A DNA stretch of 64,000 nucleotides from Shouchella patagoniensis (GTDB lineage: Bacteria; Bacillota; Bacilli; Bacillales; Bacillaceae_D). The position numbers and the translations under genes are program-made. The notes under the pieces were generated by a model that worked only from the letters and a program-made list of their open reading frames with translations, was not told where the DNA came from and ran no database searches. The DNA lies in assembly GCF_002019705.1 (NCBI RefSeq), contig NZ_KV917377.1:1672565-1736564 (forward strand), given 5' to 3'. Below are positions 1 to 64,000 of this stretch, piece after piece; the first letter of the stretch is position 1; every line of letters starts with the position of its first letter.

Positions 1-2
1 AA

Positions 3-1139
3 GAAGAACAAAAAGCCGGTGCCTTACAAGCCCAAAAAAGCTTACGTATCGCAGAACAAACTTTAGCTCATTTCAAACATGGTTTAACAAACAAATCCGC
101 CGGTGAAGTCTGTCAGATCTTATATAAAGAGTTAAATGCATGTGCAGTCGCTATGACAAACAAACATACGATTCTTGCACACATGGGTGTTGCTGCAGAT
201 CATCATAAAGCGAATATGGCGATACAAACGAAACTAACAACAGAAGTGATGGAACAAAAACAAATGATTATTGCAGGAGATAATGAGATTCACTGTAAAG
301 AATCAAACTGCCCTTTAGGCGCAGCAGTAATTGCTCCATTAATTATCCGGACAGAAGTTGTGGGGACTCTTAAGTTCTATTACCATTCAAAAAAAGAGAT
401 AACTGAACTAGAGACGGAATTGCTATCAGGGTTGACTAACCTACTCAGTAGTCAACTTGAATTAGCCGAAGCAGACCGTGCCTACCAACTTGCAAAAGAG
501 GCTGAAGTTAATGCACTCCAAGCACAAATTAGCCCTCATTTTTTGTTTAATACATTAAATACGGCAATTTCACTTATTCGTATTGATCCAATGAAAGCAC
601 GTACGATGCTCCACTCTCTTTCTCAATTTTTAAGACAAAATGTTTCTGCAACGACAATGAAACTACACCCTCTCTCTGAAGAGCTAAATCATATTAAAGC
701 TTATTTATCAATTGAAGAAGTTCGCTTTGAAGATCGTCTAACAGTTATATACAATATCGATGAGCATGTACTTAAAGTGGCGATTCCACCACTCACTTTA
801 CAGCCATTAGTAGAGAATGCGATGAAACACGGCTTTAAAAACAAACGTTCCGATTGTAGAATTTGCATTTCCGTGCGAGAAGAACAAGACTCTGTACTTC
901 TATCTGTTGAAGATAACGGCGAAGGATTTGATCCAATAAAACTAAGTAAAGCGGGTAATGAACCACTTGCTACTACGACAGGAACAGGGATTGGCCTCTA
1001 TAATAGCAATAAACGCTTACAACTAAAGTTTGGCCGTTCAGCTTCTCTCATTTTTTCGTCCAACCGCAATGAAGGAACAACCGTACGTTTTTATATACCA
1101 AAACAAACTAGAAAGGATAACCAACAGGATGAATCATAA
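3..1139 (+). CDS. lytS: LytS-type sensor histidine kinase (5'-truncated by window)
   Basis: The frame is open from base 3, so the ATG at 153 is internal and the N-terminal 5TM-LYT membrane sensor lies outside the window. What remains is a GAF-like domain (about the first 150 residues), then a LytS-type kinase domain with the phospho-His motif SPHFLFNTLN, the N box NAMKHGF, and the G boxes DNGEGFD and GTGIGL. It would phosphorylate the LytT regulator encoded next, with which it overlaps by 11 bases. In the family, LytS/BtsS kinases sense pyruvate or membrane state. The CstA-type transporter downstream favours pyruvate or a related substrate, but that is inference. Confidence 0.93.
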   Translation, partial: EEQKAGALQAQKSLRIAEQTLAHFKHGLTNKSAGEVCQILYKELNACAVAMTNKHTILAHMGVAADHHKANMAIQTKLTTEVMEQKQMIIAGDNEIHCKESNCPLGAAVIAPLIIRTEVVGTLKFYYHSKKEITELETELLSGLTNLLSSQLELAEADRAYQLAKEAEVNALQAQISPHFLFNTLNTAISLIRIDPMKARTMLHSLSQFLRQNVSATTMKLHPLSEELNHIKAYLSIEEVRFEDRLTVIYNIDEHVLKVAIPPLTLQPLVENAMKHGFKNKRSDCRICISVREEQDSVLLSVEDNGEGFDPIKLSKAGNEPLATTTGTGIGLYNSNKRLQLKFGRSASLIFSSNRNEGTTVRFYIPKQTRKDNQQDES

Positions 1140-1863
1140 ATCAATCCGCACTTTCGTCGCTGATGATGAAAAATACAGCCGAGAAGAATTGCTTTACTTG
1201 CTTCGTTTTTTCCCACAAATCGACGTCATTGGCGAAGCCCAGTCCGGTCAAGAGACAGTTGCTAAAATCATGGAATTACAACCTGATCTTCTGTTTTTAG
1301 ATATTGAAATGCCCGAGATGAATGGAACTGATGTAGCATCAATGGTGAAGCAAATGAAAAAACCTCCATTAATTGTATTCGCAACTGCTTATCCTCAATT
1401 CGCAGTTGAAGCATTTCAATTACAAGCAAAAGGCTATTTGATAAAACCAATAGATGAAACACGTTTAGCTGAAACAATTGCTCAAGTTGAAGAAGCATTG
1501 TGCCGTGCTACCAATGATGAATTAGCAAAGCCCTTAGCAAAGTTGGCAGTTGAAGGAAGTGATTCCATTCACTTTTTAGAACCAGAAACAATTGCCTATG
1601 TCTACCGTGATGATAAAAGTTCAAAAGTGATTACTCATACAAGTGCATATGAAACAAGATTACCTCTCAAAGAACTTGAAATACGATTATCACCCTATTC
1701 ATTTTTTAGAGTGCATAAAAGCTACTTAGTAAATACATCACTTATTACTGAAATGAACGCTTGGTTTAATGGTGCGTATCAACTTTCTTTAAAAGGAATT
1801 AGGGAACAGATCCCAGTCAGCCGCAATTATGTTAAACCACTTCGTGCAAAAATCGAACTTTAA
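1129..1863 (+). CDS. lytT: LytT-type response regulator (REC + LytTR)
   Basis: 244 residues. The ATG at 1129 is preferred because it has a GAAAGG site just upstream and overlaps the end of lytS; the longer frame from 1030 lies inside lytS. The receiver domain (about 1-125) has an acidic pocket (ADDE), phospho-acceptor D58 in LFLDIEMPEMNG, and a KP motif near 112. The C-terminal half is a LytTR DNA-binding domain (ending SRNYVKPLRAKI). It should bind direct repeats upstream of target promoters. The obvious candidate target is the cstA-like gene 145 bases downstream. Transcription of the pair appears to stop at the hairpin right after the stop codon. Confidence 0.93.
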   Translation: MNHKSIRTFVADDEKYSREELLYLLRFFPQIDVIGEAQSGQETVAKIMELQPDLLFLDIEMPEMNGTDVASMVKQMKKPPLIVFATAYPQFAVEAFQLQAKGYLIKPIDETRLAETIAQVEEALCRATNDELAKPLAKLAVEGSDSIHFLEPETIAYVYRDDKSSKVITHTSAYETRLPLKELEIRLSPYSFFRVHKSYLVNTSLITEMNAWFNGAYQLSLKGIREQIPVSRNYVKPLRAKIEL

Positions 1864-1893
1864 GAGCCATTTCACATCTTGGCTCTTTTTTTT
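1862..1893 (+). terminator. Rho-independent terminator after lytT
   Basis: AAGAGCCA (1862-1869) pairs with TGGCTCTT (1880-1887), followed by a run of T. It starts at the lytT stop codon, so the cstA-like gene needs its own promoter. Confidence 0.85.
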
Positions 1894-1969
1894 CGCATCT
1901 CATACCCTAATTTCGACATCTTAATACAAATACCAACACAAACAAAAACTATTTTTGTACACTTGTATT

Positions 1970-1984
1970 ATGAAAACGCATTCA
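1970..1984 (+). promoter_or_regulatory. cre (CcpA) site upstream of cstA
   Basis: ATGAAAACGCATTCA matches the B. subtilis cre consensus WTGNAANCGNWNNCW at every defined position. It lies 24 bases upstream of the transporter ATG, in the promoter/leader region, where CcpA binding would repress. This fits carbon catabolite control of CstA-type transporters. The LytT sites themselves are not obvious; the AC-rich stretch at 1927-1950 is where I would look. Confidence 0.7.
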
Positions 1985-2007
1985 CCATGATGCGAGGGGG
2001 ACGTCTT

Positions 2008-3465
2008 ATGTATACTTTTTTAGGGGCAATTGCCCTTTTATTAATAGGGTACTTTACGTATGGAAGGTTTGTTGAAAAAGTATTTCAACCAAAATCAGAA
2101 CGAACAACTCCAGCTTACACGCATAATGATGGTGTAGATTATATTCCAATGGGAAAAAATAAAAATTCCCTCATTCAGCTTATTAGTATTGCTGGTGTCG
2201 GGCCAATATTCGGACCCATTATGGGTGCTTTGTATGGACCAGTTGCATTCATCTGGATCGTTATTGGTTGTATTTTTGCAGGTGCTGTTCATGACTATCT
2301 TACAGGCATGATTTCTATTCGAAACGGTGGCGCACACTTGCCAGATCTTGCGGGAAGATTTCTCGGTAAAGCTATGAAGCATGTTGTCAATGCATTCTCT
2401 ATTTTACTCTTACTTCTTGTTGGTACGGTGTTTGTAGCTTCTCCAGCTGATTTACTTTATGATCTAGGAAACGGTTCTGTACCAGTTATGATATTTGTTG
2501 TTCTAATATTTATTTATTTCCTATTAGCAACTATTCTGCCGATTACTAAGATTATAGGAAACATCTATCCTTATATCGGAGCATTGCTTTTATTTAGTAC
2601 TGTTGGAATTGGTGTGGCTCTTGTATGGAACCAAGCTCCTATTCCGGAACTTTCATTAACAAATACTCACCCTAGTGGTGTAGCCATATTCCCACTTTTA
2701 TTCTTAACTATTTCATGTGGTGCTTTATCTGGATTCCATGCAACTCAATCACCAATTATATCGCGTACAACCCAAAATGAAAGCCAAGGGCGTAGAATTT
2801 TTTATGGTATGATGATTGCTGAAGGTATGATTGCTATGATCTGGGCTGCAGCCGCTATGAGCTTATTTGATGGTCCAATCACACTTAATGAATTAATTAA
2901 CACAATCGGTACAGGTGGAATTGTTTCAGAAATCTCGACAATGATGCTAGGACCAGTAATAGGTACCCTTGCTATCCTCGGCGTTATCATTCTACCAATT
3001 ACTTCAGGTGATACTGCATTTCGTAGCGCACGAATGATTATTGCTGATTACATTAAAGTACCTCAGAAGAAAATAATGAATCGTATTTGGATTGCGGCAC
3101 CATTATTTATCATCTCGATCATTTTAACAACGGTTGATTTTACAATGCTCTGGCAGTACTTTAATTGGGCCAATCAGTCCACTGCTGTTATCGCACTTTG
3201 GATCGGTGCAATGTTCTTATTTGTCGCTCGTAGAAACTATTGGATTGCGATCTTTCCGGCTTGGTTTATGAGTGTTACAGCTACAGCGTATATAATGAAC
3301 GCACCTATTGGTTTAAACTTGCCAATGCAAGTATCCGTTATTATTGCTGTACTATTCACTGCTTTATTAACAGTTCTATTCTTCCGCTCTGCGAAAAAGC
3401 GACGTGCGGAAAACCTCCCACTCGAAGATGATATCTCTGATTGGGAAAGCAAACAAAGCGCTTAA
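2008..3465 (+). CDS. cstA: CstA-family peptide/pyruvate transporter
   Basis: 485 residues, strongly hydrophobic with many membrane segments throughout. It carries family signatures such as the NKNSLIQLISIAGVGPIFGP region, the GAVHDYLTGM segment, SGFHATQSP and LPITSGDTAFRSAR. The start is the ATG at 2008, which follows GAGGGGG; the frame open from 1879 would add an unlikely hydrophilic/AT-rich leader. E. coli CstA and BtsT of this family import pyruvate (CstA also peptides). Here the gene sits behind a LytS/LytT pair and a cre site, so regulated pyruvate uptake is the likely role. This gene is shorter than the E. coli proteins (about 700 residues), as is common in Firmicutes. Confidence 0.9.
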   Translation: MYTFLGAIALLLIGYFTYGRFVEKVFQPKSERTTPAYTHNDGVDYIPMGKNKNSLIQLISIAGVGPIFGPIMGALYGPVAFIWIVIGCIFAGAVHDYLTGMISIRNGGAHLPDLAGRFLGKAMKHVVNAFSILLLLLVGTVFVASPADLLYDLGNGSVPVMIFVVLIFIYFLLATILPITKIIGNIYPYIGALLLFSTVGIGVALVWNQAPIPELSLTNTHPSGVAIFPLLFLTISCGALSGFHATQSPIISRTTQNESQGRRIFYGMMIAEGMIAMIWAAAAMSLFDGPITLNELINTIGTGGIVSEISTMMLGPVIGTLAILGVIILPITSGDTAFRSARMIIADYIKVPQKKIMNRIWIAAPLFIISIILTTVDFTMLWQYFNWANQSTAVIALWIGAMFLFVARRNYWIAIFPAWFMSVTATAYIMNAPIGLNLPMQVSVIIAVLFTALLTVLFFRSAKKRRAENLPLEDDISDWESKQSA

Positions 3466-3469
3466 ATTA

Positions 3470-3502
3470 ACAAGGCTGCCCGTTCTGTACGGGCAGCCTT
3501 GT
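3470..3502. terminator. Bidirectional terminator between convergent genes
   Basis: A perfect 14-bp stem (3470-3483 with 3489-3502) and a 5-base loop, with GTTTG on the plus side. It separates cstA from the convergent decarboxylase gene and could serve both. Confidence 0.85.
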
Positions 3503-3514
3503 TTGTTCATTAGA

Positions 3515-5188
3515 TTATTCCTCTATCTTTTGTTTCCGTAACCTTTTCATATAATCTGGTGCATCCATGTCTTCCTTCACAACCAGTTCAATTAAACATA
3601 GTTTGTTACGAACTTCTTCTTCCGCTTTTTTTAACGCTCCTTGTAACTGCCCTATTGTTTCAACTACTTCACAATATGTCTCTCCTCCAAACGCAGCTGG
3701 CAAGTCTGTGTAGGACCAGTTTGGAATTTCATTGTAAGCTTGATAGTCTGTCTCTGTATTTAAATATTTTTCAATCGTGTAGTCTCCATTATTTAATATG
3801 AAAATAATTGGCTTACAATCATGCCGAAGCATTGAGCTAATTTCCTGAACAGTTAATTGAACTGACCCATCTCCAGTAAATAAAAGAACTCTGCGTTCAG
3901 GATTTGCAATGCAAGCTCCAAAAGTAGCAGGGAGCGCATAACCGATTGATTGCCATCCACCTTGGGCAATATAACTGACCCCTCGCTTTAATTTTGCTTG
4001 GGACATTCCATAGAAGAAAGTGCCTGTTTCAGCTAGAACAATATCCTCTTCCTTTATAAACTGTTGCAAAAGTGGATAATACGCTTTGGCAACGAGTAAT
4101 TCTTCTTCTCTAATTTCCACCTTCTTATCGTAAGGAAATGTATACTGTGGGATTGAATCAACTTGTTTTATTCCAATATCCATCAAACCTTTTAGCATAT
4201 CATCAGCCTTTACTAAACGGTATTCCGCCTCACCAATCTTTACAAAATCAGGCTGGATTTCAATCGTTTTTTGAGGGTTTAATTCTGACGTAAAGCTCGC
4301 TGTATTCGTATCAGCCCATACAAGACCTACAGCTATAACACAATCTGCCTCTTCAACAGCTTTCCGGACGTCCTGGCTACCAAAACTCCCTGCATATACA
4401 CCGATGTAGTTTGGGTGTGCTTCATCAATTGCACCTTTCCCGTACACCATACAACTTATTGGTATATTCATACGCTGTGCCAATTGTTCCATACTGCTTT
4501 CCAGTTGAAAACTTTTCGCTTTTGAATCCGCAAGTAAAATTGTTTTCCGGCTCGTTTTAAGCAATGTTTCCGCATGGGCTAACGCATTTTGCAATAGCTT
4601 TTCTTCTGTGCTAGTATCAGTCCATTCCGCTTCACGTGGCATCAACTCATCCATTACCTCATCGTCAGCAATCATTAAGTAAACAGGCTTTTTCTTTTCT
4701 TTTGCGATCTGGATCGCTGTTTTAATCTCAAAAGCTGCATTTTCTTGAGTCAAAACAGCACTATACGCTGAAATCTCTTCAAACATGCGGCGAAACACCT
4801 GAAAATCTCCATCCATTAACGTATGATGCACAAATTTCCTAGACTTTTGTAAAGAAGAGTCTGGAGCACCAACAATATGAATAATTGGTACATTCTCGCT
4901 ATTTGCACCTGCAATCGCATTAGCTGTGCTTAATTCACCGACACCAAAAGTCGTAATTAATGCAGCCATCCCTTTTAGTCGTGCATATGCATCAGCCGCG
5001 TATCCAGCGTTCAACTCGTTCCGAGCATTAATAAATGTCAAACCTTCGTATTGTTCTAACTTATCAAGAAGAGCGAAATTGTAATCACCTGGCACGCCAA
5101 ATACATCGGTAATCCCTTCTTCTTTGATTGAATGATAAAGAAAATCACCTATAGTCGGTCGACTCAATTGACTTATTTGTTTTGCCAT
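3515..5188 (-). CDS. Thiamine-diphosphate-dependent 2-keto acid decarboxylase (IPDC/KDC family)
   Basis: 557 residues. The ATG at 5188 is chosen because AAGGAG lies about 9 bases upstream; the ATG at 5215 has none. The N-terminal PYR domain has the ThDP-activating glutamate E58 (NARNELNAGYAADAYAR) and the His-His pair (FVHHT) typical of pyruvate/indolepyruvate decarboxylases. The C-terminal PP domain has the GDGS...NNGDYTIEK metal/diphosphate motif. It should convert a 2-keto acid (phenylpyruvate, indolepyruvate or branched-chain) to an aldehyde and CO2. The substrate cannot be told from the sequence. It is a single gene between two terminators. It is not acetolactate synthase: the domain motifs and length fit the decarboxylase subfamily better. 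Confidence 0.88.
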   Translation of the reverse strand: MAKQISQLSRPTIGDFLYHSIKEEGITDVFGVPGDYNFALLDKLEQYEGLTFINARNELNAGYAADAYARLKGMAALITTFGVGELSTANAIAGANSENVPIIHIVGAPDSSLQKSRKFVHHTLMDGDFQVFRRMFEEISAYSAVLTQENAAFEIKTAIQIAKEKKKPVYLMIADDEVMDELMPREAEWTDTSTEEKLLQNALAHAETLLKTSRKTILLADSKAKSFQLESSMEQLAQRMNIPISCMVYGKGAIDEAHPNYIGVYAGSFGSQDVRKAVEEADCVIAVGLVWADTNTASFTSELNPQKTIEIQPDFVKIGEAEYRLVKADDMLKGLMDIGIKQVDSIPQYTFPYDKKVEIREEELLVAKAYYPLLQQFIKEEDIVLAETGTFFYGMSQAKLKRGVSYIAQGGWQSIGYALPATFGACIANPERRVLLFTGDGSVQLTVQEISSMLRHDCKPIIFILNNGDYTIEKYLNTETDYQAYNEIPNWSYTDLPAAFGGETYCEVVETIGQLQGALKKAEEEVRNKLCLIELVVKEDMDAPDYMKRLRKQKIEE

Positions 5189-5380
5189 ACGGGCCACTCC
5201 TTTTTTTTGCTTCATGACAACCTCACGAAGCTATACCCGATTTATGAAGCTTTGAAGAGTGGAATTCATAATTATTTAATTAGTCTTCAATTTATTTGGA
5301 TAAATATGATAATTCATGTAAATATCAAATACTTAATGACCTGGTACTAGTAACTAATATAAGATAGTAGGAAGATTTAG

Positions 5381-5776
5381 GAATTATCCTTTGCCCTCTG
5401 GCGACCTTATTCAGAAACCTCTGTGGCCATTATCGGTTTTGTTGTAATGAGCTTTTACACGCTTGCAGAACAGAATTTGACAAATAGTCTTGTCCTAAGC
5501 ATTCTTGCTGTTGTAGCCTTATTAATCGGATTTTTTCTAAAGTATGCAGCCTATTTTCTGACCGGTATTATCGTGCTACTCTCAAACACCATGTACACAA
5601 CAAGGGATGCTTGGGGCAGCTTACCTTGGTGGGTTTATTTAATGACAGCTGGGGCGGCTTTAATTAGTTTTGCCACGTACCAAGAATGGAAAAAACGTGA
5701 TGATACTCCTTCTCTGCGGGAACAATGGCACGTTTTTTCAAACAAAGTGAAACGCTACTTTAGCCGTTGGACATAA
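5381..5776 (+). pseudogene. C-terminal remnant of a multi-pass membrane protein
   Basis: The frame is open from just after a TAG at 5378 to 5776. It holds two or three membrane spans (VALLIGFFLKYAAYFLTG; WWVYLMTAGAALISFATY) and a basic tail. The only usable start is a GTG at 5423 with no ribosome site, and protein-like sequence already runs in front of it (LWRPYSETS). I therefore read it as the C-terminal end of a larger membrane protein whose front part has been lost. I do not recognise the family. No continuation is visible in the 165 bases upstream. Confidence 0.55.
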
Positions 5777-5779
5777 AGA

Positions 5780-5805
5780 AAGAGGAACCAAGCCCGGTTC
5801 CTCTT
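5780..5805 (-). terminator. Terminator for the P-loop kinase gene
   Basis: AAGAGGAACC (5780-5789) pairs with GGTTCCTCTT (5796-5805). The T-rich side (TTCTTTATG) is on the minus strand, downstream of the gene ending at 5834. Confidence 0.7.
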
Positions 5806-5833
5806 ACATAAAGTACATAAGTTGACGCTTCAA

Positions 5834-6361
5834 CTAATTAGCCTTATTTAAGGTCCTTATATAAGAGTTAATGGCTTTTTTTCCCTTTAAGCGTATAACT
5901 TTTTTATTAGCTCCACTTTCTATAAAACGTTGTAATCGATCATCCATCTTCCTTTTCCGTGGTCTATAGGTTGTTACAATAAATTTAATAAACGCATAAT
6001 CAATTTTCTCTTTACAACCGTTTGCCATATCAGAACGTGTTTTTCCCATGTTTTTCAGCCATCGTTTAAATACTCGAAACAAGCACACTCGAAGTGGCAG
6101 CTCTAAATAAATGATGGTATCTGCACGTACTGTTCTTATTCCAAACGTACTGTTATAATTTCCTTCTATGATCCAACTCTCTTGTGCCACAACCTCTCTC
6201 TGTAAAAACGAAAATTCTTCCGGTGAAGCCTCCACCCAATGTGGCTTCCAATAGAAAGTGTCCAAATGATAGACGGGCAACTCTAATGCATTTGCTAGCT
6301 TTTTGGCAAAAGTTGATTTACCGACTCCACTTGAAATACCTACAACCATCACACGCTGCAT
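5834..6361 (-). CDS. P-loop adenylate-kinase-like protein (topology modulation/FlaR-like)
   Basis: 175 residues. The Walker A motif GISSGVGKSTFAKKLA sits at the N-terminus, followed by the YHLDTFYWKPHW block and a WIIEGNYNSTF segment, both typical of the so-called DNA topology modulation protein FlaR family, a group of small AAA-type NTPases/kinases. The second half is basic. The true substrate of this family is not established, and the FlaR name is historical. Ribosome site AGGGATGA precedes the ATG. Monocistronic, ending in a hairpin. Confidence 0.82.
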   Translation of the reverse strand: MQRVMVVGISSGVGKSTFAKKLANALELPVYHLDTFYWKPHWVEASPEEFSFLQREVVAQESWIIEGNYNSTFGIRTVRADTIIYLELPLRVCLFRVFKRWLKNMGKTRSDMANGCKEKIDYAFIKFIVTTYRPRKRKMDDRLQRFIESGANKKVIRLKGKKAINSYIRTLNKAN

Positions 6362-6442
6362 ATAATCATCCCTACCTTAAGTAAAGCTTCCAACTCTATC
6401 TATCCACAAATGTATGAGCTCTCTTTGAGCTCGTACATTTAC

Positions 6443-7426
6443 TTAAATAATCCCACGAATTTGATCGTGCACATGTTCATCATAAAATGCTTTAAGTCTG
6501 TTTTTTTCATCGATTGTAAATCCACGTACATTAAATGCCCTTAAATTTTCTTGTACTTGTTTTACATTTTTAAACCCTGGAATGACTGCAGATACTTCCT
6601 CTTGATCTAATACCCAACGGAGTGATGCTTGTACGAGAGATTCCCTGCCTTCTTTAATCCAACTAACCTCGTTAACAAGGTCTACACCTTTCGTAAGTTC
6701 AAGACCACCGAAAGTCTCTCCCACATTAAATGCCTCACCATGACGATTAAACTTTCGATGATCATCCTCTGCGAATGTAGTTTCTTTCGTAAACTTTCCA
6801 GTTAGTAAACCACTCGCTAAAGGCACTCTCGCCAAAATACCAACTCCTTTTTGTTTAGCAAGAGGCAATAGTTTATCGAGTGATTTTTGACGTAACACAT
6901 TAAAAATGACTTGAAGTGCTCTAACATTTGGCTGTTCTAGACAAATCAGTCCTTCTTCAATGCTTTCCACACTGACACCATAATATCTAATTTTCCCTTC
7001 TGCTTGCAGCTTATCTAGAACATGAAACACACTGCCCTCTTCTAGAATTTTTTTTGGTGGACAATGAATTTGGTACAAATCGATCCGCTCTCTTTTTAAA
7101 CGAGTTAATGTATTTTCTAAATAAGTCCGTACAGTTTCTTCATTATAAGTATATGGGTCAGTAATATCCCCAGCTCTGCAAAATTTTGATGCTACATAGA
7201 TGTCATCTTCTCTGCCTTTAGTTGCTTGAGCTAACAACTCTTCACTATGACCATCTCCATAAACATCAGCAGTATCAAAGAAGTTGACACCTGCTTCAAT
7301 AGCCTTTTCCAATGCAAGCAATGACTGTTTATCATCTTTCTCCCCCCATGAGCCACCTATTGCCCATGTACCAAAACTCAACTCACTAATTGATAAATCG
7401 GTATTTCCAAGTTGGCGATATTTCAT
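6443..7426 (-). CDS. Aldo/keto reductase
   Basis: 327 residues. The start at 7426 has a perfect AGGAGG 9 bases upstream; the frame open from 7486 lacks one. The N-terminus MKYRQLGNTDLSISELSFGTW is typical, and the catalytic tetrad can be placed: D in FFDTADVYG, Y in VYGDGHSE, K in VASKFC and H in YQIHCPP. It should be an NADPH-dependent (beta/alpha)8-barrel oxidoreductase acting on aldehydes, ketones or sugars. The substrate is unknown. It ends close to a hairpin and appears monocistronic. Confidence 0.92.
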   Translation of the reverse strand: MKYRQLGNTDLSISELSFGTWAIGGSWGEKDDKQSLLALEKAIEAGVNFFDTADVYGDGHSEELLAQATKGREDDIYVASKFCRAGDITDPYTYNEETVRTYLENTLTRLKRERIDLYQIHCPPKKILEEGSVFHVLDKLQAEGKIRYYGVSVESIEEGLICLEQPNVRALQVIFNVLRQKSLDKLLPLAKQKGVGILARVPLASGLLTGKFTKETTFAEDDHRKFNRHGEAFNVGETFGGLELTKGVDLVNEVSWIKEGRESLVQASLRWVLDQEEVSAVIPGFKNVKQVQENLRAFNVRGFTIDEKNRLKAFYDEHVHDQIRGII

Positions 7427-7527
7427 TGGTAAAACCCTCCTAAAGGTTAAGATTTTTGAACTTGTCCGACTCATCTTATTCGACATATTGAGTTAATTCC
7501 CTTTAGCAACTGTAAACACCAATAAAA

Positions 7528-7558
7528 AGGAGTGTGTTTAGAATACACACTCCTTTCA
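7528..7558 (-). terminator. Terminator after the His/Met-rich coat-like gene
   Basis: AAAGGAGTGTGT (7528-7539) pairs with ACACACTCCTTT (7547-7558). On the minus strand it is followed by TTTTTATT, three bases past the stop codon at 7562. Confidence 0.8.
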
Positions 7559-7561
7559 CTT

Positions 7562-8089
7562 TTAGTAAAAGAATGGTGGGAAAAAGTAAGGGAAAAATCC
7601 AATTCCACCAAAACGACCATAGGGAAAGAAGCGTGGACGATACCGACGATATCTATAACCAAACTGTCTTTCTTCTTCATAATGAACATCTTCGCCCACC
7701 AATAATGTGACGCCCTCATTATTTACTTCAGTTAAAACTCCATCAACTGACTGTCCGTCATCCATTCTTAATTCAACATGGTGATCTTTCATTTGATTAC
7801 ATTGTGTTTGTATTTGCTGAAGGGCTTGCTGATTGTTAGCCATAGACGGAGAATATTCATTGTTCGTACTCGTGTGATGAGCTTGCATGTTCTCATTCAT
7901 ATTCATTTGATAACCTTGCATATTCTCATTATTCATATTCATGTGTTGACCATGCATTTGGTGATGTTGTTGAGGTATTATCCCCCCCATCTGGTTTTGC
8001 TCGTGTGAATTTCTTTCTTCTCCTTGATATTGAGGTTGTGCTCCCTGGTACCCTTGATGATGTGGGAAATTACCATGAAAATGTCTCAT
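7562..8089 (-). CDS. His/Met/Asn-rich spore-coat-like protein
   Basis: 175 residues. The ATG at 8089 has AAAGGAG 8 bases upstream; a GTG three codons earlier lacks a site. Three parts are visible: a His/Gln/Met/Asn-rich low-complexity front (repeats of the type MNMNNENMQGYQ and MNMNENMQAHH, about 40-95); a compact region about 105-140 (HHVELRMDDGQSVDGVLTEVNNEGVTLLV) that resembles a small Sm/SH3-like barrel; and an Arg/Tyr/Phe-rich tail with repeated FFPY motifs. Such composition is typical of Bacillus spore coat or exosporium proteins and could bind metals. I cannot assign it to a named coat protein. Confidence 0.7.
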   Translation of the reverse strand: MRHFHGNFPHHQGYQGAQPQYQGEERNSHEQNQMGGIIPQQHHQMHGQHMNMNNENMQGYQMNMNENMQAHHTSTNNEYSPSMANNQQALQQIQTQCNQMKDHHVELRMDDGQSVDGVLTEVNNEGVTLLVGEDVHYEEERQFGYRYRRYRPRFFPYGRFGGIGFFPYFFPPFFY

Positions 8090-8164
8090 AGCCTCCACTC
8101 CTTTCTCTTGCTACAGGGTATTCACCTAGAGCTTGCCACGTACATCATTTTCTTCACTTAATAA

Positions 8165-8200
8165 ACAAAAACCCTTTTTCTTAAGAAAAAGGGTTTTTGT
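8165..8200. terminator. Perfect 36-bp palindromic terminator (guaA end)
   Basis: A fully self-complementary stretch centred on CTTAAG, with A5CCC and GGGT5 arms. It acts as a terminator in both orientations and lies just past the guaA stop codon. Confidence 0.85.
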
Positions 8201-8205
8201 GTTTA

Positions 8206-9753
8206 TTATTCCCACTCAATTGTGGAAGGTGGTTTGCTCGTTACATCATAAACAATTCGATTGACGTGATCAACTTCATTTACAATTCGTGTTGAAATAA
8301 TTTCGAGTACATCCCATGGGATGCGTGCCCAATCAGAGGTCATTCCATCAATTGAAGTTACAGCACGAATACCAACTGTATAATCGTAAGTACGCGCATC
8401 ACCCATCACGCCAACACTTCGCATGTTAGGAAGTGCAGTAAAGTACTGCCAAATCTCACGTTCAAGACCTGCTTTTTTAATTTCTTCACGCAAAATGGCA
8501 TCTGATTCGCGAACAATCGTCAGTTTTTCATCTGTAATTTCACCAAGGACACGTATACCAAGACCTGGCCCAGGGAATGGTTGACGCCATACGATCTCAT
8601 CATCAATGCCTAGTTCTGCGCCAAGAGCACGAACTTCATCTTTAAAGAGTGCGTTTAAAGGTTCGATTAACTCAAAACTCATGTCATCAGGTAGTCCACC
8701 AACATTGTGGTGTGATTTAATTGTTTGCGCTGTATCGGTACCTGATTCAATAATATCCGTATAAAGAGTTCCTTGTGCTAAGAAATCCATTTTTTTATCT
8801 TTCAGCTTAGCTGCTTCTTCATCAAATACATAGATAAACTCATTACCAATAATTTTTCTTTTTTGTTCTGGATCTGTAACGCCTTTTAATTTTCCAAGAA
8901 AACGATCAGCTGCATCGATTTTAACAACATTCATGTTAAATCCTTCACTAAATGTTTCCATTACACTTTCTGCCTCGTCTTTTCTAAGTAAGCCATGATC
9001 GATAAACATACATGTTAATTGATCACCAATTGCTTTATGAATTAAAACCGCTACTACAGAAGAGTCAACACCACCGCTAAGCGCACATAAAACATTACGA
9101 TCGCCAACTTGTTCTCGGATCTTTTTGATTTCCTCTTCAATGAAGTTTTCCATTGACCATTCGCCTTTTGCTTTACAAATTTCAAACGCAAAGTTTTTAA
9201 GGAGGTCATTACCAAACTCTGAGTGACGTACTTCAGGATGGAACTGGACGCCATAAAACTTACGTGATTCATCACTCATAGCAGCAACTGGGCAAGATGG
9301 ATTTGAAGCATCCACAGTAAAGCCCTCTGGTGGAGCAATAATCTTATCGCCGTGGCTCATCCAAACGGTTTGTTCAATTGGAAGACCTTTAAATAGATCC
9401 GATTGATTTTCTATATTAAGTAATGCTTTTCCGTATTCACGGTGTGATGCTTTTTCTACTTTCCCACCAAAATGGTGAGTCATTAGTTGCACACCGTAAC
9501 AAATGCCAAGAATCGGAATGCCAAGGTCATAAATCGCTGGATCACATTTAGGTGCACCTTCTACATATGCACTATTTGGTCCGCCAGAAAAAATAATTCC
9601 AATTGGATTCATTTCTTTAAGCTCGTCCGCTGTGATTTTATGGGAATGTAGCTCACTATATACACCTAAATCCCGGATGCGGCGCGTAATTAATTGATTG
9701 TATTGTCCGCCAAAATCAAGCACAACAATCGTTTCATGATTTGCTACTTGCAT
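8206..9753 (-). CDS. guaA: GMP synthase (glutamine-hydrolysing)
   Basis: 515 residues, the normal length. The ATG at 9753 follows CAGGGGTG; a GTG three codons upstream overlaps that site. The N-terminal class I glutamine amidotransferase has nucleophile Cys in GICYGVQ and His-Glu in FHPEVRHSE. The central ATP-pyrophosphatase has the PP-loop SGGVDSS, and the C-terminal dimerisation domain ends KPPSTIEWE. It converts XMP, ATP and glutamine to GMP, the last step of guanylate synthesis. It lies downstream of the yeaC-yeaD-yebA-like genes as in B. subtilis. A TATAAT-like -10 exists in the 200-base leader but no purine riboswitch is visible. Confidence 0.98.
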
Positions 9754-9955
9754 ATATTTCACCCCTGCATGTTTTTTCTGAATCTCACGTAAAAGTCTTT
9801 TGCTTTACGCATATAAAACGGCTACAAGAACAATGGAACAAAACCCATTATAATTGCAGCCCTTATTAACAAATGTCTATTACAATCATTTTATTAAAAG
9901 CTTGTTTTTATACAGTTCATACAAATTTAATCATAACAAGCCTTACTGAATAAGG

Positions 9956-12160
9956 TCAAGATTTGATTTTCTCGAAGATATTTTTCCAATTTTCTTTAAA
10001 GCGGTCTTCATTAATAATAGGGGTTTCGTTGCTGTACAAGAATTGCTCATAGTCTGATGTCAGTTCACTCATTTTCTCTGAATCGAGTTCCCTATCAACA
10101 TATCTAGCATATTCTTTTAAAGTCTGCGTTTCTAAACGTTTAAACCCATGAATGGACAATAACCAAATTAAACGTTCGTAAGACTTTGCATATGACTCTG
10201 GCTCACTTCCGTGCTCAAAACTACGACTCACATAGAAACGTGCAATTGGTTTCCTTAATAAAAAAACTGCTAGTGACACACAAATAATTCCTATACTGAT
10301 TAACAATACACCAAAACGTCCGTTGTTATTGTCATCACTAATTACGTTTTCACTCGATTCCTCTGTTTCCTCTTCCATCTCTGGTGATTCAGGCAAATCA
10401 ACTTCTGGATCTTCTGGTTCTTCAGCTTCTAAATCATCGTCTGGGGCATCAAAGTCAATCTCTGGTTGTTGAAAATCAAAACCAGAAAAACTAGGTGTTG
10501 GTTCAAATGGGACCCAGCCAACATCGGGAAAATACACTTCTACCCATGAATGAGCATTATTATTACTTACAAGATATTCATTGAAGCCTTCTCGTTCGTT
10601 AGATAACCCCTCATTCGAACCTTCAGTAAAACCTTTCACCCATTTTGTTGGAATATCAAGCGATCTCAACATCACAGCCATTGCGGTTGAAAAGTTATCA
10701 CAATAACCACGCATCGTTTCAAATAAAAATTGGTCGACATAATCCTGGCCGGGCTCCGGAACTGGAACATCATCGGTTTCATATTCAAAGTCAGGACCAG
10801 TTAAAAATCGTTCAATCGCGACAACCATATCATATTGGTCCTCGGAATTTGAAGTAATCTCTTCTGCCAATTCCCCTACTCGGTCTGGGAGTTCATCAGG
10901 AAGTTGTAGGTAGCTTTGCAACTCGTCCTCAGAGTATTCAGGCCGTCTTATTGCTTTTAATCCTTCCACCATAAATGTTCGATCATAAAAAGTAAGCTCA
11001 TATTGATTGGGAGGAAAATCTCCATTAACAAGTGTGGCCATATCCGAAAGAGGATCGATTTGGATTTGGTGATATTCATCATTGAATGCATCACTGACAA
11101 CTTGAGTCGTTAATTCACCTGGGTAAAACAACTGTCTAAACTGTTGTTCTCCCTCATTATAAAACTGGACTAAAGCCTGCTTTTCTTCAATCTCCACAGT
11201 TTCAATTGGTCGTTCACTTACATGTACAATTGGTGGTTCAACACTTCGTTCATTCAGACCATCTGAAAGAGATAATTCCCACCCTATACCTGTGTATAAA
11301 TCTTTTGTTTCCCCTTTCCAATACTGCCCTTCTTCGACTTCTGCAGTGAAAACAGGGGTATCGTCTTGAATGAAGCCTCCACCTAAATAGCTGTCATCCT
11401 CACTGTAACCAATTCGTTGGTTTGTTCCACTTCCTTCGGTTGAATACCCAAAGAATGATTGAATGTACGGAAGAGGGTCTGGCCACTGGGGCTCTGGTTT
11501 TGGCATAGCATAGCCAATTGATGCAGCAGCAACAATAAATACACCTACTAATGCAAAGGCACTTGTTAAGCCCTTAAATGAATAAACAACCTTTGCACCT
11601 CCATGTTCTCCCTTTTTTAATAAATGAAGTACCATAAGCAAGAATAAACCGACTATAAAAATCCGAACAATTGCCCAACTTCCGCTGTATTCGGTGAACG
11701 TGTCGATTGTGCTAATATATATGATGCTTATTAATAGAAATAAAAGAATTCTCCTGGCATGTACAATCCAGTAATACAATAAATAGCTCATAATAGATAA
11801 CAGTAATAGAAACAATAATGTTCGGTGCAAATCAGTAATACCCACTAAATTACCAGAAGCCATTAAGATTACATTGTAAATCAGATCGTCGATAAACATA
11901 GACAGCCAGTTTTCGTCTATCGTACGATCAGGAAACATCCAATATAACGCACCTATTACGATAGCCAAGCGCAAAAATAGTGATATGAATAGTGGTAACT
12001 TAATGAAAGTAATGCAAAAGAACAAACCTGCGGTAATAATGAATAACCATTTCTCGTCCGTGTAGGTCATATACGGAACAGGATAAAGCCATTCCAATAA
12101 AAGGAGGAATCCAAACATATACAGAAGAAAATCGCGAAAAACTCGTTTCCTTTTATGCAT
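9956..12160 (-). CDS. yebA: Membrane transglutaminase-like protein (TgpA/YebA family)
   Basis: 734 residues. It has six or so N-terminal membrane helices (about 10-215), an extracellular region with a transglutaminase-core domain around 440-550 (Cys in RGYCDNFSTAMAVML, His in NNAHSWVEVYF, Asp in PDVGWVPFEPTPSF), an acidic linker (DDDLEAEEPEDPEVD), another membrane helix near 640 and a cytosolic DUF4129-like tail. The full Cys-His-Asp triad suggests an active cysteine protease or transglutaminase at the outer face. The family is almost always encoded with DUF58 and MoxR proteins, as here. Overlaps the DUF58 gene by 8 bases. Confidence 0.92.
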   Translation of the reverse strand: MHKRKRVFRDFLLYMFGFLLLLEWLYPVPYMTYTDEKWLFIITAGLFFCITFIKLPLFISLFLRLAIVIGALYWMFPDRTIDENWLSMFIDDLIYNVILMASGNLVGITDLHRTLLFLLLLSIMSYLLYYWIVHARRILLFLLISIIYISTIDTFTEYSGSWAIVRIFIVGLFLLMVLHLLKKGEHGGAKVVYSFKGLTSAFALVGVFIVAAASIGYAMPKPEPQWPDPLPYIQSFFGYSTEGSGTNQRIGYSEDDSYLGGGFIQDDTPVFTAEVEEGQYWKGETKDLYTGIGWELSLSDGLNERSVEPPIVHVSERPIETVEIEEKQALVQFYNEGEQQFRQLFYPGELTTQVVSDAFNDEYHQIQIDPLSDMATLVNGDFPPNQYELTFYDRTFMVEGLKAIRRPEYSEDELQSYLQLPDELPDRVGELAEEITSNSEDQYDMVVAIERFLTGPDFEYETDDVPVPEPGQDYVDQFLFETMRGYCDNFSTAMAVMLRSLDIPTKWVKGFTEGSNEGLSNEREGFNEYLVSNNNAHSWVEVYFPDVGWVPFEPTPSFSGFDFQQPEIDFDAPDDDLEAEEPEDPEVDLPESPEMEEETEESSENVISDDNNNGRFGVLLISIGIICVSLAVFLLRKPIARFYVSRSFEHGSEPESYAKSYERLIWLLSIHGFKRLETQTLKEYARYVDRELDSEKMSELTSDYEQFLYSNETPIINEDRFKENWKNIFEKIKS

Positions 12161-13328
12161 AGTCTGCCCTCCTTCTCATATAAATTGGTTCAAATTGTTG
12201 CGCACCTATTCGCTTCATTTCTTCTTGATACTCTTGTTCTATAGGCTTTGCAACAATAACATGCAAATCTACCCTTTGGTTAATAAGGGTCTTCACTAAT
12301 TGCAAGATGTGATCTGTCATAAAAGGTAAAGCAAGAACTATAATTCCACTATCTCCAGCATTTAATGGAGGCATCGGTAAGTCGATTGTAGAGGCTAGTG
12401 GTTCCACTTGGGCTAAATCACGCAAACCTCGTTTCCATGATCGTTCCTCTATTTGAGTTTTTTTCCACCCCCCTTGATTGTACGTACATAATAAAACATG
12501 AGCTTTTACTCTTATAAAAGTCGAGGCAAGCGAAGCAGCATCAATAACGCTTGCTTCAAACCACTCTCTCTCTTGCTCTGATCTAACAATCATAGGATAT
12601 ACAATCAAAGTCACTTCCTCATTTTGATCCGTTTCAAACTCTTTTGTTAATAGTCCAGCTACTCCTGCAGAACGCTTCCAATCAATTCTAGACATGCGGT
12701 CTCCATTTACATAGGGGCGCACCCCAGCGATGGAATGATCGTCATTTCCTTTTTTAAACCTTTTTGCTAACTTTACATTGTCAAAAAGGTATTGTGGATT
12801 CTGAATTAAATAATAAGGTGGGTAAACAAGTAGCAGAGTTTCCTCTTTCATTTTCCGTTTCAACCAAAATAAACCAAACAAATCATGAGCGATAATTTGT
12901 GTCTCATTGAAATGATAAACTCCTCGTTTAGATGCGCTAGCTTCGTAAGAGAAAGTCATTTCCTTTGCAAAAGAAAAGAAAAAAATGGTCTTATTCTTTT
13001 CTTTTTTAATGGAATGAGGCGCGGTGTCAATAACTTCATAATAAAAGAAAGGAATAAACCACGGTTTAGATAGTGTTATTGAAACATCGAAAACAGAGCC
13101 AGATTCGGTTTCTTCAATTGATATCCTGCGACTTGATTTAAGTCCCACTAAAGAGATGAAAGGGATTAAACACGAGATTATAAAAAGAGCTGCCACACCG
13201 TAAAATAAAAACCAACTTACGAAACCACCTTGGAACATTCCGTAAGTAAAAAAGCCAGCAAAAATAAAAATTGCAAGAAGCCACTTAAGAATGGGCATTA
13301 CCACCATCTTTAATCGGAAGTTGCTCAT
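12153..13328 (-). CDS. yeaD: DUF58 domain protein (YeaD family)
   Basis: 391 residues. Two N-terminal membrane helices (about 10-60) precede a beta-rich region and the diagnostic DUF58 motif around 200-225 (GVRPYVNGDRMSRIDWKRSAG), which leads into a von Willebrand A-like fold. Its ATG shares one base with the stop of the MoxR gene (TAATG), pointing to translational coupling. In the family, DUF58 proteins partner with a MoxR ATPase and a transglutaminase membrane protein; the substrate is unknown. Confidence 0.92.
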   Translation of the reverse strand: MSNFRLKMVVMPILKWLLAIFIFAGFFTYGMFQGGFVSWFLFYGVAALFIISCLIPFISLVGLKSSRRISIEETESGSVFDVSITLSKPWFIPFFYYEVIDTAPHSIKKEKNKTIFFFSFAKEMTFSYEASASKRGVYHFNETQIIAHDLFGLFWLKRKMKEETLLLVYPPYYLIQNPQYLFDNVKLAKRFKKGNDDHSIAGVRPYVNGDRMSRIDWKRSAGVAGLLTKEFETDQNEEVTLIVYPMIVRSEQEREWFEASVIDAASLASTFIRVKAHVLLCTYNQGGWKKTQIEERSWKRGLRDLAQVEPLASTIDLPMPPLNAGDSGIIVLALPFMTDHILQLVKTLINQRVDLHVIVAKPIEQEYQEEMKRIGAQQFEPIYMRRRADYA

Positions 13329-14284
13329 TAGGTCGTTTGCCTTTTTCGTTCAACAGGGACGCGAATGTGTTTAATAACCTCTTCTAACAAAGTTTCAGGC
13401 TCTTGTTCTCTCATTAAAGCTTCATTCCCCAAACGAATACGATGCCCAAGCACAAAAGGGGCTACTTGTTTCACATCATCAGGAGTTACATACTCTCTAC
13501 CCATTACTAGAGCATATGCTTGACTTGTCCGCATGAGAGCGATAGACGCACGAGGACTTGCGCCAAGTTCAATTTCACGGTTTAAACGAGTTGCGTGAAT
13601 GATATTAATCAAATAGGTTTTTACATGTTCATCTATAAAGACCTCCTTTGATTCAGCTTGAAGCATAAGCAGTTCTTCTAGTGACACAACGCTTTCTAAT
13701 GTATCAATGGGATGTTCATGTTCCACTCTTTTTAATAATTCTAATTCTTCTTCTAAAGTAGGATATCCGAGCCTGATTTTAACTAAAAAACGATCCAATT
13801 GGGCTTCTGGTAAAGGAAAAGTTCCAGAGTACTCGACCGGATTTTGCGTAGCCATAACAAAAAAAGGAGAATGAATCTTAATGGTTTCTCCATCGACTGT
13901 TACATTCCCCTCCTCTAGAGCCTCCAGTAACGCCGATTGAGTTTTAGGAGAAGTTCGATTAATTTCGTCAGCCAAAACTACATTTGCCATAATAGGACCA
14001 GGTCTAAATTCAAACACTTGCTTTTTCTGGTCGTAAATGGACACACCTGTTACATCGGTTGGCAATAAATCCGGTGTAAACTGGATACGTTTGAAGGAGC
14101 CACCAATTGTCTTAGCCATCGCTTTTACAAATACAGTTTTTCCAACCCCAGGCACATCTTCAAGTAAAACATGTCCCTCAGCTAAAAATGCCACTAAACA
14201 TAAACGGATTTCTTCTTTCTTTCCAATAATCACCCGTTCGACATTTTTAATTATTTCATCTATTTTATGTGTAGTAGTTGACAA
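13328..14284 (-). CDS. yeaC: MoxR-family AAA+ ATPase (YeaC family)
   Basis: About 318 residues from a TTG at 14284 that has AAGGGGG 9 bases upstream. An ATG at 14341 would add 19 basic residues, but its GGAAGAG is only 2 bases away. Walker A EDVPGVGKTVFVKA, Walker B VVLADEINRTSPKTQSALLEA, the sensor region MATQNPVEYSGTFPLPEAQLDRF and sensor 2 (GASPRASIALMR) are all present. MoxR ATPases act as chaperones that remodel partner proteins, here presumably the DUF58/transglutaminase pair. First gene of the operon that ends at or before guaA. Confidence 0.92.
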   Translation of the reverse strand: MSTTTHKIDEIIKNVERVIIGKKEEIRLCLVAFLAEGHVLLEDVPGVGKTVFVKAMAKTIGGSFKRIQFTPDLLPTDVTGVSIYDQKKQVFEFRPGPIMANVVLADEINRTSPKTQSALLEALEEGNVTVDGETIKIHSPFFVMATQNPVEYSGTFPLPEAQLDRFLVKIRLGYPTLEEELELLKRVEHEHPIDTLESVVSLEELLMLQAESKEVFIDEHVKTYLINIIHATRLNREIELGASPRASIALMRTSQAYALVMGREYVTPDDVKQVAPFVLGHRIRLGNEALMREQEPETLLEEVIKHIRVPVERKRQTT

Positions 14285-14374
14285 ATTCGCTTTCCCCCTT
14301 GCTCTTTTCTTTATTGTAACATTCCGAACTTCTTTTATCATTACTCTTCCATGTTGAGTTTGTCTTCTTTAAAT

Positions 14375-14403
14375 AGCGCAGGTAACAATTGTAAACCTGC
14401 GCT
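14375..14403 (-). terminator. Terminator after the thioredoxin-like gene
   Basis: AGCGCAGGT (14375-14383) pairs with ACCTGCGCT (14395-14403), and the minus-strand continuation is ATTTAAAG. It lies 11 bases past the stop at 14414. Confidence 0.75.
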
Positions 14404-14413
14404 CAATTTTAAT

Positions 14414-14977
14414 TTAATTGTTTATCTTAATCATCGTCTCAAGCATGTCTTCTTCTATGATGTTCCACGTATTTTTTTTCTTGAATAGTTGGTGCATCCG
14501 TGGAATAAACGTTTCTGTAAATGCTTGTTTATATTCATCTGTATGAGGCTCCGGTAGCTCTTTTTTCCATTCTGTCACAATTGTTTCCACTGCTTTTGCC
14601 CGCGGCCCCCATTTGCCTAATTCATTCCCCTCTTTATCAAAAAAAACAATGATTGGAATTGATCGAGCACGTCCATTTGTTAAATATTGATCCATTAATT
14701 CCAAGTTCTCATCTCGAATTAAAAAATGAACATCTATTAATGCATGTTGTGCCATCCGTAAAAAAATGGGAACATTAACCATTGCATCGCCACACCAATC
14801 TGCAGTGAGGACAATTGCTTTTATTCCTTTATCAGTTAAGGTCAAAAGCCGATTATGAGCTTCTATACTTACTTGGTAGTCATGGTAAATAGAGAGCAAA
14901 CGATCTTTGTTTTCATCCATTGCTTCAATATAATCTTGGGCAGTTACCCCTTTATTAAACCAATCATTTAATGACAT
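14414..14977 (-). CDS. Thioredoxin-family protein with a single active-site cysteine
   Basis: 187 residues from the ATG at 14977, which follows AGGAGT; the frame open to 15103 has no site and runs into the next promoter. The fold shows as KAIVLTADWCGDAMVNVPIF, then the cis-Pro region RSIPIIVFFDKEGNELGKWG. The motif is WCGD: only the first cysteine of the CxxC pair is kept, so it cannot make a normal internal disulphide. This WCGD form is found in a Bacillus subfamily of unknown function. Divergent from the phosphoesterase gene. Confidence 0.8.
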   Translation of the reverse strand: MSLNDWFNKGVTAQDYIEAMDENKDRLLSIYHDYQVSIEAHNRLLTLTDKGIKAIVLTADWCGDAMVNVPIFLRMAQHALIDVHFLIRDENLELMDQYLTNGRARSIPIIVFFDKEGNELGKWGPRAKAVETIVTEWKKELPEPHTDEYKQAFTETFIPRMHQLFKKKNTWNIIEEDMLETMIKINN

Positions 14978-15101
14978 TCCATTATCACTCCTTATCATTT
15001 GTGTAGATCGTACCATGTTTTTTATATCCTTAACAAAAAGATTGATTCCACAAACATAATTTCCACTCTTTTTCAAACAATACTGTGTAAGGAGTGATGA
15101 C

Positions 15102-16043
15102 ATGTATAAGTCTTTAAAAGTTTTTTTACTAATAATGGTACTAATGATTCTTATTGTTACTCCAGATCAAACGGTTTTTGCAAAAGGAAATAAACCATTC
15201 ACCTTTGTTTGGATGTCCGATACACAGTATTATTCCTTGCACTATCCGTATATCTTTGATCAAATGACACAATGGATTGTTGATAATGAGCGTGAACAAT
15301 CATTAAAATATGTTATTCATACAGGGGATGTTGTTGACCACATGAATAACGAATTTGAATGGATTCAAGCGGACCTTGCAATGAAAAAATTAGACCAAGC
15401 AAACATTCCTTATGGGGTGCTTGCAGGGAATCATGATATTGGTCATAAAAAGTTGAACTACAAAAAGTTTGGTGAGTATTTTGGTACAGAAAGATTCCAG
15501 CAACATAAACAGTTCAGGGGTGCTCACAAAAATAATGAAGCGCATTATGACATCATTCAAGCAAGTGGTCATAAATTCCTTATTGTTTATTTAGGATTCG
15601 GGTGGAATACGGACACACTTACTTGGGCACAGTCCATTATTAAAGAACATCCAGAACATACAACGATTCTTGCAACCCACCGTTACTTACAAGTTGATGG
15701 CAAACGTTCTTCTGATGGAGAACAACTTTTTAATGAGTTGGTCGTACCTAATCCATCTGTGCAACTAGTTCTAAGCGGTCATTTTCATGGGACTGCTCAA
15801 CGTTTTGATCGTCTTGATGATGATAACGACGGTGTGAATGAACGCACAGTCGTGCAGATCCTCTCTGATTACCAAGGATATGAAAAAGGGGGCAATGGGT
15901 TTATGAGGTTAATTACATTTCAACCCCTTACTTCGTCAGCGACAATTTCAACATACTCACCTTTCACAAAGGAAGCCTTGATAGAAGATGCTGATTTCCA
16001 TCATGCGCCAATGACGTTTAGCTTTCCTATTGATTTTAAATAA
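15102..16043 (+). CDS. Secreted metallophosphoesterase
   Basis: 313 residues with a signal peptide (Lys-rich start, hydrophobic core about 8-22, cleavage after VFA-K). The calcineurin-like metal ligands appear in order: SDTQ, HTGDVVD, AGNHD, a His in ILATHRY and SGHFHG. An Asp/Asn-rich loop DDDNDGVNE near 245 may bind calcium. It should be an exported phosphoesterase with two metal ions. The substrate is unknown. Starts after GGAGTGATGAC; monocistronic. Confidence 0.88.
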   Translation: MYKSLKVFLLIMVLMILIVTPDQTVFAKGNKPFTFVWMSDTQYYSLHYPYIFDQMTQWIVDNEREQSLKYVIHTGDVVDHMNNEFEWIQADLAMKKLDQANIPYGVLAGNHDIGHKKLNYKKFGEYFGTERFQQHKQFRGAHKNNEAHYDIIQASGHKFLIVYLGFGWNTDTLTWAQSIIKEHPEHTTILATHRYLQVDGKRSSDGEQLFNELVVPNPSVQLVLSGHFHGTAQRFDRLDDDNDGVNERTVVQILSDYQGYEKGGNGFMRLITFQPLTSSATISTYSPFTKEALIEDADFHHAPMTFSFPIDFK

Positions 16044-16070
16044 TCTTTGCCCAAATTCTTTATGTTCCTC

Positions 16071-16098
16071 ACCTTTTATGGCTAGTATCCATATCGTG
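16071..16098 (+). promoter_or_regulatory. Possible sigma-K promoter for the YjcZ gene
   Basis: AC, 17 bases, then CATATCGTG fits the sigma-K pattern AC-N17-CATANNNTA except the last base. It ends 26 bases before the ATG. The match is short and could be chance, but mother-cell expression suits the gene. Confidence 0.4.
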
Positions 16099-16124
16099 TA
16101 ATATCCTAGAAAGGTGGTGCTTTT

Positions 16125-16334
16125 ATGGGCTATTATAATACTGGCTATGGGAATGGCTGCTGTCCGCCTCCTCCATGTGGTGGAGGCTACGGATATGGAC
16201 CCGGACCGGGATATGGTCCTGGATACGGCGGTGGCGGTGGTGCCTGGGCAATTGGCATTATTGTCGTATTGTTTATTCTAATTATCATCATCGGCGGTTC
16301 TGGCATTTGGGGTGGCGATGGACGCCCTTATTAG
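16125..16334 (+). CDS. YjcZ-family small sporulation protein
   Basis: 69 residues. A Gly/Tyr/Pro/Cys-rich front (NGCCPPPPCGGGYGYGPGPG) is followed by one hydrophobic helix (AWAIGIIVVLFILIIIIG) and a short tail. The helix with its preceding Gly run is the hallmark of the YjcZ-type sporulation proteins of Bacillaceae. AAAGGTGG precedes the ATG. Probably a small membrane- or coat-associated spore protein; molecular role unknown. Convergent with the Gly/Tyr-rich coat remnant. Confidence 0.82.
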   Translation: MGYYNTGYGNGCCPPPPCGGGYGYGPGPGYGPGYGGGGGAWAIGIIVVLFILIIIIGGSGIWGGDGRPY

Positions 16335-16340
16335 TTATTA

Positions 16341-16382
16341 AAAAAATAGACACCAACGCTTAAGCGTTGGTGTCTATTTTTT
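16341..16382. terminator. Bidirectional terminator
   Basis: A near-perfect palindrome centred on GCTTAAGC with A6/T6 flanks, shared by the convergent YjcZ and Gly/Tyr-rich genes. Confidence 0.88.
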
Positions 16383-16637
16383 TAATAATAATAACCTCCA
16401 CCATAAGGTGGATAACCATAGCCATAACCAGGAGGTGGATAGCCGCCATAACCATAACCACCGTATCCTCCATACAGTAATGGACCAGCAAGAAAGCGAC
16501 CCGCCAAGCCCTCCTACAAGCCCTCCAAGAAAAGCATTTCCTCCACTATAAAAGGGACGTCTGCCATACCCGTACCCATAAGGACGACGATAATTTTGTC
16601 CAGGGTGCTGTCGATTGTGCCAATAAGTTGGTTGCAC
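16382..16637 (-). pseudogene. Gly/Tyr-rich coat-like gene with a one-base frameshift
   Basis: Translation begins at a GTG (16637) with AGGAGG 7 bases upstream, giving MQPTYWHNRQHPGQNYRRPYG and then YSGGNAFLGGLVGGLGG. Near 16497-16503 the good reading passes from one frame to another: the original frame becomes Trp/Leu junk, while the +1-shifted frame continues RFLAGPLLYGGYGGYGYGG and ends PYGGGYYYY-stop at 16382. One extra base in GGGTCGC explains it. This is either a true frameshift mutation or a sequencing error. The intact product would be about 84 residues, similar to small coat proteins. Confidence 0.72.
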
Positions 16638-16664
16638 CTGATAACCTCCTAGTCCGTTATGCGT

Positions 16665-16692
16665 TATCTTATGCACAACAAAACAGGCATGT
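16665..16692 (-). promoter_or_regulatory. Sigma-K-type promoter for the Gly/Tyr-rich gene
   Basis: On the minus strand AC, exactly 17 bases, then CATAAGATA: an exact match to AC-N17-CATANNNTA. It sits about 28 bases before the GTG start and its AGGAGG. Supports late mother-cell expression of a coat protein. Confidence 0.6.
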
Positions 16693-16725
16693 GCGGAGTA
16701 TTTCAATCCGATTTTTAATCAATTA

Positions 16726-18726
16726 TTAACGAGCAAATTCATAAATCTTCTTTATCTTATCAAGTAATTCTCCACTTCGAACACCTTCTTGCATCATTGC
16801 AATTAGTAAGTCTGGATCATCTCGGTTGTAACTAACAACCCAACCTAATACATCATCACCAGATTCTCCTTGGGCTCCACTAAGTTCAGCCGTTCCCGTT
16901 TTAGCTGCTAATGAATAGTCGTCAATTTGCATTGAATGAGCTGTTCCAGTTGGACTTGACACAACTTGCTCTAAAGCTTGATCTATCCACTTGGCTGTTT
17001 CAGCTGAGATCGATTCTTTCCAAGTAACAGCTGTCTCTTCGTCTTGATCAAGTATCGGTTGAATAATTGCCCCCTCATTTAAGAAAGGTGTATACATAGT
17101 TGCTAAATGTAAAGGATTCACTTGTACCTGCCCTTGACCATATCCGCTGTCGGCTAATTGGATATCTGAGGAAAAGCCATCCTCTTCAGTTAACGTTGAT
17201 TGTTTAAATGGATATAAATAATCAATTGTTTCATAGAACCCAAATGATTCAGCCCATTCTTGCATTGAGTCTCCCCCTAACTCCAGAGCCACATTTGCAA
17301 AATAGATGTTATCTGAATAAACAAGCGCATCTGTTAAATCAACAGGCCCCCCAGGATCCGTAACACGACGAACTGAATAATCCCCCCAATCTGAATCATC
17401 TGGCTGCCACTCTTTCCCACTCACCGCAATTGTATCTTCTGGTACCAGCGTTCCCTGTTCTAATCCAAATGCTGCAGTCAATGGCTTCATTGTCGACCCT
17501 GGTGAGAACGAATAGTAAAAACGATTAAGCATGGGCTCGTCTTCATTTTCATCTAGCTCTTCACTTTGACTGCTCGTCAAACCTAAAGCCATAAGATTTG
17601 GATCATAACTTGGCGAACTAACAAGAGCGAGTGTTTCCCCAGTCTTTGGATGAAGAGCCACGGCGGTTCCAGGCTGATTATCAAGTTGCCGGACAATCTC
17701 TTCTTGAATATCCATATCAACAGTCAAATAAAGATCATCACCATCCTCTGCTTCCGTTTCAGCAAGCGTTGCTTTACGAGAACCGTCAGCGCCTCGCGTA
17801 ATTAATTCAGCTCCAATATATCCACGAAGACGTTCTTCTTGAGCAGACTCTAGTCCTGTTTGTCCTATTATTGATTGACTATCATAACCTAAGCCTTCCC
17901 GATTTTCCAATTGTTCAGCGGTTATCTGTTTTACGTATCCAGTTAAATGTGCCGCACTTGATCCAAAAGGATATACTCTACCTGGATCTAAACGATATGT
18001 AAGTCCTGGAATCTCTTCCATTAAATCTTCAATAAATGAGAGTTCCGCTTCAGGTAATTGGGTGATTGGCACAAAACTCTCATCTGTTACCCACCCCTGT
18101 TCTAATCGGTTTTGAATCATATCTTCTGATACATCTAGTCCTTTTGCTATTTGCTCAACTTCACGTTCTTCATCATTCATTCTTCCTGGCACTACTGCGA
18201 CATTTAAAACAACTCCATTAATCGCTAATCCTTGTCCATCAGAAGAAAAGATCTGTCCTCGCTCTGGCTGAAACGTATTAAACTCAACAGTGTCACCAGG
18301 CTGAAGCTCTGGAAAAATCAACTGTGGACTCCATTCAATTTGCCAATTTGTGTCTTCATCTTCCTCGTTTTTTGCAACAACCATCTCTTCATTAAACGAA
18401 TAAGGTCCAGCAACCGTTTCCATTCCCACTTCGATTTGAATCGATTCTAAACGATCATCGTTGTCCTCATCAGGGAAGCTTGCCCGTACAGTAAAATCTG
18501 AAATATATGCGTCATAAATACTCTCATACATTTCAACAAACTCGTCTTCGGCTATTTCTTCTTTTGTTGTGTCAGTAAGCATGCTATACATTTCACTATA
18601 TTCCCTTTGTTCCCAGTGCTCTATGTAGACGGTAACCGCATCTTCAGGCGAAGATTCTGAACACCCAGATAACAGTAACCCTGTTCCAATCATCACTAAA
18701 CCCATTCGCATATAAAATTGCTTCAC
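16726..18726 (-). CDS. pbpC: Class B penicillin-binding protein, PBP3/MecA-like lipoprotein
   Basis: 666 residues, very close to B. subtilis PbpC (PBP3). It has an N-terminal lipobox (GLLLSGCSES), an NTF2-like MecA_N domain (about 28-140), a dimerisation domain (about 150-320) and a transpeptidase domain with SPGSTMKP (serine nucleophile SxxK), SDN in VYSDNIYF and KTGTAE. It cross-links peptidoglycan outside the membrane. PBP3-like enzymes are often low-affinity and contribute to intrinsic beta-lactam tolerance. GTG start after GAGAGGGG. Monocistronic. Confidence 0.93.
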   Translation of the reverse strand: MKQFYMRMGLVMIGTGLLLSGCSESSPEDAVTVYIEHWEQREYSEMYSMLTDTTKEEIAEDEFVEMYESIYDAYISDFTVRASFPDEDNDDRLESIQIEVGMETVAGPYSFNEEMVVAKNEEDEDTNWQIEWSPQLIFPELQPGDTVEFNTFQPERGQIFSSDGQGLAINGVVLNVAVVPGRMNDEEREVEQIAKGLDVSEDMIQNRLEQGWVTDESFVPITQLPEAELSFIEDLMEEIPGLTYRLDPGRVYPFGSSAAHLTGYVKQITAEQLENREGLGYDSQSIIGQTGLESAQEERLRGYIGAELITRGADGSRKATLAETEAEDGDDLYLTVDMDIQEEIVRQLDNQPGTAVALHPKTGETLALVSSPSYDPNLMALGLTSSQSEELDENEDEPMLNRFYYSFSPGSTMKPLTAAFGLEQGTLVPEDTIAVSGKEWQPDDSDWGDYSVRRVTDPGGPVDLTDALVYSDNIYFANVALELGGDSMQEWAESFGFYETIDYLYPFKQSTLTEEDGFSSDIQLADSGYGQGQVQVNPLHLATMYTPFLNEGAIIQPILDQDEETAVTWKESISAETAKWIDQALEQVVSSPTGTAHSMQIDDYSLAAKTGTAELSGAQGESGDDVLGWVVSYNRDDPDLLIAMMQEGVRSGELLDKIKKIYEFAR

Positions 18727-18827
18727 TGCAATGAAACCCCTCTCTTATATATCAATTTCTCATTTCAAAATTCATAAGACAAAATGCTCATTTCTACAAT
18801 AGCATACATATGATAACGCATAAATAA

Positions 18828-18857
18828 AAAGCTTGAAGCATTTCTGCTTCAAGCTTT
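18828..18857 (-). terminator. Terminator overlapping the nitroreductase stop
   Basis: AAAGCTTGAAGCA (18828-18840) pairs with TGCTTCAAGCTTT (18845-18857), followed by TTTATT on the minus strand. Confidence 0.82.
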
Positions 18858-19425
18858 ATTTATTAATGACTGTTAATTTATTTACAATAGACGTTCTACC
18901 TTTTGCTTCTGGTATAAAGTCAGCATAGCCAATCATTAAAGTAGCAACAATTTTCTCTCCAGGTTCCACACCAAGCGCTTCTCTAAAAACAGGATTATAA
19001 ATCCAATCATTTGTACGCCAAATCATACCAATACCTCGGGCCCAAGCCGCAAGCTGGATATTCTGAATCATTGCGCTCACAGCACCATAATCCTCATCCC
19101 AAGTCTTTTGCCTAGGATCCTCTGGCATTACAACAATTAGATGAAGCGGAATTTGTTTAAAGTAGGCCGCCTTCTTTTCCGCTTTTGCTGGAACCGTTCC
19201 ATCGCTCCCCATTTGCGTCTTAAGGTAGGCATTAATAAATGAATCTTTTCCTTCATCAGCATAGAGAAGAAAACGCCACGGCTCGGTCATTTTATGGTTT
19301 GGTGCCCACTTAGCTACTTCTAAAATTTCAATAAGTTCATCAATATCAATTGCATCTTGTTTAAATTTTTTGATAGAGCGACGCCCTTTTATAATCTCAT
19401 CTATTAATAGCGTTTTTTCGTTCAT
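18856..19425 (-). CDS. Nitroreductase-family FMN oxidoreductase (YdjA-like)
   Basis: 189 residues from the ATG at 19425, preceded by AAGGATGA. It has the FMN-binding Arg motif RRSIKKF near the start, WAPNHKMTEPWRF, and the GIGMIWRT...VATLMIGYAD region typical of short YdjA-type nitroreductases. It should be an FMN-dependent NAD(P)H oxidase/reductase with broad substrates. It is the last ordinary chromosomal gene before the phage-tail module. Confidence 0.9.
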   Translation of the reverse strand: MNEKTLLIDEIIKGRRSIKKFKQDAIDIDELIEILEVAKWAPNHKMTEPWRFLLYADEGKDSFINAYLKTQMGSDGTVPAKAEKKAAYFKQIPLHLIVVMPEDPRQKTWDEDYGAVSAMIQNIQLAAWARGIGMIWRTNDWIYNPVFREALGVEPGEKIVATLMIGYADFIPEAKGRTSIVNKLTVINK

Positions 19426-19509
19426 CAAATCATCCTTCATTTATAACATTCTTACTAATTAGTTTAGCGAATGTTCCATTTAAACGCAAGGAATGATTCT
19501 CATTTTCAT

Positions 19510-20280
19510 TTACGCGGTAACAATTGTCGCTTCATATCCCTTACTTTGCAATTCATTAACAAGTGCCACGGCATTCGCACGTACAGAAAATGCGCCAACT
19601 TGTACCCTGAATAATCCACCGCTTTCTGTAATAAGTGCTTCGTATCCATCCGCTCTTAACCTTGCTTGGAGTGCTTCAGCATTTGCTCTGGATGAAAAAG
19701 CACCTGCCTGTACGCGGTAAATCGTTCCGCCTCCACCGCCGCCAGTTTGCAAGTTTAACGCTTGAACTAATCCATTTACATGACCACGTGCTATGCGGGT
19801 TAAAAAGGATGAATCTCTTAATAAAGCAGCATCATTTGCATGATCAATAAATAAATTCTCTGTTAGAATTGCAGGCATAGTAGACGTTCTTAAAACCGCA
19901 AAGTTTGCAGCTTTCTGCCCACGGTTTACTCCACCAATCTGCTGGATAATCGCCGGATGGATAATGCGCTGAGCATTTACTGAACCCGAGCTTGCACTAG
20001 TGTGGATAAATGACTCGAAGCCTGTACCTCCCCCTGCATTTATATGAATAGACATAAAATAGTCTGCTCCCCAACTGTTTGCCAAATTTGTCCGTTGTGT
20101 AAGTGATACAGCGGTATCACCTGTACGACTCATCCTTACTTCCACATTTTGATACTCTGCTAATAACATATCACGAATCCGCAATGCAATTGTCAGATTT
20201 AAAGTTTTCTCCTGTAAACCATTACCTACAGCGCCAGGATCACTTCCACCGTGCCCTGGATCTAAAAAGATTTTAACCAT
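19510..20280 (-). CDS. N-acetylmuramoyl-L-alanine amidase with SPOR repeats
   Basis: 256 residues. The Amidase_3 domain (about 1-175) has zinc ligands H in DPGHGGSDPG, E in LQEKT and H in SIHINAG, and the catalytic Glu in LTENLF. A Gly linker leads to two SPOR-type repeats (VQAGAFSSRANAEAL, VQVGAFSVRANAVAL) that bind denuded glycan. AGGAGG precedes the ATG; there is no signal peptide. It lies directly downstream of the tail genes on the same strand, so it may be their cell-lysis enzyme. The size and architecture also match the sporulation amidase CwlC. No holin-like gene is visible. I see no sigma-K promoter upstream. Confidence 0.9.
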   Translation of the reverse strand: MVKIFLDPGHGGSDPGAVGNGLQEKTLNLTIALRIRDMLLAEYQNVEVRMSRTGDTAVSLTQRTNLANSWGADYFMSIHINAGGGTGFESFIHTSASSGSVNAQRIIHPAIIQQIGGVNRGQKAANFAVLRTSTMPAILTENLFIDHANDAALLRDSSFLTRIARGHVNGLVQALNLQTGGGGGGTIYRVQAGAFSSRANAEALQARLRADGYEALITESGGLFRVQVGAFSVRANAVALVNELQSKGYEATIVTA

Positions 20281-20534
20281 AGTAATTTCCTCCTTTTATT
20301 AGGTGCTTGTCCCAGCTAGCCGCATTTGCTCTAGCGGTTATATTATTCATATTCAACATAATAGAAGTTTGACAGGGACAAATATTAGAATATATAAAAC
20401 TATTTTTGTCGATTTATATATTGCTATTCTCATCAATTTTTACAAGCAACTCTATATCTAAAGCTTCATCAGATCATTTTCAAACCACTAGATTATGCAA
20501 ATTGAACTAGATTATTTGGCATAAAAAAATAGCC

Positions 20535-20786
20535 TTACTCGGCTTCTTCTGTAGGTGCTTCAAGTCGAGAAATAAATTTTTCTCTAATTAAGTCCACCAA
20601 TGCGACCAATCCTGGCGCCTGAAAATACTCTTCCATCGTTACTTGAACACCACCACTTGCGTTAATTTCGCCTGTTGGATCGGTTACAAAAAAACGTAAA
20701 CGCACTCCTTCAATTCCTTCCTCCGTACTACCATACATAAAATCGACACCTGACACGCGTAAATCTAACTTTTCTACTCCTAACAT
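20535..20786 (-). CDS. Small phage-tail-module protein of unknown function
   Basis: 83 residues, acidic, no membrane segment. Its ATG shares a TAATG overlap with the DUF1617 gene, so it belongs to the tail operon. I do not recognise a family. A short hairpin with T7 (around the stop codon) may end the operon here, leaving the amidase 254 bases downstream with its own or read-through transcription. That 254-base gap holds only AT-rich sequence and no further gene I can support. Confidence 0.75.
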   Translation of the reverse strand: MLGVEKLDLRVSGVDFMYGSTEEGIEGVRLRFFVTDPTGEINASGGVQVTMEEYFQAPGLVALVDLIREKFISRLEAPTEEAE

Positions 20787-21223
20787 TATTCATCATCTCC
20801 CTTTTCTTCTTTTGCTTGCTCAAATGCTTCTACAACCAAAAAGTGTATCTCTGCATCTTCGTTAGACAACTTCTGATCTAAATTCATAATGATTCCTTCT
20901 AATGTTTCTAAAGCTTGCTTGTAATTCGGATTGTCAATTACAAATGATTCCTCAAAGAGTTTTTCTTGCTGCTCCCGAAACTCTGTAGCGGACTCTTGAT
21001 CCTTTAAACGGAAACCACCTCCCTCACTTCGTACCAGTTCACCCTTTGAATCCACTTCTGCATGAGCTTTAAGCAACTCGACCTCTTCAGCCACAATTTC
21101 CTCATGCTGCTTTTTCAGCACATTCACAATACGCATACGGTGAATATTCTCCACACCAGATAATTCAATCCCAACTAAAAACTTTGCTACTCTATCTAAG
21201 TCCTTCTTCAAAATTGTAATCAT
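20786..21223 (-). CDS. DUF1617-like phage protein
   Basis: 145 residues, mostly charged and helical. The N-terminus with alternating hydrophobic positions and the RMRIVNVLKKQHEEIVAEEVELL stretch resemble the DUF1617 family found downstream of tail-fibre genes in Listeria, Bacillus and other siphophages. The start codon overlaps the stop of the tail-tip gene (ATGA), showing coupling. Function unknown; in siphophages these small genes often encode fibre-assembly or baseplate accessory factors. Confidence 0.72.
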   Translation of the reverse strand: MITILKKDLDRVAKFLVGIELSGVENIHRMRIVNVLKKQHEEIVAEEVELLKAHAEVDSKGELVRSEGGGFRLKDQESATEFREQQEKLFEESFVIDNPNYKQALETLEGIIMNLDQKLSNEDAEIHFLVVEAFEQAKEEKGDDE

Positions 21224-24200
21224 GCAATCCGCTCCTCTAATTCGTTTATTTTTCTTTTTAACAACTGGTTTTCAAGCTCTAAAAAAGACACTCGATCAAC
21301 GGTGTCTTCTAATTTAATATCTAGTTCTTGAACCGCTTTTACGGCATAGAATAAAACTCTTCCATCCTCTACACCTAAACCATCTTCTGTTGCAACGCTT
21401 GGACTATCCTCTGAAATGACACCTATATTTAATCTCGGATTCGCTATGCCTGAATTCGGTTCTAAATCAGCTTTCATATAATAAGTAACGATGTTCAAAT
21501 CCTTCATTACATCAAGACCGCTACCAGAAAACTTTTCAATCTGTGTTTTATACGTTCTTGATGAACTCCTTGCAAATTCACTCGCTCTAATCCGTCTATA
21601 GTTAGGCGAATCGTTATTACGAAATGCGGCTGAAGTGACACGAACCTCATTACCCGGTCCCGGAGCTAAATACAAATTGTTACCGCCATTAACTCGCATT
21701 GTGTTTGCTCGGATATCTCGGCAAGCAAGATCTCTATAATAGATAGGTGAGTCTGTAACACCGTTAAAATTCGTGATACGAAGCTCGTTATTGACTAGAG
21801 CATAGATATTGTTCGTTTTAGCTCTTATGTGCCCCTCGTACCAATCGTACGTATGCAGCCTTTTAGCGCTTAACGATCCTGTACCTTTATCACCGTTACC
21901 ATTTGTCGCCCACAGATAAGGTTCGCCAGCCGAAGTTTTCTGGAAGCGTAATCCGCTACCGAAATTCGTATTTGGTGAACCATATGCAATCCATCCATCA
22001 GTATCGCTCGGACTATCGTTATTTTTTACGCCAAACTGATAATGGTTGTTACCAGCTCTCCTGTCATCCCTTGGCATAATTGTTACTACACCGCGTGATG
22101 ATATTATTTTTATATCCCTGTCAGCGTCTAAGATGATATCTCTTAGCTCTGTTTTAATTCCTATGTTCCCTCTGTTAGAAAACAAAGTGAGTCCGCGGAC
22201 AGTTGGTGTATTCCAGCTATCCCCGTTATACATATGACTGAAAAACTCTATGACACCTGACCCGTGGTTTTCATAGTTGGCATTCTCGTCATCATATCCA
22301 CGAAGAAATGTCGATAAGCCAAAATCAGAGAAATAAAGGCGGCGGTCTTCATTGATGTTTTCAGCCATGAAATAGCCATCTGATGCTCGAAGTGATACGG
22401 TATGCGTTTTGGTTGATCCGAACCATGTTCGAGTGTAACGACCGCGTGAATCAAAATAACCACCTTGTATGGTGGTTGTGTTGTTCCCGTTTGTGGATGT
22501 GAAGATCGAACCTGTAATGTTTACAGCATTTAAATTAATCGATCTAATCGTACCAGCCGTGATTTTATCCGCAGTTAAACCAGCTATCTTGGCGCTTTGG
22601 ATTGTTGCTTCTGCAATATGAGCATTTGTGATGATGGCTTCTTGCAAGTTAGCGCGTGTGATCGATGCATTTGCAAGCGCAGCGTTTCCAGCGGTTATTG
22701 ATCCAGCAGCCATCTTGTCGGCTGTGATAGCTCCATCTACGATCAATTGCGCATTGGCACGTCTTCTGACAATGATGTTATCGAAATACATTGAGTTATT
22801 AGCACCAGCAGGATTGTTCCACGTAAACCAAATTCGCACATAAGCAGTGTTTGACGGAACTGTAAAAGTTCCGCTTATTGTAACCCAAGATGAACCTGCA
22901 TTGTTAACACTTGCTACGACTAAGTGAGTCAACGCCCCTTTTTTGGCATCAAAGGTTCTGAAACCGATGCGTGGTGACCTGTTGCCGCTCGTATTGAGCA
23001 TTCTCGTTTCGGCTTCGATATACAACTGTTCACCTGGTGCGACTTTAATGTATCTTTCTTGATAAACGTCTACGTTACCACTAGCCCTAGGTTCAACCCT
23101 CATAGACTGATTAGAACCGTTCCCGTTTGTCCAACTTCTCATATCTTGTACTCTGATATTTGTGCCACTAAACCATCCTAGCGGTACAGTTTCTGGTTTA
23201 TCGTCTTCGAAATCGCTATTATCTGCTAAGTTAGTAAAATCACCAACATTAAGCAATCTAGTGTCAATTTTGACCTGCTCCGGTGTCAGGTTAATAGCAC
23301 TAATAATGCCATCTCTTGATACTTTTTGAGTGATCTGATCGGTTTGAACCGATATTTCCCCCTCTGCCTTGGTCATACGTCCGGCAATACCGTCAACTTC
23401 TGTTTTCGTGGCTCTCAAGTCAATGGAATCAGCTTTTTGATCAATTGCCGTTTTCTGGCTGCTTAATTCGTTTGCAATAGACTTAGATTCAGTAATATCA
23501 ACAATTTGTATATCATCGACCATTACCCAACCCTGTGTTTGGTTCGTGACCATACGAACATCAATTTCATTGACATCACTAGGAACGCGAAACTCCCATT
23601 GGATTTGCATCCATTCTGTTTGGGCGCCGCTCCAACCTCTATCTCCTAACAGCCCACCCGTGATCCTGCCAATACGGAGTTTCTGGTTGTTGGCTGAGCC
23701 GTTGGCATTCGCACTAGTTTTATACCAATAGGAAATACGCAATAAATTCCCCGGCGTTACAACGATAGGTGTTGTTACTGAGTGATTTCTAGTACCAGAC
23801 GAATTTTGGGCAAAATACAGCGATTTACTGCCGCTTTTGCTATCTGTTGATCTCACTTCCCCATTCCCTGTCCAACCAACGCCACCTGCTTCGAAACTAC
23901 CATCCGGGACAAGGTTTGTACCACTGCTTGGTGCGCTCTCTATACGTTCAATTGAAGTGCCAAATCGTTCGGCAGTTAACTCTAAAGAACCTGTTTTGTC
24001 GGTCAACGAGATAACTTCGCCTGTTAAATCATCAACCTTTGTAGTTGTGCTACTAACATTTCCACGTATACCGTTTAGATCAACAGCAAGCTCGGACATT
24101 TTTTGCGTGTAAACTGAGGTGTCGAGTTTATTGCTCTCGATACGATCAACTTGGTCTTGGGAAGCTTTAGCAGAAATAAGACCCGGTAGGACCTCTAAAG

Positions 24201-26853
24201 AAGTTTCTGTTCTTGTTGTACGCTCTTTGAGTGTGCCTATATCTCCGGCAATATCTTCCGGCGCAAAATCCCATTCAGTGGGTTTAGTGCCGCGTTCCAA
24301 TTTTTCTTGCTTTATTTTAATTTGATAGGTCGAAGTCCAACTAACGGGCATTATTCTACCCCTTAATTCTGTGAAGCCTGAACCAGTTGTGTCGTTCGGA
24401 ATAATAGCAGAGAAATGTATTCTCCCATTTGTAGATACCGCCTGATCAACAGCAGACGAATGATTCAAATAAGTCCCATCCGCTCTAAACCAATCAAATC
24501 GAAGTCTCACCCGTTCGCCGTTCGGAATGTCTTGTACGTAAACACTCATAGTAACTGGATCTCCAATCGAAAGTGAAGCCCGATCCATAGGTACTCTAAA
24601 TAACGACGCATAACCCCATTCCCCGACGTTTATAGATTTCAAGTTTTGAGAAGAGCCTATTATTAAGTTCCGACCGCCAATTTCCATATTCCCGAAACTT
24701 GTTTCCAACGTCGTTAAGTTGAAATTAAAAGCATCCGCTCGTTGCTCTAAAGTGGAAGTTCTGGACTTAACCCCTGATACCTCACCAGTAACAGTATTAA
24801 TGTCTGTCGTATGGTCTGAAACCTTTGTATTAATGCCTTGTATACTGGCGTCAATGCTTGTCATTCTTTCTGTATATTCGCCCGTATCAAGCTTTTTATC
24901 AAGGTCGCCCTCAACGCCTTCAATACGCAAGGATAAACCAGTATCTAATATTTCCAAATCTGTATTAATAGTTGATATACCGTCATTTATTGCATTGATT
25001 TGATCATCAGTTGTTCCAAACTTGCCATCAACATAACTTAGTCCTGCTTTGTCCGCTAGATCCTTGCGTATGTCGCCTTCAACACCGTTTATCACCTCAA
25101 CTGCATCAGTAAACTTCCCGTCCACATAATTAAAGCCAGCCTTATCAGCCAGCTCTTGATTGATATGATTTTCAACATGCTGAATTTCTTGATCTGTATA
25201 ATTGCGCGTATCCCGCTCGACTTGATCAAAAACCTCTTGCTTAATTTGATCGATGCCTAGCGATCCGTCTGCTATGATTTGCGCTCTTTCAGACAAACGA
25301 CGCAACTCATTGGCAATATCTTCTCCAAACAAAATGTCATCAGACACAATTCGCGCTGTTGTCGCACTTATTTCCTCTGAAAAAGCAGAGTACGTTTCAT
25401 GGTAATTAAAAGCTCGAACTCTGAAATAGTATTGCTTGTTTGCCTCTCCTTGAAATACATAGCCATTTGCTCTTCCACGGTAAACAAGCGTTTCCGGTGT
25501 ACCAGCAAATCCCTCTACCTCACTAGCGTACACTTCGTAACCAGCTACATAAGTGTTCAAGTAGTTATAATCCCATTCAACCATTACTGCACTAAACAAA
25601 CCTGTCGCCATTACATTTCCTGGTGTTTCAGGAGGGATATCCGGAAAAGAACCCGGGTTAATGGGGCGGCCTGCTTTGTCCCAAACGTGCGCGTTCTCTT
25701 TTACTTTTGCTACAACACGTTGAAGTTCTTGATTGGGATCAGAAAAGAGCGGTAAAAATTCACCGAGCACAATTTCATCATTTGTTGGGTCAAGCAAGTC
25801 TCGCTTTATTTCAATGATTCTTGTGCGTTCTTGAATTTTTGGATACACGTCATCATCCAGTACCGCCACTGTATCTCCAAGGTGTACACGTTCATGTTCA
25901 TAAAGCGATAGACGGAACAAATCGATTACTTTACCTGCGTAATTCACCAATGGAGAAGAGGTCGACTCCAAGTATTCAAACGTCTGTTGCAGTAACTTTT
26001 CAGGATCCTTCTCATCTGATTGTTCATAAATGCCATAGCGATGTCGTTTGCCGTTTTGGTCTGTTCTTCCCCAAATAAGACGGGCGTGTTCGTCCCCAAT
26101 CCAATCTTGACCTTTTGGTTTATCCACAGGGTCTCCATTTTCTTTTTTCCAAACTACGTCTTTAAACGTTAACGGTTCACCAGAATCTCCATTTTCGTTT
26201 TCTTTAGGCTGACCGTACCCTCTAATAGCTGTTTTGACTCCTGTCATGTCAACGGTGCGCTCAATTTCCTTTACATCTTTATCGTATTCAAACCGCTTCC
26301 CCGTGTCGTTTCCTCTTCGAGACAAAATGTCGATGTACCGACCTGCAATTTTGTTTCTGGAAATAGAGACGCGGCATTTTACTTCGCCATGCCATGTATT
26401 AAGCAATTCATTTAAAGCGCTTTTTACATTCGAGCTTTCAATCTTAAACGATGCCTCTCCAAGCGCAGAGACTTCCCCTTTTTGCCAACGGGTTGACGAA
26501 AGTAAATAATCCAATACTTTATCAGCACTTGCCTTCTCGAACACAGCACTTTTCACATATTCATCTAATAATTCATTGATTGCATGCTCACAAATCGCTG
26601 TCTTTAAAGCAACATCTCCGTGGTTATCCTCAACAATCGCAATTTCAAACAATTGGAATTCGTTGTCGTCTTGATCACAAAATGCAACCAAGTTCCCCTC
26701 CATAATTCCAAAAGCATGATCGCTATTAGCTAAAACAGTAAATTCTAGCGAATGAACATTATTTAATTGTTCTGTGTGAATCGCTTCTACCACATGCCGT
26801 TCATCAAGAACGGCAAGCAGTTGCTCTTCACTATTAAACACGAATAGGTTCAT
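21220..26853 (-). CDS. Giant tail-tip/fibre protein (Tal N-terminus, CBM-like modules, S74-type chaperone)
   Basis: 1,877 residues, the largest gene here. The N-terminal 380 residues resemble the prophage endopeptidase tail (Tal) hub. Next come a fibronectin III domain (about 404-501), a long heptad-rich stalk with repeated DKAGLSYVDGKF-type units (about 520-720), three jelly-roll carbohydrate-binding-like modules (about 724-862, 976-1121, 1206-1362; each begins NL...S/DGSFE-like), a beta-repeat fibre (SITAGNAALANASITRANL), and a C-terminal S74-like intramolecular chaperone (about 1739-1877) ending in a coiled coil. It should bind the target cell wall and complete the tail tip. No frameshift was found; the gene looks intact. 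Confidence 0.88.
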   Translation of the reverse strand: MNLFVFNSEEQLLAVLDERHVVEAIHTEQLNNVHSLEFTVLANSDHAFGIMEGNLVAFCDQDDNEFQLFEIAIVEDNHGDVALKTAICEHAINELLDEYVKSAVFEKASADKVLDYLLSSTRWQKGEVSALGEASFKIESSNVKSALNELLNTWHGEVKCRVSISRNKIAGRYIDILSRRGNDTGKRFEYDKDVKEIERTVDMTGVKTAIRGYGQPKENENGDSGEPLTFKDVVWKKENGDPVDKPKGQDWIGDEHARLIWGRTDQNGKRHRYGIYEQSDEKDPEKLLQQTFEYLESTSSPLVNYAGKVIDLFRLSLYEHERVHLGDTVAVLDDDVYPKIQERTRIIEIKRDLLDPTNDEIVLGEFLPLFSDPNQELQRVVAKVKENAHVWDKAGRPINPGSFPDIPPETPGNVMATGLFSAVMVEWDYNYLNTYVAGYEVYASEVEGFAGTPETLVYRGRANGYVFQGEANKQYYFRVRAFNYHETYSAFSEEISATTARIVSDDILFGEDIANELRRLSERAQIIADGSLGIDQIKQEVFDQVERDTRNYTDQEIQHVENHINQELADKAGFNYVDGKFTDAVEVINGVEGDIRKDLADKAGLSYVDGKFGTTDDQINAINDGISTINTDLEILDTGLSLRIEGVEGDLDKKLDTGEYTERMTSIDASIQGINTKVSDHTTDINTVTGEVSGVKSRTSTLEQRADAFNFNLTTLETSFGNMEIGGRNLIIGSSQNLKSINVGEWGYASLFRVPMDRASLSIGDPVTMSVYVQDIPNGERVRLRFDWFRADGTYLNHSSAVDQAVSTNGRIHFSAIIPNDTTGSGFTELRGRIMPVSWTSTYQIKIKQEKLERGTKPTEWDFAPEDIAGDIGTLKERTTRTETSLEVLPGLISAKASQDQVDRIESNKLDTSVYTQKMSELAVDLNGIRGNVSSTTTKVDDLTGEVISLTDKTGSLELTAERFGTSIERIESAPSSGTNLVPDGSFEAGGVGWTGNGEVRSTDSKSGSKSLYFAQNSSGTRNHSVTTPIVVTPGNLLRISYWYKTSANANGSANNQKLRIGRITGGLLGDRGWSGAQTEWMQIQWEFRVPSDVNEIDVRMVTNQTQGWVMVDDIQIVDITESKSIANELSSQKTAIDQKADSIDLRATKTEVDGIAGRMTKAEGEISVQTDQITQKVSRDGIISAINLTPEQVKIDTRLLNVGDFTNLADNSDFEDDKPETVPLGWFSGTNIRVQDMRSWTNGNGSNQSMRVEPRASGNVDVYQERYIKVAPGEQLYIEAETRMLNTSGNRSPRIGFRTFDAKKGALTHLVVASVNNAGSSWVTISGTFTVPSNTAYVRIWFTWNNPAGANNSMYFDNIIVRRRANAQLIVDGAITADKMAAGSITAGNAALANASITRANLQEAIITNAHIAEATIQSAKIAGLTADKITAGTIRSINLNAVNITGSIFTSTNGNNTTTIQGGYFDSRGRYTRTWFGSTKTHTVSLRASDGYFMAENINEDRRLYFSDFGLSTFLRGYDDENANYENHGSGVIEFFSHMYNGDSWNTPTVRGLTLFSNRGNIGIKTELRDIILDADRDIKIISSRGVVTIMPRDDRRAGNNHYQFGVKNNDSPSDTDGWIAYGSPNTNFGSGLRFQKTSAGEPYLWATNGNGDKGTGSLSAKRLHTYDWYEGHIRAKTNNIYALVNNELRITNFNGVTDSPIYYRDLACRDIRANTMRVNGGNNLYLAPGPGNEVRVTSAAFRNNDSPNYRRIRASEFARSSSRTYKTQIEKFSGSGLDVMKDLNIVTYYMKADLEPNSGIANPRLNIGVISEDSPSVATEDGLGVEDGRVLFYAVKAVQELDIKLEDTVDRVSFLELENQLLKRKINELEERIA

Positions 26854-26875
26854 TAATTTCCCCCCTTCCTTTGCT

Positions 26876-27595
26876 TTAGTACCATTTTTCGTTAAAAACG
26901 GCTTCTATTTCTACATTGTCTGGTAAATTAAAATGGTTTTCTCCTTTTTTTAGGAATAAGTCAGTGAATCGTGACCGTAGATCCAGAATTGGCATCGCTA
27001 GCTCATCATTGTGACGAATTAACCCCTTTTCCGTATCAATCCAAACCCGATCTCCACTTTTAAACGATCTTATTAATCGGAATGGTTTGTTGTCTTTTTC
27101 AATGACAAAATCTGATGAGTCTTCTTCAAATAATATGGCAAAAATAGGCATTGCTTCTGCTGATGCTTCATAATTAATCGTATTGTTTTCGCTATTTAAT
27201 TGAACCTGCTTCTTCAGACCTGTACCCATAGGTTCAGAAATTTGAAAAATAATCTTGCCTGTCTTCAAAAGCCCTTTACCAGAGAAATCGGTAAAATCAG
27301 AAACAAATGCTTTATAGGAAAGCTCTGGTTCATCGAAGAATATAAGTTCTCCTTCTTCCAAAGCCAACAATGGGGCCATCTCTCGCATCATTTTCCTTTG
27401 TTCTTCATAACTTTCCGAAAGCATCAGTACGTCTATTTCAATTTGGCGTTCCTCCCAACGCTTATTTGCAGGTATCACACCATTTTTCACTTCTACGTTT
27501 GTCACTTTGCGCGGTGGAAGTACTGCCCGATTATCCCCAAGAAGTTTTAACCACTTCGAAAAATTAACTCCATTAAATGAAAACCAAGCATTCAT
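26876..27595 (-). CDS. Distal tail protein (Dit), siphovirus type
   Basis: 239 residues. The N-terminus (FSFNGVNFSKWLKLL), the ring-forming beta domain, and the C-terminal galectin-like half (WIDTEKGLIRHNDE, then IEAVFNEKWY) fit the phage-tail Dit family of Gram-positive siphophages and PBSX-like elements. Dit forms the hexameric hub joining tail tube and Tal. It lies between the tape measure and the tail-tip gene, exactly where Dit always lies. GGGGG-type ribosome site upstream. Confidence 0.87.
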   Translation of the reverse strand: MNAWFSFNGVNFSKWLKLLGDNRAVLPPRKVTNVEVKNGVIPANKRWEERQIEIDVLMLSESYEEQRKMMREMAPLLALEEGELIFFDEPELSYKAFVSDFTDFSGKGLLKTGKIIFQISEPMGTGLKKQVQLNSENNTINYEASAEAMPIFAILFEEDSSDFVIEKDNKPFRLIRSFKSGDRVWIDTEKGLIRHNDELAMPILDLRSRFTDLFLKKGENHFNLPDNVEIEAVFNEKWY

Positions 27596-27613
27596 TCATT
27601 GTACCCCCTCTCA

Positions 27614-29578
27614 TTAATACCGTCCTCTAGCACGTACTGCCATTTGGCCTCGCCGCCCAAATTCTGCATCCATAAACGGGGCAGTCACTTTTGCGATCTG
27701 TTTGCCCTCAAGATGTACGGGGACTTCAACTGTCATTCGCTCAAAACTAGAATTTTGAGCGTTTGAACCAAGGCTTTGGTCTAAACGATCAAGACCTCTG
27801 TTAACAAGAGAACCCGCTCCTTGAATATCTGGAAGTGCTAATGCTCTTGTAAAAGCACGTTCGATTGTCGGTATATCATCGTTAATTGAATCTTTAATAG
27901 GCCCACCAAAATTTAATCGATGAATATCCTGAAGTGGTCCTTCTTTCGCTGGTGAGAACGGTAGAAAGTCGCGGACTTTTCCGGCGACATCCGAAATCGC
28001 GCCAGTTACAGAACTGATTGCACCGCGTATACCATCTGCAATGCTATTTACAATGTTCTTTCCTGCCTCTTTAAAACGACCGACGAAGTTCATGACAGCA
28101 TCCAGCGCTCTTTGAATACCATCCGAAATTGCTGTGCGGATATTAGTCATTGCAGTTGTTACACTTGTTCGGACTGAGTTAAAAATATTCGTAAATGTAG
28201 AACGAATAGCGTTTAACCCTGTTGATACAGCGGAGCGCGCCCCTGAAATCCCAGTTGAAATGAACGATCGAATAAAGTTGATTGCAGTTGTTACTACGCT
28301 TTTCACTGTATTAAAGATCGTTGTAAAAATGGTTTGGACTGTATTTAGAGCTGTTGAAATAACCGTTCGCACCATGTTCATTCCTGTTTGTATAATCGTA
28401 CGAATCAGGTTTATCACAGTCGTGACTGTTTGTGAAATGGCAGAAAAAATCGTCGTAAAGATTGTTCGGACAACGTTTAAAACAGTCGTAATAATCGTGC
28501 GAATCATTGTCATTCCTGTTTGGATTATCGTTTTGATTACATTGATTACAGTAGTAACAATAAGCTGAATGGCTGAGAAAATCGTTGTAAAATACAGCTT
28601 AACGATGTTCAAATAAGTTGTAATTACAGTTTTAATGAAACTCATTGCACTCGAAATAAAGCTCATAATAAAGTTAATAACGGTGCCAATTACTGTACTA
28701 ATGGCATTCCAAACCGTTGATATAACAGATTGGATAGCTGGCCATGCTGTTTGCATTAAATTTGAAATGAACCCCATTACTGATTGGACTACAGACCAAA
28801 TTGTTTGAAACACCGTCTCTATAAGCGGACCAATGAAGGTAAGAGCCGTTGAGACAGCTGATTTAATTGTTTCCCAAACGGAAAGAACCCCATTTTTAAA
28901 TGTCTCATTTGTATTCCACAAATGAATAAATAAAGCAACCAACCCTGCAATTGCAACAGCAATGAGTCCAATCGGTCCAAGTGAGATCCCAAGAACATTT
29001 GATAGAGCTTGAATCGTGCCAATGACGGACATAATCGATTCTTTCAACGGACCAACCGCTTCAAGCGTTGACCCCATTCCGCCAACAAGTTCAAAGAATG
29101 CTTCACTCCAATTTCCTTCAGATAAACTTGAACTAATGGAACTGAAACTTTCCGTAATACCAGTAGCAAAATTGGTTGCTTGCGTTTGTACCTCTGTTAA
29201 TTGTGTGCCTAATGTGGAAACAAGTTGTCCCGCTTCACCAATTTTCGCTGTATCAATTGGCAAGTTAAAGGAATCCATTGAAGATTGGATTCCACTAAAA
29301 GAAACACCCATTTCTTCGAGCGAGCTTTTCAACTGGGAAACTTGCTGTTTCGAAGAGGCCATGCTTTCTGTAAGGCTAACAAACGCTCCACCCCAATTTC
29401 CCCCTTGAATCTGACTATTGATTGAACTGAACTGTTCACTTATCCCCCCCGCAAGATTTGAAACTTCAGAATGGACTGACCGCATTTGCGTCTCTAATGA
29501 ACCTAGCTGTTTACCTGCCTGTTCCAATTGCTCAAAACGAATATTAATTCCTAAAGCTTTTCCGGAAAATAAATCCAT
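27614..29578 (-). CDS. Phage tail tape measure protein
   Basis: 654 residues from the ATG at 29578, which has AAGGAG upstream and overlaps the stop of the GT frame (TAATG). The N-terminus is a coiled coil; hydrophobic stretches at about 195-215 follow, then at least four degenerate repeats of about 42-44 residues (about 285-500) of the form TTVINxIxTIIQTGMxMxRT. The C-terminal part (SPAKEGPLQDIHRLNFGG) is typical of tape measures. In the family, length sets tail length at roughly 1.5 angstrom per residue, which would give about 98 nm. No lytic transglycosylase or peptidase domain is visible. Confidence 0.87.
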   Translation of the reverse strand: MDLFSGKALGINIRFEQLEQAGKQLGSLETQMRSVHSEVSNLAGGISEQFSSINSQIQGGNWGGAFVSLTESMASSKQQVSQLKSSLEEMGVSFSGIQSSMDSFNLPIDTAKIGEAGQLVSTLGTQLTEVQTQATNFATGITESFSSISSSLSEGNWSEAFFELVGGMGSTLEAVGPLKESIMSVIGTIQALSNVLGISLGPIGLIAVAIAGLVALFIHLWNTNETFKNGVLSVWETIKSAVSTALTFIGPLIETVFQTIWSVVQSVMGFISNLMQTAWPAIQSVISTVWNAISTVIGTVINFIMSFISSAMSFIKTVITTYLNIVKLYFTTIFSAIQLIVTTVINVIKTIIQTGMTMIRTIITTVLNVVRTIFTTIFSAISQTVTTVINLIRTIIQTGMNMVRTVISTALNTVQTIFTTIFNTVKSVVTTAINFIRSFISTGISGARSAVSTGLNAIRSTFTNIFNSVRTSVTTAMTNIRTAISDGIQRALDAVMNFVGRFKEAGKNIVNSIADGIRGAISSVTGAISDVAGKVRDFLPFSPAKEGPLQDIHRLNFGGPIKDSINDDIPTIERAFTRALALPDIQGAGSLVNRGLDRLDQSLGSNAQNSSFERMTVEVPVHLEGKQIAKVTAPFMDAEFGRRGQMAVRARGRY

Positions 29579-30266
29579 TACCTTGCTCCTTTCCACTTGC
29601 TTGCCTCAACTTCCATATTTCCTTCATCCCATTCGGCTACACTACGGTTCTTTTTATCTTGCACGAACCTCCGAAATGCACTATCTTCCGGTAGCCCGCG
29701 GACAAAAACCAAGAACCGCCTCCAGGAAAGGCGGTTCTCTAAACCATCTCTTGTTAAATTCAACCTGTAAAAACGGTAAAAATCGGCTTCAAGAGCTGCC
29801 CAAGCCCAAATAATTATCCTTGAATCTTGGTTTTTTTTTGAACCGTGTTTGATGTAGCCGCTGAACCTTTGACATCATAACCCCATAATTTCATAATGTC
29901 AGGTACTACATGCTTAAAGACGAAATTTACACCTGCATTTGATTGTTCTAAATGTTTAAGAAACTCTTTTCCTAACATTAACTCGATAAAGTCGTACATT
30001 TTCTCTTCTGGTACGGCCATTTGTGTCTTGCCCTTTACCTTTTGTACGCAATGGCGAAAATAGAAGGTCGCAAATTGAAACGGCATTTCCGTTGGAATTT
30101 CAAATAAATTTCCGGCGAATTTGACATATTGGTGTTTTTGCTCGTTTAATTCCTCTGCTAAAGCATCATCATAATCAGCTACTAACTGTTCTTGCTGGAT
30201 TTGCGAAAGCTCTTCGGCTTTTTCATTAAGAATCTGCAAGCGGTCCGTTGAGTTATTCGCCAACAT
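29578..30266 (-). CDS. Tail assembly chaperone GT fusion made by -1 frameshift
   Basis: Minus-strand reading from the G gene start passes into the -1 frame at the A9 run (29831-29839) and continues NQDSRIIIWAWAALEADFYR, then NLTRDGLENRLSWRRFLVFV, to a stop at 29578. The downstream part is the DUF5361-like T extension of siphophage chaperones, with the typical ALEADFYR...LSWRR pattern. It has no start codon of its own at the front (the ATG/TTG at 29763 is internal), so frameshifting is the natural way to express it. Expected total about 230 residues. Confidence 0.8.
29814..30266 (-). CDS. Tail assembly chaperone G
   Basis: 150 residues. The ATG at 30266 follows AAGGTGG; a GTG three codons earlier is possible. 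Helical and acidic, with the family pattern FAGNLFEIPTEMPFQFATFY, then a MYDFIELMLGKEF region and a poly-Lys end where slippage occurs. It coats the tape measure until tube polymerisation. Overlaps the tail tube gene by 14 bases, and sits between tube and tape measure as in siphophages. Confidence 0.82.
   Translation of the reverse strand: MLANNSTDRLQILNEKAEELSQIQQEQLVADYDDALAEELNEQKHQYVKFAGNLFEIPTEMPFQFATFYFRHCVQKVKGKTQMAVPEEKMYDFIELMLGKEFLKHLEQSNAGVNFVFKHVVPDIMKLWGYDVKGSAATSNTVQKKTKIQG
29831..29839 (-). other. Slippery site for programmed -1 frameshift
   Basis: On the minus strand the zero-frame codons are GTT CAA AAA AAA ACC; the A AAA AAA heptamer lets both tRNA-Lys slip back one base. 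It lies 15 bases before the G stop codon. This is the conserved expression device of lambda G/GT and its Gram-positive counterparts. Confidence 0.78.
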
Positions 30267-30681
30267 CTGCACCACCTTCGTCGATAATTAATTTTGTATT
30301 AACACGAAACTCCCCTGAGAACGTATAGATACCTTCCGATACAGAACCTTCCTCTTCATAAGTTGTAAAAAACCCTGTTAATGCATAACCTGATCCGCTC
30401 GCATCTGTATGTTTAATCACAGCCTCTTGTCCAAGTTCAGATACACGCTTAAGCTCTGATTGTCCATCATCTTCCAGCAGCGCAATCCCCTCCATTGAAA
30501 CTGTTTCACCAACTGAAGCAGCAATAAATTTTTGACGAAAAACGCCGCCGCCTTCTACTGTATCACCAAGACCTGTTACATCCGCTTCTTCTACTTCAAG
30601 CGAGTGTGTAAATGATGTTAGTTTCGCTACGATTTGTCCGTTTACTTCAACGCGTGTTCCTGCAAATTTTTTCTCTGACAT
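30253..30681 (-). CDS. Phage tail tube (major tail) protein
   Basis: 142 residues, beta-rich. Family-like features are the N-terminal KKFAGTRVEVNGQIVAKLTSFTHS, the loop VTGLGDTVEGG and a C-terminal strand FSGEFRVNTKL. It fits the short TP901-1/phi13-type tail tube group. Ribosome site GGGGG before the ATG. It is the first gene of the tail operon and follows a LexA-type box; no tail terminator, connector or capsid gene precedes it. Confidence 0.8.
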   Translation of the reverse strand: MSEKKFAGTRVEVNGQIVAKLTSFTHSLEVEEADVTGLGDTVEGGGVFRQKFIAASVGETVSMEGIALLEDDGQSELKRVSELGQEAVIKHTDASGSGYALTGFFTTYEEEGSVSEGIYTFSGEFRVNTKLIIDEGGADVGE

Positions 30682-30775
30682 TATTAATTCCCCCGTTTAG
30701 ATCAATTTTTTTTGGTGCCGGCACACCTAACGAATGTCGTAGTTTGGTTTTACCTAACCTTGCTACACTACTATC

Positions 30776-30805
30776 ATAATACAGAACAAATGTTCTGTCC
30801 TGTCA
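30776..30805 (-). promoter_or_regulatory. Tail-operon promoter with LexA box in its spacer
   Basis: On the minus strand TGACAG (30805-30800), 18 bases, TATTAT (30781-30776). The spacer is filled by the 18-bp palindrome ACAGAACAAATGTTCTGT (30781-30798). Its core GAACAAATGTTC (30784-30795) fits the Bacillus SOS box GAACRNRYGTTC at every defined position; only the outer C/G pair is A/T. LexA bound here would block the promoter until DNA damage. No other phage repressor gene is present. Confidence 0.68.
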
Positions 30806-30827
30806 TCTTTCTGCCATTATTCTGCCA

Positions 30828-30855
30828 TTGATTTGTGTTAGTATAGACTTATAAA
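30828..30855 (+). promoter_or_regulatory. Promoter for the first DUF4429/SHOCT gene
   Basis: TTGATT, 16 bases, TATAAA (30828-30855), about 70 bases before the ATG at 30927. It is back to back with the tail promoter; the LexA palindrome ends 30 bases upstream of its -35. Confidence 0.5.
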
Positions 30856-30926
30856 ATAAAACAACAAGAATGATAGATTAATAGTTCTTTTTTCACATCG
30901 GTAGCCTAAGATACGGAGGAAAAACT

Positions 30927-31778
30927 ATGAATAAAAGATTTAAAGGACAAGGTTCTTCTCTATTTGTTGAACATGACAAAATTATATTGTCACATGGCAA
31001 GAATAAACAATTAACTAGTAAATCTAAGCCTGAAATAGAAATATTCTATTCAGATTTAGATCGGTTAGTTTTAGATAAACCAGGACTCTTCTCGGGATAT
31101 TGTTATTTTCTAAGAAAAGGATACGAAATTGATTCAATGAAAAAAACGGACATTATGGTGGATGAATATGCTATTACACTTGCTTTTTTTCCACAGTATA
31201 AACAGTTTTTAAAAGCACAGGAATTAATTAATCAACATATAATCCGAGCAAGGCAAGAAAACCCTAATAAAAATGTAAAAAAAGATAATCAGAGGAAATT
31301 AGTAAGCGAACTGCTTGATAATTCCGATAAAAACATTGAGTTTAAAGGATATTCAGGCAGCATTTGTGTAAGTGCTCGGTCAGTCATCATTAAGTACAAA
31401 CCAATTTTACATAGAGGGGGAAAAGGTTCAAAATCAATTGATATTGGCCGAATTTCGAGCATATCTATTTCAAAACCTTCCATAACAAGTGGAAAAATAC
31501 AGATCTTTTATGAAGGTTTTTCAAGCAGAGGATATAGAAGTTTAAATGAAGAACCAAACGAAATAGCTATTACCAACATTAATCACTACAATCAAATGGT
31601 CGAGGCTAAGGAACTAATTGAAACACTGCAAGCTTATTATACGAGCGAAGGTCTTTCACTACAGCAAGTTGTAGATTCTTCCCCCGCCGACGAAATTCGC
31701 AAATATAAATCCCTTCTTGATGATGGAATTATTTCAGAAGAAGAGTTTGAAAATAAGAAACAAGAGTTGTTAAGGTAA
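30927..31778 (+). CDS. DUF4429/SHOCT domain protein A
   Basis: 283 residues. Two related beta-rich PH-like halves (about 1-105 and 125-245; FKGQGSSLFVEHDKI and FKGYSGSICVSARSV begin them; each continues with a KPG/KPS...SG motif) are followed by a C-terminal SHOCT helix pair (DEIRKYKSLLDDGIISEEEF). SHOCT domains occur at the ends of many proteins and probably mediate oligomerisation. No signal peptide or membrane span. GGAGG precedes the ATG. Divergent from the tail operon and paralogous to the next gene. Cargo, regulator or immunity function is unknown. Confidence 0.82.
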   Translation: MNKRFKGQGSSLFVEHDKIILSHGKNKQLTSKSKPEIEIFYSDLDRLVLDKPGLFSGYCYFLRKGYEIDSMKKTDIMVDEYAITLAFFPQYKQFLKAQELINQHIIRARQENPNKNVKKDNQRKLVSELLDNSDKNIEFKGYSGSICVSARSVIIKYKPILHRGGKGSKSIDIGRISSISISKPSITSGKIQIFYEGFSSRGYRSLNEEPNEIAITNINHYNQMVEAKELIETLQAYYTSEGLSLQQVVDSSPADEIRKYKSLLDDGIISEEEFENKKQELLR

Positions 31779-31797
31779 ACCACTTAAAAAGGCACAG
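31684..31797 (+). repeat. 114-bp direct repeat, copy 1 (3' end of gene A)
   Basis: Identical to 32671-32784 except at 31760 (A instead of G). It covers the SHOCT-coding end, the stop codon and 18 bases beyond, offset 987 bases. The rest of the two genes is clearly diverged, so this part was recently homogenised or copied. Confidence 0.95.
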
Positions 31798-31817
31798 TTG
31801 TCGCTGCACCTTTACTT

Positions 31818-31875
31818 TCATTCCAGAGGAGAACTTTCATCTTCCCATACGACAAATAGGTAAAATGCAATTTCT
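31818..31875 (-). pseudogene. Vestigial C-terminus of the ArpU-type regulator
   Basis: On the minus strand this intergenic bit reads EIAFYLFVVWEDESSPLE-stop, against KLCYLFAIWEDESPLE-stop at the end of the intact ArpU gene (32804). It lies in the same place relative to gene A as the real ArpU end does to gene B. A tandem duplication of about 1 kb that carried the end of arpU explains it. Confidence 0.6.
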
Positions 31876-31925
31876 TAGATGCACTTTGCTATATTCAGTA
31901 AAAAGAAGATTGTTAGGAGGGATTA

Positions 31926-32765
31926 TTGTTGGATAAACAAACAGTATTTAAAGGTCAAGGTTCTGTTCTTACTGTAAAAGATAATAAAATTACCATTAAA
32001 CATGGGAAAAGAAGACAATTTGCTGATAAAACTAAACCTATTATAGAAGTAGATATCACAGACATTGATTCAGTAGTAATGATTAAACCTGGCATAACCT
32101 CGGGATATTTTTATTTATTAAGAAAAGGACATTCAATTGGTACATTATCTAAATTGTATATCTTGGGAGATGAATACGCAGTCGCACTCCAATTTAAACC
32201 TCACTATAATAATTTTTTAAAAGCAAAGGCATTGATGGAAGAGCAGCTTATATCCTTACAAGATCACACAAAAGCAGATGTTTCAGAAGCTTCTCGCCTT
32301 TACAATACATTACTTATTAATGAAGAAAAGACTCTAACATTTAATGGTCAAACTGGAAACTTAATCATTAGCCTTACTTCATTGACGTTCGAATATAATC
32401 GTCTTCATGCTGGGGCCTCTGATAAAAAAACAATAAGCATTGATAAAATCAGCGGTATTTCTTTATCAAAACCAGGGTTTTCTTCTGGGAAAATCAAAAT
32501 TAACTACGAAGGGTTTCAGCGTAGAGGCTTTGGAACGTTAAAAACCGATGAGAATGAAATATGGATCTCCACTATTAGCCAATATAATTCATTACTAATC
32601 TTAAAAGATTTGATTGAAATTATACAGAGTAGCGCAGACCATGTATCAGACTCTAATCTCTCACTGTCATCCGCCGACGAAATTCGCAAATATAAATCCC
32701 TTCTTGATGATGGAATTATTTCAGAAGAAGAGTTTGAAAATAAGAAGCAAGAGTTGTTAAGGTAA
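31926..32765 (+). CDS. DUF4429/SHOCT domain protein B
   Basis: 279 residues, starting at a TTG (31926, or the next TTG at 31929) with AGGAGG just upstream. Same architecture as protein A: two PH-like DUF4429 halves (FKGQGSVLTVKDNKI, FNGQTGNLIISLTSL) and a SHOCT end identical to A. The N-terminal parts are only about half identical, so the paralogues have diverged while the 3' ends were kept the same. Convergent with the ArpU-type gene, 38 bases apart. Confidence 0.8.
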   Translation: MLDKQTVFKGQGSVLTVKDNKITIKHGKRRQFADKTKPIIEVDITDIDSVVMIKPGITSGYFYLLRKGHSIGTLSKLYILGDEYAVALQFKPHYNNFLKAKALMEEQLISLQDHTKADVSEASRLYNTLLINEEKTLTFNGQTGNLIISLTSLTFEYNRLHAGASDKKTISIDKISGISLSKPGFSSGKIKINYEGFQRRGFGTLKTDENEIWISTISQYNSLLILKDLIEIIQSSADHVSDSNLSLSSADEIRKYKSLLDDGIISEEEFENKKQELLR

Positions 32766-32784
32766 ACCACTTAAAAAGGCACAG
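32671..32784 (+). repeat. 114-bp direct repeat, copy 2 (3' end of gene B)
   Basis: Second copy of the repeat at 31684-31797, with one mismatch. Looser similarity (GCTG..CCTTTACTT..CATTCCA) continues past it into the ArpU gene end, matching the vestige after copy 1. Confidence 0.95.
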
Positions 32785-32803
32785 CCGTTGCTGGGCCTTT
32801 ACT

Positions 32804-33217
32804 TCATTCCAAAGGACTCTCATCCTCCCATATAGCGAACAAATAACAAAGCTTCTCAAAGGCTTTATTTTTAATTCGATAGTACTGCCGTTCGCTAATT
32901 AACATGTCCATATACACTTGATAGTCAAAACGGTCACTTTCTTGTAAATAGCGACGCACAATAAGCTCTCTTTCCGTTGAAGCTAGCTTATTTACACAGT
33001 CCTCAATCATTAATAAAAAGGCTTTCCGTTTAGCTGCGGCGTCAATATTCTTAATGGCTGTTTGTTCAGTCGATGAGAAGAAAGAGCGTGGTCCGCTTGC
33101 AGGAACCAATTGAAAACTTTGTGTGGTTTTCGGTTGTTCCTCATATGAAAAGGTTAATTTATATAAGTTATACTTTGAAAGCTTTTGTTCTACGTACCTT
33201 TTTTCTTTTTTATTCAT
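32804..33217 (-). CDS. ArpU-family late transcription regulator
   Basis: 137 residues from the ATG at 33217, preceded by AGGGAG. The longer frame to 33352 runs through the neighbouring terminator and is not used. An N-terminal KKEKRYVEQKLSKYNLYK segment and a C-terminal sigma-70 region-4-like helix-turn-helix (ELIVRRYLQESDRFDYQVYM, SERQYYRIKNKAFEKL) fit ArpU/late-activator proteins of Gram-positive phages, which turn on structural and lysis genes. It reads toward the tail operon and is the only phage-type regulator nearby. Confidence 0.8.
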   Translation of the reverse strand: MNKKEKRYVEQKLSKYNLYKLTFSYEEQPKTTQSFQLVPASGPRSFFSSTEQTAIKNIDAAAKRKAFLLMIEDCVNKLASTERELIVRRYLQESDRFDYQVYMDMLISERQYYRIKNKAFEKLCYLFAIWEDESPLE

Positions 33218-33301
33218 TACAATCTCCCTTCCAAGCCAGATACTTCGTTTTATAAAGAGAGAAAGTAAACAAAAAAACAAAAAATACGGGAATTTTTTAG
33301 T

Positions 33302-33338
33302 ATAAAAAAGTGCTCTACCTGTTACAAAGGAGAGCACT
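33302..33338 (-). terminator. Terminator of the ehu operon
   Basis: AGTGCTCT (33309-33316) pairs with AGAGCACT (33331-33338), and T6 follows on the minus strand. It lies seven bases past the ehuA stop codon and marks the right-hand border of the tail module. Confidence 0.85.
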
Positions 33339-33344
33339 CTACTA

Positions 33345-34169
33345 TTATGCATTAAATCTTCCTAAAAAAGATTGTAACCGGTCTGTCTTTGGGTTATTAA
33401 TAACATCATCTGGCGTACCTTCTTCTGCAATTTTTCCATTATCAAGAAAGAAGACGCGGTCTGCGACATCGCGAGCAAAATCCATTTCGTGAGTAATTAA
33501 CATCATCGTTGTTTCTCCTTCAGCCGCAATATCACGAATGACTTCTAACACTTCTCCTACAAGCTCTGGGTCAAGTGCTGCCGTCACTTCATCAAATAAC
33601 ATGACTTTAGGTTGCATAACTAGAGAGCGAGCAATTGCAACTCGCTGTTGCTGACCACCAGACAATTGGGAAGGATACATATCAACTTTGTCCGATAAAC
33701 CTACTTTCTCGAGCATTTTTTTTGCCCGTTCTTGGGCTTCTTGCTTGCTTAATCCAAGTACGTGAATCGGTGCTTCTGTGCAATTTTTCAAGATCGTCAT
33801 ATGAGGAAACAAATTGTATTGTTGGAATACCATGCCGATATTCCCTCGAACTTTACGTAAATGTTTTTCATCCGCAGGAACAAGCTTACCATTTACTTCT
33901 TTATGCCAAAGCATCTCCCCGTCAACTTCAATTGTTCCTTCACTCGGCTGCTCAAGTGTCATTAGCATCCGAATAATTGTCGTTTTTCCCGATCCTGATG
34001 GACCAATTAACGCAATCTTTTCACCTTGTCTAACATCAATATTTAAATCGTTTAATACGATCGTATCACCAAAAACCTTCTTTACATTCCGATAACGAAC
34101 AATGACATCTGCTAAATCTTGCTTAGCAATCACTTGTTCTTCTTGTTCTTGTTCTAATACTTCACTCAT
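33345..34169 (-). CDS. ehuA: Ectoine/hydroxyectoine-type ABC transporter ATPase
   Basis: 274 residues. Walker A GPSGSGKTT, Q loop VFQQYNLFPHM, signature LSGGQQQR, Walker B VMLFDEVTAALDPE and the H loop LITHEMDFA are all present. It belongs to the polar amino-acid uptake branch. The ectoine assignment rests on the binding protein of this operon. Its start overlaps the upstream permease by four bases (ATGA). Last gene of ehuB-ehuC-ehuD-ehuA. Confidence 0.88.
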   Translation of the reverse strand: MSEVLEQEQEEQVIAKQDLADVIVRYRNVKKVFGDTIVLNDLNIDVRQGEKIALIGPSGSGKTTIIRMLMTLEQPSEGTIEVDGEMLWHKEVNGKLVPADEKHLRKVRGNIGMVFQQYNLFPHMTILKNCTEAPIHVLGLSKQEAQERAKKMLEKVGLSDKVDMYPSQLSGGQQQRVAIARSLVMQPKVMLFDEVTAALDPELVGEVLEVIRDIAAEGETTMMLITHEMDFARDVADRVFFLDNGKIAEEGTPDDVINNPKTDRLQSFLGRFNA

Positions 34170-34855
34170 GTTTTCACTCCCCTTGCTTCTATCTTATTTC
34201 CATGCAAATTCCCTACTTTCCGCTCTAAATAACGGATAAATACAGCAGATGGATAACTTAACACTAAGAATAAGATGCCCACAATTGTAATAGGTTCAAC
34301 GTAATTCCAAGTATCAGTACCAATTGCTCGAGCAGTTGCCATCATTTCTACAACAAAAATGGCTGAAAGCAACGGCGTCTCCTTGAATAAAACAATAAGA
34401 TAATTCCCTAACATAGGGATAACAGGGGGGACAGCCTGAGGCAATATTACTTTCCTCCACGTTTGTGCTGTGGAAAAATTTAATGCTCGACTTGCTTCCC
34501 ACTGACTTTTAGGAACCGCATCGATACCAGAACGATAGATTTCCGAGACATACGTCGCGTAGTGAATCCCTAATACGAGTGCACCAGTCTGAAAACCAGA
34601 TAACGGTGTTGTATAGAATACAAAAAACAATTGCACAAGAGGTGGGGTTGCACGTATAAATTCAATTATACCCGCCATCAATAGAGAAAGAGGCTTAAAA
34701 CTCGAGCGACGTAAAAGCGTAAAAAGCAAGCCCACCGTTAATGAGATAAAGTAGGCAACAACAGTTGCACCAATTGTTACTGTAATAGCAGATAAGATTT
34801 CAGGGAATATCTCAAATGCAAATTCCCAATTCCATGCACGATTATCCCCATTCAT
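34166..34855 (-). CDS. ehuD: Ectoine/hydroxyectoine-type ABC permease
   Basis: 229 residues with about five membrane helices and the His/Glu/Gln/Arg/Glu-family permease EAA loop (SQWEASRALNFSTAQTWRKVILPQAVPPVIP). It pairs with EhuC to form the membrane channel. Overlaps both neighbours by four bases, so the three genes are translationally coupled. Confidence 0.86.
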   Translation of the reverse strand: MNGDNRAWNWEFAFEIFPEILSAITVTIGATVVAYFISLTVGLLFTLLRRSSFKPLSLLMAGIIEFIRATPPLVQLFFVFYTTPLSGFQTGALVLGIHYATYVSEIYRSGIDAVPKSQWEASRALNFSTAQTWRKVILPQAVPPVIPMLGNYLIVLFKETPLLSAIFVVEMMATARAIGTDTWNYVEPITIVGILFLVLSYPSAVFIRYLERKVGNLHGNKIEARGVKT

Positions 34856-35523
34856 GAAATGCTCACTCCTTTCGAAGCCCGTTTCTCAAGCCAACGAGCC
34901 AAGAAAATAAGTGGTAAAGCTAATAAAAAGTAGGAGAATAACAAATACGTATAGATCTCAACTTGGCTACTAAGCGCATTATTTCCACCTCGTAATATAT
35001 TCGCTTGAAAGGTCATATCTGCTAAACCGATAAAAAAGACTAACGACGTGCCTTTTAATAATTCAATCGAATTATTTCCAAAACCTGGAAGCATCAACCT
35101 AATTGCTTGTGGTAAAATAACCAATCTCATGCGTTGCCATTTTGACATATTCAATGAAATTGCAGCTTCTGTTTGTCCAATAGCAATTGAATTGACAGCT
35201 CCTCTTACTACCTCCGATGCATAAGCACCATAGTTTAAACCAACCGCAAGCGCACCTGCAAAAAGAAGTGGCATATCGATAAAAGGTAAAATGGTTGGCA
35301 AAGCATAAACCAAAAAGAACAGTTGCACGAGTAAAGAAGTACCTCGGAACAGCTCTACAAAAATGGCAGCTATGCTGCGGACCAAAGTATTGGAAGAAGT
35401 TCGCATTAAACCAGCTACAATTGCAATTGTATAAGCAATTAACGCCCCTAATAAAAACACTTGAATTGTTGTTGTCATCCCATTTAGTATAAACGGGACA
35501 AAATTGTCGAAATTAGAAAACAC
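34852..35523 (-). CDS. ehuC: Ectoine/hydroxyectoine-type ABC permease
   Basis: 223 residues, about five membrane helices, with the EAA loop IGQTEAAISLNMSKWQRMRLVILPQA followed by PGFGNNSIELLKGTSL. Second permease subunit of the polar amino-acid type importer. It follows ehuB after a 101-base gap that contains an attenuator-like hairpin. Confidence 0.86.
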   Translation of the reverse strand: MFSNFDNFVPFILNGMTTTIQVFLLGALIAYTIAIVAGLMRTSSNTLVRSIAAIFVELFRGTSLLVQLFFLVYALPTILPFIDMPLLFAGALAVGLNYGAYASEVVRGAVNSIAIGQTEAAISLNMSKWQRMRLVILPQAIRLMLPGFGNNSIELLKGTSLVFFIGLADMTFQANILRGGNNALSSQVEIYTYLLFSYFLLALPLIFLARWLEKRASKGVSIS

Positions 35524-35550
35524 TTGATCACCTCTTTAACGGCAACTACG

Positions 35551-35589
35551 AGAAAAAGCATGGATAGCAGCTCTTGCATCTCCATGCTT
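35551..35589 (-). terminator. Attenuator hairpin between ehuB and ehuC
   Basis: AAGCATGGA (35556-35564) pairs with TCCATGCTT (35581-35589), and TTTTTC follows on the minus strand. A partial terminator here would give more binding protein than permease, as is common in importer operons. Confidence 0.72.
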
Positions 35590-35624
35590 CGCTCGTTTAA
35601 TCAAATTCTTTTTCCATTATCTTC

Positions 35625-36494
35625 TTACACGTTACAACGGTCTTCCGTTGTAATATCATCTGGTGGTAGATTGGCCTCTGTAAATCCAAACTCTTCGAGG
35701 ATTTCTAAAATTTCACCTGATTCCAACAATTCTTGAAGCCCATCGTTATATGCTTCTCTTAGTTCGTCTCCTTCTTCACTTTGGGGGAATACTGCAGCTC
35801 CAAAAGCGGTGACAGACTCTCCATCAATAATCGGCTGTGTAAAATCCTCAACAAACTCAACATTACCCGAGCTATTATTTTGGGCTGCAGAATTAGCAGT
35901 AGCGTCTGTAGCAACCATAACATCGGCTTGACCAGATTCAACAGCAGCCATATTGTCGGCAATGCTATCAGCTAATACATATTGACTTTCATCAATGCCC
36001 AAGGAATTTAAGTAATCAATTTGATTTGCTCCTCTCATAACGGCAACATTTATATCCGGATTAGAAGCAATATCTTCATAACTATAAATTCCCATTGGGT
36101 TTCCCGCTTCAACGACAATGCCTTCACCATATTGCATTTCAATGTTTCCAAAGCTTCCATTCTCACAACGATCAGGACGTATATCCATTGCTGCTGTTGC
36201 GATATCAAATTGACCGCCATTTACCCCTTGAATTAAAGCTCCAAAATCCGCTACCGTTCCCTCAATATCATCATATCCAATACTTTGCAAAACAGCTCTA
36301 GCTATCTCTGGTGCAGCTCCTGTAACTTCATTATTTGCTGTATCTATGTAACCATATGGTTCTTCATTAGCTACACCGACTTTAATGGTACCTCCATCTG
36401 TCGATCCGTTTCCATTCTCATCATTTCCATTACCACATGCTGACAACATCGCTACAGATGCCGTTAATAAGCCGAATATTCCTGCTTTTCTCAC
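35625..36494 (-). CDS. ehuB: Ectoine/hydroxyectoine-binding lipoprotein
   Basis: 289 residues. A GTG at 36494 with GGAGGGG upstream is the likely start; the frame open to 36536 lacks a site. A lipobox (VAMLSACGN) is followed by a Glu/Asn/Gly/Asp linker and a type 2 periplasmic-binding fold. EhuB-like signatures are MDIRPDRCENGSFG, GNPMGIYSYEDIASNPD and the C-terminal EFGFTEANLPPDDITTEDRC. It should capture ectoine or hydroxyectoine outside the membrane as osmoprotectant and nutrient. A related polar solute is possible. Confidence 0.85.
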   Translation of the reverse strand: MRKAGIFGLLTASVAMLSACGNGNDENGNGSTDGGTIKVGVANEEPYGYIDTANNEVTGAAPEIARAVLQSIGYDDIEGTVADFGALIQGVNGGQFDIATAAMDIRPDRCENGSFGNIEMQYGEGIVVEAGNPMGIYSYEDIASNPDINVAVMRGANQIDYLNSLGIDESQYVLADSIADNMAAVESGQADVMVATDATANSAAQNNSSGNVEFVEDFTQPIIDGESVTAFGAAVFPQSEEGDELREAYNDGLQELLESGEILEILEEFGFTEANLPPDDITTEDRCNV

Positions 36495-36514
36495 TATGTT
36501 TAACCCCTCCTGTA

Positions 36515-36640
36515 TTAGTACCAGCACCAAAAACAAGCTGTTTTTATATTTCCCAACAACTTCTTTTTCGTGGGGACTTTATAGATCTTCTTAAAATGAT
36601 AGCACATCTCCGCAATCGTTAAAAATGAGGTTTTGTGCAT
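36515..36640 (-). CDS. Possible 41-residue upstream peptide of the ehu operon
   Basis: On the minus strand AAAGGAG lies 7 bases before an ATG (36640). The frame reads MHKTSFLTIAEMCYHFKKIY, then a Lys-rich stretch and a CFWCWY end, and stops 20 bases before the ehuB start. It has a good ribosome site and operon-like placement but no family I recognise. It may be a small protein or a leader peptide. The 220 bases further upstream hold AT-rich promoter-like sequence and nothing else I can name. Confidence 0.4.
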   Translation of the reverse strand: MHKTSFLTIAEMCYHFKKIYKVPTKKKLLGNIKTACFWCWY

Positions 36641-36818
36641 ATAGAAGCTCCTTTCCATTTATAGAGCTCTTACCCTTTACTACAAAAGATTAAGCCTTCA
36701 GTTCTCCGAATTAAGAGAAAATGCTAAAAATAACGCACCTTCTTGTTTTCTTTTTAAATTCCTCTAGTAAACCAATCAACAGATATGCTTAGATCTTTAT
36801 GACTAATGAATTTACATG

Positions 36819-36852
36819 ATAAACCCCCTTTCTCAATTGAAAGGGGGTTTAT
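36819..36852. terminator. Terminator after the DUF6612-type lipoprotein gene
   Basis: A perfect 14-bp stem with C5/G5 (36819-36832 with 36839-36852). It is seven bases past the stop at 36860 on the minus strand. Confidence 0.85.
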
Positions 36853-36859
36853 TATACAT

Positions 36860-37726
36860 TTACTCTTCTTGGTCTTCTGCTGGTTGTTCTTCATCTGTTT
36901 CTTGTTCTTCTTCATCAACTTCTGGTTGTTCTTCTGATTCAGCTTGTTCCTCTTCAAATTGTTGGATTGCTTCATCCATACTAATTGCTTCGTCCGCAAT
37001 CTCTTCAGGCACAGTTCTTTCTTCTACTTCGTTAAACTGGCTGTACGTTGTCATCATTTGTTGCACTGACTCCATACCTTCTTCTTGCATTGCTAATCCA
37101 ATTGTCATTTCCACATCTTGCTGCAACATTGTTTCTTTATCTATTTGCAATTGGTATGAGAACTCGTTCACCTCAAGTCCAGTTTCTCCTTCTGGATCAC
37201 CAGCCAAAGTAAGAGCCAGCGCACCTGATTCATCCTCTGTACCTTCAGCAGTAAACACATAAGACTCATCCGTCTCTTCAAGAGTCAATGAACTTGCATG
37301 CTCAATTAAATCTTCAGTTTGAACTTCAGCTGGACGTAGATCTGCACCGCCCGTCATACCAGCCTCTTCTCCATCCATATAGATCCAGCCACCAACTGTA
37401 GGTTCTTCCGTGTAATATAAACCATCAGAAAAGTACTCTTTCGTTTCTTCTACTTCCCCAGTCATCGGGTTTGGACCTGTTTGTGACACCTCAAACGACA
37501 AAGGATCTCTAGTCAATTGCACAATTGATGACATTTCTTGTCCTTCTTCATCCTCCGGCGTTAATGCTTGTGTTTCCATTGCATAACTATCTAAAGCCGC
37601 CATCGCTTCATTTGATTCTTCAAGTAATTGTTGAATCTCTTCGGCTCCATTTGAATCCGTATTGCAAGCAGCAAGTGCTCCAGCACTTACTAAAGCAACT
37701 GTCGCGGTGATAAGTTGTTTTTTCAT
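36860..37726 (-). CDS. DUF6612-type lipoprotein
   Basis: 288 residues. Signal with lipobox AGALAACNT; then a lipid-carrier-like beta-sheet domain (about 35-240) with pairs such as SYAMETQAL and LQIDKETMLQQDVEM; then a very acidic Glu/Gln-rich tail of about 45 residues. The architecture resembles the DUF6612/LppX-like surface lipoproteins of Bacillaceae, of unknown role. Ribosome site AGGAGG. Monocistronic. Confidence 0.75.
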   Translation of the reverse strand: MKKQLITATVALVSAGALAACNTDSNGAEEIQQLLEESNEAMAALDSYAMETQALTPEDEEGQEMSSIVQLTRDPLSFEVSQTGPNPMTGEVEETKEYFSDGLYYTEEPTVGGWIYMDGEEAGMTGGADLRPAEVQTEDLIEHASSLTLEETDESYVFTAEGTEDESGALALTLAGDPEGETGLEVNEFSYQLQIDKETMLQQDVEMTIGLAMQEEGMESVQQMMTTYSQFNEVEERTVPEEIADEAISMDEAIQQFEEEQAESEEQPEVDEEEQETDEEQPAEDQEE

Positions 37727-37861
37727 GTGAATGAATCCTCCTAGTCAAAAACGATCAATACTTTGCAACCGTAACATGTCCAGGTCACGGATTAAAGAAA
37801 CCAAGCACAAATCCGATTACTTTATAGGTTTTGCGTCATTTCTCCTCTTTTCATACATAAA

Positions 37862-37891
37862 AAGCACAAGGAAATTCATTTCCCTGTGCTT
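37862..37891 (-). terminator. Terminator after the HAD phosphatase gene
   Basis: AAGCACAAGGAAA pairs with TTTCCCTGTGCTT (one mismatch), with TTTTTATG on the minus strand. Confidence 0.75.
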
Positions 37892-37893
37892 CA

Positions 37894-38709
37894 TTACTCT
37901 TTGAAAAGGTCAACTACACTTGATACAACTTTGACTTGTTCTAAGTCTACTTCGGGCATTTGTGGGTGAATATAGACAGCATCCATCCCAAGTAAAACAG
38001 CAGGCGCAATTTCATTAATGAAATTATCTCCAACACTAACTGCTTCTTCTGGCTTCACTTCATATTGAGTTAACAAATGCTGCAATTGTTCTGAAGTAGA
38101 ACTAGGCTTATTAGCGGACGGAATAATATGATCAAAAACACCTTCCAAACCAAGCTCATAAAACAATCGACCAACATCTTCACGATCGCTGTTTGTCATA
38201 ACAACTGTCTGTGTTACTTTATTTAATTTCATTAAATGATCTCTAAGTCCTGTTAAAGGCTCCAATGTGAAGTCATCAGACACCATATACTCTTTTGTCG
38301 CCGTATAACTTGAGTAACAATCCTCTACACCGTAATGCTTGGCACAAACAAAAGGATACCACCAGCCATCGCCAATAGCGATCATATTATCAAAGTTAAA
38401 AGACAACTCACCTGGATAAGCCTCTTCAACGGATTTATCCGCATATTTCTCTCCATCCCACGAATGAGCTTCAACCACTCTTAACGTCATAGGATCGATG
38501 GTCAGGACTGCATCATTTTCCACATCATAAGCTTTGCCAATCTGTACAACATGATTACCTGCTTTCATCGCTTCATAATCAAGTTGGAATTCAGTACGGT
38601 CTTTTTTATCTACTTTCTGTTTTAAATGATTTGCATAATAGTCAAAATGACTTGTCCCTTCGTAGAGGGTTCCATCTAAATCAAATACGACTAACTTATA
38701 TTGGTTCAT
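37894..38709 (-). CDS. HAD-superfamily hydrolase
   Basis: 271 residues from the ATG at 38709, which follows GAGGAGG. HAD motif I VVFDLDGTLYEG, motif II VVMTNSD, and motifs III/IV in ANKPSSTSEQ and VSVGDNFINEIAPA are present, with a cap of about 120 residues between I and II. A phosphatase of unknown substrate. Confidence 0.87.
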   Translation of the reverse strand: MNQYKLVVFDLDGTLYEGTSHFDYYANHLKQKVDKKDRTEFQLDYEAMKAGNHVVQIGKAYDVENDAVLTIDPMTLRVVEAHSWDGEKYADKSVEEAYPGELSFNFDNMIAIGDGWWYPFVCAKHYGVEDCYSSYTATKEYMVSDDFTLEPLTGLRDHLMKLNKVTQTVVMTNSDREDVGRLFYELGLEGVFDHIIPSANKPSSTSEQLQHLLTQYEVKPEEAVSVGDNFINEIAPAVLLGMDAVYIHPQMPEVDLEQVKVVSSVVDLFKE

Positions 38710-38865
38710 TTTCATCCTCCTCTTCTTCACTTACTTAGTTTAGCGAGAATTCACTGATTCTGCCAGCATTTCCTACAACACTTTTTTATTATTTGTTCGA
38801 AGTAAAGAGACCCATGGTCATTTAGGTCTTAGACTGTTTTCTACAAGTCCACATAGTTTTCTTCA

Positions 38866-38895
38866 TTTCCTTAAAGGAAACGTAAGATTCGTTTC
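38866..38895 (+). promoter_or_regulatory. Adjacent palindromes before the glycosyltransferase operon
   Basis: TTTCCTTAAAGGAAA (38866-38880) abuts GAAACGTAAGATTCGTTTC (38877-38895). A TATACT -10-like hexamer follows at about 38908. They look like operator or hairpin elements for the csbB-like gene at 38957, whose B. subtilis counterpart is stress-controlled. Confidence 0.4.
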
Positions 38896-38956
38896 TTCTT
38901 ATTCCGGGTATACTATGAAATGATTCAAAAATTGTATAGAAATGGAGGCCCCGGCA

Positions 38957-39913
38957 ATGAATAAGCCACTGCTTTCTGTTATTGTCCCATCTTTTAATGA
39001 AGAAAAAAATGTAGAACCTTTTTATTTTGCCTTAAAAGAAGTACTAGAAAAATCCAATTACCGTTGGGAAGTTATATATATTGATGACGGAAGCTCTGAC
39101 AGCACCCTGCCTTTACTTCAACGATTGTCAACATGGCATCCTCAAGTAAATTACATCTCTTTTACAAGAAATTTCGGAAAAGAGGCGGCAATTGTTGCTG
39201 GTTTTCAACACGCAAAAGGCGACTGCGTCGTTATTATTGACGCTGATTTACAACATCCAGTTGAATTAATAGCCGACCTTTTAACTGGATATGAAGAAGG
39301 TTATGACCAAGTTATCGCCTGTAGAGATCGTAAAGGTGATGGAATTATCCGTACAGCATTATCTAAAACTTACTACAAACTTATTAATAAGATTGTTGAT
39401 GTCCAGCTTGAAGACGGCGCGGGAGATTTCCGACTCTTAAGCAGACGTGCTGTAGATGCACTTCTTATTATGAGTGAAGGAAACCGTTTTTCAAAAGGGT
39501 TGTTTTCTTGGATTGGTTTTGAACAAAAGGTAATTTATTATGAAAACGTTTCGCGCGCGAACGGTGAATCAAAATGGTCTATTTCAAAATTAATCAATTA
39601 TGGTATTGATGGCATCATATCTTTTAATATGAAACCTTTGCGGATCTGTTTTTATATGGGCGGGTTTATTTTAGTTGCTGCCTTGCTTTACATCTTAGTG
39701 ATGTTCACACAAATTATCCGCACTGGTATAGACGTACCAGGCTATTTCACTGTTATCTCAGCTGTGTTGTTTCTAGGTGGTATACAATTGGTTTCCCTCG
39801 GCATAATTGGTGAATATATAGGAAGAATTTATAATGAAACGAAACGCCGTCCCCACTATCTAGTAAAAGAAACAAATGCCACAAAAGGAAAACGCTATGA
39901 ACGAGTCCAATAA
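38957..39913 (+). CDS. csbB: CsbB/GtrB-type undecaprenyl-phosphate glycosyltransferase
   Basis: 318 residues from the ATG at 38957 after GGAGG. A GT2 domain (LSVIVPSFNEEKNVEPF, DDGSSDST, DADLQHP, RDRKGDG) is followed by two C-terminal membrane helices. In B. subtilis, CsbB loads GlcNAc onto undecaprenyl phosphate for lipoteichoic acid decoration together with GtcA and YfhO. All three partners are encoded consecutively here, which makes this role the best guess. The sugar is inferred. Confidence 0.86.
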   Translation: MNKPLLSVIVPSFNEEKNVEPFYFALKEVLEKSNYRWEVIYIDDGSSDSTLPLLQRLSTWHPQVNYISFTRNFGKEAAIVAGFQHAKGDCVVIIDADLQHPVELIADLLTGYEEGYDQVIACRDRKGDGIIRTALSKTYYKLINKIVDVQLEDGAGDFRLLSRRAVDALLIMSEGNRFSKGLFSWIGFEQKVIYYENVSRANGESKWSISKLINYGIDGIISFNMKPLRICFYMGGFILVAALLYILVMFTQIIRTGIDVPGYFTVISAVLFLGGIQLVSLGIIGEYIGRIYNETKRRPHYLVKETNATKGKRYERVQ

Positions 39914-40316
39914 TTTTTGGGAGAAAATCTACCGTAATGAATTTTTACGATTTGCCTTTGTTGGCGGCATAAATACTGCAACGTTTTACTTGCTTTACCT
40001 CCTTTTCCAGCAAGCCTTAACGTTTCATTATCTTGCCGCCCATATTACGGCATTTTTAGTAAGCATGATTGGATCTTATTTTTTAAATGTTTTTTTCACA
40101 TTTGGTGTTAAACCATCATGGAAAACATTCTTTCAATTCCCATTAACACAAGCCGTAAATTTTTCAGTATCCACAGTGCTCGTTTTTATTTTAGTTGAGT
40201 TGATTAGTTTACCACCAATTATTGCTCCGATTATCGCTGTTCTCTTCACAGTTCCAATTACTTTTATTATTACTTCAAAAATATTAAAACGAGATGGAGT
40301 TCGAAATGAAGCTTAG
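39897..40316 (+). CDS. gtcA: GtrA/GtcA-family flippase
   Basis: 139 residues with four membrane helices and the GtrA pattern FLRFAFVGGINTATFYLLY near the N-terminus and NVFFTF in the middle. The ATG at 39897 has GGAA upstream and overlaps the glycosyltransferase end by 17 bases. It should flip the lipid-linked sugar made by CsbB to the outer leaflet. Confidence 0.85.
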   Translation: MNESNNFWEKIYRNEFLRFAFVGGINTATFYLLYLLFQQALTFHYLAAHITAFLVSMIGSYFLNVFFTFGVKPSWKTFFQFPLTQAVNFSVSTVLVFILVELISLPPIIAPIIAVLFTVPITFIITSKILKRDGVRNEA

Positions 40317-42897
40317 AACCATTTTTGCACTTTTAGGCGCAAGTATCCTTTTCGCTATTATTGCGCATGCCTTTTTCTTTTACCAATGGACAAACGGTCA
40401 ATTTATGGTTGGACCAAATGATGGTACCGCCCAAATGCTGCCTTTCAAACAATTTCTTTATGAGGAATATAGTAAAGCGTCATTCTTCTATTCGCATCAA
40501 TTTGGTTTAGGGGGTGGGTTCTTTAGCCAGCTCGCCTACTATTTTTCAACTAGCACGGTCTTTTTTATTACTTTCTTAATTGTGTTTGCAGGTGAGGCAC
40601 TTGGCTTTTTTCCCACGGCAGATACGGTCATGTTTTGGGGACAAGCAGCTGTATTTGTTAATACAGCTCGCTTAGCTATTATCATCTTTTTAACAACTCT
40701 TGTTTTTCGTTACATAAAAACCCCAACACTGTATGCATTTATTGGAGCCACTTTATACGGTGGTAGCATCATGTACTTTCGCCACGCATCTTTTTGGGAG
40801 TTCTTTGCAGATGCTTATTTGTGGCTCCCGTTGCTAGTACTTGGAGTTGAGAAAATTATACGTGAGCAAAAGCCTTGGTGGTTCATTGCTGCGATTGCCT
40901 TATCGCTCATTAATAACTTTTATTTTGCCTATATGAATTTTATATTCATTGGGATCTATGTAGTTTTGCGCTTTTTCATCCAACTTTCTGACAATGAAGC
41001 TTCGATAAAACAACAATTAAAACAATATGTCCCAGCAGTTGTGGTAGGCTTTTTACTTGGGGCTATTGCTTTTGTACCTGCGGTTTATGGTTATTTAAAT
41101 AACTACCGTCCGTCATTTTCAAATCCAATTGAATGGTTTGATCTTCACGACAATTTATTGTTCACTAGTAGGCTTTTCATTTTGCCAGCTATTTTTGTCT
41201 TCTTGCTTTTTTGCAAAAAACTTTATACTTATAAGCCATTTCTTTTTTTCAGTTCAATCTCTCTACTGTTTGTTATTTTTCACTTCAGTCCAATGGCCGG
41301 CAGTATGTTTAACGGATTTTCCGCGCCACAATTCCGCTTTCAATATATGGGGGCGTTTGCGCTTGCCGCGGCTATAGGATTTGCGTTACCACAAATAAGG
41401 CGATTACCCAAGCGTGATATGATTTTTGCCAGTGTAACGACTTTTATCTTATTTACTGCTAGTTATGTTGTTGGTTACATTGGTCCATCCTCACTATTTC
41501 AGTCCGGACAGGCTTATCTCTTATTTTTCTCTGCAATAGCAACTCTCTTCTTGTTGTTTTTCACATGGAGGAATATGAAACGATGGATGCCTGTATTATT
41601 GGTTTTCCTTCTACTATCGCAGCTCGGACTAGCTAATATCTATCAAAAAGAACGCCTATTTGAAAATGGGAATTTACATCAAACATCATCTGAGTTTCTA
41701 CAAAGTCGTGAATATGATCACGCTTCGCAACGGGAGCTTTTGGATGAGGTAACAACTCGAGAACCATTCTCTCGTATTGAGTGGGTTGCTGATTTTAGGA
41801 ATAACACTCCTTTAGTTCAGGATTTTCATGGAGTCAGTGCCTATTCGAGTGTATTAAATCAACATTTGCTGTTTTTCTATTACGAGAATCTGGAAATCGA
41901 TATGAATAGGGAAAGCGTCAGCAGATATTCAGGTTTTGGAGATCGAGCAAACTTACACAGCTTGTTTCAAGTAAGTCATAAACTTGCTCCTAATGATGAA
42001 GATATACCAATCCCTTATGGATTTAACGAAGTTTCATCCAATGAACTTTATACTTTATATGAGAACATCCATTTACTGCCATATGTACGGACTGCTTCGA
42101 CCATATATAGTGAAGACGACTTAACAAATTTGAGCATTCTCGATCGAGAGCATGCGATGTTAAATGGAATTATTGCAGCTGATAATTTGAGCACAGAACC
42201 TTTCACATCTACAATTGAAAACAGAATTGGAGAAATCGAGATACAACCAGTTGGTGGCACTTACGAAGAGGGTGTACTTACTGTGACTGAGGAAGAAGGC
42301 GGCATAGACTTTAACCTTGGCGAACGGATGGAAGATGAGGAAGATGACTATTTATCTTTTTATATTAAAAACCAGTCAAAAACAGCTTCTCTATTCCCTT
42401 TGACTATAAATGAATTCTCTACTTCCAGGAAATCATTACAATCAATTTACCGAACTGATGTGAACCATTTAACCGTTCGAATCGAAGCCAACGAAACCAT
42501 ATCTTTACGTGTTCCACAGGGGAGTTATCAATTAGATCAGTTTGAACTGAATACCGAATCCTACGAAAATCTCCATAACGCAACAGACAACAATGAGGAC
42601 ATTCCTGTCGAAGTGAGCGACCGGAAAATAGAGATTTCTTATGATAATACGACCAATCAACAGATGCTTGCACTTCCAGTTCCTTATGAACGAGGTTGGG
42701 AAGTCACTGTAAATGGACAATCAGCAGACATCGAGCAAGTTAATTATTCATTTTTAGGAGTATCTCTAGAGCAAGGTGAAAATGAGATTGTATTTTCGTA
42801 TTTACCACCTTTTTTCCGACTATCAATAAGTGCTTTTACTCTCGGGTTAATAGCTACAATGGGCTGGTTCATCGCAAGAAGAAAATTGGATAACTAA
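40306..42897 (+). CDS. yfhO: YfhO-family membrane glycosyltransferase
   Basis: 863 residues. The ATG at 40306 follows GATGGAG and overlaps gtcA by 11 bases. Some 12-14 membrane helices in the first 450 residues include a short loop with FMVGPNDGTAQMLPFKQF typical of GT-C enzymes. A large extracellular beta-rich domain (about 460-830) with a final membrane helix follows. YfhO transfers the flipped lipid-linked sugar to the polymer outside the cell (lipoteichoic acid in B. subtilis). Last gene of the operon. Confidence 0.87.
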   Translation: MKLRTIFALLGASILFAIIAHAFFFYQWTNGQFMVGPNDGTAQMLPFKQFLYEEYSKASFFYSHQFGLGGGFFSQLAYYFSTSTVFFITFLIVFAGEALGFFPTADTVMFWGQAAVFVNTARLAIIIFLTTLVFRYIKTPTLYAFIGATLYGGSIMYFRHASFWEFFADAYLWLPLLVLGVEKIIREQKPWWFIAAIALSLINNFYFAYMNFIFIGIYVVLRFFIQLSDNEASIKQQLKQYVPAVVVGFLLGAIAFVPAVYGYLNNYRPSFSNPIEWFDLHDNLLFTSRLFILPAIFVFLLFCKKLYTYKPFLFFSSISLLFVIFHFSPMAGSMFNGFSAPQFRFQYMGAFALAAAIGFALPQIRRLPKRDMIFASVTTFILFTASYVVGYIGPSSLFQSGQAYLLFFSAIATLFLLFFTWRNMKRWMPVLLVFLLLSQLGLANIYQKERLFENGNLHQTSSEFLQSREYDHASQRELLDEVTTREPFSRIEWVADFRNNTPLVQDFHGVSAYSSVLNQHLLFFYYENLEIDMNRESVSRYSGFGDRANLHSLFQVSHKLAPNDEDIPIPYGFNEVSSNELYTLYENIHLLPYVRTASTIYSEDDLTNLSILDREHAMLNGIIAADNLSTEPFTSTIENRIGEIEIQPVGGTYEEGVLTVTEEEGGIDFNLGERMEDEEDDYLSFYIKNQSKTASLFPLTINEFSTSRKSLQSIYRTDVNHLTVRIEANETISLRVPQGSYQLDQFELNTESYENLHNATDNNEDIPVEVSDRKIEISYDNTTNQQMLALPVPYERGWEVTVNGQSADIEQVNYSFLGVSLEQGENEIVFSYLPPFFRLSISAFTLGLIATMGWFIARRKLDN

Positions 42898-42909
42898 TTT
42901 TCTTCTTGC
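42874..42909 (+). terminator. Hairpin across the yfhO stop codon
   Basis: GCAAGAAGAAAATT (42874-42887) and AATTTTCTTCTTGC (42896-42909) are perfectly complementary and enclose the stop codon. No T run follows, so termination strength is uncertain. Confidence 0.55.
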
Positions 42910-43013
42910 ACTCCCTTACCCAAAATGATATGATTAAGTTTAATACCCACAGAAACAACCTAATCAATCGCAATTTTTGTAGGATTATGAATAAATAAAA
43001 AGGAGGTTTTGCA

Positions 43014-43163
43014 ATGAAATTGTTGTTTGTGATTTATGTTTCTTTGCTTATATCACTTGGTATGCTTCTAATATACTTTGGTGTTTCAGAAAAAATTGCA
43101 GCAAGCACCACATTTGTCCTGATTGTTCTCGGGTCTATCCTCTCACTTCTTTTCTCTCCTCGT
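43014..43163 (+). CDS. Small membrane protein (49 residues)
   Basis: MKLLFVIYVSLLISLGMLLI starts a protein with two membrane helices and no polar domain. AAGGAGG lies 7 bases before the ATG, which makes it a credible gene in spite of its size. Family unknown. Confidence 0.6.
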
Positions 43164-43272
43164 AAAGCACAGAGTTAACAACCTTTCCTGAGCCAGGTGA
43201 CCATCTCTCTTTGATTATTGCCGTGATATTCGCTAATATATAGATAGCGTAATTAATCACCGGAGGTCAGAC

Positions 43273-43446
43273 ATGTCTAGTTCAAACCAGAAACCGCCAA
43301 ACGAAAAATTTGGAATGATCATTGGTCTACTAATAGGAGTTGGAGCAAGTATTGTATTTGATAGCATTCCAATAGGAATCGTTGTTGGAGTTGTAATTGG
43401 AACAATGTCTAGCTTTTATTCGAGGAAACCAAAAGAAGAAAAATAA
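43273..43446 (+). CDS. Small glycine-zipper-like membrane protein (57 residues)
   Basis: A polar front (MSSSNQKPPNEKFG), then two Gly/Val/Ile-rich helices (MIIGLLIGVGASIVFD, IGIVVGVVIGTMSS) and a basic tail. CGGAGG precedes the ATG. A terminator follows at once. Function unknown; Gly-zipper peptides of this kind often sit in the membrane. Confidence 0.65.
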   Translation: MSSSNQKPPNEKFGMIIGLLIGVGASIVFDSIPIGIVVGVVIGTMSSFYSRKPKEEK

Positions 43447-43475
43447 CCGGCTCATTTAATGGGTCGGTTTTTTAT
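43445..43475 (+). terminator. Terminator after the 57-residue gene
   Basis: AACCGGCTCAT pairs with ATGGGTCGGTT (with G-T pairs), followed by T6, beginning at the stop codon. Confidence 0.75.
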
Positions 43476-43576
43476 TTAAGAAGAATCGAGTTAAGTCTAC
43501 CTGCATACATATCTATAATCAACCTCAATAGACCATGCCCATTTCTTTGAATGGAAATCAAGAAAGGGGAAAAACG

Positions 43577-44152
43577 ATGTTGTTTAAAAAACGTTCAGCT
43601 CCATCTTTTCAAACACCACCTGGACAGACGCAACCAATTATCCGCCAACCGCCACCAACTCAAGCCAGTCTCCAAGGTCTCTCATCACCAAGACCACCTA
43701 ATCAGCACTCAGCCACAGCACCTATATCAGGATCAAAAGAGCAACTTGAAGAACTTCAATCTTTTATGCAGCTTTCCTACCAAACCGTTGCAAATTACGA
43801 ATTGCTTATTCAACAGATGCCAACACAACATGTAGCTAGTACTCTAACTACTACAATTGAAGAAGAAAAATATCATTATCAAATGATGTTACAGCTCTAT
43901 ACTGCACTAAGCAACAAGGAGCCGACCATTACCGAAGCAATTGTTTACCGTAATGGATATATGCCCGCTTTAAAAAAGGCGTTTGAGCAAGAACAAAAAG
44001 CTGCCGCATTATTTGAAAACGCAGCTCGTTCATCTTCAGTTCCGCAATTAAGGAATCTATATGCGTCTATTGCACGTGACCAACAACGTCATGCTTTATG
44101 GTTCCTTTCTTACTTGACTATTTACCGGGACAACAAGAATGAAAAAAGCTAG
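43577..44152 (+). CDS. Ferritin-like domain protein
   Basis: 191 residues from the ATG at 43577 (AAAGGGG upstream; the frame open from 43535 has none). A Pro/Gln/Ser-rich disordered front (about 1-60) precedes a four-helix ferritin-like bundle with carboxylate/His ligands in NYELLIQQM, TTIEEEKYHYQMM, AFEQEQKAAALFE and RDQQRHALWF. Such proteins can be di-iron enzymes or structural spore proteins. The linker suggests the latter, but that is a guess. Confidence 0.75.
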   Translation: MLFKKRSAPSFQTPPGQTQPIIRQPPPTQASLQGLSSPRPPNQHSATAPISGSKEQLEELQSFMQLSYQTVANYELLIQQMPTQHVASTLTTTIEEEKYHYQMMLQLYTALSNKEPTITEAIVYRNGYMPALKKAFEQEQKAAALFENAARSSSVPQLRNLYASIARDQQRHALWFLSYLTIYRDNKNEKS

Positions 44153-44174
44153 AGACCAATTAGCCTCTAGCTTT
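44145..44174. terminator. Bidirectional terminator
   Basis: AAAGCTAGAG pairs with CTCTAGCTTT across the convergent ends of the ferritin-like gene and fdhD. Confidence 0.82.
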
Positions 44175-44982
44175 CCATTTGTATAACTCGTTCAGGAACG
44201 GTATAAACGTTCATTGATCGTTTTCTTATAAAACCAATAGCCGTAATTTCTAACTCATCAGCAATCTCTAACGCACGATCTGTTGGTGCAGATTTAGATA
44301 ATACGACCTCGCAGCCAATTTTTGCTACCTTCAACATAATTTCTGAAGACAGCCTACCACTAAAAATCATCACTTTATCTTCTAATGAAATATGATTCCG
44401 CAAACAGTACCCATATAGCTTATCAAGGGCATTATGCCGTCCAATATCCATTCTCATTACGATGATCCCATCGTTTGTAGCTAGAGCGGCGTTATGCACA
44501 CCTCCTGTTGCGTGAAAAATGGTTGCTGAATCCTGCATGTCTTCCATTAATCGAAAACAATCCTCGGGGCGAACGTTGACATTCCTAGATTTCATAGTCT
44601 TAGCCGTCTTAGAATCAGAAGCAAATATAAAGCTTTGCCGGCTCATACCACAGCACGAGGTGATATAGCGTTTTGTTTGCATTTGTTGATGCAACTTGTT
44701 TATTTGTCTAGTTAATTGAATGTGCACAAAACCTTTGCTTTCATCCACTCTTATAGATTGAACCATTTCATATGAATCAATGACGCCTTCTGAAGCTAAA
44801 TAACCAATAACCATGTCTTCAATATACTCTGGAGAACAAACCAATGTCACAAATTCTTCCCCATTTATCTTAATCGTTAAAGGTACTTCTTTAGCAATTG
44901 AATCGGTTTTCCATTCACTTATTCCATTAGAGATTTTTAAAATTTCTTTGGAGGTTTGTACTGTATTTACGTTATTAGTCAT
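44167..44982 (-). CDS. fdhD: Formate dehydrogenase accessory sulfurtransferase FdhD
   Basis: 271 residues. The family pattern TKRYITSCCGMSRQS carries the reactive Cys loop; FHATGGVHNAALA and RMDIGRHNALDKLYGYCL bind the cofactor, and FSGRLSSEIMLKVAKIG is also conserved. FdhD passes sulphur from a cysteine desulfurase to the Mo-bisPGD cofactor of formate dehydrogenase. Overlaps the DUF1641 gene by four bases, in one operon with the dehydrogenase. Confidence 0.95.
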   Translation of the reverse strand: MTNNVNTVQTSKEILKISNGISEWKTDSIAKEVPLTIKINGEEFVTLVCSPEYIEDMVIGYLASEGVIDSYEMVQSIRVDESKGFVHIQLTRQINKLHQQMQTKRYITSCCGMSRQSFIFASDSKTAKTMKSRNVNVRPEDCFRLMEDMQDSATIFHATGGVHNAALATNDGIIVMRMDIGRHNALDKLYGYCLRNHISLEDKVMIFSGRLSSEIMLKVAKIGCEVVLSKSAPTDRALEIADELEITAIGFIRKRSMNVYTVPERVIQMES

Positions 44983-45623
44983 TTTCTGTTAAATATCAAC
45001 GGCAAAACAAAGGCCAACGCTCCAGCGGCAATAACATACCATTTGGTCGTCTGGCGTGACTCCTGTTTGCGGTTGACCTCCTCTTCTTTTTCTTTTGGTT
45101 GTCCTTGTGCTAACGTTGTCAGTTCATATTGGGGTTGATTCATTTCATTCTTTGATTGATCAACACCAAATCCTTTTACAAAAGCAACCATCGTGTTAAG
45201 CCCTTCAATTGTTTCTGGATCCTTTAGGGAACGCACAAGGGAAACGTACCCCCCTTTTCCCTTATGCTCATATTCAGCAACCTTATGGATCGCTGAGTTC
45301 ATTTTAAAAATCATCGGCTCTAAGTCCGCCAGTTTTACTGACCCTAATGCACCGCCTAACAACAATAAATTTTGAATTGATTGCGTTATATTTGGATCAT
45401 CCAACTGCTTTACAAGTCGATCAACTAATTGTTCTCTCTGGCTAATCGATGCGTCAGCTATATTAAAAGCTTCCGTATCTTGAACTTTTTGAAGAAGAGC
45501 AAGTGTAGCTAAAATGGCTTTTTTATTGTGGACTAACGCGTCTTTGATTTCTTGTATATCTTGTTCTCTTTTTACATCAGGATCAACAGGCATCTTTTGA
45601 ATAATCGTTGTCGCTTTAGCCAT
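44979..45623 (-). CDS. DUF1641 protein (YrhD-like)
   Basis: 214 residues: a helical front, the DUF1641 core ([30 protein letters not shown] and a [14 protein letters not shown] motif; about 85-160), a charged linker and a C-terminal membrane anchor ([17 protein letters not shown]). In Bacillus it is encoded with formate dehydrogenase and may be a small subunit or assembly factor that ties the enzyme to the membrane. Overlaps fdh by eight bases. Confidence 0.87.
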
Positions 45624-48567
45624 TTTTAGCTCTCCTTTCTTTTACTAGGTCCCCAGGGAATGTATAGTCTGCACGCGCCCATTTCTCTTCTACCCTTACA
45701 CCAATTTGCGGTTGTGGATTTCCATAGCGATAATTAATTCTCGGAAGAGGACTTTCCCCTTTTGCCTCAAGAATTTCCATTTTAGCTGAGATCTCCTTAT
45801 ACGCTGGTGTGTCAGTATCTTTATCCGAATGAGAACTTGTAATGTAATTAATAGCTCCTTCACTACTTGTATTCATAGGCAAGTATACCTCTTTGCCTTT
45901 CACACGATCAGTCACAATGCAACTTACTTTGACACTGCCGTATGGAGAAGTAAGGCGCACTTTTGTCCCATCTTCAATTCCACGTTCTTTTGCTAGCTCT
46001 GGTGAAACCTCTAAAAATTCTCTAGGTGTCTTTTCTGTAATTGCTTTTGACCGATACGTCATATTCCCTTCATGGAAATGCTCGAGAATTCGACCATTAT
46101 TTACATGAATATCATACTCTTCATCAAACTGAAGCGGCTTTGTCCACTCGACAGGCCATAATCTCGCTTTTCCTTCTGGAAGAGGAAATTCATCTTTAAA
46201 GAGTAATGGAGTGTCGGTACCATCTTTCGCAACCGGCCATTGTAAACTATCATAACCTTCTAAACGATCATAGCTTACACCTGCAAATAGCGGAGTAAGT
46301 AATGCCGCTTCGTCCATTATTTCACTAGGGTGTTCATATGTCCAGTTTGCATCTAATCGGTTTGCAATTTCTTTAATGATCTGCCAATCCGGCTTTGATT
46401 CACCAAGAGGTTCAAGTACTTTATATAGGCGTTGGAAGCGACGTTCTGTGTTGGTAAACGTGCCATCTTTCTCGAGGCTCGGGCTTGCAGGTAAGACAAC
46501 ATCAGCAAATTGAGCCGTTCTTGAAAGAAATACGTCTTGTACCACAAAAAAGTCGAGTTTTTCAAATGCAGCTTGCACGTAGTTCGCATTTGCATCAACA
46601 ATACCCATGTCTTCACCTTTTAAGTAAAGAACATCTAAGTTCCCTTCATGAATGGCCTCAACCATCTCATGGTTATTTAACCCCGGCTCCTTAGGTAAAT
46701 CAACAGCCCACTTCTTTTCAAATCGAGCACGCACTTCATCATCCGTAACGAATTGGTATCCGGGAAAACGGTCTGGCATGCTACCAAAATCACTTGCCCC
46801 TTGAACATTGTTATGACCTCGCAAAGGATACGCACCTGCCCCAGGTTTCATGTAGTTTCCTGTAACGAGCAACAAGTTAGAAATCGCCGTGCTCGTGTCA
46901 CTACCTCCACCGTGTTGTGTGATACCCATCGCCCATAAAATAGAAGTTGTTTTCGCCTCGTGGATAGAAGTTGCAATAGCAATTAATTCTTCTTTTGTTA
47001 AATTTGTAACCTTTTCTGCGTAGTCAAGTGTATACGTATCCAAACTCTTTATAAACTCATCTACATCATTTACATGTTCGGCAAGGAATTCTTCGTCGTG
47101 CCATCCTTGATCTATCATATATTTTGTTACCGCAGATAACCAAACAAGGTCGCTCCCTGGAGAAGGGTGTACAAATAAATCTGCACGTTCTGCAAGCTCG
47201 TGTTTGCGAATATCAGCTACAATTACTTTTTGTCCGTTTAATTTCTGTGCTCTCTTCACTCTTGTAGCAAGTACCGGGTGTGATTCAACTGTATTAGAGC
47301 CAATTGATATAACTAACTCTGCATTAGCAATATCTTCAATTCCCCCAGAGTCCCCTCCATATCCAACCGTTCGCCATAACCCCATTGTTGCAGGAGATTG
47401 ACAATAGCGGGAACAATTATCAATATTGTTAGTGCCAATAACTGCTCGAGCAAGCTTCTGCATTAGGTAGGACTCTTCGTTCGTACATTTTGATGACGAA
47501 ATAAATGCCAATGAATCAGGTCCCTTTGTTTTCAATGCATTCTTAAAGTTTTTTGAGATCAGTTCAAGTGCTTCATCCCATTCAGCTTCACGGAATTCAT
47601 TTCCTTCACGAATTAAAGGCTTAGTTAATCTTTCTTCACTATTCACATAATCCCAACCAAATTTCCCTTTTACACAGGTAGAAATGCCATTTGCTGGTGC
47701 TTCTGCTTGAGGTTCAATTTTTAAGATTTGTCGGTCTTTAGTCCAAACATCGAATGAACAACCAACTCCACAATACGTACAAACGGTTTTTGTTTTCTCA
47801 ATTCGCGACTCCCGCATTTGTGCTTCAAGATCAGAAACGGTCATTAATGACTGATAACCTGTTTCTACATTTTTTGTAATATTTATCATTGGTCGCATGG
47901 AATCCTCATTAATTCCCGTTAAAAAACCCGCTTCGCCTTCCATACCAACTTCCATCATTGCATTACAAGGACAAACTGTTGAACAATGACCACAATTTAC
48001 ACAAGAGGATTCATCAATTGGCGAATCCTTGTCCCAAATAACACGTGGTCTTTCTGATTCCCAATCAATTGATAATGTTTCAGTTACTTGCAAATCTTGG
48101 CAAGCTTCTACACAGCGCCCACAAAGAATGCATTGATCAGGATCGTAGCGATAAAAAGAGTTCCGTTGAATAGAATATTCTTTGGAGCTATGTGCCGTCT
48201 CTTGGTGGGTTATTTTCATTTCTTTAACCGCATTATGTATCTCACAATTTCCGTTATTATAATCACAAACGGTACAATATAGCTCATGATTACCAAGTAC
48301 ACGGTCCATTGCAATCAATTGGGCCTCATGAACTTCGCTCCCTACCGATTCCACAACATCTCCTGGTTGAATTTCTGTTGAACATGAACGAACGAATTCT
48401 CCGTTTACTTTTACGATACATGTGTCACATGTTTCAATTGGCCCTAGACTTGGGTGATAACATAAGCTTGGGACATCTATTCCCCCTTGTGTAAGAGCAT
48501 TTAAAACCGAATCTTTACTTACAGTTTGCCGTTCACCATTTAATGTTACTTCTAAATGTTCAGACAT
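45616..48567 (-). CDS. Formate dehydrogenase, Mo-bisPGD catalytic subunit with N-terminal Fe-S domains
   Basis: 983 residues from the ATG at 48567. Order: a [2Fe-2S] ferredoxin-like domain ([15 protein letters not shown]), a His/Cys cluster ([12 protein letters not shown]), two [4Fe-4S] repeats ([24 protein letters not shown]), a [4Fe-4S] Mo-domain site (CTYCGVGC), then the molybdopterin domains with [11 protein letters not shown], where the Mo-ligand is Cys, not selenocysteine. The C-terminal MoCo-binding domain is complete. It resembles B. subtilis YrhE/YjgC and should oxidise formate to CO2, passing electrons to an unidentified acceptor. Confidence 0.93.
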
Positions 48568-48720
48568 AACCCTGCCCCTTTCCAACTAAGTAAATGAAAT
48601 ATTATTTTATTTGTTCCCATATTAAAACGCAGTCAAACGTCTAAATAAATATAAATGAAATCGTTTGAAGATTTCACTATTTGGGTATATTCGGTAACAG
48701 AATGAAGGAGGGATCATTCA

Positions 48721-49530
48721 TTGTACAGAGACACTCTTCATACGCTGAATAAACAAGCAAAAGGAAAATATGGACTCCTACAGAAGTCTCCATTGCGTTA
48801 TTTGCTCGCTGCCATCTTGGCAGGTGCATACGTAGGTGTTGGCTCGCTTGTCTTGTTCGCAGTAGGACAACCACTTGATGAGGCCGGATCACCGTTTTTA
48901 ACGATCATGACTGGGGCAACATTTGGTATAGCACTGGCTCTTGTTCTCTGGGCAGGTTCGGAATTATTTACTGGGAACAATTTAATTTTCACTGTCAGTT
49001 CATTATCGAAAGTAACAAAGTGGAAACATACGCTACTCATTTGGGTTTGGAGCTACATTGGTAATTTAATTGGTGCCTTGTTACTTGCAGGTCTTGTTTT
49101 TATGTCTGGCATATTTGCCGGAGTGGGTTCAGATGACTATATGATGACTTTGGCTGCTGATAAAATGAACGCTCCAGCAATGGAATTGTTTTTTCGAGGT
49201 ATTTTATGTAACTGGATCGTTTGTTTAGCAATTTGGACCTCTTTGAGAGCCGAAGGAGACATTGCTAAGCTTTTTTTAATCTTTGTATTGATATTCGCTT
49301 TTATTGCGTCAAGTTTTGAACATAGTGTGGCCAACATGTCCATTTTAGGAATAGCTCTTATGCACGGTGGTTCTGAAATGGTAACTATTAGCGGCTTCTT
49401 CAATAACCTAATCCCAGTTACGCTTGGAAACATTATTGGTGGGGCAATCTTTGTTGGTGGCCTATACTTTACAATCAGTTACACCAATACAGAGTATCAA
49501 GAAGAAGACTTCAATGATAAAAGTAGTTAA
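48721..49530 (+). CDS. Formate/nitrite channel (FNT family)
   Basis: 269 residues, six membrane helices; TTG start with AGGAGG nine bases upstream. FNT patterns are GAYVGVGSLVLFAVG in helix 1, AGSELFTGNNLIF and GIALMHGGSEM..FFNNLIPVTLGNIIGG. Located divergently from the formate dehydrogenase gene, so formate import is the likely role. B. subtilis has the similar yrhG beside yrhE. Confidence 0.92.
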   Translation: MYRDTLHTLNKQAKGKYGLLQKSPLRYLLAAILAGAYVGVGSLVLFAVGQPLDEAGSPFLTIMTGATFGIALALVLWAGSELFTGNNLIFTVSSLSKVTKWKHTLLIWVWSYIGNLIGALLLAGLVFMSGIFAGVGSDDYMMTLAADKMNAPAMELFFRGILCNWIVCLAIWTSLRAEGDIAKLFLIFVLIFAFIASSFEHSVANMSILGIALMHGGSEMVTISGFFNNLIPVTLGNIIGGAIFVGGLYFTISYTNTEYQEEDFNDKSS

Positions 49531-49532
49531 TA

Positions 49533-49560
49533 AAAAAGCAGCTACAGTGATCTGCTTTTT
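49533..49560 (+). terminator. Terminator after the formate channel gene
   Basis: AAAAAGCAG pairs with CTGCTTTTT, two bases after the stop codon. Confidence 0.82.
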
Positions 49561-49685
49561 AACTTATTGAAACGTCCATAAAAATGGACAGTCAACAACC
49601 CTTTTTACAATTACCAACTCTCCTATTTTCTCCTTCCCGGCATACACGTTGATAGATGTTGACCATCTAACCAACTTTAATTGCA

Positions 49686-49720
49686 AAAAGCCTCTGAGTT
49701 TTATATCAGAGGCTTTTATT
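49686..49720. terminator. Terminator of the moa/mob operon
   Basis: AAAAGCCTCTGA pairs with TCAGAGGCTTTT, T-rich on both sides. It lies about 30 bases past the moaD stop on the minus strand. Confidence 0.8.
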
Positions 49721-49747
49721 TTCTCTACAATCAGTAAACAGCGACTC

Positions 49748-49987
49748 TTACCCTCCACTTACAGGGGGAATAAATGCTACTGTATCATTTGGATGAATTT
49801 GATCACGATCATATGCAAACTCTTCATTTACCGCGGTTAACATATGTTCCAAAGTTCCTTCCCCTAAGTTGTATGTCGATTCAGCCCAACTTTTCAGGTC
49901 TTTAATTGTCTTGCCACTGAAATCCACTTCTACCTTTGAAACTCCCGCCTTCTCTTCTAAACCTGCAAAAAACAGCACCGTAATCAT
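49748..49987 (-). CDS. moaD: Molybdopterin synthase sulphur carrier MoaD
   Basis: 79 residues from the ATG at 49987, which follows AAGGAGG; the longer frame to 50038 is inside moaE. Ubiquitin-like fold ending in the essential VSGG. It carries a thiocarboxylate on that Gly-Gly to MoaE. Overlaps moaE by four bases. The MoeB-type enzyme that activates it is not in this window. Confidence 0.93.
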   Translation of the reverse strand: MITVLFFAGLEEKAGVSKVEVDFSGKTIKDLKSWAESTYNLGEGTLEHMLTAVNEEFAYDRDQIHPNDTVAFIPPVSGG

Positions 49988-50427
49988 GACGGTTGTCCTC
50001 CTTTGTAAGGGGTTTTCTCCAATTGGTCTCCAACCCACTCACTTCCATCTTCCCAAAACTCTTTTTTCCAAATAGGGACCATTTCCTTTATACGTTCCAT
50101 CGCATAAGCGTTTCCTTCATAAGCCGCCTTTCGGTGTGGTGAACTAACCGCAATTACGATGGCAATATCACTAATCTCTAACATTCCAAGCCTATGAGTA
50201 ATCGCAACTTTCGAGCCTTCCCATTTCTGCTCAACTTCATTGCCGATACGCTCAAGCATCTTTACGGCCATATCTTCATAGGCATGATACTCAAGTCGGA
50301 GAGTTTTTTTTCCCGCTGTGAGCTCTCGCACAGTCCCTATAAAAGTAGCAATGGCACCACAATTCCGATCAGTTACTTGATTAATAATTGGCTGCACATT
50401 AATCGGCTCTTTTGTTAAATGATACAT
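49984..50427 (-). CDS. moaE: Molybdopterin synthase catalytic subunit MoaE
   Basis: 147 residues from the ATG at 50427 (GTGAGAG upstream; the frame open to 50511 is inside mobB). Catalytic Lys/Arg regions are seen in FIGTVRE, LEYHAYEDMA, HRLGMLEI, SSPHRKAAYEG and VPIWKKEFWEDG. With MoaD it adds two sulphurs to cyclic pyranopterin monophosphate. It overlaps the mobB end by 29 bases. Confidence 0.93.
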   Translation of the reverse strand: MYHLTKEPINVQPIINQVTDRNCGAIATFIGTVRELTAGKKTLRLEYHAYEDMAVKMLERIGNEVEQKWEGSKVAITHRLGMLEISDIAIVIAVSSPHRKAAYEGNAYAMERIKEMVPIWKKEFWEDGSEWVGDQLEKTPYKGGQPS

Positions 50428-50938
50428 GAATTTCACTCTCACTTTCTTGTATGTACTTTCGAATAAATGTTTGATACGCCTTTTTATCACTTCGATTAAA
50501 AATTGGAACACCTGTTTTATGCAGTTCCAACTTTTCTATTGATATGGCACATCGAACATTTGTCAACTGCAAAAGTGGCAAATCTGCCTCGCCTCTTAAC
50601 AAGACAACTTTTCCGTAAGCTTCATTATTTTTCCAACCTTCTACTAAGATAATATCAGGTGAAGACAGAATGAATTGCTTTTGCACTAACTCATTAAGCG
50701 CCCAATTTTTCTTTTGAGCAACTAACTTAATGACCCCATCTCCTTCTACAATTGATGAAATAGCTCCAGCGCTCGAAAAGCGATCGCTATCCGTACTACC
50801 TAGAGGAATTCCCCCATGTCCATGATGCTTTAATGTAGCCACCCGAAGCCCATCTTCTATTAATAATTGAATAAGTTCTTCCACTAATGTTGTTTTACCA
50901 GAATTCTTATAGCCTATTACTTGGAAGACTTTACCCAA
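50399..50938 (-). CDS. mobB: Molybdopterin-guanine dinucleotide biosynthesis GTPase MobB
   Basis: 179 residues. Walker A GYKNSGKTT, then LKHHGHGG and SPDIILVEGWK, the normal MobB layout. It assists MobA in attaching GMP to molybdopterin, needed for the bis-PGD cofactor of formate dehydrogenase. Overlaps the end of moeA by 22 bases. Confidence 0.9.
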   Translation of the reverse strand: MGKVFQVIGYKNSGKTTLVEELIQLLIEDGLRVATLKHHGHGGIPLGSTDSDRFSSAGAISSIVEGDGVIKLVAQKKNWALNELVQKQFILSSPDIILVEGWKNNEAYGKVVLLRGEADLPLLQLTNVRCAISIEKLELHKTGVPIFNRSDKKAYQTFIRKYIQESESEIHVSFNKRAD

Positions 50939-52188
50939 GGCGAGTCACTTCCTTTTTGACTTTCTAGCAACAACAAGTCCACTTCCATTCCTTGCTCGTA
51001 CCCTCTCGTTCCACCAGGCAAGACAATAAAGAGATCTGCTTCAGCAAGGGAACCAACCGAGCCCGACTTATCCAGACCAGAAGGATAAACCATATGCGTT
51101 CCATCTTCTTCTTCCAATCGTCCACGTACGAGTCTGGTAAAAGGGTTTGGCTTTGGAAAATCTACACCCAAGCGGCCTTTGCTTTTTTCTAAATGTATGT
51201 TATTTGCAAAAAGTGCTTGTTTAATTAAGGGTCTTACAAATAATTCAAAGCCTACAAAGCACGCTCCGGGGTTTCCAGACAGACCAAAAAATACCTTACC
51301 TTCAATTACTGCTGCGGTTGTGACACTACCGGGTCTCATCGCTACCTTGTTAAACAATAACTCTGCTTGAAAACGCTCAATAATTCCTGGAACGAGATCA
51401 TAGTCACCTACAGAAGCTCCACCAGTAGTCACTAACACATCTACTTCATTTAACATTGTAGAAATAACGTTAACACATTCGTCTAAGTCATCAGGTACTT
51501 GTCCATACATAACTGGTTCAGCACCAGCACGGATAACTTGTGCGGCAACCATATATGCATTGCTATTACGAATCTTACCGGGACTGAGGGGCTGATTTAC
51601 TTCCAACAATTCACTACCTGTCGCTAAAATACCAACTCGAGGTTTTTTAGCGGTAGCGACAGATGCATAACCAAAAGTCGCCAATTGAGCCACAATTCCA
51701 GGATGAATATACGTTCCCTCACTAGTAATTAGAGTGCTCTTCTTCGTATCTTCCCCTTGAAAAGAAATGTTGTCATTTGGATTAATCTTCCGAACGAGCT
51801 CTATTTCCCCTTGCTTTGTCTCTCTAACAATTTCAAGCATAACAACTGCGTCACACCCTGCTGGTATTTTTGCACCGGTCATAATACGCACTGCTTCTCC
51901 AGGACTAACAACATGTTCATAAACCGTACCTGCGCCTATCTCTCCAACCACTACAAACTTCGCTGGGTTTTCCCGCGAAGCATCTTTTGTATCATCCGCT
52001 CGTATTGCATACCCATCATAAGGAGATCGGTCAAATGGTGGGACATCGTGATCCGCAACAATATTTTCTGCTAAAAAGCGACCACTGCTTTGTATGAGTG
52101 GAACACTTTCTTTCTGCCTTTTCAACTTGTATCCCATCACAAGGGAAACAGCTTCTCCAATTTGAATCGGTTTTCTTCGTTCTACCAA
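50917..52188 (-). CDS. moeA: Molybdopterin molybdenumtransferase MoeA
   Basis: 423 residues; TTG start with GGAGGG seven bases upstream. Family motifs: PPFDRSPYDGYAIRADD, RIMTGAKIPAGCDAVVMLE, TGSELLEVNQPL, VTTGGASVGDYD and FGLSGNPGACFVGFE. It inserts molybdate into adenylated molybdopterin. First gene of moeA-mobB-moaE-moaD. Confidence 0.94.
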   Translation of the reverse strand: MVERRKPIQIGEAVSLVMGYKLKRQKESVPLIQSSGRFLAENIVADHDVPPFDRSPYDGYAIRADDTKDASRENPAKFVVVGEIGAGTVYEHVVSPGEAVRIMTGAKIPAGCDAVVMLEIVRETKQGEIELVRKINPNDNISFQGEDTKKSTLITSEGTYIHPGIVAQLATFGYASVATAKKPRVGILATGSELLEVNQPLSPGKIRNSNAYMVAAQVIRAGAEPVMYGQVPDDLDECVNVISTMLNEVDVLVTTGGASVGDYDLVPGIIERFQAELLFNKVAMRPGSVTTAAVIEGKVFFGLSGNPGACFVGFELFVRPLIKQALFANNIHLEKSKGRLGVDFPKPNPFTRLVRGRLEEEDGTHMVYPSGLDKSGSVGSLAEADLFIVLPGGTRGYEQGMEVDLLLLESQKGSDSPWVKSSK

Positions 52189-52249
52189 TTAAATCCCTCC
52201 ACCTTAAGAACAATCATGCGACTCCTACTTTTCATTAGGATTCAGAAAA

Positions 52250-52275
52250 CCCGCCTCAAAAAACTTTGACGCGGG
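52250..52275 (-). terminator. Terminator between moaA and moeA
   Basis: CCCGCCTCAA pairs with TTGACGCGGG (one mismatch), with TTTTCTG on the minus strand. It separates moaA from the moeA operon. Confidence 0.65.
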
Positions 52276-52302
52276 CAAACTTTCACCTATTATCAGCTTC
52301 AT

Positions 52303-53319
52303 TCATCCGCCAATATAAGACATTTCTATTTTTTTTCGGTTTTTCGCTGTTTCTGCCGTTCGTAACTCCGAATAACGATCTGTACGACTCGACCATACAT
52401 TCTCGATTTTCTCACGCAGTTTGTCATCACTAATACCTGAACGTAAATCCGCTTTCAAATCAGTTCCTGTTTCAGAAAATAGACAGGTGAAAATTTTGCC
52501 ATCAGCTGAAAGTCTAGCTCTTGTACAGGTACCACAAAATGTTTCCGTAACGGAAGAGATAAAGCCTACTTCAACAGTAGAATCTTTATACTTATACCTA
52601 GAAGCGACTTCTCCAAAATAACTTTCTTCCAATGCTTCAAGTGGAGCTATTTCCGAAACAAGGTTATGGAGTTCTTTTTTTGAAACAACTTTTGAATAAT
52701 CCCACCCGTTTGTTTGTCCAACATCCATAAATTCTATAAAACGGAGAGTAATGCCTAGTTCTTTGCAGCGGCGTGCCATAGGGATAACTTCTTGCTCATT
52801 CATTCCTCGTTTGACAACCATATTAACCTTCACACCAAGACCTGCCTTTAGTGCAGACTCAATTCCGTGAAGAACAACTTCTGCAGTCGTATTCCGACCA
52901 CTCATTTCCTGAAAAACTGTCGTATCAAGCGCATCTAAGCTAACATTCACCCTTTTTAAGCCTGCTACTTTTAGTGATTCAGCAAGCTTAGGTAACATAA
53001 CTCCATTTGTTGTCAATGCAACATCATCAATTCCATTTATTTGATGGAGCTGCTCGATTAGCTCACTAACATTCTTTCTCAACAACGGCTCTCCACCAGT
53101 AATACGCAATTTATTAACGCCCAACCGAGCAAATTGATCCGCTGTACGAATAATTTCCTCAAACGATAATAATTCATCTTCTTTCATGAATACATAATTC
53201 TTGCCAAATACTTCTTTTGGCATGCAGTAAGAGCAACGAAAATTGCATCGATCCATAATCGAAATGCGCAAATCTCGCAAAGGCCGCGATAGGCGATCAT
53301 GAACTTCTTGGTTCGTCAC
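52303..53319 (-). CDS. moaA: GTP 3',8-cyclase MoaA
   Basis: 338 residues; GTG start after AAGGAG. Radical SAM cluster CNFRCSYC near residue 25, GGEPLL SAM motif, second cluster CGTCTRARLSADGKIFTCLF. The first step of molybdenum cofactor synthesis (GTP to 3',8-cyclo-GTP). The usual C-terminal GG is preserved (YIGG). Divergent from moaB. Confidence 0.96.
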   Translation of the reverse strand: MTNQEVHDRLSRPLRDLRISIMDRCNFRCSYCMPKEVFGKNYVFMKEDELLSFEEIIRTADQFARLGVNKLRITGGEPLLRKNVSELIEQLHQINGIDDVALTTNGVMLPKLAESLKVAGLKRVNVSLDALDTTVFQEMSGRNTTAEVVLHGIESALKAGLGVKVNMVVKRGMNEQEVIPMARRCKELGITLRFIEFMDVGQTNGWDYSKVVSKKELHNLVSEIAPLEALEESYFGEVASRYKYKDSTVEVGFISSVTETFCGTCTRARLSADGKIFTCLFSETGTDLKADLRSGISDDKLREKIENVWSSRTDRYSELRTAETAKNRKKIEMSYIGG

Positions 53320-53410
53320 TTTACGACTCCTTCCTACTCCCTTAAAATAGAGTGTGTGAGAGAGAAATTCCCCATCATTTTAGCATACTTAGAGCGGAGG
53401 ACAAAACCTG

Positions 53411-53899
53411 ATGCATCATATTAATGATCCTGACAAAGTACGCACCGCTATTCTAACCCTGTCCGATACCCGAACCAAATCGGATGATAAAAGCGGACAG
53501 CTTATAAAAACATTACTTGAAATCAATCATGAAATTACAGCCTATAAAATTATAACAGATGATGCTCAGTTATTGTCATCTGTCATACAAGAATGGGTAG
53601 AAAAATCGAGTATTGATGCCATTATATGTAACGGAGGAACTGGAATGAGCAAACGTGACATTACCTATAACACGGTTGCTAACATGCTTGAAAAAGAAAT
53701 GCATGGTTTTGGAGAGCAATTTAGACAACAGAGCTTCACAGAAGTAGGAACAAGAGGATTACTTGGAAATGCGATCGCAGGCTCAATTGGTGATACAGCC
53801 ATCTTTGCTTTACCAGGCTCGTCCAATGCCGTCTCTTTAGCGATGAATAAACTAATTCTACCACTTCTGCCTCATTTTATCGGAGAACTGCGCAAATGA
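53411..53899 (+). CDS. moaB: Molybdenum cofactor biosynthesis protein MoaB
   Basis: 162 residues after CGGAGG. MPT-binding domain: TLSDTRTKSDDKSGQ, ICNGGTGMSKRDITY, GFGEQFRQQS and FALPGSSNAVSLAM. MoaB/MogA adenylates molybdopterin before MoeA acts. Overlaps mobA by four bases. Confidence 0.93.
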   Translation: MHHINDPDKVRTAILTLSDTRTKSDDKSGQLIKTLLEINHEITAYKIITDDAQLLSSVIQEWVEKSSIDAIICNGGTGMSKRDITYNTVANMLEKEMHGFGEQFRQQSFTEVGTRGLLGNAIAGSIGDTAIFALPGSSNAVSLAMNKLILPLLPHFIGELRK

Positions 53900-54462
53900 A
53901 AACGGCTGGTCTATTACTTGCTGGTGGTCGTTCGTCACGCTATGGCAAACAGAAATTGTTTGAAACATATAAGAACGAGCCTCTGTTCATGAAAAGTGTC
54001 CGTGCTATGCGCGAAGCCGGTATTGATGATGTGTATGTTATTACAAATAAAGATTTAGCCTCTCATTTTCATGATATACCAATTATTTGCGAACAAACGC
54101 CATTTGAAGGCCCATTGTACGCACTTTATGAAGGGATGACTAGATTAAGTACAAGTGGATTCAGTCGTTTTCAAGTACTAGCAGGTGATTTACCGGAAAT
54201 TAATGCTAGTATGGTAAAGTATTTAATGAACACAGCAACTGCTCATGAGAACAGTGATATTCTTTTACCTGAGCATTTAGGAAGGCTTCAACCGTTACAT
54301 GCTTTGTACCACCAACGTTGCCTACCTTTAATAAAAACGTTGTTACCAACAACTCGGAAAATGAGCGTTCTTTATGAGCAAGCAGAAACACGAACTGTAC
54401 CCTTTGCCGACGATTCACGTTACTTTATTAATATTAATCACCAAACAGACTGGAGAGAATGA
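53896..54462 (+). CDS. mobA: Molybdenum cofactor guanylyltransferase MobA
   Basis: 188 residues. Nucleotidyltransferase motif LLAGGRSSRYGKQK, ICEQTPFEGPLYAL and the metal-binding VLAGDLPEI. It attaches GMP to Mo-molybdopterin. A little shorter than E. coli MobA, as usual for Bacillus. Ends one base before moaC. Confidence 0.92.
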   Translation: MKTAGLLLAGGRSSRYGKQKLFETYKNEPLFMKSVRAMREAGIDDVYVITNKDLASHFHDIPIICEQTPFEGPLYALYEGMTRLSTSGFSRFQVLAGDLPEINASMVKYLMNTATAHENSDILLPEHLGRLQPLHALYHQRCLPLIKTLLPTTRKMSVLYEQAETRTVPFADDSRYFININHQTDWRE

Positions 54463-54463
54463 G

Positions 54464-54952
54464 ATGACTGGTTTTTCCCATTATAACAATCAAGGACGTG
54501 CACAGATGGTTAATGTTTCTGCAAAAGAAGAAACAGCACGTACTGCCACTGCTCAATCACGAGTTCGATTGTCAAAAACATTATATGACGCGATTCATGC
54601 GCAAGAGTTAAAAAAAGGAGACCCACTTTCTGTAGCGCAAATTGCTGGAATTATGGCTGCAAAAAAAACGGCAGAATGGATCCCAATGTGTCATCCTATT
54701 ACGATTCAAGGCACCGACTTACAGTTTTCTTATGAAGAAACTGGTGACGATTATATGCTTTTAATTGAAGCAACCGTTACTGTTAAAAGCAATACCGGTG
54801 TTGAGATGGAGGCACTTACCGCTGTTTCGGCTGCCGCTTTGACTTTTTATGATATGTGCAAAGCTGTTGATAAATCAATGGTCATAGAGGAGACACTCTT
54901 AGTTGAAAAAACAGGCGGTAAAAATGGAGATTTTCGTCATCCTAGGTTATAA
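54464..54952 (+). CDS. moaC: Cyclic pyranopterin monophosphate synthase MoaC
   Basis: 162 residues from the ATG at 54464 (GGAGAG upstream; the frame open from 54374 lies in mobA). Signatures: MVNVSAKEETARTA, KGDPLSVAQIAGIMAAKKT, IPMCHPI and GVEMEALTAVSAAALT.YDMCKAVDK. It forms the pyranopterin ring. It completes moaB-mobA-moaC on the plus strand, opposite the moaA/moeA genes. Confidence 0.96.
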   Translation: MTGFSHYNNQGRAQMVNVSAKEETARTATAQSRVRLSKTLYDAIHAQELKKGDPLSVAQIAGIMAAKKTAEWIPMCHPITIQGTDLQFSYEETGDDYMLLIEATVTVKSNTGVEMEALTAVSAAALTFYDMCKAVDKSMVIEETLLVEKTGGKNGDFRHPRL

Positions 54953-54957
54953 GTTAT

Positions 54958-54990
54958 AAAAAGAGGCCCACTTCAACTTGGGCTTCTTTT
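54958..54990 (+). terminator. Terminator after moaC
   Basis: AAAAGAGGCCCA pairs with TGGGCTTCTTTT (one G-T pair), T-rich end. Confidence 0.8.
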
Positions 54991-56440
54991 AATCTTCTAA
55001 TGCAGCAGTACTTTGCAAAAACGCTGCTACCCGCTTGGCATATTCACTCTTCTCATCATGAAATAATTGATTAAGAGAAGAAAGTACTCGAACTGGATCT
55101 CCATAAAAATATCGTTCATATAACAATTGTCTAGTACCAAATTCCGTTATCGTTAAATCGCGAGCGAGTTGAATTAATCGGAATTTCTCTTTTGCACTCG
55201 TGTATTCCCCGCGCACAAATCTTTCAAGCTGCACAGCAATAGGTGAAGCGAAGTCCTTCTCACTTGGAGCTGCTATAAAGTGACTTGCTCCAAGAAGTTG
55301 GACAATTTCTACTAAACGGGAATAGTTTGCTTGATAATATGATGCAGCTGCTTTTAATGGAGAAAGCGCTGGCACCATTATTTCATAATCATTTAATTTC
55401 GCTTGCGCTTCAGCAGAGTAGACGAACCCTCGCATCGCCTCTAATACTATAATGATTTCTGCAATTTTCCCTTGCACATGCTGGTGCTTTTCAATATCAA
55501 GTGTATTCACTAATGATTGTGCAACACCAAGAAGCCATTCTGTTTTTGAAATTTGACGATTAGTAGCTTGGAACAATAAAAAAGCTTCTACACCAGTCTT
55601 GACAAAGAGATCATTCATTTGCCATTCATTTCGATATAAGAAAACTCTCTCCCAAGGAATAAGGACATGATCAAAAACAACAATCGCATCGCCTTCCTCA
55701 AATTGAGAAGATAATGGATAATCATACCGATTCAACTGTTTATAGGATGGTCGGTTAACAAATGATAAACCTTTCGTATCTGACGGTATCGTACATCCAA
55801 ATAAGTAGTCACTATCAATGAAAGCTGCAGACGGTATGACAAGCAGTTCATCAGTGACCCCACCTTGAGTTGCCAAAAGTCTTGCCCCGTCTACTATTAT
55901 TCCTTGCTCGTTTTCTTCAATAATTTTAGCAGCTACTGGTTGTTCTTGCCCTTGACCATCTGGATAAAAAGGTTTTCTGCTTATCGATGGATTCACAAAA
56001 GTATGAGTGAATGTTAAATCATTTTTTATTGCATTCTTATAAATCTGCTCAATATTTTCCCCATATTCTATGCCAGCTTCTGCAAAAAAAGCCTTGGCAC
56101 CTGCCAATACGGCAATCATCGTATTCACATAATCAGGAGATCTTCCAAGTACACCAAGTGTTTCACTTGCCCAAACCTGCGTTGCCTTTCTACGTTTTAC
56201 TAAATCACTCATTGAACGTGGAATTTCGAACGAGAAATTTGTCTCCTTCGATTCTGATTGAAGTATAGAAGCGTACTTTTCCTCATGCACCATATCATAC
56301 AAACGTGCCTTTGTTTGTAGAACTGGTTTAAAAAAAGGATGCTTCACATAAGACTCTGACACCCGTTCCCCATCCATCCAAATTTCACTTTGTAGTTTCC
56401 CTATTCGTTTTAAATAGGCAGCGCCCGTTAACATTGCCAT
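54989..56440 (-). CDS. 4-hydroxyphenylacetate 3-monooxygenase oxygenase-type protein (HpaB/YoaI family)
   Basis: 483 residues. The HpaB N-terminal domain (MLTGAAYLKRIGKLQSEIWMDGERV) and C-terminal FAD-binding region with VFDHVLIPWERVFLYRN and LSRLVEIVQLLGASHFI patterns are present. These flavin-dependent enzymes hydroxylate phenols at the ortho position using FADH2 from a separate reductase. No reductase gene is near. It may act on 4-hydroxyphenylacetate or another phenol; the decarboxylase at 3.5 kb is not linked. Confidence 0.88.
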   Translation of the reverse strand: MAMLTGAAYLKRIGKLQSEIWMDGERVSESYVKHPFFKPVLQTKARLYDMVHEEKYASILQSESKETNFSFEIPRSMSDLVKRRKATQVWASETLGVLGRSPDYVNTMIAVLAGAKAFFAEAGIEYGENIEQIYKNAIKNDLTFTHTFVNPSISRKPFYPDGQGQEQPVAAKIIEENEQGIIVDGARLLATQGGVTDELLVIPSAAFIDSDYLFGCTIPSDTKGLSFVNRPSYKQLNRYDYPLSSQFEEGDAIVVFDHVLIPWERVFLYRNEWQMNDLFVKTGVEAFLLFQATNRQISKTEWLLGVAQSLVNTLDIEKHQHVQGKIAEIIIVLEAMRGFVYSAEAQAKLNDYEIMVPALSPLKAAASYYQANYSRLVEIVQLLGASHFIAAPSEKDFASPIAVQLERFVRGEYTSAKEKFRLIQLARDLTITEFGTRQLLYERYFYGDPVRVLSSLNQLFHDEKSEYAKRVAAFLQSTAALED

Positions 56441-56660
56441 CTCAACGCCTCCTTAGTCGCTAGTAGCCTATGCACAGCTGCCCATTTATGTGTATAGTGA
56501 GCGAGCCACAAGATCTATTAACTTCTCGATAAAACTTTCTACTAAAACATGAGTAAACGATGTCAATTGAACACATGCTTTTAATAAAAAATCTCAACGT
56601 TTACAAACAATAAATGCAGGAACTTAGATACATATACAAAACTAAAAGGAGTCTTTCACT

Positions 56661-57476
56661 ATGGCACACTCTATAGAAGTAGAACACGGTACGAAAATTT
56701 ATGTAGAAGATATTGGTAGTGGACAACCTGTCGTCTTTTTACATGGTTGGCCCGTTAACCATAAAATGTTCGAACATCAAATGAATACACTTCCTGAACT
56801 TGGGTTCCGTTTTATCGGAGTTGATTTACGTGGTTATGGTCAATCAGATAAACCAGCTCATGGCTATGACTACGATCAAATGGCAGATGACCTTCGAGTT
56901 ATTTTTGATACTTTAGAATTAAAAGATGCTGTCTTATGCGGGTTTTCAATGGGAGGAGCAATCGCCATACGCTATATGGCTAAACATGGAGGAAAAGGAG
57001 TTGCTCGTTTAGCATTAATGGGAGCTGCTGGACCCGTGTTTACAGAGAGAAGCGATTTTGAGTACGGCATGCCAAAAGAAAATGTTGATGACTTAATCGA
57101 CGGTGCATACGCGGATCGTGCTCAAATGCTTGAAGATTTTGGAGCCATGTTTTTTGGTAAAAAACCAAGTAATGCATTTAATGCTTGGTTCCATAGTCTT
57201 GGAATGGAGGCAGGACCACATGCGACAATCGGAAGTGCACGCACGCTACGAGACGCTGATCTACGGGAAGACTTAAAAACGATTATGGTATTAACCGTCA
57301 TTATGCACGGGCGAAACGATGAAATATGCCCATATGATTTAGCAAAACAAATGGAAGCGGGCATAGAAGACGCAACCATCATTCCCTTTGAAGAGAGTGG
57401 GCACAGTCTTTTTCATGATGAACACAAAAAGTTTAATGACGTGTTAATTCAATTCATTTCCGAACCCATAAAATAA
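56661..57476 (+). CDS. Alpha/beta hydrolase (haloperoxidase-like)
   Basis: 271 residues after AAAAGGAG. Oxyanion HGWPVN, nucleophile Ser in CGFSMGGA, Asp in HGRNDEICP and His in ESGHSLFHDE make a full catalytic triad. It resembles non-haem chloroperoxidase/esterase-type hydrolases. The substrate is unknown. The 220-base stretch upstream holds AT-rich promoter-like sequence only. Confidence 0.9.
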   Translation: MAHSIEVEHGTKIYVEDIGSGQPVVFLHGWPVNHKMFEHQMNTLPELGFRFIGVDLRGYGQSDKPAHGYDYDQMADDLRVIFDTLELKDAVLCGFSMGGAIAIRYMAKHGGKGVARLALMGAAGPVFTERSDFEYGMPKENVDDLIDGAYADRAQMLEDFGAMFFGKKPSNAFNAWFHSLGMEAGPHATIGSARTLRDADLREDLKTIMVLTVIMHGRNDEICPYDLAKQMEAGIEDATIIPFEESGHSLFHDEHKKFNDVLIQFISEPIK

Positions 57477-57494
57477 GAACATAGCACCTAAAAG

Positions 57495-57525
57495 CGAGTC
57501 CGCATATCTATGGGGACTCGTTTTT
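57495..57525 (+). terminator. Terminator after the hydrolase gene
   Basis: CGAGTCC (57495-57501) pairs with GGACTCG (57514-57520), then T5. Confidence 0.78.
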
Positions 57526-57713
57526 CACATAAAAAGAAATGCTACAGCAATAACAACTACAACAGAAATTGGAACTAAGATTGTATAAAGCAATGTTAAA
57601 TTCCCCATACTTTTTTCTGAAGAATACCCTTCATCGCCTTTTGATATAAAAAAAAGTGTCGCAACAAGCCCAAGTACGCAAAGGATAAGCGCGCCAATAA
57701 TTACCCATATCAT
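57525..57713 (-). CDS. Small two-helix membrane protein
   Basis: 62 residues from the ATG at 57713, which follows GAGGGG. Two hydrophobic helices (IWVIIGALILCVLGLVATLFF and LTLLYTILVPISVVVVIAVAF) flank a short polar loop. Unknown; Bacillus genomes have many such proteins. Confidence 0.65.
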   Translation of the reverse strand: MIWVIIGALILCVLGLVATLFFISKGDEGYSSEKSMGNLTLLYTILVPISVVVVIAVAFLFM

Positions 57714-57802
57714 CCTTTTATCCCCTCTCACTGTTAATTGGTCATAAATACCTTTTATGATTTCATAGAATGATTGTACTAGTGACTAAAGAGGCGATTC
57801 TA

Positions 57803-58192
57803 TTGAAAGTAATTACCACTCTCATTCAATCCATCCTATCAATTGCCCTAATTGGGCTCCTAACACTATTAACCATGTTACTTGTCAAAAAAACTGTTTA
57901 TTTATTTCAATTAGTTATTTTAGAAACAAACCGTTTCTCTTACTATTTGCTAGTTGATGGCATATTGATATACTTTTTATACTTTGAATTTATTGCTTTA
58001 ATTGTGAAATACTTTGAGCAAAATGGTCAATTCCCACTTCGCTACTTTATTTATATTGGCATTACTGCTATTATCCGTTTCATCATTTTGAATCATGAAA
58101 ATGCATTGCACACTCTACTCTACGCTGCTGCCATCTTTCTTTTAGTTAAAACTTTATTGCTTATCCAATCCGATCAGTTTAAGCAAGAATAA
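57803..58192 (+). CDS. PsiE-family membrane protein
   Basis: 129 residues from a TTG at 57803 with AGAGG upstream; an ATG at 57770 lacks a ribosome site but would give 140 residues. Four membrane helices with the PsiE pattern [36 protein letters not shown]. Phosphate-starvation-inducible E family; molecular function unknown. Confidence 0.8.
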
Positions 58193-58242
58193 CAGACTTC
58201 TGTACTTATAACACACTATATGATAAAGTTTCATACGGAACA

Positions 58243-58285
58243 ATACGCAGTTCGAAACCTTCCTGCGCTACCAAAACTAAAGGGG
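58243..58285 (+). promoter_or_regulatory. preQ1 class I riboswitch
   Basis: P1: CGCAG (58246-58250) with CTGCG (58263-58267). The loop ends in CCTT (58258-58261), which can pair with AAGG (58280-58283) to form the H-type pseudoknot. The A-rich third loop CCAAAACTA lies between. This is the layout of preQ1-I aptamers. The AAGG belongs to the AAAGGGG ribosome site of the next gene, so ligand binding would block translation. The next gene is a queuosine precursor transporter, which fits. Confidence 0.82.
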
Positions 58286-58293
58286 AACTTTAT

Positions 58294-58977
58294 ATGTCGA
58301 TTGAAATTTATGCATTTTTCTTTGCTATTATTAATTTTAGCTTTCTTGTGTTATTTTATAAACTATTTGGTAAAACTGGTATTATTTGTTGGATTGGTTT
58401 TGCCACTATCTTAGCAAACCTCCAAGTTGTTAAAACCATTGAGTTATTTGGCTTAATCGTCACACTTGGAAATGTGATGTATGCCACTACTTTTTTAGCC
58501 ACTGATTTACTAAATGAAAAGTATGGTAAACAAACTGCACAAAAAGCAGTTTGGCTCGGATTCTCCACATTATTTCTCTCTACTATTATCATGCAGCTTG
58601 TGTTATTTTTTGAACCCCATACAGAAGATTTAGCACAAGAGCACTTAGCATTCATTTTTAATTTCGCCTTGCGTATAGCGGCAGGTAGCTTAATTGCTTT
58701 TTTAATTAGCAATCATTTAAATGTTTACATTTTTGCTTTTTTCAAGAAGCTTTTTCCAAGCCCTACAATGCTTTGGCTACGCAATATCGCGTCTAGCATT
58801 TTCGGACAAGCTTTTGATACTCTAATCTTTTGTTCGGTTGCTTTCTTAGGCGTGTATAGTCTTGATATTTGGCTCGAAATTGCGTTCACTACCTATATAA
58901 TGAAGTTTATTGTTTCCCTCATAGGTATACCATTTATTTATTTAGCCCGCAGTACAAAGCCATTAAATCTCTTATAA
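58294..58977 (+). CDS. Queuosine precursor transporter (VUT/YhhQ family)
   Basis: 227 residues, six membrane helices. VUT family patterns: GNVMYATTFLATDLLNEKYGKQTA and SIFGQAFDTLIFCSVAFLG. YhhQ-type proteins import preQ0/preQ1 for tRNA queuosine. Translation starts after AAAGGGG, the site controlled by the preQ1 aptamer. A gene of this kind under preQ1 control is a classic feedback loop. Confidence 0.92.
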   Translation: MSIEIYAFFFAIINFSFLVLFYKLFGKTGIICWIGFATILANLQVVKTIELFGLIVTLGNVMYATTFLATDLLNEKYGKQTAQKAVWLGFSTLFLSTIIMQLVLFFEPHTEDLAQEHLAFIFNFALRIAAGSLIAFLISNHLNVYIFAFFKKLFPSPTMLWLRNIASSIFGQAFDTLIFCSVAFLGVYSLDIWLEIAFTTYIMKFIVSLIGIPFIYLARSTKPLNLL

Positions 58978-58985
58978 ATTTATAA

Positions 58986-59017
58986 GTAAAACGCCTGCAC
59001 TGATGCAGGCGTTTTAC
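58986..59017. terminator. Bidirectional terminator
   Basis: A perfect 14-bp stem (58986-58999 with 59004-59017) between convergent genes. Confidence 0.88.
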
Positions 59018-59370
59018 ATTTCTTTATGAAAGGCATTTATCATTATCTTTATATTACGGATGTCCGCTTCATGTTTTTTTTCAATTTCGTCTTTTAATTC
59101 ACTGATATACTGTTTCTTCGATCGCAAATTATCTAGTAAAGTCTGATACCGCTCATAGATCTCTCCTTCTTGTTCTTCTGTTTGCTCAATATTGGCATAA
59201 ACAGCTTCCATAAAACGATAGGTGGAAAGTTTCTCATTAATATTAACTTTTTCACCATCCTCTTCTTCTTTTAACAACTCTGGTGTATCAATTGTATAGA
59301 TCTCTTTTAACTTATTTTGCAAGAAAGCCATATGCTCCGTACAAAACTCCCTTAATAGCACATCATCCAT
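59014..59370 (-). CDS. Hypothetical coiled-coil protein
   Basis: 118 residues from the ATG at 59370 (AAGGAG nine bases upstream). Mainly charged helices, with a predicted coiled coil around 75-105 (LLDNLRSKKQYISELKDEIEKK). No membrane segment or known motif. I do not recognise its family. Confidence 0.65.
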   Translation of the reverse strand: MDDVLLREFCTEHMAFLQNKLKEIYTIDTPELLKEEEDGEKVNINEKLSTYRFMEAVYANIEQTEEQEGEIYERYQTLLDNLRSKKQYISELKDEIEKKHEADIRNIKIMINAFHKEM

Positions 59371-59414
59371 TTGTTTCATCTCCTTCATTCATTTCAATTA
59401 TACCCGAATATAAC

Positions 59415-59464
59415 AACAAATTAACTTGAAATCATTATTCTGAATGATTTCAAGTTAATTTGTT
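59415..59464. repeat. Perfect 22-bp inverted repeat
   Basis: AACAAATTAACTTGAAATCATT (positions 59415-59436; 22 bases) is exactly repeated in reverse complement at 59443-59464, with a 6-base loop. No T run follows. It lies between divergent genes, 45 bases from one and 280 from the other. It may be a protein site or a small mobile-element relic. Confidence 0.9.
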
Positions 59465-59565
59465 GGATAAGTTTAGCTAAGACCATGCTTTCGATTCCTG
59501 TTGATCGTTTAAACAAAATGGTCCTTATAAGCAACTACCTTACCGCATAACCTCCTTTAATTGCT

Positions 59566-59685
59566 ATGTTTAATAAGTCACCATCTACTATATCTATTAA
59601 CCTTAAGGAAAAATTAAGATTAAACGAAAGAATTACACAAACACTCGATAGTATTGAAGCTCAAATTGATAGTCATTATAATTGA
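59566..59685 (+). CDS. Possible 39-residue ORF
   Basis: ATG to TGA gives MFNKSPSTISINLKEKLRLN followed by an ERITQTLDSIEAQID helix. The sequence is amphipathic and protein-like but has no ribosome site. It may be a remnant. The rest of 59465-59743 shows nothing I can name. Confidence 0.2.
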   Translation: MFNKSPSTISINLKEKLRLNERITQTLDSIEAQIDSHYN

Positions 59686-59743
59686 TTGATCAACTGACCA
59701 TTATTTAGTGATGGAATACTTTTTCTAATGGAGGATTATACAA

Positions 59744-60691
59744 ATGTCAAAAGGAAAAAAAGGTAGAAAGAAGCGATGGATCAAATACACAATTTCTTTC
59801 GTAATCGCACTCATTTTTATAATAGGTACCACTTCTTCCTACCTTTTATATAAATCTAGTAACTTAGCATCGGAAACTTATAGTGGTTTAAACCGTGGAG
59901 ACAAATCTGATTTAAGGGAAGAACCTGTAGATGTCGGAAAAGACAATTTCTCTTTATTAATTCTGGGAGATGACGCACGACCTGGAGAAAAATTTGCTCG
60001 CACTGATGCTATGCTCTTAGCAACATTTAACAAAAAGGAAAGGTCCATCCTGTTCACAAGTATACCTAGAGATTCTTATGTAGAGATTGCAGGGAAAGGG
60101 CATATGGATAAAATCAATCATGCAAATGCGTTTGGTGGTATCGACATGGCCGTTGATACGGTTGAAAACTTCCTTGAGGTTCCAATTGATTATTATGCAA
60201 TTGCCAAATTCCAAGGATTAATCGATGTTATTGATGCGCTAGGCGGGATTGAAATCGATGTTGTATATACTTTTGATTTCACTGAGGGTGGAGAAACACT
60301 TCATTTTGAAGAAGGTCCATCTCTTTTGAATGGAGAAGAAGCATTAGCATATTCTAGAGAACGAAAAAGCCCTAATAGTGGTGGTGATTTAGGACGCGGT
60401 CAGAGACAACAACAAGTTCTTGAAGGTATTTTTCATAAAGCAGCATCTTTTTCAAGCATTCAAAATTTCAATGAACTATTTAACAGCTTGGGCGAAAACC
60501 TAAGAACAGACCTTACTTTTGGTAACATGCTTTCTTTACACCAGTATGCGTCATCTATTAGTAATCTTGATAAACTCCAGCTGCAAGGAGAACCTTTCCG
60601 AGGAGAAGACGGTATTAGTTATTTACGAATCGATGAAAGTTCCTTAAATGATATTAAGCACCAACTGGCAGAACACTTAGAGATTGATTAA
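59744..60691 (+). CDS. LytR-CpsA-Psr (LCP) family cell-wall polymer ligase
   Basis: 315 residues after GGAGG. Short cytosolic basic front, one membrane helix (about 14-36), then an extracytoplasmic LCP domain with GDDARPGEKFARTDAML, SIPRDSYVEIAGKGHMDKINHA, GGIEIDVVYTF, LNGEEALAYSRERK and GDLGRGQRQQQVL, which hold the conserved Arg/Asp residues that bind polyprenyl diphosphate. It attaches wall teichoic acid or a similar polymer to peptidoglycan. Monocistronic. Confidence 0.93.
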   Translation: MSKGKKGRKKRWIKYTISFVIALIFIIGTTSSYLLYKSSNLASETYSGLNRGDKSDLREEPVDVGKDNFSLLILGDDARPGEKFARTDAMLLATFNKKERSILFTSIPRDSYVEIAGKGHMDKINHANAFGGIDMAVDTVENFLEVPIDYYAIAKFQGLIDVIDALGGIEIDVVYTFDFTEGGETLHFEEGPSLLNGEEALAYSRERKSPNSGGDLGRGQRQQQVLEGIFHKAASFSSIQNFNELFNSLGENLRTDLTFGNMLSLHQYASSISNLDKLQLQGEPFRGEDGISYLRIDESSLNDIKHQLAEHLEID

Positions 60692-60751
60692 CTATTTTTT
60701 CTTCGATTAGATATGCTTGATTTCGATTTAAAGTGGCAGACGCTTAATTAG

Positions 60752-60779
60752 AAAGTATAGGCGAAAACGCCTATACTTT
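60752..60779 (+). terminator. Terminator after the LCP gene
   Basis: AAAGTATAGGCG (60752-60763) pairs with CGCCTATACTTT (60768-60779), then ATTTTATTC. Confidence 0.82.
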
Positions 60780-60933
60780 ATTTTATTCTCTTTTTTGTTA
60801 TTCCAATGTTTATATTATGGGAAAACAACGACTTATTCCCTTAGGATGACACATATTATCGCTATCACACTTTACAGCATAAAAGTAAAAAGCCCGCAAA
60901 AAAAGTTTAATTACAGAGGTTAATGAATTCTGT

Positions 60934-60962
60934 TTGATTTTCCCAATATTTAAGTGTAAAAT
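60934..60962 (+). promoter_or_regulatory. Promoter of sda
   Basis: TTGATT, 17 bases, TAAAAT: a fair sigma-A promoter 50 bases before the start codon. No clear DnaA box (TTATNCACA) was found nearby, although B. subtilis sda is DnaA-controlled. Confidence 0.55.
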
Positions 60963-61011
60963 AGTTCCATTATGTAAAAATATTCAGATACAGAAGTGTT
61001 GGAGGTTCATT

Positions 61012-61158
61012 ATGTCGCTAAAAGAGTTACCTGATTCCATTTTAAAAGAAGCATACGTAAAGGCTAAGAATCAAAATTTACAGGAAGATTTTGTTGCAGT
61101 ATTAAAAGATGAACTAATCAACAGAAAGATTGATTTTACCGATGATCCAAACCAATAA
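61012..61158 (+). CDS. sda: Sporulation checkpoint inhibitor Sda
   Basis: 48 residues from the ATG at 61012 with GGAGG six bases upstream. LPDSILKEAYVKAKNQNL and DFVAVLKDELINRK align along the whole helical hairpin of B. subtilis Sda (LSDELLIESYFKATEMNL...DFIELIENEIKRR). Sda blocks the KinA/KinB sporulation kinases during replication stress. It carries seven extra C-terminal residues. The frame open upstream lacks a start signal. Confidence 0.85.
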   Translation: MSLKELPDSILKEAYVKAKNQNLQEDFVAVLKDELINRKIDFTDDPNQ

Positions 61159-61254
61159 CTCCTTCTCTTTTATCGTTAATTCTCTACCAAGTTTTATTTT
61201 AAAGTCCCGGGTCAACTGTATGAGAGTCACATTTTTATCGTTCTTGTAATTCAT
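61114..61254 (-). CDS. Small protein convergent with and overlapping sda
   Basis: 46 residues: MNYKNDKNVTLIQLTRDFKI, then LGRELTIKEKELLVWIIGKI. AGGAGG lies four bases before the ATG, and a consensus-spaced promoter (TTGTAA-N17-TATTAT) lies 30 bases upstream, so it is probably expressed. Its last 14 codons overlap the end of sda on the other strand. Basic, helical; family unknown. Confidence 0.5.
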   Translation of the reverse strand: MNYKNDKNVTLIQLTRDFKIKLGRELTIKEKELLVWIIGKINLSVD

Positions 61255-61283
61255 ATTTCCTCCTGATTAGATCCTTTCTTTTT

Positions 61284-61312
61284 ATAATATTTTTTTCCCA
61301 ACGTAATTACAA
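61284..61312 (-). promoter_or_regulatory. Promoter of the small gene opposite sda
   Basis: On the minus strand TTGTAA (61312-61307), 17 bases, TATTAT (61289-61284), then AGGAGG and the ATG at 61254. Confidence 0.55.
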
Positions 61313-61388
61313 GACAATTTTGTAATTATAATGCAATTTTAAACAGAAAGTTTAATTTATCTTAAACGAATAATATGAGCAATTTAAA

Positions 61389-61411
61389 AAACCCTGTATT
61401 AAACAGGGTTT
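61389..61411. terminator. Terminator hairpin
   Basis: AAACCCTGT pairs with ACAGGGTTT, T-rich on both sides. It covers the stop codon of the small minus-strand ORF that begins at 61545. Confidence 0.75.
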
Positions 61412-61545
61412 ATTTTATATATACTCTTACGTTTTCCTACTTTTCGATAAAGGTTTCCATCTTGATCCTTGTAATATTTTCTACCGATCAAGGATAATGG
61501 ACGCCAAGCCTTTACCCACTTCTTTTCCGTATGAGTATACCCCAT
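61399..61545 (-). CDS. Possible 48-residue basic protein
   Basis: MGYTHTEKKWVKAWRPLSLI, then a GRKYYKDQDGNLYRKVGKRK segment. Upstream (minus) a TTAACT-N17-GATAAT promoter (61616-61588) and downstream a terminator frame it as a transcription unit. The ribosome site is weak; translation may begin at a TTG eight codons earlier (61569). The sequence looks like real protein, but I know no homologue. Confidence 0.4.
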   Translation of the reverse strand: MGYTHTEKKWVKAWRPLSLIGRKYYKDQDGNLYRKVGKRKSIYKINPV

Positions 61546-61660
61546 ATCGGCTTTTCTACCCAATTTAATAGGAGTTATTAATTAATTATTATCCTATTTT
61601 AAGGAAAAAAAGTTAATTTTTTTTGCTTATTTTTGTAAATAGGACTTACATTCATTATAT

Positions 61661-61786
61661 ATGAACTCGCCTGAATTAGCAATAATACTAACATTAGGAG
61701 GAATTTTAGGACTTTAATTTTATCAAACACTATTACAAGAAAAAATTGCTGGAGTTTTAAAAGAGAACGAAGTAAAAGATAAATGA
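61661..61786 (+). pseudogene. Small membrane peptide gene interrupted by an in-frame TAA
   Basis: MNSPELAIILTLGGILGL is followed by a TAA and then, in the same frame, FYQTLLQEKIAGVLKENEVK up to TGA. The two parts together would make a 41-residue protein with one membrane helix and a charged tail. A single TTA-to-TAA-type change explains it. No clear ribosome site. Confidence 0.4.
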
Positions 61787-61843
61787 TTTAAAGTTATCTT
61801 ATCAAATACATATAATCATTAACTACACGTTCATACTTTTATA

Positions 61844-61875
61844 CAAAGGAGTGGTGATGTTTCCACCACTCCTTT
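61844..61875 (+). terminator. Strong hairpin with T run
   Basis: AAAGGAGTGGTG (61844-61855) pairs with CACCACTCCTTT (61863-61874), then T. It could end transcription of the broken small gene before it. From here to 62000 I find only very short frames. Confidence 0.75.
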
Positions 61876-62009
61876 TACACACTCCGCACCCCATAAGCAG
61901 TGTATTTTCGTTTTCTCCGGTGTTTTTCCATACGATCACTTCAAGCATTCGGTCGGCTTAATATTCTTCATGTTCATTCTCCTAACAGCTTGAAACTTTA
62001 TATATATAA

Positions 62010-62036
62010 AAAGACCTGCGTGTACCACAGATCTTT
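62010..62036 (-). terminator. Weak terminator after the 26-residue ORF
   Basis: AAAGA and CTG pair with TCTTT and CAG across an imperfect stem; TTTTTATATA follows on the minus strand. Confidence 0.5.
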
Positions 62037-62115
62037 AAAATACTGATGTTAAATTAATTATTGCTCCGACTAATAAGCCCGTTATACAAAACCCGAAAAA
62101 CCACCTATTATCCAT
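62035..62115 (-). CDS. Possible 26-residue hydrophobic peptide
   Basis: MDNRWFFGFCITGLLVGAII starts a single-helix peptide ending NLTSVF. It overlaps the end of the broken gene upstream in another frame. No good ribosome site; a terminator follows. Could be a toxin-like or membrane peptide, or simply part of the decayed gene. Confidence 0.3.
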   Translation of the reverse strand: MDNRWFFGFCITGLLVGAIINLTSVF

Positions 62116-62285
62116 TTATTTTTTTGATTGTTCATAATCACATCTACTCCTATTAGAGAGAAAGTTATCACTATTATAAAGTCGACAGATATGTTTAACC
62201 ATGATGAATTATTGAGAAATCTAGCGATTATCAAGCCAATTCCAACGACGGCCAACCAAGGTCATAATTTTTGCACCACATTCAT
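62082..62285 (-). pseudogene. Two-helix membrane protein gene broken by an in-frame TGA
   Basis: AGGGGG lies five bases before an ATG (62285). The frame reads MNVVQKL, then TGA, then PWLAVVGIGLIIARFLNNSS, a second helix NISVDFIIVITFSLIGVDVI and a Lys-rich end. TGG (Trp) to TGA would explain the stop. The preserved ribosome site and helices suggest recent loss. Confidence 0.5.
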
Positions 62286-62316
62286 GAGCTCCCCCTCACG
62301 CAAAGTTTATCATAAA

Positions 62317-62351
62317 AAGAGCGTATACGGCTATTAAGCCATACACGCTTC
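62317..62351 (-). terminator. Terminator after the 109-residue hypothetical gene
   Basis: On the minus strand AGCGTGTATGGCT pairs with AGCCGTATACGCT through G-U pairs, then CTTTTTATG. Confidence 0.7.
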
Positions 62352-62359
62352 AAACTAAA

Positions 62360-62689
62360 TTAATAATGGAGGTAGCTGTACGAGAAATTACCTTGTCTAT
62401 ATGAACAATGGAAATAGAAATCGATATCAGGGAAGTGGTATATAAGTTCTGTTGACTCAACTCCATTTAGATTAATATCCCGAGAAGCAACCAACTCTGC
62501 CTTGATGACCTGAAAATCATTTCCAGTACTTTTTAGCGTTGTTAATCCCGGCACCATATCATTGATTCGATCCTCGGTTGATTGATAACGTCTTCCATCA
62601 ATACCATTCACATAGTGGGTCTTTTCAAACGAATCGCCATTATACTCCAATAAATATGTTACCTCTTTTTTCCACTTCAATTCTTTCAT
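62360..62689 (-). CDS. Hypothetical protein (109 residues)
   Basis: Starts at the ATG at 62689 with AAAGGAG nine bases upstream; the frame open to 62710 has none. Soluble, beta-rich (VTYLLEYNGDSFEKTHYVNG, ELIYHFPDIDFYFHCSYRQG), no known motif. It lies in the variable strip next to groEL and may be a cargo gene of a former mobile element. Confidence 0.6.
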   Translation of the reverse strand: MKELKWKKEVTYLLEYNGDSFEKTHYVNGIDGRRYQSTEDRINDMVPGLTTLKSTGNDFQVIKAELVASRDINLNGVESTELIYHFPDIDFYFHCSYRQGNFSYSYLHY

Positions 62690-62769
62690 GTTTTTCATCT
62701 CCTTTATCATTTGATTCTATATATAAAGTGAACAAGAAAAGAATTAATCAAAGAAATATGAGGGTTTTT

Positions 62770-62910
62770 CACACCGGGTAAGCGGAGCAAGGAGGTGCTT
62801 TGTCCTCCATACGGTACATGATATAGGTATGCACTCCACTTGTAGCTTACTCAACCAGGCTTAATAGCCTGCAAATATGGAGCGCGGAATACGTAATATC
62901 GTATTGGGTA
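62770..62910. other. Structured intergenic segment, possible RNA
   Basis: Nested complementary pairs: GTAAGC (62778-62783) with GCTTAC (62845-62850), GGAG (62784-62787) with CTCC (62834-62837), GGAGG (62791-62795) with CCTCC (62804-62808); then CAGGCT/AGCCTG (62856-62871) and AATACG/CGTATT (62888-62905). It makes a branched fold in the 323-base gap between two minus-strand genes. It could be a leader of the 62360-62689 gene, a small RNA, or an intron/element relic. I cannot match it to a known RNA family. Confidence 0.35.
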
Positions 62911-63012
62911 CTCTCCCATACTTACATATTACTATGGTTTTAGACCTCAAAACTGCAAATACCCTTTAATTTAAACCATTGAAGTTTCAAAATGAAAGAC
63001 AGTCTTCTCCCT

Positions 63013-63291
63013 TTATTCCAAGTGATTATTAAATCTATGTTTTTCTTTGTTATCGACATCACCAATTAGAAATAATCTCTCTAACATATATTTCAGATAT
63101 AAATCATCCCAAGGGAAATGTTCTGTAATACTTATGTTAATTACACTTTCTATGCTAACACCTTTAGGAATTTTATCTTTATATTCTTCATATTTTTTTG
63201 GGTTAGCCGGGAGAATGGATCGAAACTCTGTCATATCTATAACATCTAGAACAAAATGAGTCATTATATTAGCAGGTTGTTTCTTTTTCAT
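63013..63291 (-). CDS. Hypothetical protein (92 residues)
   Basis: MKKKQPANIMTHFVLDVIDM starts an acidic soluble protein ending KYMLERLFLIGDVDNKEKHR. No strong ribosome site and no known motif. It may be a shortened gene; its neighbours in this strip are decayed. Confidence 0.45.
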   Translation of the reverse strand: MKKKQPANIMTHFVLDVIDMTEFRSILPANPKKYEEYKDKIPKGVSIESVINISITEHFPWDDLYLKYMLERLFLIGDVDNKEKHRFNNHLE

Positions 63292-63363
63292 CCAAGAAAG
63301 AACTTAAGAGCTATCTAGTTCCTCTGTGTGAATGATAATTCTCCATGTTATAGGAGACGTCTG

Positions 63364-63641
63364 AATGTACGTATATCCATAGTAATGCTGTATCGCCGTT
63401 TATATTTAATGAAACTGGCTGTTTTGGATAAATCACTCACCCCTCACTCATTAAGACACACTCACAAATCCTTACTTGCGGAAGCGGGCGTTTCGTAGAG
63501 GAGATCATGGATCAGCTTGATCATAAGAACGGTTCTGTAACAAAAGACGTTTATATAAATGTTACAAAATCACGTAAAAAAGAGGCTGCTGAGAAATTCA
63601 GCAACCTCATGCAAAGCGTTAGAAATGAGACTTCAGGGTAA
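63364..63641 (+). pseudogene. Frameshifted C-terminal remnant of a phage-type tyrosine recombinase
   Basis: One frame reads MLYRRLYLMKLAVLDKS, LTPHSLRHTHKSLLAEAGVS and then a TAG at 63496. The next frame continues VEEIMDQLDHKNGSVTKDVY, INVTKSRKKEAAEKFSNLM to a stop at 63641. A single lost G in TCG-GTA explains it. The HxxR box, the late His and the nucleophile Tyr of integrases are all recognisable. The N-terminal two thirds are missing. It ends 77 bases from the groEL stop codon, convergent with it. Confidence 0.82.
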
Positions 63642-63718
63642 AAAGTATGTCAATGACGCTTTTTACCTCCTGTTTTACCCCTACAATTCCCGTTCTATCA
63701 AGGCTTCACGGGCAGATG

Positions 63719-64000
63719 TTACATCATGCCGCCCATTCCACCCATACCGCCCATGCCGCCCATATCAGGCATTCCGGCACCGCCAGCATTCTCTTCAGGC
63801 TTATCTGCGATCACAGCTTCTGTTGTTAGGAACATTGCTGATACACTCGCAGCATTTTGAAGAGCTGAACGTGTTACTTTAACTGGATCAAGGATTCCAG
63901 TGTCAACCATGTTTACATACTCGCCTGTAGCAGCGTTGTATCCAATACCAACTGTTTCAGTTTTTAGTTTTTCAACAATGATTGAACCTTCCAAGCCAGC
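63719..64000 (-). CDS. groEL: Chaperonin GroEL, C-terminal part
   Basis: The frame runs on beyond the window edge. [50 protein letters not shown] and the Gly-Met tail [14 protein letters not shown] are diagnostic of GroEL. The TTG at 63994 is an internal Leu codon. The 60-kDa chaperonin folds cytosolic proteins with GroES, which should lie outside the window. Confidence 0.98.

Follow-up and report, generated by a model that had tools for sequence, protein, structure and literature searches.

The window analysed here, a 64,000-nucleotide stretch of DNA from Shouchella patagoniensis, contains a compact tail operon for which a domesticated F-type tailocin is the most likely identity, and the headless tail predicted from its genes probably kills related bacteria. 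Genes for SHOCT proteins adjoin the operon, and these proteins vary together with the N-terminal segment of the tape measure protein (TMP). We consider it fairly likely that the tandem-PH/SHOCT proteins serve as TMP-directed immunity of the tailocin.

Results

The tail operon

The genes for tube, chaperone, TMP, Dit and Tal stand in siphophage order (Table 1), the tube being assigned by fold only, from a low-confidence model, and G by a weak match together with the frameshift. The A9 run and the open -1 extension of G/GT are present in 10/10 loci. Since the interval between tube and TMP holds G/GT frames only, there is no sheath and the predicted tail is non-contractile. A sequence search of solved structures with the tube protein gave nothing useful, the best match (0.013) being an engineered protein. 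The tube is 88-89% identical in eight Shouchella relatives and 72% identical in Halalkalibacterium. The amidase occurs in 7 of the 8 other genus loci, the contig of the remaining genome (G006 in our numbering) stopping before that point, and the C-terminal part of Tal is common to the second tail cluster of two relatives. An earlier note on this DNA had read the block as a headless F-type tailocin, and the compact operon, with no head genes in the maps of 10 loci, supports that reading. The tail genes it listed were confirmed, but the SPOR amidase lies just outside the limits it had drawn. As it had also observed, no holin is visible in the window. A terminator scan of the window stayed at chance level.

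Table 1. Positions of the tail, control and SHOCT features in the window
Feature	Position	Strand	Evidence or remark
N-acetylmuramoyl-L-alanine amidase with SPOR, candidate lysis enzyme	19510..20280	-	Amidase_3 160.5 bits, SPOR 67.9 bits
83-aa protein	20535..20786	-	phrog_30730, 3.6e-10
DUF1617-like protein	20786..21223	-	phrog_1401, 1.6e-25
Tal tail-tip/receptor-binding protein	21220..26853	-	Prophage_tail, CBM_4_9 (two stretches), Peptidase_S74
Distal tail protein Dit	26876..27595	-	SPP1_Dit 59.7 bits
Tape measure protein (TMP), 660 aa	27614..29596	-	phrog_58, 1e-78
Variable N-terminal TMP segment	29033..29578	-	Co-varies with SHOCT protein; duplicated in window
T extension of GT, -1 frame	29578..29839	-	A9 slippery run at 29831-29839
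Tail assembly chaperone G	29814..30275	-	Weak PHROG match, position; 80-84% identity within genus
Tail tube protein	30253..30681	-	Tube fold matches from low-confidence model
-35/-10 pair AGGACA-17-TATGAT	30801-30773		LexA-type operator within spacer
LexA-type operator AGAACAAATGTTCT	30783..30796		Exact core in 9/9 genus loci
Direct repeats TGGCA/TGGCA/TGACA, candidate ArpU operator	30801..30827	-	11-base period
SHOCT protein a, candidate cognate immunity protein	30927..31778	+	SHOCT 39.3 bits; adjoins tube gene
SHOCT protein b, candidate additional immunity gene	31926..32765	+	SHOCT 39.5 bits; distal copy
ArpU-family late-gene activator	32804..33217	-	TIGR01637 100.2 bits, cut-off 43.1

Distribution and selection

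The tube gene was found in 9/13 Shouchella genomes and in 1/2 genomes of the genus Halalkalibacterium. The tail loci occupy three kinds of chromosomal site, and an empty site was found in 5 genomes; at the first site, G002 retains the nitroreductase without the adjoining ABC genes, while G007 gave no match. The flanking genes are chromosomal by family search of sampled ORFs. Comparing relatives for head genes beside the tail had been proposed in the earlier note, and no head, packaging, replication or integration genes were seen in the ORF maps of the 10 loci. The genome also carries an unrelated prophage about 250 kb away, with its own terminase, portal, capsid, tube, TMP and Dit. The varied chromosomal addresses, the empty sites and this separate, tail-bearing prophage speak against recent decay of a prophage. 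That the tail is part of a split prophage was ruled out because the genome's prophage has a tail of its own. Recruitment from a known phage was likewise rejected, as a search of 50,697 phage records with the tube found nothing at E 0.01; in IMG/VR its sole match duplicated the window's own sequence. The start of the TMP had no match in the phage records searched, and the whole TMP matched 1118 records, all below 60% identity and none covering 80%.

Purifying selection on the tail genes, which the earlier note had named as a check, is evident from dN/dS below 1. Within clades, omega of tube, G, Dit, amidase and ArpU was 0-0.22; across the tail genes it was 0-0.29, except for one TMP pair (0.51) spanning a swapped segment (G006 was left out for TMP, Tal and amidase, and pairs with saturated dS yield no omega). 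The tail gene frames are open in 8/9 genus loci; the exception is G006, a draft assembly in fragments, where frames are broken in the ABC-transporter flank as well. Together with the conserved operator and frameshift site and the relatives' maps without visible head genes, these values make it very improbable that the locus is a decaying prophage remnant whose tail genes are merely retained without function, although every part is phage-like, the tail was lost in one species and the window lacks a visible holin. We also give very little weight to a headless tail with another role, such as effector delivery, release of cell contents or service as the tail of a head-carrying prophage. It speaks for such a role that function is read from anatomy alone. 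On the other side, no effector-like gene was seen in the tail block by family searches, the prophage described above has its own head and tail genes, and the PF04860 portal, the one portal family considered, is missing from 6/9 tube-positive genomes (G006 being 86% complete).

Control region

Putative SOS control of the tail operon, as the earlier note had suggested, is supported by a LexA-type core at a conserved position 5' of the tube gene, exact in 9/9 genus loci; the core also occurs near lexA in 12/13 genomes. By window statistics alone the box would be rejected (13 matches vs 15.5 expected), and it is accepted on conservation only. The ArpU-type regulator that had been placed at the head of the block was confirmed (Table 1), and its counterparts in the eight other genus loci share 51-100% identity. 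The pair TGGCA-N6-TGGCA occurs once in the window, vs 0.04 expected per base-shuffled window; it is exact in 7/10 loci, and the other 3 have one-base variants, judged by eye. Such repeats were absent from six phage regions, only one of which has an annotated ArpU gene, so the ArpU-operator idea lacks external support. In G003 and G012, neither the LexA core nor the repeat pair accompanies the second tail cluster. A promoter scan of the window remained at chance level.

SHOCT proteins

The earlier note had listed the two SHOCT genes as an unexplained addition. Their presence was confirmed, but they proved to be the most informative part of the locus. The two proteins share 48% identity, and SHOCT a is predicted to consist of tandem PH domains and SHOCT (model pLDDT 84, PH-domain matches). 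NCBIfam has no family for them, the PADLOC 2023 library matched 0/4 SHOCT proteins at E<=0.1, and a sequence search of solved structures gave nothing useful. In 5/5 phage regions with annotation, PH-SHOCT genes adjoin integrase or repressor genes; one further record viewed has no product names.

One to three divergent SHOCT copies adjoin all 10 mapped tail loci, on the strand opposite to the tail operon, and their number is not matched to the number of TMP segments. In G005 about 9.8 kb of tail genes are gone. The promoter, ArpU and the amidase remain, as does an intact SHOCT gene, on which selection is purifying (omega 0.20); the second SHOCT copy of G005 is broken by a stop. In G001 a lone SHOCT gene is present without the tube, and G002 and G007 have neither. 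The intact copy of G005 and the lone copy of G001 are thus orphans without the weapon, as expected of immunity proteins.

Paired variation of SHOCT and the TMP segment

The roughly 12 kb loci of S. clausii and S. tritolerans are 96-100% identical outside the SHOCT gene and the hydrophobic N-terminal TMP segment. Over 12.3 kb of G004 vs G011, the aligning 150-base windows are 96-100% identical and the SHOCT gene and TMP start are unalignable (edge window 81%), while tube and G, between both swapped stretches, are 98-100% identical. In G008 vs G003 the least conserved parts are the SHOCT genes (58-97%) and, in the TMP, a single window (69%). No alignment was obtained for three windows from the stretch separating the SHOCT genes, and the remaining windows are 81-100% identical. 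SHOCT does not track the receptor-binding part: between G004 and G011, Tal identity is 100% (rounded) and SHOCT identity 36%.

Across 45 pairs from 10 loci, some of them near-identical, TMP-segment identity correlated with SHOCT identity (r 0.86; partial 0.80 after control for tube and G; Mantel p 0.0002). The peak of the sliding scan (r 0.93) lay at the TMP segment and was the highest of the parts scanned, with Tal left out and G015, which has no ArpU, left out of the ArpU part. As expected of an immunity protein, SHOCT thus co-varies with the putative toxic part above its neighbours in these 10 loci, more weakly without near-duplicates: dropping G010 and G008 gave a partial r of 0.48 (p 0.023), and six representative loci gave r 0.55. 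Partials for ArpU, Dit and the remaining TMP were at most 0.32. For loci with several copies the scan took the SHOCT copy beside the tube; the best copy instead gave r 0.85 and partial 0.77. TMP columns 40-119 were unscored because of gaps in most loci, and from the G006 TMP only the part before the first frame break entered the scan. The window's TMP segment is duplicated (residues 7-93 and 107-188; self-alignment 37%, E 2.6e-11).

The best TMP-segment partner was also the best proximal-SHOCT partner in 8/10 loci. In the ninth, G006, both partners come from the near-identical G010/G011 pair, and in G015 the two disagree. When all copies are counted, the nearest SHOCT of G006 (47%) is a surplus copy in G003, a locus with a dissimilar TMP segment.

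It is possible, if unlikely, that the SHOCT genes are ordinary cargo for phage defence or superinfection exclusion, without any particular tie to this tail, and that the co-variation is hitch-hiking of neighbouring polymorphic spots. With about 1.1 kb separating the two stretches, linked inheritance could play a part; the samples are few, SHOCT-like genes are widespread among viral contigs (70 loci, the majority with a match to the C-terminal part only), and replacement can be block-wise, the entire SHOCT-tube-G-TMP block differing in G000 vs G006. In G008 vs G012, SHOCT a through the TMP start is a single near-identical block. Hitch-hiking fits poorly with the unchanged tube and G between the two replaced spots, with their lower tracking of SHOCT (raw r 0.41-0.60, partials being low by construction, vs 0.84-0.93 for the TMP segment) and with a second hypervariable TMP stretch that does not co-vary (leave-one-out r 0.13-0.38 vs 0.87-0.96 for the TMP segment). 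Moreover, G006 joins G011/G010 at both spots despite ArpU and Dit that are 95-100% identical to the window's.

The same co-variation would be produced by a TMP-specific assembly factor, a chaperone of the hydrophobic N-terminal segment with that segment as its client. TMPs are generally handled by chaperones, and SHOCT stands beside every mapped tail locus. We regard this explanation as improbable, given that SHOCT lies opposite to the late operon, is present in one to three divergent copies, survives intact in G005 after tail loss and alone in the tube-less G001, and that the annotated phage relatives viewed sit in lysogeny modules rather than tail modules. TMP-directed immunity is the reading that we favour.

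Discussion

We propose that LexA represses the structural promoter via the box between -35 and -10, that the neighbouring 11-base repeats are the probable binding site of the ArpU activator, and that DNA damage would lift the repression by LexA. Tube, G/GT, TMP, Dit and Tal would then assemble into a flexible tail, about 98 nm long if each of the 660 TMP residues adds about 1.5 A, and Tal would bind a cell-surface receptor on related bacteria. The TMP would then pass into the membrane of the target cell, and its hydrophobic N-terminal segment would help to form a lethal channel there. The tandem-PH/SHOCT proteins would protect producers and receptor-sharing kin by recognising, each in its own TMP, the variable N-terminal segment. 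Exchange and evolution would affect the toxin segment jointly with its immunity gene, and surplus or orphan SHOCT copies may guard against other strains. The chances seem about even that PH-SHOCT blocks the channel by binding the variable, membrane-entering segment of its own TMP; phage PH-SHOCT proteins would then act generally in TMP-directed superinfection exclusion, and tailocins would diversify through toxin-immunity pairs in addition to their receptor-binding tips.

Because natural strains differ almost only at the TMP N-terminus and the neighbouring PH-SHOCT gene, cognate immunity is directly testable. If the proposal is true, it describes a tailocin with immunity, whereas tail-like bacteriocins are generally described as having none; it would suggest a function for an uncharacterised lysogeny-module phage protein family and point to the N-terminal segment of the TMP as the killing part. 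The relatives bearing the locus include S. clausii, a species in probiotic use. Among the matches listed in a literature search, titles and abstract beginnings mention no Shouchella tailocin and no immunity role of SHOCT.

The Listeria monocins are similar in that a headless siphophage tail module with a TMP and a receptor-binding protein lies on a Gram-positive chromosome, the Shouchella module being known from its genes alone, and the fold matches of the low-confidence Shouchella tube model include 8qhs, 9j1k and 9j1j. Monocins are described as having lysis genes and a DNA-damage response (PMC6872733), the latter predicted in Shouchella from the LexA box. Monocin control is ascribed to a CI-like repressor and the MpaR metalloprotease (PMC6872733), whereas the Shouchella block has a LexA box with ArpU as its regulator, and neither repressor nor protease was seen among its searched proteins. 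The Shouchella locus also differs in its PH-SHOCT genes and in that no holin was seen in the window, while monocins have a holin and an endolysin. The F-pyocins of Pseudomonas are likewise non-contractile headless tails, although from Gram-negative hosts; R- and F-pyocins are described without dedicated immunity proteins (PMC13295577).

Recognition of a TMP has precedents. The Ltp lipoproteins of Streptococcus thermophilus phages are reported as prophage-encoded superinfection exclusion targeting the TMP (PMC3952083). Ltp is described as a surface-exposed lipoprotein with repeat domains that acts on the C-terminal end of the TMP, whereas PH-SHOCT has another predicted fold, is presumably intracellular and pairs with the N-terminal segment. 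SNIPE recognises siphophage TMPs through a variable interface, with susceptibility linked to TMP clades, and the accessible part of that report makes no mention of PH-SHOCT (PMC13190303). It is presented as a membrane-bound nuclease that cuts injected DNA, whereas tailocins carry no DNA. In S-type pyocins a toxin is paired with a cognate immunity gene (PMC13295577). Colicins and S-pyocins resemble the proposed arrangement in combining a toxin with cognate immunity, although they are soluble single-protein toxins, whereas in Shouchella the toxin part would be the TMP segment. Orphan immunity genes also occur for colicins and S-pyocins.

Distribution and conservation of the tail locus

Of the 12 other genomes in the genus, 8 have a match to the tape measure protein (TMP) at E < 1e-116, and another genus of the same family has a weaker one (8e-72); lower-scoring matches elsewhere were excluded from the orthologue count. 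The tube profile matched 9 of 13 genus genomes and 10 of 41 family genomes, and the only four positives among 397 genomes of the order all lay inside the family. Six loci, the window included, have an ABC transporter on one side and a nitroreductase gene on the other; these neighbours abut directly in five genomes (G001, S. oshimensis G003, G005, G008 and S. miscanthi G012). G003, G008 and G012 have the tail at a second chromosomal site, and in Halalkalibacterium halodurans it lies downstream of dnaA-dnaN-recF-gyrB-gyrA.

The earlier note had named tail genes conserved in relatives without head genes as support for a tailocin. The maps of 10 loci agree with this, showing no recognisable head gene (the contig of Bacillus sp. 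JCM 19041, G006, stops inside the tip gene, Tal). The flanking genes searched were of chromosomal type; unmatched ORFs were sampled, and ORFs downstream of the Halalkalibacterium tail lay outside the search. The sole PF04860 portal of the window genome lies some 250 kb away, in a distinct prophage equipped with a terminase, capsid, tube, TMP and Dit of its own. The IMG/VR viral contig L051 (13.6 kb) covers this locus and is letter-for-letter identical to part of the window; its start coincides with the opening codon of the gene for the ABC transporter ATPase.

Within-clade omega was 0-0.22 for tube, G, Dit, amidase and ArpU, 0.08-0.25 for Tal and 0.08-0.51 for TMP, the top value coming from the pair S. 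clausii AKU0647 (G004) and S. tritolerans (G011) and spanning a swapped segment. The dN/dS below 1 that the note had named as further support is thus seen across the tail genes. Flanking genes gave 0-0.07.

Putative control elements

An exact GAACN4GTTC core lies upstream of tube in all nine Shouchella loci, with varying centre and flanks, and is absent from that position in Halalkalibacterium. In 12 of 13 genomes this core is also present close to lexA. The window core sits between a poor -35 and a -10, in a promoter scan at chance level. Immediately upstream of it lie TGGCA repeats spaced at 11 bases, which are exact in 7 of 10 loci; a base-shuffled window is expected to contain 0.04 of them. 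We propose these repeats as a candidate ArpU site.

Second tail cluster and neighbouring genes

A second tail-only cluster has a tube that differs from that of the window and, judged by this tube, occurs in 2 of 13 genomes; it carries a sigma-factor-like gene (phrog_3512). The C-terminal 750-770 residues of its Tal are 55-57% identical to the window Tal, and it shares with the window the DUF1617 and 83-aa genes, which were not found in G004-type loci. Comparison of these genes suggests that tip modules may have been exchanged between two tail lineages. The window has no holin of the type listed for G004 and G010.

Features in and beside the tail loci, with their positions
Feature	Position	Genome and remarks
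Second tail-only cluster	L069:13005-L070:6653; L071/L072	S. oshimensis G003; S. miscanthi G012
Second-site loci with another tip	L033:10592-17822	Dit and Tal ~22-25% identical to window's; extra 949-aa protein, GH18 domain, minor tail phrog_3432
Malate operon (malic enzyme, 2HCT transporter, two-component pair)	L032:1860-7059; L030; L024; L034; L035	Within or beside tail locus in S. rhizosphaerae G009 (domains tested in G009 only); also G010, G003, G008, G012, judged by gene sizes alone
PF05105 holin between tail tip and amidase	L021:13302-13805; L029:12532-12942	G004, G010 (both relatives tested)
Apparent duplication between SHOCT genes (arpU end, SHOCT C-terminus with downstream stretch)	31779-31925; 32766-32860	Window; by eye

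Co-variation of TMP and SHOCT genes

Beside tube, on the opposite strand, lie genes for predicted tandem PH-domain/SHOCT proteins. Their identity followed that of the variable N-terminal TMP segment: the 45 pairwise comparisons among 10 loci gave an r of 0.86, or 0.80 as a partial correlation controlling for tube and G, with a Mantel p of 0.0002. The correlation was weaker without G010 and G008 (r 0.64, partial r 0.48, p 0.023). When TMP was scanned in 40-column windows, the signal lay within its first 240 columns, where r was 0.67-0.93 and partial r 0.50-0.90 (columns 40-119 could not be scored). Raw r was 0.41-0.60 for tube and G windows, whose low partials prove nothing because both are conditioning variables, and 0.13-0.59 for ArpU, Dit and the rest of TMP (partials ≤0.32). 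In ten leave-one-out runs r was 0.13-0.38 for a second hypervariable TMP stretch and 0.87-0.96 for the segment. With eight representatives the corresponding values were 0.04 and 0.78; with six, the segment gave 0.55.

For each pair taken by itself, linked inheritance of the two neighbouring spots is a serious alternative. G008 and G012, which differ at amidase, arpU and mid-TMP (down to 63%), have a 100% identical tube-proximal SHOCT copy and a 98-100% identical TMP start, but cannot separate pairing from linkage because everything between is near-identical too. Against linkage, in a small sample, stand two cases. In 150-base windows over 12.3 kb, G004 and G011 are 96-100% identical wherever aligned, except at the SHOCT gene, not alignable but for its C-terminal end, and the beginning of TMP, likewise not alignable, with an edge at 81%; tube and G in between are 98-100% identical. 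G006 closely resembles the window in ArpU and Dit, yet its segment is nearest G011/G010 (50/49%; 41-42% to G004/G009, 25% to the window), as is its proximal SHOCT among proximal copies (45% vs 27-34%). At both spots G010 has the alleles of G011 (segment 95-96%, SHOCT 92%) and not those of G004; G009 is intermediate at both. Between G003 and G008, SHOCT genes are 58-97% identical with three unaligned windows between them, one TMP window is 69%, and all remaining windows of the locus are 81-100%.

The window segment is duplicated (residues 7-93 and 107-188, 37% identical) and accompanied by two SHOCT genes. Copy numbers are not one-to-one, since G008 and G012 (two SHOCT genes) and G003 (three) have a single segment. 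By eye, SHOCT C-termini resemble each other within one genome, and the tabulated window duplication gives the impression of a site of SHOCT cassette insertion or recombination.

SHOCT genes as candidate immunity genes

The best account of the locus is a probable F-type tailocin under putative LexA/ArpU control, with PH-SHOCT proteins as its candidate cognate immunity. TMP would carry a variable membrane-entering segment, from whose action these proteins would protect the producer; Kyte-Doolittle hydrophobic stretches lie in the segment or at its end in all 10 loci. Tal is the same in strains whose segment/SHOCT alleles differ, and therefore receptor specificity alone would not protect such strains mutually.

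A PH-SHOCT protein acting as a chaperone for TMP would also co-vary with it, but we consider this role less likely. G005, with no tube in the profile search, retains at the tail site of G008 the flanks, LexA core and repeats, arpU, amidase, two SHOCT genes and 94 residues of the last tail-cluster gene; its alignment to G008 jumps by about 9.8 kb at a single junction. One SHOCT gene is broken by a stop and the other intact (omega 0.20 vs G003). The intact gene has a much lower dS than the amidase (0.31 vs 1.16), and has thus probably moved recently between lineages. G001 likewise lacks tube and carries a lone SHOCT gene at another position (omega 0.14-0.15), along with a more distant copy that is broken; neither tube nor SHOCT gene was found in G002 and G007. 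The lysogeny-module location of phage relatives also speaks against a chaperone. Among six of 33 matching phage records, picked for variety, SHOCT-family genes adjoin annotated integrase/repressor genes in five (Ruminococcus phiRg519T2, Staphylococcus SA97, Enterococcus B1578 and EH-TP1, Lactobacillus JNU_P11), and phage X2, whose record has no product names, has a similar layout around its gene.

Comparison with known systems

Monocins are the nearest kind to this tailocin. However, they are controlled by a CI-like/MpaR switch (PMC6872733), whereas the window has a LexA core and ArpU. Ltp proteins act on a TMP from the cell exterior (PMC3952083), and SNIPE recognises TMP but cuts DNA (PMC13190303). 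Self-immunity is assumed in a review of tailocins, which links resistance to lipopolysaccharide (PMC12090994), and R- and F-pyocins are said to be without dedicated immunity proteins (PMC13295577). Because of that description of the pyocins, and because monocins, Ltp and SNIPE differ, a tailocin with paired immunity would be a variant on known tailocins.
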